Position numbers and translations under genes: made by a program. From a virus: a stretch of DNA of 26,651 nucleotides. Below are positions 1 to 26,651 of the stretch, in pieces. The DNA lies in IMG/VR virus record IMGVR_UViG_3300034026_000008, positions 1 to 26,651 of that record; one strand, 5' to 3'. The stretch's first letter is position 1. Every line of letters begins with the position of its first letter. The notes under the pieces are model-generated. The model made no database searches and was not told where the DNA came from. It saw only the letters and a list, made by a program, of their open reading frames with translations.

Positions 1-496
1 GGGGATTCGCTTCTCAAGTTCGTCGATTTTATGTTTTTTGAATAGAGGCATAGTCGGAGGAGACCTCAGTCGGGTAAGGCGTACCTATGGCGCTGATTTT
101 AACTGTGATTTCTTAGGCTGACAAGCACGCACGCTGTCCTTACTTATTGCCCATAATGTTATGGCCCAGATCCTGAGGTGATTTGGAGTAGTAGAGTGAA
201 TTCCGCCCATTACAAGGTGACAATCCTACTGCCGGACGTTTCACAGAAACATAATGGCTATTATCAGTCAGGATAATGAAATCGGCGGTCTGTTTTTGAG
301 CCTGACCACACTATCTTGTGTGTCCCCTTTTGTGGACGGGGGCCGATTTTGCAGGGGTTTTCAAAATAGGCTCCCGCCCGCGTCCGACCACAATCTGTGG
401 TGGCTCCACTTCCCTGCCCCGGGCGTGAAACGTCTGCGGGTCGAAATATACGGATAACGATAATTCGTTAATTTCGGAATTCACGAATCACGATAT
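1..496. other. Noncoding region with several short inverted repeats
   Basis: No convincing gene is seen here; the one short open frame (254-457) looks random. The stretch is more AT-rich than the coding part and holds several inverted repeats: ATTATC-N6-GATAAT at 260-277, CACAC-N6-GTGTG at 307-322, ACCACA-ATC-TGTGGT at 387-401 and TAACGA-TAAT-TCGTTA at 455-470. A one-mismatch copy of the dispersed palindrome (ATAATGTTAT) lies at 153-162. It sits downstream of the leftward maintenance operon. It could be an origin, an attachment region or simply a transcription-termination zone; the sequence does not decide between these. Confidence 0.5.
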
Positions 497-814
497 TCAG
501 ATCCGGAAACGCCACTCGTCCAAGTCCCCACAGTGAATCCTCACCCAGCCGCGCCGCTCGGCCCTCAGCTCCCCTTCCCGGATCGCGCGCTTCAACTCCT
601 CGACCGGCGCGCCCGCGCGCGCCGCGGCCTCCTGGAGGCTCAGCCAAGCCTTCTTCTCCCCGTAGTTGTCCCAGGGGTAGCGCCCGCCGCCGCGGTCCTG
701 GTACTTCACGCCGCGGTGCTCGTGCCGGCCGACGAACGTCACCTCGCCCTGCATTTCCATTGCCCGATTCCCCGCCTCAAATGAGGGGCCAAAAGAAGCA
801 ACCCCAAAAATCAT
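497..814 (-). CDS. Excisionase-like helix-turn-helix protein
   Basis: Small DNA-binding protein of up to 105 aa. The C-terminal half (from WLSLQEAAARAG to DLDEWR) has the layout of the HTH_17/MerR-like excisionase fold: a helix pair starting with a W-L-S-x-x-E-A-A signature, then a short wing ending in a D-x-x-x-W-R-type motif. The N-terminal half has no domain I recognise. Two starts are possible. The outer ATG at 814 has no ribosome binding site. The ATG at 760 is preceded by a GAGGCGGGG stretch and gives 87 aa. It is the last gene of the leftward early region, separated from the ClpX-finger gene by an 80-bp gap with an inverted repeat. It may act in excision or transcription control; no integrase is in the window. 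Confidence 0.7.
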   Translation of the reverse strand: MIFGVASFGPSFEAGNRAMEMQGEVTFVGRHEHRGVKYQDRGGGRYPWDNYGEKKAWLSLQEAAARAGAPVEELKRAIREGELRAERRGWVRIHCGDLDEWRFRI

Positions 815-893
815 GACATTTCAAGTGTGACATCGAAACTTGCTCAAATTCGCAAGTATCCGGTCGATTTATAACTGAAATGATAACCTTCAT
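815..893. promoter_or_regulatory. Regulatory gap upstream of the early HTH gene
   Basis: AT-rich gap containing the inverted repeat ACTTGC-N8-GCAAGT at 838-857. It also holds CTGAAATGA at 875-883, the reverse complement of TCATTTCAG at 13703-13711 inside the rightward promoter of the 13.7 kb switch. No confident -35/-10 pair is seen. Inferred role: operator for the leftward gene at 497-814, possibly shared with the repressor encoded at 13394-13642. Confidence 0.4.
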
Positions 894-1361
894 TTAAGGC
901 GGCATCTCGCCCGGCGGCGGCCCCGGCCCCGGGCCCATCAAATCCAGCAGCTCGGAGCGCAGTGTCGCCTCTTCCGCGAGCCCGGCCTCCTCCTCGGCCT
1001 GGCAGACAACCTGGAACAGGCGGTAGTCGAGTGACTCGGCGATCATCTTCGTCAGCTCGTCTTTCCTGAGGCGCTCGGCGGCCAGCATGATGAAGTGTTC
1101 GCGCTCGTCGTCGTTCTTCAGCGAGTCGAACTCGTATTTAGAGAGTTCCGCGCGGATGTCGTTGGCCGTCAGGAAGGAGATGGGGAGAAGCAGGTGTTTG
1201 CCCAGACGCCTGAGGTCGGCTATGACGCCCTGGGCGGCCTGTTGCTCGATACAGTCGTCAACGCAGTCGTCGCAGATGGCGTGACCGTTCTTGCGCGTCA
1301 GGTGCCAGACCTCGTCTTCACCCTGCCCGCAAAAACTACAGACGTTCAGCTCTTCGGCCAC
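894..1361 (-). CDS. Stand-alone ClpX-type zinc finger protein
   Basis: 155-aa protein whose first 40 residues match the C4 zinc-binding domain of ClpX: C8-x2-C11, 18 residues, C30-x2-C33, with the family pattern CSFCG and ICDDCVDDC. In ClpX this domain dimerises and recruits adaptors and substrates. Here no AAA+ ATPase follows; instead there is an acidic helical region and a Gly/Pro-rich tail. The start is GTG, because no in-frame ATG lies nearby, and AAGGGGG sits upstream. It begins 9 nt after the stop of the winged-helix gene, so it is the fourth gene of the HTH-ParA-winged-helix operon. A role as a ClpXP adaptor or decoy is possible but inferred only. Confidence 0.75.
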   Translation of the reverse strand: MAEELNVCSFCGQGEDEVWHLTRKNGHAICDDCVDDCIEQQAAQGVIADLRRLGKHLLLPISFLTANDIRAELSKYEFDSLKNDDEREHFIMLAAERLRKDELTKMIAESLDYRLFQVVCQAEEEAGLAEEATLRSELLDLMGPGPGPPPGEMPP

Positions 1362-1370
1362 GCATCCCCC

Positions 1371-2450
1371 TTAATCTTTTTCCGTCAGCTGCTGGTGGCC
1401 GCACCTGGCGACGCCGCGCTCGAACCCTTCCGGGTAATACATCCCCGTGCCGAAGCAGTCCGGGCACTTCGAGGCGTCGACGCCGACGGCGGATTGCGGA
1501 CTTTCCGCCTTCCCTTCTTCGGCGATCTGCTTTTTGTCCTTCTTCCACAGCCGGCGGCGCAGGTGCTCGGTCAGGAAGGCCGGGACGCTCGAGACGGTCG
1601 TCCGGCCGGCCGCGATCTTCAGCTCAGTGATGAGCAGGTCAGCGAGTTGCTCCCAGCGCTCGGCGTCACCCGCCGAGCGCTCCCTGCCGGTGACGTCACG
1701 CGTCGCCTGCCTTAAGCGCGCGAGCAGCCGGGCGAAAGCCTCATCATCATCTTTCTCAGTATTAGTCTTAAAAGAAGTCTTAGGCGCGCCCGAACTGGCT
1801 GTATTTTCAATGGTTTGACTCACCTCACCCCACCCCAGTTTCTGGGGTGACCCTGGGGCCAGTTTCTGGCCTGAGGTGGGCTGCGGTGGGGTGACCTGCG
1901 GTGGGGTGGGGTGGGGTGGGGTGGGGTCACCTAGCTCTTCTGGAATGAGCACCTCGTAAACCGCGCCGGCATTGTCGCCCGCCTCGAACGATCGCTTCAG
2001 CAGCCCGACCTTCAGGAAGTGGCGCAGATGCGCGTCCATCGTGTTCTCGCTGCCGATCCCGGCCCAGCGCATCATCTCCTTCTTCTTCGCGCGGACGGAG
2101 CGCGTGGGCACGACCGCGCCGCGCGTGCGCAGGTACAGCGCGTCATAGAGCTTTTTGCTCGAGCCGGGGAAGAGGCCCGCCGGGAGTGCGTCACGTTCGA
2201 GGCTGTTGGCGCGCCGGTTGAAGTCCTTGGCGGGGGCGACTTCGGCCGCTGGGGTGGGGTGGGGTGGGGTGACCTGAGGTGAGGTGACCTGAGGTGGGGC
2301 GGGGGGTACAAGGGCGGCCCCTGCGTCCTCGGCGGCCTTCGCCTCGCGGAACGGGTTGAACAGATCGTCGGCCGGGCGGGGTGGCTGGACGTTGATGACT
2401 TTGGCGACCGGCCGCCGCTCGACCTTGCGTTTGGTCTTCTTATCAGTCAT
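1371..2450 (-). CDS. Winged-helix, ParA-linked replication/partition-type protein
   Basis: 359 aa. A basic N-terminus and a Pro/Thr-rich linker (about 50-75) lead to a winged-helix-like domain (about 77-171) with the motif RTRGAVVPTRSVR and the helix WAGIGSENTMDAHLRHFLKVG, which looks like a recognition helix. A second Pro/Thr-rich linker (about 175-192) follows, then a helical region and a C-terminal putative zinc motif (C329-x2-C332 to C350-x-H352, starting CPDCFGTG). Its ATG overlaps the ParA stop by 4 nt (ATGA), so the two are translationally coupled. I recall similar proteins beside ParA in Acidobacteriota mobile elements, but not a proven function. It occupies the place where a ParB or Rep protein would be expected. 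Both linkers are encoded by GGGGT-type DNA repeats. Confidence 0.65.
   Translation of the reverse strand: MTDKKTKRKVERRPVAKVINVQPPRPADDLFNPFREAKAAEDAGAALVPPAPPQVTSPQVTPPHPTPAAEVAPAKDFNRRANSLERDALPAGLFPGSSKKLYDALYLRTRGAVVPTRSVRAKKKEMMRWAGIGSENTMDAHLRHFLKVGLLKRSFEAGDNAGAVYEVLIPEELGDPTPPHPTPPQVTPPQPTSGQKLAPGSPQKLGWGEVSQTIENTASSGAPKTSFKTNTEKDDDEAFARLLARLRQATRDVTGRERSAGDAERWEQLADLLITELKIAAGRTTVSSVPAFLTEHLRRRLWKKDKKQIAEEGKAESPQSAVGVDASKCPDCFGTGMYYPEGFERGVARCGHQQLTEKD
1903..1927. repeat. Tandem GGGGT repeat (five units) inside the winged-helix gene
   Basis: Five consecutive GGGGT units on the plus strand, flanked by related GGTGACCTG words. They encode the Pro/His/Thr-rich linker after the winged-helix domain. 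The G-runs could form a quadruplex on the strand opposite to the coding strand. Confidence 0.85.
2251..2270. repeat. Second GGGGT repeat (four units) inside the same gene
   Basis: Four GGGGT units followed by GACCTGAGGT words that are themselves repeated to about 2300. They encode the linker before the winged-helix domain. The same DNA word flanks both sides of the DNA-binding domain, so the repeat either spread within the gene or is maintained for its DNA or protein properties. Confidence 0.85.
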
Positions 2451-3232
2451 TTGACCGCCTTCAGGTTTGAGGCCGCGGCCTTATAGCCGAGCTTCGCCAG
2501 GACCTCGTCGCACAGCTGGGAATACTGCTCGCTGGCGCGGTTGTTCGGCGCGTAGAGCTGGATCGGCTGGTGCATCGACGGCGCCTCCTCGAGCTTCGTG
2601 GCGCGGTGGACGATCGTCTCCATCGCCTTATCCGGCATCATCTCCGTGAGCGCTCTGTAGGACGCGCCGGCGACGGAGACGCGGGTGTCGTAGATGGTGC
2701 AGACGGCTCCGAGCACCTGGAGCCCCTCGTTCAGCTCCGTGGCCTTGCGGATGACGCCCAGCAGGTCCTGGAGGCCGTTTAAGGCGAAAGGGGAGGCCTG
2801 GACGGGGATCAGGACGTGCGTGGCGGCCGTCAGGGCCGCCGTGAGCAGCAGGCCGAAGTTGGGCGGCGTGTCGATCAGGCAGAAGTCGTAAGCGCCGCCC
2901 AAGTCGCGCAGAGCCGAGCGCAGCTTCGTGACCGAGAGCGCGGGCTCCCGGTCGAAGTTGGCGAGCGCGAGCGTGGCCGGCACGATATCGAGGTGTGGGA
3001 CCTCGGTCGTCATCCGGGTCTCGGCGACCGACTGCTCGGGCCCGAGCAGCACGTCGGCCAGGGAGACCTGTATCTGTTCCGGCGCGAGGAAGATCTGGGT
3101 CGCGTTGGCCTGGGGGTCGGCGTCGATGATGAGCGTCTCGTAATCCCGCATCGCCATCTCGGTGGCGAGCATGGCCGCGGTCGTGCTCTTGCCGACCCCG
3201 CCCTTCTGGTTGGCGATCGCGATGGTGATCAT
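2447..3232 (-). CDS. parA: ParA-family partition ATPase
   Basis: 261-aa deviant-Walker ATPase of the ParA/Soj type that segregates plasmids, phage-plasmids or chromosomes by moving a centromere-bound partner over nucleoid DNA. The deviant Walker A KGGVGKST lies at 10-17, the A' motif IIDADPQAN at 35-43 and Walker B (LIDTPP, D121) at about 119-124. It has no N-terminal HTH, so it is a short (type Ib/Soj-size) ParA. The separate 76-aa HTH gene directly upstream, overlapping by ATGA, may supply the DNA-binding function. It also overlaps the downstream winged-helix gene by ATGA. No canonical ParB follows. Its presence argues for low-copy extrachromosomal maintenance or a plasmid-derived module. 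Confidence 0.93.
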   Translation of the reverse strand: MITIAIANQKGGVGKSTTAAMLATEMAMRDYETLIIDADPQANATQIFLAPEQIQVSLADVLLGPEQSVAETRMTTEVPHLDIVPATLALANFDREPALSVTKLRSALRDLGGAYDFCLIDTPPNFGLLLTAALTAATHVLIPVQASPFALNGLQDLLGVIRKATELNEGLQVLGAVCTIYDTRVSVAGASYRALTEMMPDKAMETIVHRATKLEEAPSMHQPIQLYAPNNRASEQYSQLCDEVLAKLGYKAAASNLKAVK

Positions 3233-3459
3233 GCGGCTTTCTCCTCGCTCTCGACGGCCGCCGACTGTTTCTTACTGGGGCGGCCGCGCTGGGGCTTTTT
3301 GAAGTCGGTGACGTCCACCTCCGGGATCTGCCACACGGGGCCGCGCAGCGTCTGCTGTTCGAAGGCGCCGGGAAAGCGCCCCCGCTTACACCACAGGCGC
3401 GCGGTCGACTCCCCGATCCCCAAACGCACCGCGGCCTGCTTCGTCGTCAGGTAGGTCAT
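3229..3459 (-). CDS. Small MerR/excisionase-type HTH regulator
   Basis: 76 aa. The N-terminal helix-turn-helix of the HTH_17 type (from TTKQAAVRLGIGESTARLWC, then a wing ending in WQIPEVDVTDFK) is followed by a basic Arg/Lys tail typical of DNA contact. It is the first gene of the ParA operon and shares a 4-nt overlap with parA. A -10 box (TATAAC) ends only 8 nt before its ATG, so the mRNA is probably leaderless or nearly so. Repeats of TAGCGC around its own promoter suggest autoregulation, and perhaps control of the divergent SWIM gene. It could equally be an excisionase. Confidence 0.8.
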   Translation of the reverse strand: MTYLTTKQAAVRLGIGESTARLWCKRGRFPGAFEQQTLRGPVWQIPEVDVTDFKKPQRGRPSKKQSAAVESEEKAA

Positions 3460-3467
3460 GGGGCGCA

Positions 3468-3497
3468 GTTATAGCGCACCCGCTACGCTCCCGTCAA
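3468..3497 (-). promoter_or_regulatory. Leftward promoter of the ParA operon
   Basis: On the minus strand TTGACG (3492-3497) and TATAAC (3468-3473) are separated by 18 nt. The -10 box ends 8 nt before the ATG at 3459, so transcription should start almost at the start codon. Confidence 0.7.
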
Positions 3498-3554
3498 TAA
3501 AAACTTAGCGCGTCCCGCACATTTCTCTTGACTTATTTTGGCGCATGCGCTAAG
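3472..3554. promoter_or_regulatory. Putative operator repeats TAGCGC in the divergent promoter
   Basis: TAGCGC appears at 3472-3477 and 3506-3511. The reverse orientation GCGCTA appears at 3547-3552, next to the palindrome GCGCATGCGC (3541-3550). CTTAGCGC (3504-3511) and GCGCTAAG (3547-3554) form an inverted pair. On its own strand each promoter has TGCGCTA running into its -10 box, so one protein could cover both. The likely binder is the 76-aa HTH protein (inference). Confidence 0.55.
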
Positions 3555-3556
3555 AT
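3528..3556 (+). promoter_or_regulatory. Rightward promoter of the SWIM gene
   Basis: TTGACT (3528-3533), a 17-nt spacer and TAAGAT (3551-3556) make a near-consensus sigma-70 promoter. The gene starts at 3599 after GGGGGAGGGAAG, a purine-rich ribosome binding site. Confidence 0.75.
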
Positions 3557-3598
3557 TCTTCTCAGGTTAGGACAATACAGAGCGGGGGAGGGAAGCGG

Positions 3599-4039
3599 AT
3601 GTTCACGGTCAATCTTACGGACGGGGGCCAGCGGCGGGCGAAGGCGAAGGCGGAGAGCCGGCGCCCGGAGACCATCGAGGCGGGCGAGTCAAAATACATA
3701 ATCGGGGGCTCGCAGGGCGACTACTACGACGTGACAGTCCGCGGTTCGAACGTCGATTGTAACTGCATGGCCGGGCGCAACGGCGTGCACTGTTACCACG
3801 CCTTCGCCGCCCTCGCCCGCCACGCAGAGCGGGCGGCGGAGAAGTCCGCGGCCGCCGCGGGGCGCGACCAGAGTCTCCGGACCGTCGAGGCCGATCTCCG
3901 GTTGATCGGCCGGCAGGCCGCGGAGATGTCGGGCGACTTCGAAATCTCGGAGGCCATCGGCCGCGCCGTTCGGGCCGCGCTCGCGACGCTCTCGGCCTAC
4001 GAGGCCGGGCTCGCCGCCGCGCCGCGTCGCGCCGCCTGA
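3599..4039 (+). CDS. SWIM zinc-finger protein
   Basis: 146 aa with a clear SWIM motif C54-x-C56-x8-C65-x-H67. SWIM fingers bind DNA or protein and are found in Swi2/Snf2 ATPases, MuDR transposases and small stand-alone proteins. Before it lies a short beta-rich part (YYDVTVRGSNVDC), which is usual just upstream of a SWIM finger. After it comes an Ala-rich helical region. The gene is driven by its own strong promoter and is divergent from the ParA operon, with which it may share an operator. It is monocistronic, with the next gene 105 bp away. The function in the phage is unknown; the product may be a nucleic-acid-binding early protein. Confidence 0.8.
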   Translation: MFTVNLTDGGQRRAKAKAESRRPETIEAGESKYIIGGSQGDYYDVTVRGSNVDCNCMAGRNGVHCYHAFAALARHAERAAEKSAAAAGRDQSLRTVEADLRLIGRQAAEMSGDFEISEAIGRAVRAALATLSAYEAGLAAAPRRAA

Positions 4040-4056
4040 AGGTGAAGGGGAGGGGT

Positions 4057-4066
4057 ATAACGTTAT
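4057..4066. promoter_or_regulatory. Dispersed palindrome ATAACGTTAT, copy 1 (exact)
   Basis: Exact copy in the gap between the SWIM gene and the lipoprotein gene, about 25 bp upstream of an extended -10 promoter. It is one of five exact and two near copies in the window. Confidence 0.7.
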
Positions 4067-4089
4067 GAAAGCCCCCCCCCCTCTGACCG

Positions 4090-4098
4090 TGCTACAAT
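4090..4098 (+). promoter_or_regulatory. Extended -10 promoter before the lipoprotein gene
   Basis: TG-C-TACAAT (4090-4098) is an extended -10 element with no good -35. It lies 45 nt upstream of the ATG at 4144. A run of ten C (4072-4081) lies between it and the palindrome. Confidence 0.45.
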
Positions 4099-4143
4099 CA
4101 CCGCCACCGTCGCCTCGACGGGGCAAACTTCACGGGAGAGCTT

Positions 4144-4605
4144 ATGAGACGATTTGCGCACCTGATTCCTTTAGCCGCCTCGCTCGTTCTCGGCGTCGCC
4201 TGCACCAGCGCAGTCGAGTCGTGGTCGTCGTTACCGGTAAAGATTGCGCCGGCCGCAAGGCCCGCAGCCGTCATCACGGACGCGGACGAGTACACCATTG
4301 AAAACGTTAATGTGCTGCGGCTCGCGTCTGTGTGCGACAGGGCCGTGCTACGGGCCGACGACACACTACTGACAGACCGGGGCAAGCAACGCGCGTCGTT
4401 TGAAGCGTGCTTCATGGTCGAGAATGACGGCGTGACGCGCATCTACTTGCAAGACCGGGCCGTGCTCTACGAGGTTGAGGGCGTGCGCTTCGCCCTTCTG
4501 GCGCACGAGGACGGCGACGCGCACCTGCTCAGATACGACACCGCTCAACTCGCGTGGAAATGGAACGAGGGGGAGGGCTTCAAAGGCTGGATGAGGCTCA
4601 AGTGA
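4144..4605 (+). CDS. Putative lipoprotein of unknown function
   Basis: 153 aa. Two arginines and a hydrophobic segment (LIPLAASLVLGVAC) end at Cys20 and form a lipobox-like signal with G-V-A before the cysteine, which is not perfect. The remainder is a soluble domain of beta character that I do not recognise. A GGGAGAG ribosome binding site precedes the ATG. The base usage is less GC-skewed than in the tail genes. The gene is oriented away from the structural operon and is located at the end of the fibre genes, where lysogenic-conversion (moron) genes often lie. A surface role such as superinfection exclusion is possible but inferred only. Confidence 0.6.
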   Translation: MRRFAHLIPLAASLVLGVACTSAVESWSSLPVKIAPAARPAAVITDADEYTIENVNVLRLASVCDRAVLRADDTLLTDRGKQRASFEACFMVENDGVTRIYLQDRAVLYEVEGVRFALLAHEDGDAHLLRYDTAQLAWKWNEGEGFKGWMRLK

Positions 4606-4661
4606 GGCGGGCGGTGAGAGCGCCGGCAGAGGGACAAGGAATCTTTTCGTCGTCAATCATC

Positions 4662-4928
4662 ATGCCCGACAAACCCGAGCCCATAAACGCCACCGACATG
4701 AACATCACAGACACCACATTCGTCGGAGACGTGCGGTACGCCGTCATACTCCGCGAGGGCGACGAGATCGTATTCAAATTGCAGGAGGGCATCCGGCCGT
4801 CCGGGATATCGCCGCTCCCGGACGGCCTCGCGTACGCGGAGGAAGCGGAGGGGCGCGGCCACATCATCAAGCCCGACGTGCCCCTTGACGCGGCGACGCC
4901 CGACGCCTCCTGGCCCGACTCCCTCTAA
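4662..4928 (+). CDS. Small hypothetical protein
   Basis: 88 aa if started at the ATG at 4662. An in-frame GTG at 4614 would add 16 residues, and neither start has a clear ribosome binding site. The protein is acidic and contains a compact beta-like segment (YAVILREGDEIVFKLQEGI); no family is recognised. It follows the lipoprotein gene by 56 bp on the same strand and is probably cotranscribed with it. Its stop codon overlaps the stop of the convergent fibre gene, with no terminator between them. Confidence 0.55.
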   Translation: MPDKPEPINATDMNITDTTFVGDVRYAVILREGDEIVFKLQEGIRPSGISPLPDGLAYAEEAEGRGHIIKPDVPLDAATPDASWPDSL

Positions 4929-7741
4929 TTCGCCGCGTAAGGCCTGTAGCGGATGCCGCTCAGGCTCACGCTGCTGTTGTTGCACCCCGCCTGCGGCACG
5001 ACGCGCCCGTCGTTATAGACGAACACCTGACAAGAGCCCGAGCCCGACGCCACGAGGAAGATGAGCGTCCCCGTGGGACGGTAGCCCACGGGCACGGTGA
5101 AGGCGGTCTGGCCCACTGTCCCCGCCTGGATCATCCCCCGGAGCACGACCCACCCGGCGTCGTACGTGTAGCCGCCGGTCTCGAACCCCGCCCCGAAAGC
5201 CGCCCACCCGTTCTGATAGCTCGGTGTGTTGAAGGTCGTGTGCTCGTCCGGGTCGTGGGCGTAGGCCGTGTCGAATCCGACTTCACGGTCGAAGCCCGCC
5301 GGCGCGCCGTTCGACACGCGCACGCCCTTGCAGTCGTCGAGGCGCACCGCCACGGCGGCCGTGTTCCAGTACGCGCTGAAGACGTTGCCGATGACCGACC
5401 CGCGCTTGACGCGCGTGAGCTTCACGGCGTTGGCCGTCAGGCTGGGCCCCGACGAGAAGTAGTAGGCGAACTCGTTGCCGGTGATGGTCACCAGCTGCCA
5501 GTCGGAGATGTCGATGGCGTTGCCGTAGTTATTCTCGAACGAGCAGTTCGCGATGAGCAGGACGCTCGTCGTGCTGCTCACGGCCGAGATGGCCGTCGTG
5601 TACTGGAGGATATTCGTGTTCGTGATCTTCGCGCCGCCGCACGACTCGATGCGGATGGCCGCCGTCGGGTGCGGCGTGTTGTCGGCGACGAACTCACAGT
5701 TGTCTATCGACCAGCCGCCCGCGTCGGGGACGACCGTGTTCTGGATGCGGATGCCGTAGCGGACCGGCGAGTAGATGCCGGCGTCGTGCAGCCGCCACGC
5801 GTCGCCCACCTCGACGTTGATGTTGTCGTAGAAGTGGCGGACGCTGATGCGCTCGTAATCGACCTTCTGAAGAAAGTCCGTCGCGTTGTAGACGCGGATG
5901 GCGCTCCCGGCCGTCGGCGTCGTCGGCGAGGTGTTGGCCAGGTCGAGGCCCTCGAAGCGCCCCTTGTTGGCCGTGACCGTGAAGAGCACGGCCGTCGGCG
6001 ACGTGCAGGTGATCTTCGTCAGGAAGGCGTAGTTCGAGCCGGTGTCGTAGTGGGCGTCGGCGCGGCCGTCGCCCCTGAAGACGAAGGGGGCGGTGATGGT
6101 GAACCCGCCCGAGGTGACGTACGCGCCGCGGGGCGCGTAGAGCTCGCCGACGTTCCCCTCGTTCAGTGCGGCGACGGCCGCGGCGAAGGCCGCCGTGTCG
6201 TCGGTCGCGCCGTCGCCCTTCGCGCCGAAGTCGGCCCGCACGTCGATGTGGCCGCGCAGCCTCGCCCAGCCCGCGCCGTTGTTGAACCACTCGCCGCGCT
6301 CGTGGTCTGTGACGCGCACGAGCGAGCCCGAGCAGGCGACGAGGCAGGCGTTCATCGCCGCCTTCGTCATCGCGGGCAGCTTGAGGTACTTGAGGACGTT
6401 GACCGCGCCGTCGTTCTCGACGCGCAGGCCAGTGACACCGTCCTTCGTCTGGAGGTCGATGACGCCGACGCCGTCCGAGTCCGAGTCGGCGCGCACGGTC
6501 GTCGACCCCGTGTTGCTGACCCCGCCCGTCGCGCCCGTCAGGCCGGTGATGCCCGCCCCGTTGCCGACCAGGTTCGTCGCCGTGACCGTGCCCGCCGAGA
6601 AGTTGCCGGAGGCGTCGCGCGCCACGATCGTCGAGGGCGTGTTGGCGCTCGACGCCGTCGTCTGGGCGTTCGGGAGCGTGCCGGAGGTGATCTTCGCCGC
6701 GCTCAGGTCCGGGATGACCGAGGCGGGGAAGGTCCCAGTGGTGATCTTCGACGCGTCCAGGTTGGGGACGCGCGCGGCGCCGAGCGTGCCGGTCGTGATC
6801 TTCGAGGCGTCGAGGTTCGGCACGTTGGCGGCCTGGATTCCGGTGTAGCCCGTGGCCGTGACCGTCCCCGAGACGGTGGTGTTGCCCCCGATCGTGACCG
6901 CCCCGCCGCTCTCGGAGATGAGCGAGTTGGCGAACCCGGACCCGTTCCAGAGGATGTGTTTGCCCGCCGTCAGCGAGGGGAAGAGCTGTGCCGTGGTGGC
7001 CGCGGCGACGGCGGCCGTCAGCGCGTCGACCTCGGCCTTCGAGGCGAAGACGTACTGCGCCGAGAGGTTCGCGTCGGTGACCCTGTAGCCGGCGAGCGTG
7101 ACGGCCGTCGTCGCGGCCGGGATGTCGTAGATGCCGAGGAGCTGCGTGTTGCGCGTCACCGAGTCGTCGAACCACGCCTGGTAGTACTGGACGGGCGAGA
7201 CGGCGCGCGAGGGGTAGAGCGAGACGTCGAACTGCCCCGTCGGGCTGAGCTGCGCGGAGACGCTCGCCTTGGCCGGGATCGTGCCCGAGGGCGAGCTGGC
7301 GGCCTGCGTCAGGAAGAAGGAGACCTTGCCCTGGCGCGGGCTCCCGTCGGGGTTCGTCAGCGTGTCGATGACGCGCGTCCTCGCCGCCGTCACCGTGATC
7401 GTCACCGTCCCGGCCGCCGAAGTGGCCCCTCCCGAGGTCACGGTGTAGTTGAACGAGTCCGCGCCCGTGTAGCCGGCGGCCGGGGTGTAGACGACCGCGC
7501 CCGTGGCCGCGTTGAGGTTCGAGAGCGCGCCGTGCGCGGGGCTCGAGGTCGTCGCGTAGACGAGGGGCGTGCCGTCCGCGTCCGAGCCCTGGAGCTGGAT
7601 GACGCTCTGGGCGGTGACGGGCACGGCCGTCGAGAACGAGGCGGCGACGGGCCCGGCGAAGGCGAAGGCGGTGCGCGCGCCCTGCGAGATGAAGGCGGCG
7701 ACGAGCAGCAGCGAAAGAAGGGGTCTTAACAGGTTCCTCAT
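4925..7741 (-). CDS. Tail fibre/spike protein with pectate-lyase-like beta-helix and signal peptide
   Basis: 938 aa. Order of parts: a Sec-type signal peptide (about 1-29, hydrophobic SLLLVAAFI, then AFAFA); a cadherin/Ig-like domain (about 30-118, with TPAAGYTGADSFNYTVTSGG); a beta-rich linker; three repeats around ASKITTGT (about 304-357) of the type seen in trimeric fibre shafts; a right-handed beta-helix of the Pectate_lyase_3 type starting at DFGAKGDGATDDTAAF (about 500); and a small C-terminal tip domain with two cysteines. Such proteins bind or cut host surface polysaccharide. It is the last structural gene of the leftward operon, with AAGGAAG before the ATG. A signal peptide is unexpected for a virion protein assembled in the cytoplasm, so it could instead be exported by the lysogen. 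Confidence 0.8.
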   Translation of the reverse strand: MRNLLRPLLSLLLVAAFISQGARTAFAFAGPVAASFSTAVPVTAQSVIQLQGSDADGTPLVYATTSSPAHGALSNLNAATGAVVYTPAAGYTGADSFNYTVTSGGATSAAGTVTITVTAARTRVIDTLTNPDGSPRQGKVSFFLTQAASSPSGTIPAKASVSAQLSPTGQFDVSLYPSRAVSPVQYYQAWFDDSVTRNTQLLGIYDIPAATTAVTLAGYRVTDANLSAQYVFASKAEVDALTAAVAAATTAQLFPSLTAGKHILWNGSGFANSLISESGGAVTIGGNTTVSGTVTATGYTGIQAANVPNLDASKITTGTLGAARVPNLDASKITTGTFPASVIPDLSAAKITSGTLPNAQTTASSANTPSTIVARDASGNFSAGTVTATNLVGNGAGITGLTGATGGVSNTGSTTVRADSDSDGVGVIDLQTKDGVTGLRVENDGAVNVLKYLKLPAMTKAAMNACLVACSGSLVRVTDHERGEWFNNGAGWARLRGHIDVRADFGAKGDGATDDTAAFAAAVAALNEGNVGELYAPRGAYVTSGGFTITAPFVFRGDGRADAHYDTGSNYAFLTKITCTSPTAVLFTVTANKGRFEGLDLANTSPTTPTAGSAIRVYNATDFLQKVDYERISVRHFYDNINVEVGDAWRLHDAGIYSPVRYGIRIQNTVVPDAGGWSIDNCEFVADNTPHPTAAIRIESCGGAKITNTNILQYTTAISAVSSTTSVLLIANCSFENNYGNAIDISDWQLVTITGNEFAYYFSSGPSLTANAVKLTRVKRGSVIGNVFSAYWNTAAVAVRLDDCKGVRVSNGAPAGFDREVGFDTAYAHDPDEHTTFNTPSYQNGWAAFGAGFETGGYTYDAGWVVLRGMIQAGTVGQTAFTVPVGYRPTGTLIFLVASGSGSCQVFVYNDGRVVPQAGCNNSSVSLSGIRYRPYAAN
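6671..6831 (-). repeat. ASKITTGT shaft repeats in the fibre gene
   Basis: Three imperfect repeats of about 19 codons encode NLDASKITTGT, NLDASKITTGT and DLSAAKITSGT, with linkers such as LGAARVP. This is the pattern of intertwined trimeric fibre shafts. Confidence 0.8.
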
Positions 7742-7757
7742 GATTCTTCCTTTCAGG

Positions 7758-9284
7758 TCAGTTCGTCCGGTAGCTGATGGAGATGATGATGTCGAACGTG
7801 TTGGTCACGCCCGCGTCGGTGAACTGCGTCGTCGTGCCGTTGTTGACCACCCACAGGCTGAAGTTAGTGCTCGACGCCGTGGTGAGCCCGGTCAGGACTC
7901 CGGTGTAGGTCGCCCCGTTCACGTAGAAGGCGACGCTCCCGCTGAACGCGCTCGAGCTGCCCGTGGTGAAGGGGAGCCCGCCGATCCTGACCGCCCCCGT
8001 CGAGGAGCCCTTCGCCGAGAGCGTCACGCGCCCCTCGGCCAGGACCCGGTCGCCGATCCGGGTGTAGGTGCCGACCTGAGCCGAGTAGGTGACGCCGACG
8101 CTCGCGTTGTTGAAGCTGACGGTCGGCGTCCAGGTCCCCTCCGCGTAGGTCGAGAGGGTCGTGCCGCCGAAGTTCACGCCCCCCGTCAGCCCCGCGATGG
8201 AGGTCGAGGACCCGCCCAGAGAGATGGAGGTCGAGCCGACGGTGACCGAGGAGTTCGCGAGCTGCGAGTTGGCGGCCGTGCCGCCGAGGTCGGAGAACTG
8301 CGCCTGCGCGCCGGCCGTGACCCTGCCCTTCGCGTCGTAGGTGAGCTTCGTGTTCGTGCCGGCCGTGACGATGGCCGTCAGCGTCGGGCTGGGGTAGGTG
8401 CCCGTCAGGTCGCCGCCGGCCGTGCCCGACGGCGCGCGCGCGTCCGCGAGCCGTGTGTCGTCGCCCTGCACGACCTGCGAGGCCGAGGCGTTGCCCGAGG
8501 CCGGCACGTCCTTCGTCGCTGCCGTGCCGAGGCCGAGGGCGGTGCGCGCCGCCGCGGCGCTCGTCGCGCCAGTGCCGCCGTTGGCGACCGTGAGCGCGCC
8601 GCCGCCCAGGGCGTTTCTGTCGAGGTTCGCCTGGTTGACCGTCAGCAGCGCGTTGTCGCCGTGGGTGGCGTCGTTATTCGCGACCGTGACGGAGAGCTTG
8701 TTGTCGGCGCTGCGCAGCTTGAAGGTGTCTGAGCCGGAGGCCGCAGCCGTCGTCGTCCCGTCGGTGACGTTGGCGTAGCCGCTGCCGATGCCGGCGGCGG
8801 GTGGGGAGGCCCATGCCGTGCCGCCGCCCGACTGCTTCGTGAGCACCTGCCCCGTGGAGGCCGAGGAGGCGTCCGAGGCGCCGGTGCCGAGCTTGGCTTC
8901 GAGGGCGAGCACGGCCCCGCGGCTGCCGTTGACGTGCGCGGCGACGAGGGGGAAGCGCACCGTGGCGTTGGTGGCGTGCGCCGCGGCCGCCGTGCCGGAG
9001 AAGCCCCTCGTGACGGTGAAGTGGGTGGCGTCGGCCGTCGCGTAGGAGAGGAGCTCCGAGTCGACTTGGAGCACGCCAGAGGTGGGCACGCCAGCCGTTG
9101 AATTGACCGTGATCGAGACCGCGCCGCTCGTCGCGGCCGCCGTCAGGTAGGCGACCTTCTGGTCCACTGCCTGCGGCAGCGTCGTCGAGGTGTCGAGCGA
9201 CGCGGGGTAGCTGGTCGAGCCCTGCGCGGCGGCCCCGGTGGCGGCCCATAACGTTATGAGGGCGGCGAGTGCGATATTCCTCAT
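7758..9284 (-). CDS. Second tail fibre protein with signal peptide
   Basis: 508 aa. A short signal peptide (MRNIALAALITLWAATGAAAQ) is followed by Ser/Thr/Ala-rich fibre segments. These include a GVLQVDSELLSY beta unit, a GDLTGTYPSPTLT unit typical of fibre shafts and a C-terminal GTWTPTVSF to GTYTRIGDRV domain, which is common at the tip of phage tail fibres. AAGGAG precedes the ATG, and the ATG overlaps the stop of the upstream gene (ATGA). It lies 16 bp before the beta-helix spike gene, with which it probably forms the receptor-binding apparatus. One ATAACGTTAT palindrome lies inside its signal-peptide codons. The signal peptide is odd for a virion protein. Confidence 0.78.
   Translation of the reverse strand: MRNIALAALITLWAATGAAAQGSTSYPASLDTSTTLPQAVDQKVAYLTAAATSGAVSITVNSTAGVPTSGVLQVDSELLSYATADATHFTVTRGFSGTAAAAHATNATVRFPLVAAHVNGSRGAVLALEAKLGTGASDASSASTGQVLTKQSGGGTAWASPPAAGIGSGYANVTDGTTTAAASGSDTFKLRSADNKLSVTVANNDATHGDNALLTVNQANLDRNALGGGALTVANGGTGATSAAAARTALGLGTAATKDVPASGNASASQVVQGDDTRLADARAPSGTAGGDLTGTYPSPTLTAIVTAGTNTKLTYDAKGRVTAGAQAQFSDLGGTAANSQLANSSVTVGSTSISLGGSSTSIAGLTGGVNFGGTTLSTYAEGTWTPTVSFNNASVGVTYSAQVGTYTRIGDRVLAEGRVTLSAKGSSTGAVRIGGLPFTTGSSSAFSGSVAFYVNGATYTGVLTGLTTASSTNFSLWVVNNGTTTQFTDAGVTNTFDIIISISYRTN
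9248..9257. promoter_or_regulatory. Dispersed palindrome ATAACGTTAT, copy 2 (exact, inside a gene)
   Basis: Exact copy extended to CATAACGTTATG (9247-9258). It lies within the first 13 codons of the second fibre gene, encoding L-I-T-L-W. It is the only copy clearly inside coding sequence, though it is still near a gene start. Confidence 0.7.
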
Positions 9285-10057
9285 GTGGCGAGTACTCCTT
9301 TTTCGATGGGCGCCCGGTTGTCGTCAGGGTCGGCCTCGAACGTGCCGTCCGTGAGCACGCCCGTGGGGCCGGCCGGGGGCGGCAGCGCCGCGGCCCCCGA
9401 CGCGATCGAGCCGATGCCGGGGGCCGCGGCCGCCGGCGACCAATCCGACCAGCCGCGCCCCTGGCCGACGTCCTCGGGGCTCTGGTTACGGGCCTGCCAG
9501 TCGATGACGGCGTCGAAGGCCGTCATCTCCACCAGGTGAGAAGCGGTCGGGCCGAACGGCCAGACGGCGACGGGCGAGAGGTCGTCGGCCTTCCTGACGC
9601 GCACGTTGATGTCGGTGAGCGTCGAAGAGTTGGGGGGGAGCTGGGTGAACACCCACCAGAAGTCACCCGAGCCGCTCTTGGTGACGACCGGCGGGGTCGT
9701 GACGTCCGGCACGTGCTCGTCGAGGCCGGCGGCGGTGCCGGTCTGGGGCTCGTAGTTGAGCTCGAGCCACTCGGCGTGGTTGAGGTCAGAGATGCCCGGC
9801 GTGTTAGTGCCCGAGACCGGGACGGCGGCGACGAGCAGGTCGCGCGCGCCGACCGAGTCCACTCCGAACTCCACGTCGGCCCCGGGCTTATACACCCCCA
9901 CCATGATTGCCGCGTCTACCCCCACGCCCTTGCTGCGCACCCAGACCTGGACGCGCGCCGCGCCGACCGTGGCGGGCGGGTAGTAGGGCGCGATATTAGA
10001 GTCGCGCAGCACCCCCGCGACGCCGCCCTGTTGGTCTCTGAGGCGGGCCGTGATCAT
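9281..10057 (-). CDS. Hypothetical tail tip protein
   Basis: 258 aa, no family recognised. The N-terminal two thirds look beta-rich (VQVWVRSKGVGVDAAIMVGVY) and the C-terminus is Pro/Ala/Gly-rich and probably flexible. It is coupled by ATGA overlaps to the genes on both sides. Its place between the hub protein and the fibres suggests a structural part of the tail tip or a fibre-attachment protein. Confidence 0.6.
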   Translation of the reverse strand: MITARLRDQQGGVAGVLRDSNIAPYYPPATVGAARVQVWVRSKGVGVDAAIMVGVYKPGADVEFGVDSVGARDLLVAAVPVSGTNTPGISDLNHAEWLELNYEPQTGTAAGLDEHVPDVTTPPVVTKSGSGDFWWVFTQLPPNSSTLTDINVRVRKADDLSPVAVWPFGPTASHLVEMTAFDAVIDWQARNQSPEDVGQGRGWSDWSPAAAAPGIGSIASGAAALPPPAGPTGVLTDGTFEADPDDNRAPIEKGVLAT

Positions 10058-10332
10058 GACGTCACCTGTATGACTGAGCAGGGAAGCCCGTCGGCCGCGC
10101 GGACGACGGTGAAGCGCACGGTGCGCCCGGGGGCAACCGCGGCGAGGACGCCGCCCGCCATAATCCCGGCGCCGTCGGTGGCGAGGTCGGGCAGCGCGAC
10201 CGCGCCCGTACCGTCCGTCGGGTCCGAGTCGGTGACGTCGTGAACTTTCACCACTTCGCCCGTGACCGGCCAGTCAATGCCGTCGTGCTCGACTTTCCAC
10301 TCCACGCCTTCGTAGTTGCTAGGCATAAGCAC
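10054..10332 (-). CDS. Small hypothetical tail protein
   Basis: 92 aa with two closely spaced ATG codons (10332 or 10326). It is a beta-rich small domain (VEWKVEHDGIDWPVTGEVVKV) with no family recognised. It overlaps the end of the hub gene by 14 nt and the next gene by ATGA, so it is translated within the tail operon. Its size and position fit a minor tail tip component. Confidence 0.6.
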   Translation of the reverse strand: MLMPSNYEGVEWKVEHDGIDWPVTGEVVKVHDVTDSDPTDGTGAVALPDLATDGAGIMAGGVLAAVAPGRTVRFTVVRAADGLPCSVIQVTS

Positions 10333-12601
10333 TCTCTTCCAGTCTGGCGACCACGCGGCCCCCGACGAGCGCCAGCGACTGGAAGCCGATGGGCTCGGGC
10401 TGTTCCCCGCGGCGCCCGCCGGGGTTAGACGCGGGCGCGGAGACGTAAATGGGCGGCGGCTGCTCCACGTCCTCGATGCGCGCCATGAAGTCCTGCGGGT
10501 AGAGCTGCGCCGTGATCTCGACCTTCAGGTCTCCCCTGCGGACCATCTTCATCACTCGGAAGTACTCGTAAGACTGTCCCGCGAACCACGGGAACGAGCC
10601 GGCGCGCGCCGGCGACGTGTAGTAGTCGAGGATCTCCTCCTGGAGCACGGAGTTGATGACGCGGATGGGCTTGTACATGCGCACCGCCAGCGCCTCTGAG
10701 TACCAGGTTGTGAACTTCACCCACCAGGGGTTGGCGAGACCGCCCGCATCGAGCGGCCCGAGGTAGAGCAGGAAGACCCCGAAGCGCGCGGCCTCGGAAT
10801 AGTTGGTGATGCCGAAGGCAGGCTGCGTCTTGCCGTTGATTTTGATTCCCCGACCGCCCGAGGCCCTTTCGGCACGGAGCTGCGCGCGCTGGTCGCCGAA
10901 TATGAGCTGCGTCTCGACGAAGCCGTTCGAGGAGTCGTCGAAGTTCACCGTCCACTGGTTGATGAGGTCGCGGTCGGAGGTGTACCCCCAGGAGAGGGAG
11001 GATTCCGCGCCTTTGCTTGCGATGTTTCGATCGTCACCCTCATCCGTGAAAGTGGGGACGTGCGCGTCGAGCGTCTCCTCGCGGAGCGGCGTGAAGACCT
11101 CGAGCCCCTGGAATTCGTGCGGCAGCCCGATGCGCCCGGCCGTGCAGAGGTCCGTTATCTGCTGCTGCACCTGGCGGCTGTTGAGTTCAACGTTGCAGGA
11201 GGAGCGCGCGCCCGTGAATATGGTGCCGTCGGGCGCGTGCATCGAGACCAGCTCGTCGCCCCACCCGCGGCACTCGACGACGGAGGCGATGTCGTATCGC
11301 GCAGGGTCGTTGCCGTATCCCCAACGCGGCTTCGTAAGGGCCGCGAAGATGGCGTCGATTCTCTTCGTGCTGTACTGCTCCGTGTAAACGCCCGGCTCCG
11401 TGTAAACCCTCAGGTCGCGCAAGCCCCGGCACATGATCGAAGCCGTGAGTGAAGCCGCCTGGTTCTCGTTGAAGTTGCCCTGGATGCGGCCGAAGCAGTG
11501 GGCCGTGCCCGAAAACGAGTTGATGCCGGGGGAGAAGAAGGTCGGCACCTGACCGAGTTCGCCCAGGCGGAGGTTCTGGTGCTCGGCGCCGACGTAGACG
11601 TCGTTCATCCGGAAGTTCCAGAGCCCGGCGACCGGCCCCTCGCCCACCTCGAATAGCCCCGCGCCGAAACCTTTGTCGGGCGTTTTCGTGTTTACCTCGT
11701 TGCGGTAGGCCAGAAGCGGCATGGCCTTGACCAGGCGCTCGCCGATGATGACGCGGATGGGGTCCGCGAGCTTCGAGGCGTTGCCGACAGCGGAGGCCGG
11801 GATGTTGCGCCCGCCGACGAAATTGTTGATGGGATCGGGGCGCACCTCGTAGCCGGGCCAGAACCTCGTCGTCTGTGCGTCGCTGTCTGGCAGCGTCATT
11901 CGCGCGAAGCAGTCGCCCACCGTCGCGCGGGCGCAGTCGGTGAATCCGGGGACGCCTATCTTCAGCGCGCCGGCGCGCTCCTCATCCGAAAGGTGCGCGT
12001 TGTGCGGGCAGCCGGCGTGGAAGTCGATCTCCTCCTGCGTGCTCAGCAGTGCGCCGAAGATGAAGAGGCAGCTCGTCGCGTGCCAGCGGTGCGGCACGTT
12101 CATGTTCGGCGAGCGGAAGCCGGTCGAGGCGTCGAGCACGACGCGCGCGCGGCTCATCTCCTTGGGGGCCTTTGTCGTACCCCGCCACAGGGAGAGGAGC
12201 AGGTCTACGGCCGGCCAGTATGCGAAGACCTCGACGGGCACGCCCTCGCCGTGCGTTGCGACGAGGCGGCCGATCTCGCGGTCGAGGTTGCTGAAGGTGA
12301 AGTCGGCGCCGTCCTCGGCTATCGAGGCCGAGCGGGGAAGATCGGCGAAGGGCTTGTTCTTCTCAGGGACGAGCCGGACGACGAGCGGGGCGTCGTAGCC
12401 GAGTTCCGCGAGGAGCTGCGGCATGAGGAGCGCGTACTGGGGGTATACGTTGGGGTCGTCAAAGGCGGCGACCGCGTAGACCTTGAGGCCGTCCGGCGCC
12501 GGCCAGTAGTAGGCCGTCACCTCGGCGGGCTTCCGCTCTTCCGCCGGAAGGAGCCGCAGCGCGGCGAGTTTGGCCTTTATCTCTTCGGTGTATTCGCTCA
12601 T
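10319..12601 (-). CDS. Large tail tip/baseplate hub protein with Cys-rich motif
   Basis: 760 aa from the ATG at 12601; a GTG one codon upstream is also possible. AGGTG precedes the start. It is positioned one gene after the tape measure/distal tail pair, as expected for a hub. A central motif holds C179, C199-P-H-N, C224 and C232 in the context GFTDCARATVGDCFARM. From memory this resembles the cysteine motif of lambda gpL and related hub proteins, which bind an iron-sulphur cluster. The N-terminal part is mixed alpha/beta and the C-terminal half is beta-rich. It may combine functions that are separate proteins in lambda. Exact domain limits cannot be given. Confidence 0.65.
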   Translation of the reverse strand: MSEYTEEIKAKLAALRLLPAEERKPAEVTAYYWPAPDGLKVYAVAAFDDPNVYPQYALLMPQLLAELGYDAPLVVRLVPEKNKPFADLPRSASIAEDGADFTFSNLDREIGRLVATHGEGVPVEVFAYWPAVDLLLSLWRGTTKAPKEMSRARVVLDASTGFRSPNMNVPHRWHATSCLFIFGALLSTQEEIDFHAGCPHNAHLSDEERAGALKIGVPGFTDCARATVGDCFARMTLPDSDAQTTRFWPGYEVRPDPINNFVGGRNIPASAVGNASKLADPIRVIIGERLVKAMPLLAYRNEVNTKTPDKGFGAGLFEVGEGPVAGLWNFRMNDVYVGAEHQNLRLGELGQVPTFFSPGINSFSGTAHCFGRIQGNFNENQAASLTASIMCRGLRDLRVYTEPGVYTEQYSTKRIDAIFAALTKPRWGYGNDPARYDIASVVECRGWGDELVSMHAPDGTIFTGARSSCNVELNSRQVQQQITDLCTAGRIGLPHEFQGLEVFTPLREETLDAHVPTFTDEGDDRNIASKGAESSLSWGYTSDRDLINQWTVNFDDSSNGFVETQLIFGDQRAQLRAERASGGRGIKINGKTQPAFGITNYSEAARFGVFLLYLGPLDAGGLANPWWVKFTTWYSEALAVRMYKPIRVINSVLQEEILDYYTSPARAGSFPWFAGQSYEYFRVMKMVRRGDLKVEITAQLYPQDFMARIEDVEQPPPIYVSAPASNPGGRRGEQPEPIGFQSLALVGGRVVARLEESAYA

Positions 12602-12606
12602 CACCT

Positions 12607-12616
12607 AAAACGTTAT
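12607..12616. promoter_or_regulatory. Dispersed palindrome, near copy AAAACGTTAT
   Basis: One mismatch from ATAACGTTAT. It sits 6 bp upstream of the hub ATG and 4 bp before the end of the upstream tail gene, exactly at the gene boundary. Confidence 0.6.
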
Positions 12617-12620
12617 GAGG

Positions 12621-13082
12621 TCAGATTGTCGAGGGGTTCTCGACGCCCTCGTCGAGCGCTCCGCCTTCGAGCGTATTCATGTGGCGCACGTACGCCTGCC
12701 GGAGCGACAGTCCCGTCGTGCCGAGGTAGAGGTCGACCAGCTCAATAGAGAGGGAGTCGTCCGCGAATTTCCAGAGGTAGAGTTTCTTGTCGAGTGGGGA
12801 GCGCATGACGAAGGGCCGCCGGGCGTTATCCATATGGCGGCGGTAGAAGCCCCAGATGTACTCGAGCCTGCTGACGGGTTCACCCGACCAGGGTTGGACC
12901 ATCACGTCCCGGTCGAGCCACGGGTAGCTGAGCTTGGCCGTGAGGAGGCCCGGGAAGACCTTCTCACTCTCCTCGAGGCCGCCGCCGTAGTCGATGCCGA
13001 GGAACGAGCCGGAGTAGTCGATCCCCACCTCGCAGCGGAAGTGGCCTCTGAAGACCAATCGTTCGTATTCAAGAGCGCTCAT
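12621..13082 (-). CDS. Distal-tail-type minor tail protein
   Basis: 153 aa from the ATG at 13082. An open frame from a TTG at 13169 runs through two hairpins and is not credible as the start. The protein is beta-rich, with the segment RPFVMRSPLDKKLYLWKFADD, which recalls small minor tail proteins placed between tape measure and hub (lambda gpM-like role). Family identity is not proven. No good ribosome binding site lies directly upstream: a GAGGA is in the loop of leader hairpin B, 23 nt from the ATG. It is the first gene after the promoter at 13227-13254 and its two-hairpin leader. Confidence 0.6.
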   Translation of the reverse strand: MSALEYERLVFRGHFRCEVGIDYSGSFLGIDYGGGLEESEKVFPGLLTAKLSYPWLDRDVMVQPWSGEPVSRLEYIWGFYRRHMDNARRPFVMRSPLDKKLYLWKFADDSLSIELVDLYLGTTGLSLRQAYVRHMNTLEGGALDEGVENPSTI

Positions 13083-13086
13083 AAGC

Positions 13087-13135
13087 AAAATGCCGCCGGT
13101 AAGAATCCTCAAAGGGTTCACCGGCGGTACTGGTT
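13087..13135 (-). terminator. Leader hairpin B, terminator-like, AACCAGT family
   Basis: On the minus strand: AACCAGTA, stem CCGCCGGT paired with ACCGGCGG (8 bp), a loop containing TTTGAGGA, then CATTTT. It lies 5 bp before the tail gene ATG at 13082. It shares flanks and stem layout with hairpins A and C. Confidence 0.7.
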
Positions 13136-13143
13136 GAGAAATG

Positions 13144-13193
13144 AAAATGCCCGCGGTGAAAGCCTCCAAAGAGACTCACCGCGGGCACTGGTT
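13144..13193 (-). terminator. Leader hairpin A, terminator-like, AACCAGT family
   Basis: On the minus strand: AACCAGT, an 11-bp perfect stem (GCCCGCGGTGA with TCACCGCGGGC, plus-strand arms 13149-13159 and 13176-13186), a 16-nt loop with TTTGGAGG, then ATTTTCATTT. It is spaced 58 bp from hairpin B. The structure looks like an intrinsic terminator placed before, not after, the tail genes. Confidence 0.75.
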
Positions 13194-13226
13194 TTTAAAG
13201 ACGTGTCGCTCTGCGGCGACGCGCGG

Positions 13227-13254
13227 ATTATAGCAGCTTCGGTTTATCTATCAA
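13227..13254 (-). promoter_or_regulatory. Strong leftward promoter for distal tail genes
   Basis: On the minus strand TTGATA (13249-13254), a 16-nt spacer and a perfect TATAAT (13227-13232). The expected transcript passes through hairpins A and B before the ATG at 13082, giving a leader of about 140 nt. The remaining part of this gene-free stretch (13255-13393) shows no further structure I can support. Confidence 0.75.
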
Positions 13255-13393
13255 GACTTTTTATTACTAACGCCGTCGCGCGGCGTGGTTGCGGTCTAAA
13301 GATATTTGATGAACATAGCGCGCGCGTGGCTGGCACAAGGGCGGCTGACGCCGCCAGCGGGGAGCGGACGAACCTTCCTTCTATTCCTGCGGC

Positions 13394-13642
13394 CTACCTC
13401 TTACCGCCCTTCTTATCTGGCGTCCTCACTAGAATTTCGTTCGGCTCGCAATCTAACACGCTACACAAGCGGTCTAAGGTCTTAAGACCTATCATCTCAA
13501 ACTCACCCTTCCACAACCGCGAAGCCATACCGGGATTGATGTCCATCGCCTTCTGAAGCTGGTAGGCGGTCTGGATGCCCCGCGCCTGCGCCACCTGTTG
13601 AATCCGCACTTTAATCATGCCGTCAGTATACGTCTGTAGCAT
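13394..13642 (-). CDS. Cro/CI-type (XRE) HTH repressor
   Basis: Small HTH protein of 82 aa from the ATG at 13642, or 74 aa from the ATG at 13618, where the family-like start MIKVRIQQVAQARGI begins. The fold (QLQKAMDINPGMASRLWKGEFEMIGLKTLDRLCSVLDCEPNEIL) is the classic Cro/C1-type XRE domain. It stands alone without a peptidase or oligomerisation domain, so it is more Cro-like or like a short repressor. Its -10 box ends 6 nt before the ATG at 13642, which suggests a leaderless transcript from that start. Three TTCAG-type repeats lie in the divergent promoter region and probably form its operators. It faces the accessory cassette that begins at 13758. Confidence 0.85.
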   Translation of the reverse strand: MLQTYTDGMIKVRIQQVAQARGIQTAYQLQKAMDINPGMASRLWKGEFEMIGLKTLDRLCSVLDCEPNEILVRTPDKKGGKR

Positions 13643-13648
13643 GGCCCC

Positions 13649-13677
13649 ATTCTACTTCAGAAATTACTTTCAGTAAA
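13649..13677 (-). promoter_or_regulatory. Leftward promoter of the XRE gene
   Basis: On the minus strand TTTACT (13672-13677), a 17-nt spacer and TAGAAT (13649-13654). Two TTCAG words (13656-13660 and 13669-13673) lie within or beside the spacer, which fits autoregulation. The -10 lies 6 nt from the ATG at 13642. Confidence 0.65.
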
Positions 13678-13717
13678 GGTATTTTCTTATTTACAAGTGT
13701 TTTCATTTCAGGTAATA
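13654..13717. promoter_or_regulatory. Three TTCAG-type putative operators of the switch
   Basis: The direct-repeat words are ACTTCAGAAAT (13654-13664), CTTTCAGTAAA (13667-13677) and ATTTCAGGTAA (13705-13715). The first two lie in the leftward XRE promoter and the third lies between the -35 and -10 of the rightward promoter. TCATTTCAG also recurs in reverse at 875-883. Confidence 0.5.
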
Positions 13718-13718
13718 T
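13690..13718 (+). promoter_or_regulatory. Rightward promoter of the accessory cassette
   Basis: TTTACA (13690-13695), a 17-nt spacer and TAATAT (13713-13718). It drives the 20-aa peptide at 13758 and the following small genes, divergently from the XRE gene, as in a lambda-type switch. Confidence 0.65.
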
Positions 13719-13757
13719 ATTTCCAGATTCGATAACACGACGAAAGGCGAACGCCAC

Positions 13758-13820
13758 ATGACCGACGAAGAGAGACAGGAGCTAAACCGACGCATGGCCG
13801 AGTGGTTCGGCATCGGCTAA
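13758..13820 (+). CDS. 20-residue peptide, leader or gene remnant
   Basis: A 21-codon frame encodes MTDEERQELNRRMAEWFGIG and stops. The sequence resembles the usual N-terminus of small phage proteins that begin with ELNRRIAEWLGW-type residues, so it may be a truncated relic. It may also serve as a coupling leader: its stop codon merges with GGAGGG, the ribosome binding site of the next gene at 13837. It is the first open frame after the rightward promoter. Confidence 0.45.
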   Translation: MTDEERQELNRRMAEWFGIG

Positions 13821-13836
13821 GGAGGGTCAAGAAACC

Positions 13837-14121
13837 ATGTTCAAAAGGCAAGTCAACGCCTGCGCTATCTCGCAATACCGCGCCGGGGATGAAGTCCTCT
13901 TCAAGTATGAAGGGCTCCTAGTCGGCACGGTCAAATGTGTCAGGTTCAGCGGCGGGAAGGTGCGCTACGAACTGACGCTCAGCCTTGAATGCGAAGTGCC
14001 CGAGTCGGAAGTTTTATCCGGCGGGGTGCAACAGATTTGCGGCGGGGTGCAAAGCCTTCACGACGCCCTGCCGCAATCCGGCGGACTGCCGCAAATAGAC
14101 GGCGGGGCGGCTGAAATTTAA
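13837..14121 (+). CDS. Small beta-barrel-like protein, paralogue 1
   Basis: 94 aa. The core YRAGDEVLFKYEGLLVGTVKCV aligns with FRPGEDVVFKFSGNLSGLVRDV of the gene at 14259. In both, a stretch of about 45 residues ends in a C/F-E-V-P/S-E-x-x-V-L pattern. The G-D-E-V-x-F-K and G-x-V-x-x-V pattern suggests an SH3-like small barrel, but no named family is recognised. The Gly-rich C-terminal tail (GGVQQICGGVQ) is encoded by short DNA repeats (GGCGGGGTGCAA twice). Ribosome binding site GGAGGG. It is expressed from the rightward promoter of the switch. Confidence 0.65.
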   Translation: MFKRQVNACAISQYRAGDEVLFKYEGLLVGTVKCVRFSGGKVRYELTLSLECEVPESEVLSGGVQQICGGVQSLHDALPQSGGLPQIDGGAAEI

Positions 14122-14191
14122 CGCATTGGCACGACGCGGGAGGGGGTTTACAGTGTGCGCCTCTTGCCCGCGTGAGGCCGCCTCGAAGCGA

Positions 14192-14222
14192 GCGCGGGGG
14201 ACGCGCCAAACGTCCCCCGCGC
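14192..14222 (+). terminator. Strong hairpin between the paralogues
   Basis: A perfect 12-bp stem GCGCGGGGGACG with CGTCCCCCGCGC and loop CGCCAAA. No U-run follows, so it may act as an RNA processing or pausing element rather than a true terminator. The rest of the 14122-14258 gap shows no gene. Confidence 0.6.
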
Positions 14223-14258
14223 CCATCCAGCACGCGACGACCAGAAGGGGGTCGCCAC

Positions 14259-14528
14259 ATGCCTGCAAGGGATAGTAAGCCGCCCGTCAGAGGCGGCACA
14301 ACTCGCCCCATCCCGACATTCAGACCGGGCGAAGACGTTGTTTTCAAGTTCAGCGGCAACCTCTCGGGGCTAGTCCGCGACGTGAAGGTTGAAGGCGAGC
14401 GCGTCACCTATCTGATTTACGCGACGTACGCCTTTGAAGTGTCCGAGGATTCCGTCCTGTGCCGCACGGCCGAAGCCGAGCGGGTTTTGGGCGGGGCCGT
14501 CGTCAAGGACAAGGGGAAAAGGTGGTAG
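14259..14528 (+). CDS. Small beta-barrel-like protein, paralogue 2
   Basis: 89 aa from the ATG at 14259 with AGAAGGGGG upstream; a longer frame from 14172 would run through the hairpin and is less likely. The core FRPGEDVVFKFSGNLSGLVRDV is related to the protein at 13837, so the pair arose by duplication or by separate capture of one family. The N-terminus is a basic, Pro-rich extension and the C-terminus is Lys-rich. Function unknown; the repeated small-barrel design suggests a nucleic-acid- or protein-binding accessory factor. Confidence 0.65.
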   Translation: MPARDSKPPVRGGTTRPIPTFRPGEDVVFKFSGNLSGLVRDVKVEGERVTYLIYATYAFEVSEDSVLCRTAEAERVLGGAVVKDKGKRW

Positions 14529-14639
14529 CCGCGTCTGCTAGGGCGTCGCGGCTGCGGGGCCGGGCGGTGTCCGTTGGGGTGACGCCGCCCGCGCATAGCG
14601 GAAGGGGGCGCTGTGGGCATCATGCTCAGCGACTAAACC

Positions 14640-14816
14640 ATGATGGGACTCGCGGAACTTCATGCCGCCGGGGAGCGGCACAGGGAGCAACTGAAGAATC
14701 CGTATCGCCCGAGGCCGGAGCGTTGGAACATGGGCGCGGCGATTCGTCGCATACTGGGGAGAATGCGGCGGTCGAGGGCAACCCGGAGGCGTGCGCCTTC
14801 GGTCGCGCAGCACTAA
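14640..14816 (+). CDS. Small basic hypothetical protein
   Basis: 58 aa, frame from two adjacent ATG codons at 14640. The sequence (LAELHAAGERHREQLKNP, then NMGAAIRRILGRMRR) has a plausible amphipathic helix and a very basic tail. No strong ribosome binding site is seen, and a 4-codon frame (14622-14636) ends just before it and may couple translation. A terminator-like hairpin follows at 14837. No family is recognised. Confidence 0.4.
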   Translation: MMGLAELHAAGERHREQLKNPYRPRPERWNMGAAIRRILGRMRRSRATRRRAPSVAQH

Positions 14817-14836
14817 CGCTTTTCAATCGGGCGTGT

Positions 14837-14871
14837 GAAGGGGTCGGGCGTGTCGGGCGTCCGGCCCCTTC
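14837..14871 (+). terminator. Terminator-like hairpin before the HNH genes
   Basis: GAAGGGG (14837-14843) pairs with CCCCTTC (14865-14871), extended inward by CGG/CCG. It is followed by GTGTCTTT, a weak U-rich tail. It separates the small-protein group from the HNH genes. Confidence 0.5.
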
Positions 14872-14881
14872 GTGTCTTTGG

Positions 14882-14901
14882 GGGTCATAACGTTATGACC
14901 C
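14882..14901. promoter_or_regulatory. Dispersed palindrome, copy extended to 20 bp
   Basis: GGGTCATAACGTTATGACCC is a perfect 20-bp palindrome that contains the core ATAACGTTAT (14887-14896). The HNH start codon (ATG at 14895) is part of the right arm, so a bound protein would block translation initiation DNA and any nearby promoter. Confidence 0.75.
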
Positions 14902-15188
14902 GCCTATCAACCGAGCAAAGAATACGGCTGAGGGTTCAGAGACGACGCCGGGCCTCCGACGCGAACGCGGCGCGGCGCGCGCGCCTCTACACTGAACAGG
15001 TTGAACAGGTGAGCCGTGATGAGATTGCCGAGAGAGATAGCCACCTGTGCCACATCTGCGGGGAGTGGGTTTCCGTGCATGAGATGAGTCTAGACCATGT
15101 AGTCCCGTTGATTCGCGGCGGGACTCACACGAAGGACAATATTAAGTTGGCTCACAAGGTATGCAATTCTAGGAAGGGGGCGCGGTGA
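14895..15188 (+). CDS. HNH endonuclease 1
   Basis: 97 aa from the ATG in the palindrome. An Arg-rich N-terminus precedes a compact HNH domain with zinc cysteines C52-x2-C55, the catalytic LDH (H68), the loop PLIRGG and the closing DNIKLAHKVCNSRKG (C90, N91). The missing second C of the usual C-x2-C at the end is replaced by S. HNH enzymes of this size act in phage DNA packaging, homing or restriction. Here it lies far from the terminase, in an accessory cassette, and overlaps the next HNH gene by GTGA, so a homing or accessory role is more likely. Confidence 0.85.
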   Translation: MTRLSTEQRIRLRVQRRRRASDANAARRARLYTEQVEQVSRDEIAERDSHLCHICGEWVSVHEMSLDHVVPLIRGGTHTKDNIKLAHKVCNSRKGAR

Positions 15189-15940
15189 CGCTTAAGACCT
15201 GTAAAGAGTGCGCGCGGGCCTTACCCCTATCTGACTTCTACAAGAAGCAAAGAGGGAAGTACGGCGTTGATGCCCTGTGTAAGTCATGCAGACTCGCCCG
15301 GCAGAATACCCGCCTGCTAGACCCCGAAGTGCGCGAGCGCAAAAGAGAGAGCAATAGAAGGTTAGCGCAAACCCCTGCAAGGAAAGCTAGCATGCGCGAG
15401 CATCACCGCCGCTATAGGGAACAGAATCGGCAAGAAATTAAAGAAAGGGCGCGCGCGTGGCGCAAGTCTCATCCCGAGAAAATAAGGACTTACACGGTGA
15501 AGTATCGCCATAAGAATTACGAGGCGACGCGCAAACGCGAACAGAAGCAATACGAGAGGCGGATGCAGGAAAACCCCGATAGCGTTCGCATGTGGGGCCG
15601 TCTCGCGGCCCAACGGCGGAAGGCCCGACGCCTCGCCGCGCAGGGCGTCTGCACTAAAGAACAGTTCATGGCTAAGTGTGAATACTTCGGTTGGCGCTGC
15701 TACCTGTGCGGCATTAAATTAAACACTACGTCGGTTCAGATGGAACACCGTAAGCCACTTTCGCGGGGAGGCGCTAATTGGCCCGCCAACCTAGCACCCG
15801 CCTGCGCCGGGTGCAACTATTCAAAGGGCACTAAGACGGAGGCGGAGTTTCGCGTTTGGCTGGTTGAACATTGCGGCGGTAGAATTTCCGCCCATGAGAA
15901 ACAAGGTCATTTTGACGCTCAGCCTGCTACTGGCCTTTAG
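15185..15940 (+). CDS. HNH endonuclease 2 with N-terminal zinc ribbon
   Basis: 251 aa, GTG start overlapping the stop of HNH 1. The N-terminal zinc ribbon (C6-x2-C9, C32-x2-C35) is typical of phage-borne HNH proteins. A long, very basic helical region (about 45-150, many Arg/Lys/Glu) probably binds DNA. The C-terminal HNH domain has C172-x2-C175, the catalytic MEH (H188), LSRGG, N202 and C207-x2-C210-N211. The domain is complete, so activity is plausible. Tandem HNH genes of different architecture suggest a freestanding homing pair or a repeated insertion site. Confidence 0.87.
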   Translation: MTLKTCKECARALPLSDFYKKQRGKYGVDALCKSCRLARQNTRLLDPEVRERKRESNRRLAQTPARKASMREHHRRYREQNRQEIKERARAWRKSHPEKIRTYTVKYRHKNYEATRKREQKQYERRMQENPDSVRMWGRLAAQRRKARRLAAQGVCTKEQFMAKCEYFGWRCYLCGIKLNTTSVQMEHRKPLSRGGANWPANLAPACAGCNYSKGTKTEAEFRVWLVEHCGGRISAHEKQGHFDAQPATGL

Positions 15941-16148
15941 CGTCTTCGCGCAAACACAGACATCAACCAAGTCCCCTGTCGAAACAAAGGCGCGGACGTG
16001 GGAATACAACACGGTAGTAACGTCGCTCCAAACCGCGAATAAAGATTTGGGTAAGTTGGGCGGGGAGGGGTGGGAGCTTGTGTCTACAAATGAAACGACA
16101 ATATCAGGCAGCACTTACTATGTTGTATTCTTAAAACGGCCGAAGTAG
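15894..16148 (+). CDS. Exported DUF4177-like protein
   Basis: 84 aa from the ATG at 15894, overlapping the end of HNH 2 by 47 nt in another frame. A clean signal peptide (MRNKVILTLSLLLAFSVFAQ) is followed by a short domain with TWEYNTV, LGGEGWELVSTN and YYVVFLKRP, the typical layout of the DUF4177 family. Its biochemical role is unknown. It ends 14 bp from the convergent tape measure gene with no terminator between. An exported cellular-type protein in a phage tail region looks like a cargo (moron) gene. Confidence 0.75.
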   Translation: MRNKVILTLSLLLAFSVFAQTQTSTKSPVETKARTWEYNTVVTSLQTANKDLGKLGGEGWELVSTNETTISGSTYYVVFLKRPK

Positions 16149-16162
16149 GGCGCACCTCATCC

Positions 16163-19100
16163 TCATGAAACCCTCAAATTCCGCGCCAACTCGTCAGTAA
16201 ATCCGCCGTCTGAGCCCGTGTTGCGCAACACGGCCGCGCCAGCCGCCTGCGTACCCTCAGAGGTATTAAGTCCGCGCTCAACAATGTCGCCGGGGCTGGC
16301 CGTCTTAAAGGGGGTGAGCGCGCCCGAGACTTCGCGCATAGATTGAACGACGAGTGCCGTGCGCGTCTGGTCGCGCGCCTCCGCTCCCCTCATATAGTTA
16401 ATCACGTCCGCAAGCGCATTACCCATTAACCCATGCCCCTGCGCGCCGCCCGGCCCGCCGTCTGGGGTGGAGCCGATTCCATACGTGAACTGTCTGTTAT
16501 TTGGTTCCGAACCCTGGCCGACCGCGTTCCCGGCCGCCGACGAGGAAGAGTTACGGGTTAACCCCGCGCTGTTAGCAGCAATACGCGCGCCGACTCCGGC
16601 CCCCAACGCTAGAAGGCCGAAAGCGGTGGCAGCCTTAGCGTGCAACACAGCGCCGCGCGCATCACCGAAGGCGAGCGAACCTATGGCGTAAGCCCCGTGC
16701 TTTAAAGCTTGAATGGCGGCGTCCGCCGCAACTGCCGCGAGACTTTCGGCCAGCGCCCTTTTAAGAGCCTTACCTAAACTTTCACCGTATAAGAGCCAGC
16801 TAACGATGCCTTGCCGGGTGGCGTCCTCCATCGCCCGGAAGCTTTCAATGACGGTTGAAGCTATCGAGGCCGTTGACTGACGGATTGAACCTGCGGCATC
16901 CGCTACGGCGTTTTTGAAATTAGTCCAGAAATCTTTAATACCCTTAAACGGGTCGCTATTCGTATCCCTTTTGTATCTATCCTCTATCTCCTTCTTTCTT
17001 CTCTGATATTCCTCTTCCGACAATAAATCTCTATCTCTGAAGAGGTCTTCTAGCTCTTTCTTACGCTCAAGATATTTTGAATCCTTCTGCGCCGCTTCTG
17101 CGTCGTAACGGTCGTTAATTTCTTGCAGCCTGCGCCGATACTCCTCTTCTCCTATCTCGTTACGTTCGGTATCCAGAGTGCGAATTTCGGCCCGCCGTCT
17201 GGCGTTGAGGTCAGTCGAACGGAGGCGGGCTATCTCCGCCTCTTTCTCATCCTCAAGTTCGTCATGCCGCCGCTCTCGCCTGAGACGAATCTCTGTTAAG
17301 TCGGCGTCGCGCTCGGCCCTTGCAATTTCGGCGCGGGAGGCGTGGCGGCGGCGCATGGCCTCAATGTCGAGTCGGCCGACTTCTAGGGCTTCCGAGAGCG
17401 CGTCACGCTGGATGCGCTTACGGGCCTCGTTCAACTCCCTAAGACGTTGGATGTCCTCGCGCTCAGCATCCGAAGTGCGGAACGGGACGTTAGTTTCAAA
17501 GGTAATCTTCGCGGTCTTCTCGCGGGCGAGCGCGGCTTTTGCGGCTGCTACCTCCTCCTCACGCTTTTGCTTATCGAAAATATTCTTGGCGCGCTCTAGG
17601 TCTTCCTCGTAAGCTTTGATTCGACGGTCAAACCCGCGCCGCTCCACTTCTATGATTGCGTTCTCCGTATCAACTGCGGAACGTAGGCGAGCCTGCCCGA
17701 CGGCGCGTAAAGAGGTTATGAGGGCGGCCTCCGACGCTTCGCGCACGTCAAGTTGAATCTGCCGATAGATGAGAAGGGTGCGGATGCGACTCTCAAAATC
17801 TGCGCGCTCTGCGGCCAGTTCGCGGCGGCGGGCTTCGGCTTCCTTGCGCCTATTCTGAGATAGTTTCAGCGCCAACTCGTCTTCGAGGCGCGCGCGCTCC
17901 TCCGTCCCTTGCGCGACTGTAGCGATGCGGCGGCGGATTTCTGCCGTTTCGAGATTCGTTATGTTGCGCTCGATTGCGCTGATTCTCTGTTCATTCGTGA
18001 GCCGTAAGGATTCGTCGCGCTCTGCGGCGTCACGGAGAATTTCTATCTCCCGTTCGGCACTCTCACGCGCGAGGGCAAGAAGAGAATCCCGGTGTCTCTC
18101 CTCGTTCGTTCGCTCCTGTTGTCGCCCTTCAGACCGAATGTTTTCTATTTCGGTTTCGGTTTCGCTAACGATTTGCTTCCGCTTGACTTCAAGACTCTTT
18201 AAATCGTCAAGCCGTTTTTTCGCCTTCTCGTCGCTCGCCCCGTGAGGCCCGAGGCCCGGCGTTTCGGCCTCCTGTCGCTTAAGTTTGATTTGCTCGTCAA
18301 GCTCTTTTAGCTGCGCGTCCTTCTCTTCTCTTAGTGCTTTAATCCGTTCTTCATCAAACTGCGCGCGCGTAATCCTCGTTTCGTTGTAGGCCCTCTGCGC
18401 CGCCGCGAGCCGCGACTTGGTTGCAATTTCAACCTCTTCGAGTGCCAGCCTGAGCGCGCGTAAGCTCTCACTCTCCTCTTCAATTGAGTCGGTTAAGTGT
18501 TTAATTTGAGGTACGGCACGCGCCTGCGCGGTACTCAAGTCCTCAGTCCCGTTCGTGGCCTCCCCAATTTTAAATGCAAGAAACCCGAGCGGGTTGAGTA
18601 TCGGCAGCAGGACACGCGACCATTTTGCCGTGGCAGTCTCGGCCTTCGTGCCCGCGTTTGTGTACTTTGCGAGGGCGTGCGCGCCACCTGTGACAGCGGC
18701 CACCGCCGCCGCAACCGCGGCCGACAGCAAACCCACCTTGACGGCCATAGTCGCCGCCGCCCCTGCTGACAGCCCTGCCGTCCCCTGCATGACCTGACCC
18801 AGCAGGCGCAGGTTGGAGATGGTAGGGACGAGCGCCAGCGCGTTCAGCGCCACGTAAGCCTTCTGGAGCGAGATGACCGTGTTGATGAGCGTGCCGGTGA
18901 TGAAAAGCGTCGGGCCTGCCACGGCCGCGAACGCGCCGACTCCGACCACGGCCGTCCTGACGGGCGCCGGCAGCGCGGCGAACGCCCGGCCGAGCGCCTC
19001 GACGATGGGAACGCCGGCGTCCACGATCGGCGTCAGCGAGTCGATGACCGCGAGGCCGAGGGGGCGCAGGGCGAGGGCGACGCGGTCCGACAACTTCTCA

Positions 19101-20032
19101 AACCGGGTCGCGATCGACTCCGTCACGTTGGCGAGGCCGGGGTTGCGAGAGGCGGCGTCGGCGAAGGCGGCGAAGAAATCGTCGACCGTCCTGATGCCCA
19201 TCCGCTGCGCCGACTTGCGTATGGCCGCGGCGTTGATCGGCGAGTCGACGTTGAAGAGTTCGGTGATGATCTGCCCGGCCACCGGGGACTGGCCGACTAA
19301 TTCCTTCAGGTCGGTGCGCTCGAAGTTCTGGGTGACGAGCTGCGTCAGGTTGCGCGCGAATTTCTGGGGATCCCCTAATGGGCTGACGGCGTTCAGCCTT
19401 CCGAGCGCGGGGAGGATGCGGTCTATCGTCTGTTCGGTGACTTTGAGCGGGCGCAGCTGGGCGTCGAGGGTGGTGGCGAGGCCGGAAGTCAGTCCGGGGG
19501 TCTTGTTCGCTATCGCGATCAGTCGCGCGAACCGCTTCTCCGCGACCTCGGTCTCGCCGGTGAAGGCCCGCAAAACATTGAGCTGAGTGTCGATGTTGCG
19601 GGCAGACCTGACGGCGGCGGCGGCGAGCGCGACCAGCGGGAGGGTGAGGCCCACGCTCAGCCGGCGCCCCGTGGACTCGAACTGCGAGCCCATCTGCCCC
19701 AGCGTGTCCCGCGCGTTCTGGCGGATCTGGTTTAGCTGCTGGGCGGCGTTGGCCCTAATCTGCGCGAGCTGCTGGGCCGTGTGGACGCGTATCTGCCCGA
19801 GCTGCTGGGCCGTGTTGACGCGCGTCTGGCCGATGTTACCGGCGGCGGCTTGCTTAATGCCGGCGAGGTTCTGGGCCGCGGCGGCGCGGGCCTGGCCGAG
19901 GTTCGAGGCGACGGTGGTCTTGATCGACGCGAGATCGCGCGCGGTCTGAACGCGCACGTCGTCCCACGCCTTCTTATAGGCGACCGTCTCGGCCGTTAGC
20001 CGTAATTTAACCTCGTCCTCGTTAGCAGCCAT
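16163..20032 (-). CDS. Tail tape measure protein
   Basis: 1289 aa, the longest gene, which sets tail length. N-terminus: seven 11-residue repeats (32-108, pattern QQLxQIRxxAA). Then hydrophobic segments (for example LSVGLTLPLVALAAAAV, VVGVGAFAAVAGPTLFITG and VGLLSAAVAAAVAAV), a very long charged coiled coil (about 500-1010, rich in Arg/Glu), and a Gly/Ala-rich C-terminal part with another hydrophobic stretch (FGLLALGAGVGA). The start ATG overlaps a dispersed palindrome and lies 4 bp after the stop of the gpG-like gene. Base use changes inside the gene: rows near 17 kb are about 38-45% GC and rows near 19 kb about 67%. The 3' two thirds thus seem to come from another source. Confidence 0.92.
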   Translation of the reverse strand: MAANEDEVKLRLTAETVAYKKAWDDVRVQTARDLASIKTTVASNLGQARAAAAQNLAGIKQAAAGNIGQTRVNTAQQLGQIRVHTAQQLAQIRANAAQQLNQIRQNARDTLGQMGSQFESTGRRLSVGLTLPLVALAAAAVRSARNIDTQLNVLRAFTGETEVAEKRFARLIAIANKTPGLTSGLATTLDAQLRPLKVTEQTIDRILPALGRLNAVSPLGDPQKFARNLTQLVTQNFERTDLKELVGQSPVAGQIITELFNVDSPINAAAIRKSAQRMGIRTVDDFFAAFADAASRNPGLANVTESIATRFEKLSDRVALALRPLGLAVIDSLTPIVDAGVPIVEALGRAFAALPAPVRTAVVGVGAFAAVAGPTLFITGTLINTVISLQKAYVALNALALVPTISNLRLLGQVMQGTAGLSAGAAATMAVKVGLLSAAVAAAVAAVTGGAHALAKYTNAGTKAETATAKWSRVLLPILNPLGFLAFKIGEATNGTEDLSTAQARAVPQIKHLTDSIEEESESLRALRLALEEVEIATKSRLAAAQRAYNETRITRAQFDEERIKALREEKDAQLKELDEQIKLKRQEAETPGLGPHGASDEKAKKRLDDLKSLEVKRKQIVSETETEIENIRSEGRQQERTNEERHRDSLLALARESAEREIEILRDAAERDESLRLTNEQRISAIERNITNLETAEIRRRIATVAQGTEERARLEDELALKLSQNRRKEAEARRRELAAERADFESRIRTLLIYRQIQLDVREASEAALITSLRAVGQARLRSAVDTENAIIEVERRGFDRRIKAYEEDLERAKNIFDKQKREEEVAAAKAALAREKTAKITFETNVPFRTSDAEREDIQRLRELNEARKRIQRDALSEALEVGRLDIEAMRRRHASRAEIARAERDADLTEIRLRRERRHDELEDEKEAEIARLRSTDLNARRRAEIRTLDTERNEIGEEEYRRRLQEINDRYDAEAAQKDSKYLERKKELEDLFRDRDLLSEEEYQRRKKEIEDRYKRDTNSDPFKGIKDFWTNFKNAVADAAGSIRQSTASIASTVIESFRAMEDATRQGIVSWLLYGESLGKALKRALAESLAAVAADAAIQALKHGAYAIGSLAFGDARGAVLHAKAATAFGLLALGAGVGARIAANSAGLTRNSSSSAAGNAVGQGSEPNNRQFTYGIGSTPDGGPGGAQGHGLMGNALADVINYMRGAEARDQTRTALVVQSMREVSGALTPFKTASPGDIVERGLNTSEGTQAAGAAVLRNTGSDGGFTDELARNLRVS
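19709..19939 (-). repeat. Seven tandem 33-bp (11-residue) repeats in the tape measure gene
   Basis: Residues 32-108 split into seven hendecads such as QQLGQIRVHTA, QQLAQIRANAA and QQLNQIRQNAR. Eleven-residue periodicity fits a right-handed or straight coiled coil. Repeat number could adjust tail length in steps. Confidence 0.85.
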
Positions 20033-20040
20033 AACGTTAT
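20031..20040. promoter_or_regulatory. Dispersed palindrome ATAACGTTAT, copy at the tape measure start
   Basis: Exact copy that includes the TAA stop of the gpG-like gene and part of the tape measure ATG, so the whole gene junction is built from the palindrome. Confidence 0.7.
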
Positions 20041-20498
20041 AGGCGCCTCAGCTTGGCGGCCAGCCGGCCCGCGATGAAGTCCCTCAAACGTTTGCGAAAG
20101 TCTCTCGTGCGGTTGATGATCCTGCGCCGCTTCCTCCCTTTCCGTTTGGGCCGCTTCTGATGAAATTGCGGGTAAGGCAGGTCGGTGCCGAAGACAGCCC
20201 CGCCGGGCTCGACGATCCTGACTTGGTGCTCCTCACCCTCAGGCCCGGTTAAAGAGCGGAACGTGGCGCCGGTCGCCTGGAGGATCGGGCGGTCGCCGTA
20301 GAGTTTTTTCTTGCGGCTCTCGTAAGCGTCCGAGAGTCGCGGCCACTGACCCCTTCCCTCGGACTCGAAATGCTCGCGAAGCTCCGGGATGACAACCTCG
20401 TCGATGGCGTCGTTGAAGACGTCCGTCATGTTGGCGAGCTCAGCGGCGCGCCGCATCTTCTCTTGCCATTGACGGTCGCCTTGCCAGTCGGCCGACAT
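20037..20498 (-). CDS. gpG-like virion morphogenesis/tail completion protein
   Basis: 153 aa. The segment GRGQWPRLSDAYESRKKK, followed by GDRPILQATGATFRSLT and LPYPQFHQ, is the recognisable pattern of the phage virion morphogenesis family (Mu gpG-like). The C-terminus is very basic (RPKRKGRKRRR). The protein may help to join tail and head or to terminate the tail. In this genome it lies between the tail chaperone and the tape measure, an unusual place for the family. GGGGGTGGGGG precedes the start. Confidence 0.75.
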   Translation of the reverse strand: MSADWQGDRQWQEKMRRAAELANMTDVFNDAIDEVVIPELREHFESEGRGQWPRLSDAYESRKKKLYGDRPILQATGATFRSLTGPEGEEHQVRIVEPGGAVFGTDLPYPQFHQKRPKRKGRKRRRIINRTRDFRKRLRDFIAGRLAAKLRRL

Positions 20499-20513
20499 GC
20501 CCCCACCCCCGTC

Positions 20514-20903
20514 CTACTTGCGTTTGACCCTCACCCTCTGCGGCTTGAAAGGCCCGGAGTCGCCCGCAGCCGGTGGGGGGCTCTGAGTCGACCGGAACCT
20601 CGCGCCGCAGGCGGCGCAGCGCGTGCCGCCGCCCTCCGCCTTCTCGCGGTCGGCTGCCTCATGCCTGCACCACATCATCGCGGCGATCATCTGCGCCGTC
20701 GCCCGTGCCAGCTCCCACCGCTCCTCTGAGAGCGCCCGCGCCTGCTGCCTCTCCCGCTCCAGCAGGCGCGAGGCGCATGACAGGTTGAAGTTCAGCCGGC
20801 GCGGGTCGCTTTTGAGGAGGAGCAGGTAGGGGTCACGCCCGAACCTTTCGGCGGCGACGCTCAGCAGTAGATGCTCGTCTCTCCTTTCGGTTACGAAACG
20901 ACT
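20514..20903 (-). CDS. Frameshift-accessed extension of the tail assembly chaperone
   Basis: A 129-codon open frame on the minus strand, from after a TGA at 20904-20906 to TAG at 20514-20516, with no usable start codon. It overlaps the end of the chaperone gene by about 70 nt in the +1 (equivalently -2) frame. The translation is protein-like: RRDEHLLLSVAAERFGRDPY, then NLSCASRLLERERQQ, EERWELARATAQMIAAMM and a possible zinc site (WC, then RCAACG). This is the arrangement of lambda gpG/gpGT, where ribosomal frameshifting gives a long form that contacts the tape measure. Candidate slip sites are TTT-CGT (+1) and GAG-AGA (-2, where AGA can re-pair with AGA two bases back). The fused product would be about 280 aa. 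Confidence 0.7.
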   Translation of the reverse strand, partial: SRFVTERRDEHLLLSVAAERFGRDPYLLLLKSDPRRLNFNLSCASRLLERERQQARALSEERWELARATAQMIAAMMWCRHEAADREKAEGGGTRCAACGARFRSTQSPPPAAGDSGPFKPQRVRVKRK

Positions 20904-21366
20904 TCAGGCCGTCTTTGGCCTCACCTCCCGTGATCACCCCGAACAGCTCAGTGAAGTCTTCCGGGTGCACGCGCGCGACCGGACGTCTCTCCCCGTTGAG
21001 GAAGGCGACTCGCCCCGTCTCGTCATAGCCGAGGGGCGGCTCCAGCACGTTCTCGACGACCGTCTGGCGCATGAAGACGGCGATTGCCGCGCCCTCCCCG
21101 ACGTCCTCCCTCGTCGGCTCGGGGATCTCTCCCTCATCTGCCTTCCCCGTCGGCCCATCGCCACCTAAGGCGTCCTGCGAAGCCTGCACGAGCGACATCG
21201 GCACGGCGCCGACGAGGATGAGGGCCTGCATGTCCACGCGGCGGACGCGCACGACGGCACCGGTCTTCTTCAGCTGGTGGAGGAAGCCCTTGTCCTCGGT
21301 TTGGCGGGCGGCCTCGGCCTTTTGCGCGTACTCCTCGGCGCTTGTGACTTTCAGTTCTGCTTTCAT
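20833..21366 (-). CDS. Tail assembly chaperone (short form)
   Basis: 177 aa from the ATG at 21366, with GAGGAG upstream. The longer frame that starts at 21423 passes through hairpin C and is rejected. Features: KVTSAEEYAQKAEAARQ at the N-terminus, a VDMQALILVGAVPMSLV segment, a variable acidic linker, an EDFTELFGVITGGEAKDGL part and a very basic end. Position between tail tube and tape measure, plus the overlapping frameshift frame, identify it as the gpG-type chaperone. It is separated from the tail tube gene by terminator-like hairpin C, which may lower its expression relative to the tube. Confidence 0.75.
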   Translation of the reverse strand: MKAELKVTSAEEYAQKAEAARQTEDKGFLHQLKKTGAVVRVRRVDMQALILVGAVPMSLVQASQDALGGDGPTGKADEGEIPEPTREDVGEGAAIAVFMRQTVVENVLEPPLGYDETGRVAFLNGERRPVARVHPEDFTELFGVITGGEAKDGLKSFRNRKERRASTAERRRRKVRA

Positions 21367-21377
21367 GACGCTCCTCG

Positions 21378-21428
21378 AAAAAATTGCCGCCGGTCGAAGG
21401 CCACGGGGCCACGCCGGCGGCACTGGTT
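21378..21428 (-). terminator. Hairpin C, terminator-like, AACCAGT family
   Basis: On the minus strand: AACCAGT, stem GCCGCCGG paired with CCGGCGGC (plus-strand arms 21386-21393 and 21414-21421), then AATTTTTT. It follows the tail tube gene and lies directly upstream of the chaperone ribosome binding site. It has the same flank and design as hairpins A and B 8 kb away. Confidence 0.8.
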
Positions 21429-21454
21429 GTAAGTGTGTGTGCGGCCTTCCGGTC

Positions 21455-22069
21455 CTACGGCGCTACCTCTTCGTAGCGGATGAAGGCGAACGTGCGGTCG
21501 CCGGCCGTGCGGGTCGACACGGCGCGCCCCGAGAGGCTGACGGGTACGGCGCTGCCTCTGGTGCGCCCGACGGCCAGCTCTAGGCCGGCGGTGTTCACGC
21601 ACTTGTAGAGGACGAACCCCCAGTAGACGCCCGGCTCCTGGTGGTCCTCCCAGATGAGCATGGCCGTCATGTAGTTGAACGAGCGCTTGCCGCCGCCCGT
21701 GATCTTCTCGACGCCGCCGGCCGCGGCGTGGTGGACGGCACCGGGCGTGAGCCTGGCGAGGCGCGCCAGGTTCTTCACCTGCCGGATGGCGCCCGCCAGA
21801 GTCACCTCGTTCGTGTTGATGTAGTCCTCGACGGGGTCTTCCTCCTCGTCGACCCGGTCGCCCTCGATCGCCGGCTTCGCCGAGGCCGTCCACCCTTCGG
21901 ACGTGTAGCCCACGGACTCGGCGTCGGGGTTCGCCGTGCCGTCGGGCGTGCCCGTGTCGAAGTCGATCGTCGGGACCGAGTCGAGCGCGACGGCCGACAG
22001 CCCGATGAAGAGTTCGCCGGGCGCGCGGTTCAGCTCCTGCGCGTCCCAACCGTGAGCAAGTCCTGCCAT
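21455..22069 (-). CDS. Major tail tube protein
   Basis: 204 aa. The pattern of a tail tube is visible: a GELFIGLSAVALDSVPTIDFD N-terminal part, ESVGYTSEGWTASAKP (the G-x-T-x-E-G turn), NEVTLAGAIRQVKN, a central loop, then a beta-rich C-terminus (YWGFVLYKCVNTAGLELAVGRT). The GGAGGA ribosome binding site is 5 nt from the ATG, the best of the region, and the product would be needed in many copies. It is followed by terminator-like hairpin C, as is common after tail tube genes. Confidence 0.78.
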   Translation of the reverse strand: MAGLAHGWDAQELNRAPGELFIGLSAVALDSVPTIDFDTGTPDGTANPDAESVGYTSEGWTASAKPAIEGDRVDEEEDPVEDYINTNEVTLAGAIRQVKNLARLARLTPGAVHHAAAGGVEKITGGGKRSFNYMTAMLIWEDHQEPGVYWGFVLYKCVNTAGLELAVGRTRGSAVPVSLSGRAVSTRTAGDRTFAFIRYEEVAP

Positions 22070-22102
22070 GTCGATCCTCCTCCGCCCCTTCGGGCGCCCC
22101 TG

Positions 22103-22459
22103 TTACTTAGCCTTCGCGTTCGCGAGGAGTAGCTCCACGCGCTTCCTGCGCTCCGCGCGCTTCAGCCGCTGCGCCTCCGAGAGTCCCTCGCGGGCCGACT
22201 CTTCGCGCAGGGAGACGAGGTCGAGGGGCCGGCGGTCGGGCGGCACGCCCCCGAACGCGGCGACCGCGATCGCGTTGTAGAGTGCCACGCCCTGGGAGTC
22301 TCCGAACTCCTCCATCAGCCCGGCGTACGTGACCGCCTTACGCTCGCCCGTCGCCATGTCCACGCCGGGGTACGGCGTGCCATCCTGGCGGAAGCCGGGG
22401 CGGCGCGTCTGCTGCGGCGCGCCCGTCAGGTTTTGGGTGTCCTGCGTCTTGTCAGACAT
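22103..22459 (-). CDS. Hypothetical head-tail region protein
   Basis: 118 aa, not recognised. The N-terminus is polar (Gln/Thr-rich, TGAPQQTRRPGF), the middle has VTYAGLMEEFGDSQGVALYNAI and the end is a basic helix (SEAQRLKRAERRKRVELLLAN). It overlaps the upstream gene by 8 nt. It lies between a tail completion-type gene and the tail tube gene, so a tail function is likely. Confidence 0.6.
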   Translation of the reverse strand: MSDKTQDTQNLTGAPQQTRRPGFRQDGTPYPGVDMATGERKAVTYAGLMEEFGDSQGVALYNAIAVAAFGGVPPDRRPLDLVSLREESAREGLSEAQRLKRAERRKRVELLLANAKAK

Positions 22460-22973
22460 TCTTTTTTCCCTCGCTGTAGTTGATGGTTAGAACGACTGAC
22501 CCAACCATCGTGTAGAGGTTTTCGGCCTCGTAATAGCGCTCCCCGTAGCGCTCCTGGGTGACCCCCCACGTCGGCGCCTCACGCCTGCCCTGCGGGATGC
22601 CCTGCGTCAGGTCGGCGAGGCTCATCTCGTAGAGGACGGAGCGTCCCGCCGTGACGTACGTGACCAGGTGTTCCGCGAGAGAGTTGGCGACGCGCGATTT
22701 CGTCTCCCACTCGCAAAGCAGCCGCGGCGTTTCGTCCAGCGCGGCGGCGTCTTCATTCATCCGCGGGTCGTTGCCGTAGGGGATCAGGTTCAGAACGGGC
22801 CATTTCTCCGAAGCCTGGCGGGCCGTGTTGATGGCCTGCAAGTCCCGCAACTCCACGTTCTGCCCGTAGAAGGCCAGGGCGCGCGCGAAGTCCCTCTCAA
22901 AGACCGATTTAAGGTTCGGGATGAACGCCGTCACCGGGAGGAGCTCGAATTTCGGATTCCACGGGTCGGGCAT
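22452..22973 (-). CDS. Tail terminator/completion-type protein
   Basis: 173 aa, no confident family match. It is an alpha/beta protein of the size of tail terminators, with the segments WPVLNLIPYGNDPRM, LCEWETKSRVANSLAEHLVTYV and YYEAENLYTMVGSVVLTINYSE, a strand-rich end that fits the gpU-like fold. It starts directly after the stop of the gene upstream and lies two genes before the tail tube, the usual place of a tail terminator. Confidence 0.5.
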   Translation of the reverse strand: MPDPWNPKFELLPVTAFIPNLKSVFERDFARALAFYGQNVELRDLQAINTARQASEKWPVLNLIPYGNDPRMNEDAAALDETPRLLCEWETKSRVANSLAEHLVTYVTAGRSVLYEMSLADLTQGIPQGRREAPTWGVTQERYGERYYEAENLYTMVGSVVLTINYSEGKKNV

Positions 22974-23318
22974 TTACCGCAGTCCGCCTTCCTTCAGCTC
23001 GGTGGCATAGAGCGTCCAGGCGAAAGGTGATGACGGCGGCGGGTCATAGCTAAACGCGTACGTCACGCCCTGCATCCTCAGCCTGTCCGCCCTCGCCATT
23101 ATTTCCGTGGTCAGCTCGTCACGCTCGACCACTTCGATTCTGAAGATGGAGTTGGGTTCGGAGGGGCGGTGCTCGTTAAACGGGTACCAGCCGCCGCTGA
23201 TGACGAACTCGTCCTCATCTTCAGAGCCGGCGTCGAGGATGAGCGTCAGATCGCCCTCGATACGCGCACGCGCTCGACCCCTGTCAAACAGCCACCACTT
23301 ACGCCTTGTCCTGTTCAT
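22974..23318 (-). CDS. Hypothetical head-tail joining protein
   Basis: 114 aa, not recognised. A basic N-terminus (RTRRKWWLFDRGRARARIEGD) is followed by beta strands (LTLILDAGSEDEDEFVISGGWYP) and a C-terminal alpha/beta part. It sits between the connector-like gene and the putative tail terminator, so a stopper or joining function fits. This is inference from position only. Confidence 0.5.
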   Translation of the reverse strand: MNRTRRKWWLFDRGRARARIEGDLTLILDAGSEDEDEFVISGGWYPFNEHRPSEPNSIFRIEVVERDELTTEIMARADRLRMQGVTYAFSYDPPPSSPFAWTLYATELKEGGLR

Positions 23319-23383
23319 CTACGATCATCGCCCCCCCACGGGCTCTCGCTCGGCGTTAGTGTGTCGCTGCTCAGGGCAGTTTG

Positions 23384-23428
23384 GGCATGCGGCCTGGCGG
23401 TAGTCACCTGCCCCTCCTCCCGCATGCC
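23384..23428. repeat. Inverted repeat at the end of the connector gene
   Basis: GGCATGCGG (23384-23392) and CCGCATGCC (23420-23428) are perfect 9-bp arms with a 27-nt spacer, lying across the stop codon at 23404. It may stabilise or terminate the transcript; no U-run follows. Confidence 0.5.
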
Positions 23429-23832
23429 AGGCTGAATATGCGAGGTACTGAAGCGGCCGCTACGCTCACCGCGGTGACAGCCGCCACCTCCCTGCGCGCC
23501 CGCTCCCGCAGCCCCACCCCCCTCGCCGCCCAGTCGACGGCCTGGTAGGTCGTGCTCACGTCGCCGAGCTGCTCCTTCGTGATTTGCACGACGAAGGGGG
23601 CGATGTTGGCTGCCGTGAGCAGGTTGAGGGCGTTCCTAATCCGCTGAAGGTCGTCGCCCTCTCGCGTCGCCGCGTCGGGGTCGAGGGAGAGCACCTCGGT
23701 GACGGCCGCGCCGGCGTAGATCTGGCGCGTCACGGCCCCGCCCGGCAGGGATTCCTCGTCGAGCAGCAGCCCCGTCGGGTCGAGTGCCGCCCTGACTTCG
23801 AGCGGCTCGATGAGGTCGATGAGTTCGGCCAT
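23404..23832 (-). CDS. Head-tail connector-like protein
   Basis: 142 aa. A largely helical protein with LIEPLEVRAALDPTGLLLDEESLPGG at the N-terminus, a helix DLQRIRNALNLLTAANIAPF and a long helical end. Size, helix content and position, two genes after the capsid, resemble HK97 gp6-like connectors. The family match is not certain. The gene ends 85 bp before the next, with an inverted repeat across its stop. Confidence 0.5.
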   Translation of the reverse strand: MAELIDLIEPLEVRAALDPTGLLLDEESLPGGAVTRQIYAGAAVTEVLSLDPDAATREGDDLQRIRNALNLLTAANIAPFVVQITKEQLGDVSTTYQAVDWAARGVGLRERARREVAAVTAVSVAAASVPRIFSLACGRRGR

Positions 23833-23880
23833 CGTTTCGGCTGGAAGGGGCCGGGGCGTCCGGCCTCACTCCTCCTGTGA

Positions 23881-24300
23881 CTACTTCGCGGCCGGGATCT
23901 GCTTGCGGATCGCGGCGACGGTCTCCCTGTCGAGCCCCTTGACCTGCGAGAGCTCGTCGTCGGTGAGCGACGCGACCGCGGACCTGGTCGTGATGCCGGC
24001 GGCCGCCAGGCTCGAGTACCCGGGGGTCGTCTTCGGCAGGGCGTCGGGGTCGGCCGTCTGCTTAGAGGCCGCCGCTGCCTGCTTCTGCGCCGCGGGTGCC
24101 TCCGTCCGCTCGAGCCGGCCGTCGCGCAGCGCGACGAGCACGGCGTCGGTCTCGGCGACTTCGACGGGCTTGCGGCCGGCGACGAACGCCTCGCCGCCCG
24201 GGTGGTCCGAGTGGGACTCGGTGAAAGCCACGGGGCTCCCGCCGTCGCGGCGGACAGGCAGGGTCGACTTGACGAAAATTCTCTTCGGCTTATCCGCCAT
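23881..24300 (-). CDS. Small head-region protein with C-terminal helix-hairpin-helix
   Basis: 139 aa. The N-terminus is beta-like (PKRIFVKSTLPVRRDGGSPVAF) and the middle is an Ala/Gln-rich linker. The C-terminus (from YSSLAAAGITTRSAVASLTD to ELSQVKGLDRETVAAIRKQI) is a helix-hairpin-helix of the kind also found at the end of small phage proteins placed after the capsid. HhH motifs bind DNA or proteins; here it might act at the portal/connector. GTAGGAGCG precedes the ATG. It is separated from the capsid gene by a 32-bp perfect palindrome. Confidence 0.6.
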   Translation of the reverse strand: MADKPKRIFVKSTLPVRRDGGSPVAFTESHSDHPGGEAFVAGRKPVEVAETDAVLVALRDGRLERTEAPAAQKQAAAASKQTADPDALPKTTPGYSSLAAAGITTRSAVASLTDDELSQVKGLDRETVAAIRKQIPAAK

Positions 24301-24319
24301 CTTTTCGCTCCTACTCTCC

Positions 24320-24351
24320 TCGCCCCTCCCATAACGTTATGGGAGGGGCGA
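24320..24351. promoter_or_regulatory. Dispersed palindrome extended to 32 bp
   Basis: Core ATAACGTTAT at 24331-24340, extended by perfectly complementary arms (TCGCCCCTCCC on the left, GGGAGGGGCGA on the right) to a 32-bp perfect palindrome between the capsid gene and the next gene. As RNA it could form a 14-bp stem without a U-run; as DNA it is the largest copy of the dispersed site. Confidence 0.8.
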
Positions 24352-24388
24352 CGTTCATAACTGTTACCGTTGTCCCGCCGCTGGAACC

Positions 24389-25621
24389 TTACGCGGCGAG
24401 GTTCAGGACCTTCGTCGCCTCGGCCTCGAACTTCACGAAGCCCTCGACCTCGGTCATCACGAGCTCCTGCGTCTGGCGGTTGGCCCAGCGCTGGACCTCG
24501 GTGATGTTGCCGCCGATCTCGTAGACCTGCTCGATGGCGAAGCGCGAGTCGACGCTGATGAGCTTGTCGGCCGGCAGGTCGTCATCCCAGCCGACGCCGA
24601 CCGCGCCGTCGAGCCCCTGGTTGAGTGGGCGGAAGCCGCCGAAGCCGAGCTGGCGGGCGAGCTGCATGAAGAGGAAGTTGGCCGTGCCGACGTCCATCGT
24701 CAGCATGTCGTGGACGGCGTCGGTCGTGCCCAGCGTGGCCGTGAGCATGTAGGGGTTCTTGAACTTCATCAAGTACTTGATCCAGGCCTTGAAGGTGAGC
24801 TGGCCGACCACGGCGTCCGGGTCGAGGTCGGTCAGGTCGTAGACGGTGGCGGCCGTGTTGGCGTTGCCGTCGCCCGAGACGATGACGTCGGAGATGGCTG
24901 GGATCTTGTCGGCCTCAGCCTGGGTGGCGATGCGCGCGACGTGCAGCCCCAGCAGGTCGATCTTCATGCGGCGGAGCTGCTCGTAGGTGATCTCGATGGC
25001 TCGGCCGAACTTCTTCAGCCTGATGGTGTGGCGGCCGGCGCGCAGCTTCGCCTTCGGCACCTCGGTGCCCTCGATGACGCGCTTCATCCGGTACTCCTCC
25101 GTCTCGTTCTCGAGGTAGAAGGCCTCGTAGGCGCCGGAGTTGATGCCGCTGCGCAGGGCGACGAGGCTGGAGACGGGGATTGCGGGCGCGATCTGCTGGC
25201 CGCGCACCTGGTCTGCCATCGCGGTCGGGTTCAGGAGCTGGTTCGGCTGGTCGGCGCTCGAGGAGAGCGCACGCGTCGAGGCGTCACGCCCCGTCACGGC
25301 GCGGCGCCACATGCGGGCGATGAGCTCGGGGGCCAGCGAGCGCAGGTGGTCGGGACCCTCGGAGATCGCGCCGAACTCGTCGGCCACGACGCCCATCTCG
25401 GGGATGGTCTGCGTGCGCACGCCGGCGGCGCGCAAAAGGCGCTGGAAGGCGTCGAGGTTGCTGTTGCCGTGGTCCCTGGAGGGGTCGAGCGTCTCCAGGT
25501 AGGCGGACAGGCTCATGCCGTTGTCGTACGCCTCGGAGTAGCGCTCGGCCGACATGGCGCGCAGCAGCTCCTGCGGCCGCCCCTCGGGCGTGGTGCTGGC
25601 GAGCTGTAATCGTCTGGGCAT
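24389..25621 (-). CDS. Major capsid protein (HK97-fold)
   Basis: 410 aa. An N-terminal helical part is followed by EAFYLENETEEYRMKRVIEGTEVPKAKLR, then IRLKKFGRAIEITYEQLRRM, which is the typical P-domain/E-loop pattern, ADKIPAISDVIVSGDGN, and a C-terminal part with IEQVYEIGGNITEVQRWANRQ and VEGFVKFEAEATKVLNL. It forms the icosahedral shell. No long N-terminal scaffold domain is evident, so the scaffold is probably the separate upstream gene. It lies after the decoration protein gene, with an intervening hairpin, and the GAAGGAGAAGAACG before the ATG is a strong ribosome binding site. Confidence 0.85.
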   Translation of the reverse strand: MPRRLQLASTTPEGRPQELLRAMSAERYSEAYDNGMSLSAYLETLDPSRDHGNSNLDAFQRLLRAAGVRTQTIPEMGVVADEFGAISEGPDHLRSLAPELIARMWRRAVTGRDASTRALSSSADQPNQLLNPTAMADQVRGQQIAPAIPVSSLVALRSGINSGAYEAFYLENETEEYRMKRVIEGTEVPKAKLRAGRHTIRLKKFGRAIEITYEQLRRMKIDLLGLHVARIATQAEADKIPAISDVIVSGDGNANTAATVYDLTDLDPDAVVGQLTFKAWIKYLMKFKNPYMLTATLGTTDAVHDMLTMDVGTANFLFMQLARQLGFGGFRPLNQGLDGAVGVGWDDDLPADKLISVDSRFAIEQVYEIGGNITEVQRWANRQTQELVMTEVEGFVKFEAEATKVLNLAA

Positions 25622-25658
25622 CGTTCTTCTCCTTCAGAGGGTGCGTCGCGCCGGAGGC

Positions 25659-25685
25659 CCCTGCCCGAGGCCGGCCCGGGCAGGG
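25659..25685 (-). terminator. Hairpin after the decoration gene
   Basis: Arms CCCTGCCCG (25659-25667) and CGGGCAGGG (25677-25685), loop AGGCCGGCC. It starts 2 bp after the stop of the decoration gene. There is no U-run, so it may protect a 3' end or cause partial termination before the capsid gene. Confidence 0.6.
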
Positions 25686-25686
25686 T

Positions 25687-26112
25687 TTACAGCTTGACGA
25701 CGACCTTGGTCGCGTCCGTGGCGTCGATGATTTCCCCGCGGGCGACGGCGACCTCGGCCAGCGTGGCCGGGGCCACGTTGCGGATGTAGCCCTTCGCGCC
25801 GCCGGGACCGAGGTCGCCCACGACCTTCGAGCCGGGCGTGACCGCGGCGCCGTCGCCGGCGGGGAGCTTGACGTAGCCCTCGTCCTGGACGTTGCACTTG
25901 CCGCCCACCTCGACGAGGATCAGCTCGCCGACGATGGGGTCGCCGTCGTCGGCGAGGCCGACCTTCTTGTCGTCGACGAGAGTTAGCGCGCGCCCGACCT
26001 GCGCGGCGCCGCCCGACTGAGTCGCGTCGAAGACGATGGTGTTGTCGTGGGCGTAGGTGGTGTAGTGCGCGTCGATCCCGTCGTACGCGACTTCGTCTCT
26101 CGGGTCTGCCAT
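25687..26112 (-). CDS. Capsid decoration/cement-like protein
   Basis: 141 aa, Gly/Val/Asp-rich and beta-rich, without Trp and with one Cys. The pattern VGRALTLVDDKKVGLADDGDPIVGELILVE, followed by VTPGSKVVGDLG and an alternating strand end (EIIDATDATKVVVKL), is like small head decoration proteins (DUF2190-like). Position directly before the major capsid gene supports this. It is flanked on both sides by strong hairpins, consistent with high and separate expression. Confidence 0.7.
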   Translation of the reverse strand: MADPRDEVAYDGIDAHYTTYAHDNTIVFDATQSGGAAQVGRALTLVDDKKVGLADDGDPIVGELILVEVGGKCNVQDEGYVKLPAGDGAAVTPGSKVVGDLGPGGAKGYIRNVAPATLAEVAVARGEIIDATDATKVVVKL

Positions 26113-26171
26113 GTCGGCTCTCTCCTCCTGATTGGCGCCCGCCCGTCCGGGCGTCGCGGGTTAACACACGG

Positions 26172-26209
26172 CTGCCTTCGCCGGGGTCTTTACGCCCCGG
26201 CGAAGGCAG
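26172..26209 (-). terminator. 15-bp-stem hairpin across the scaffold stop codon
   Basis: A perfect 15-bp stem (CTGCCTTCGCCGGGG at 26172-26186 with its complement at 26195-26209), with the TAA stop in the 8-nt loop. No U-run follows. It separates the scaffold-type gene from the decoration gene. Confidence 0.65.
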
Positions 26210-26651
26210 AATCGTTGACGGGCTCGTCGGTCACGGCCGCCGTGCCGTGACCGTCCTCTTCGGTGGTCAGCCGGCTGCCCGGGAACGTGTTCTTGGCGGC
26301 GCGCTTCCAGTCGTCGCGCATCAGCCTGACGACGTCCAGGCTGGACGCCTCGAGCGTGCGGCGGTAGGCCTCCTGGTTGAACCCGGCGCCGAAGGCGCGC
26401 ACGCCCTCCCCGAGCGCCTCCGTGATGAGGGCCTCGCGGTAGGCCGCGCCGTCGCTGGCGCGCTCGACGAGGGCGCGCACGCGCGTCATCAGGTCGCCGC
26501 GGTCGGGGACGCCCGCGGCGACGAGCAGCGTGCGCACCTGCGGGAGCTGGCGCGTCAGCTCGACCTCCGGGATCGGCTCACCGGCGTCGGCGGGCGGGTC
26601 GACCGCCGGCGGCGGGTCCGCCGGCGGGTCGACCACGGGCGCCGGGTCGGC
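26190..26651 (-). CDS. Prohead protease/scaffold-type protein, C-terminal part
   Basis: The frame is open to the window edge, so the 5' part of the gene is missing; a GTG at 26636 is only an internal codon or a poor start. Visible: a Pro/Asp/Ala-rich linker (VDPPADPPPAVDPPADAGEP), then a helical domain (LPQVRTLLVAAGVPDRGDL, then VRALVERASDGAAYREALI and NQEAYRRTLEASSLDVVRLMRDDWKRAA). A flexible linker plus a helical C-terminus directly upstream of decoration and capsid genes is the usual form of a scaffold domain, often fused to a ClpP/S49-type protease or Mu gpI-like protein. The protease part cannot be seen here. Confidence 0.6.
   Translation of the reverse strand, partial: ADPAPVVDPPADPPPAVDPPADAGEPIPEVELTRQLPQVRTLLVAAGVPDRGDLMTRVRALVERASDGAAYREALITEALGEGVRAFGAGFNQEAYRRTLEASSLDVVRLMRDDWKRAAKNTFPGSRLTTEEDGHGTAAVTDEPVNDSAFAGA

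Follow-up and report, generated by a model that had tools for sequence, protein, structure and literature searches.

The window analysed here, a 26.65-kb IMG/VR virus record that is a fragment of a tailed phage genome, carries three hairpins (A, B and C) that are, on sequence evidence, copies of one conserved cis-acting RNA located before the first gene of a block of tail genes. The element is previously uncatalogued, occurs in a group of uncultured phages, and is probably a leader or intercistronic RNA that tunes the amount of tail proteins made. As to how it might do so, control of transcription by regulated attenuation or antitermination ranks first, with a probability of roughly 0.4. How a single operon can yield abundant major tail protein in tailed phages and yet only a little tape measure and tip protein is for the most part unexplained, and a conserved RNA at that boundary, found again where the operon splits, offers a testable handle on tail stoichiometry. 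The family can be sought in viromes.

Hairpins A, B and C in the window

The minus strand carries the head and tail genes of the window, and the features that matter here are the following.

10319-12604: tail-tip protein J gene, the query that led to the relatives
12621-13082, minus strand: distal tail gene of 153 aa, with its ATG at 13082, behind hairpins A and B
13086-13136, minus strand: hairpin A, anatomy as B, ending about 10 nt upstream of the distal tail start codon
13139-13194, minus strand: hairpin B, with AACCAGT flank, 11-14 bp stem, 3′ UU bulge, apical hairpin and U-rich tail
13227-13254, minus strand: predicted sigma-70-type promoter TTGATA-N16-TATAAT with an extended -10 (TGCTATAAT), reading into B and A
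13394-16148, no strand assigned: inserted cassette that separates the tape measure and distal tail genes
13394-13642, minus strand: HTH gene in the cassette
14835-15940, plus strand: two HNH endonuclease genes in the cassette, adjacent with a small overlap
15864-16148, plus strand: DUF4177-like gene in the cassette
20833-21366, minus strand: tail assembly chaperone-type gene, behind hairpin C, with weak phrog_6280 and DUF7391 matches
21373-21429, minus strand: hairpin C, the same element, at the junction of the major tail protein-type and chaperone-type genes
21455-22069, minus strand: major tail protein-type gene, with a weak phrog_2175 match and an Ig domain, in front of C

The original prediction of three AACCAGT-flanked hairpins on the minus strand is borne out. 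The word AACCAGTNCC occurs three times in the window, always on that strand (13193, 13135 and 21428), against a mean of 0.10 in shuffled windows, none of 100 of which reached three, and the minus strand folds strongly at B (-33.9 kcal/mol, z -7.4), A (-19.7 kcal/mol, z -3.4) and C (-29.6 kcal/mol, z -4.0). Pairing is kept in all three, as had been proposed, but the stems are not perfect, each being broken on its 3′ side by a bulge or internal loop of 1-2 nt. The stems of A and B lie about 20 nt apart, a tandem arrangement found in the window contig only. The near-consensus promoter that had been placed ahead of them is also there (13254-13227), matching 11 of 12 consensus positions in addition to the extended -10 and scoring best of five in the scanned region, and hairpin C has no recognisable promoter adjoining it. 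What had been read as the first tail gene behind A and B is actually a distal one, which most relatives have right behind the tape measure gene. The chaperone-type assignment of the gene behind C also draws on its place between the major tail protein and tape measure genes.

Relatives and the covariance-model test

Neither the 153-aa protein nor the major tail protein found any relatives when searched as a single sequence, and alignments were needed. Tail-tip protein J, used as a query, brought up contigs L027-L030, L034 and L035 with identities of 50-54%, an alignment search with the major tail protein brought up L038 and L040, and a pattern scan L127. Eight of these contigs (L028, L029, L030, L034, L035, L038, L040 and L127), whose major tail proteins are about 49-56% identical to that of the window, have the orthologous element between the same two genes as C, so that with the window its position between the major tail protein and chaperone genes is fixed in nine contigs; the site is missing in L027 because that contig begins within the tape measure gene. 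The junction consensus runs roughly CAACCN-GUGCCGYCGGCG, a variable apical hairpin, UUWGCUUGGCGGCAC and a U-rich stretch, followed by a ribosome-binding site. The sample is a small one of metagenomic fragments, with nine junctions and two second sites, and no tRNA that might hint at a host was found. Across it, the element is always in gene orientation, has a hairpin of 35-46 nt, is single in 10 of its 11 places of occurrence, and is present in at most three copies per contig, before tail blocks only.

A covariance model built from the elements of seven relative contigs with the window left out (R1), run on the window with filters off, ranks C first (24.4 bits, E 1e-5), A second (20.5 bits, E 2e-4) and B third (14.1 bits, E 0.033); a second model, R2, gives B an E of 2e-5, and all these E-values are rough by the tool's own statement. 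Elsewhere, across about 1.1 Mb of other loci chosen in part by pattern, the best unrelated score was 19 bits, and in two bacterial genomes likewise chosen by pattern R2 scores as high as 26 bits about once in each. By score alone the evidence for B is weak, and we accept it as a member because it adjoins A and shares a 10-mer with C. Among eight related records, R1 found one clear extra copy, in L030. The original prediction was staked on a covariance search finding copies beyond this genome, and copies in other contigs, with covariation among them, are what was found.

Pattern scans added little to this set. Among 80 loci from the matches listed for a relatives-derived pattern, the clear members were L127 and L128, the latter being the L029 contig. 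A degenerate pattern (flank plus GGCAWTTTT) gave 17 matches in viral contigs, none convincing as a family member. Three scattered matches in genome contigs scored near chance, and thus no host or prophage copy was found there. In MW202444, whose major tail protein is the nearest among GenBank phages (34% identity), only 5 bp separate its gene from the next, leaving no room for the element.

Constraint on the stem

In the eight junction elements, window excluded, all 120 of 120 pair cells are paired and five pairs have changed on both sides; none of 500 shuffles was as good in pairing or in covariation score, and every slid control of the alignment fell to 35-53% paired. Adding hairpins C and A and the second L030 copy gives 98.7% paired and six pairs changed on both sides, in an enlarged alignment that was fitted to the model and hence leans towards it. 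Selection on structure in a single family, as originally proposed, is thereby supported by covariation and by the copies in other contigs. In each element a lower stem of 8-11 bp leads through a bulge of 1-2 nt on its 3′ side, which the second L030 copy lacks, to a short middle stem; a UU-type internal loop, again on the 3′ side, then separates this stem from an apical hairpin of 3-7 bp whose loop is free. Within the eight elements, all four apical pairs have changed on both sides and 8 of 11 lower pairs never vary; mean identity is 94% and 92% in the lower arms vs 46-58% in the flanks. This pattern of covariation and arm identity indicates that the apical part is kept for pairing only and the lower part also for sequence. 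Between contigs, the adjacent major tail gene has the same base at only 14-47% of its fourfold third positions, which puts its synonymous sites close to saturation.

The apical loops (GAGA, GAAA, GUA, AAAAA, CACAAA, CCGU, UUUG) bear on an earlier suggestion that GAGG words in the loops might control translation. Such words lie in the apical parts of A and B and are no conserved feature in relatives, and the idea does not hold up against a loop that is free to vary.

A second site behind an inserted cassette

The distal tail gene (encoding a homolog of the 153-aa protein) comes immediately after the tape measure gene in L028, L029, L034 and L035, and R1 found no second copy in these contigs. 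In L030 a cassette parts the two genes, and there R1 found its second copy (L030:8566-8627, E 8e-11), with TTTGCTATAATCCGC directly upstream of it and the distal tail gene after it. The order in the window matches, with cassette, promoter, hairpins B and A, and distal tail gene, and the two promoters, together with one in contig L021, have TGCTATAATCCGC in common. An HTH gene lies upstream of the promoter in both cassettes, and the two also share a DUF4177-like gene beside the tape measure end (31% identity, E 2e-5), suggesting that they may descend from one insertion; beyond these genes they show no likeness. The DUF4177-like genes are antisense to the tail operon (window 15864-16148, plus strand; L030 5395-5616, minus strand). 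In L027 the insert at this place is small, and the tail gene has neither the element nor a promoter in front of it; judging from the two contigs that have the element there, it goes with a new promoter rather than with any interruption.

Because copies adjoin a cassette in two contigs, one might take the element for a DNA-level feature, such as a site of recombination, packaging or cassette insertion, or for a chance repeat. We consider this highly improbable: the copies are always in gene orientation and on one side of the cassette only, they are also found at the chaperone junction where there is no cassette, and the apical stem shows the covariation of an RNA.

How the element might act

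In the reading we favor, the element would set or license how strongly the low-copy tail block (chaperone, tape measure and tail tip) is expressed compared with the abundant major tail protein, and the half of the operon split off by a cassette would therefore need a copy of its own. Less surely, it may act while the RNA is being made, its hairpin and U-rich tract together resembling a terminator or pause signal whose outcome depends on recognition of the lower stem and bulge, be it by a host factor, a phage factor or RNA polymerase itself. A more specific version, that the element represents a new class of nascent-RNA antitermination or attenuation signal of phage tail operons, with a bulged and sequence-specific lower stem and re-deployed with a new promoter at a cassette break, we consider unlikely as a whole. 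No trans-acting factor for the element was found, and seven related records searched for a NusG paralog yielded none; 10 of 14 controls had PF02357, which was absent from these possibly incomplete records.

Downstream of each copy comes a U-rich tract (at least 4 T in 8), raising the question of whether these GC-rich hairpins are simply leaky intrinsic terminators that lower expression past the major tail protein gene, their sequence likeness reflecting common descent. Terminators at structural-gene junctions are usual in phages, as in the annotation of phage Seuss after the capsid gene, and are present in the late clusters of SPP1 (PMC6316719). By a d'Aubenton-Carafa type score, hairpins B and C, both L030 copies and L038 pass, with a good U-tract at the base of the stem, and since B and C are terminator-grade by this simple score, ordinary attenuation is possible. 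The other 7 of 12 copies fail, several of them badly because the U run stands 2-5 nt off the stem (L028, L029, L034, L040), and the U-tract is displaced or weak in A. That terminator quality is not conserved suggests that the element is more than a plain terminator. Moreover, a terminator does not need a fixed stem sequence, yet the lower stem hardly varies between contigs whose synonymous sites are close to saturated, and tandem copies right behind a strong promoter would make little sense. We therefore regard plain termination as quite unlikely.

The closest competitor to transcriptional control, ranked second and not very likely, is a translational operator, in which a tail protein or host RNA-binding protein would sit on the hairpin beside the ribosome-binding site of the block's first gene. 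MS2 coat protein controls translation in this way, by binding a hairpin at the replicase start. The base of the stem lies 18-24 nt before the start codon in 10 of 11 places, with a purine-rich, SD-like stretch between element and start in those ten, and this spacing and the U-rich and SD stretch fit an operator as well as they fit the transcription model; a bulged, sequence-specific lower stem is likewise what such a protein could read. At hairpin A, however, only about 10 nt and no SD precede the start codon, and an operator would reach the first gene only, unless translation were coupled. Sequestration of the SD by the element was considered and rejected: ribosome-binding sites are unpaired or weakly paired in the folds, so that simple masking of SD and start is not seen.

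Still less likely than termination is an mRNA processing or stability element, either an RNase III site or a protector of 5′ or 3′ ends, acting between the major tail message and the tail block and stabilising leaders. Stems that are long and GC-rich, placed at a cistron junction and at the start of a new transcript, would suit this role, as would the presence in the window of other intercistronic hairpins lacking U-tracts before head genes, but it gives no reason for the sequence to be conserved in the lower stem alone.

Comparison with known RNA systems

The element has no match among the Rfam 15 covariance models, in agreement with the original prediction that it belongs to no recognised family. 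A resemblance to HK022 put RNA had also been proposed. The putL and putR RNAs are about 70 nt with two adjacent stem-loops, are located in early operons, and bind the zinc-binding domain of the RNA polymerase beta′ subunit (PMC9378689). Like put, the element is a bulged phage cis-acting hairpin RNA that can lie close behind a promoter and before an operon; unlike put, it is a single hairpin of 35-46 nt in tail operons and mostly away from promoters. With neither the ~70-nt double stem-loop nor the early-promoter location present here, put offers no more than an analogy, and that for the arrangement behind the promoter. Intrinsic terminators at phage structural-gene junctions share with the element a stable GC-rich hairpin and a U-rich tract after an abundant structural gene, and differ in that the element conserves the sequence of its lower stem and bulges and not its terminator strength. 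In the dfn and mln operons, the elongation factor LoaP recognises a small leader hairpin and overrides leader terminators (PMC12691694). That hairpin is of the UNCG type, whereas the element's apical loops are variable and do not conform to UNCG; nor do the seven records hold a NusG paralog, although a host factor could serve. The ESAS of cluster K mycobacteriophages are inverted repeats with a variable spacer before translation starts, several per genome, with no function assigned (PMC3203893). They accompany the 13-bp SAS and many genes, unlike the element with its tail-block restriction, low copy number and different sequence, and a search for ESAS-type 17-bp inverted repeats next to GGGATAGGAGCCC found this 13-mer beside none of the twelve copies whose flanks were covered. 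No description of such an element was found in the literature searched, a weak negative given that few subscription papers were covered.

A similar layout with an unrelated hairpin

Contig L021 has a capsid 89% identical to that of the window but a sheath-type tail, and the pair records an exchange of head and tail modules, sheath-type vs siphovirus-type. At L021:19248-19370, TGCTATAATCCGCGC, the same 15 nt as in the window promoter, is followed by a perfect 18-bp hairpin directly before a tape measure-type start. This hairpin is unrelated to the element, and its presence in the same layout suggests that lower-stem sequence may not matter everywhere. A near-copy of it lies at L021 18597-18643, and a cassette before the tape measure-type gene contains a C-terminal TnpB/Cas12f-like remnant (L021:17083-17328, minus strand). 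On the minus strand of the window, intercistronic hairpins of 15 bp (26209-26172) and 9 bp (25685-25659) without U-tracts precede head genes, and the one ahead of the major capsid gene is partly kept in L021.
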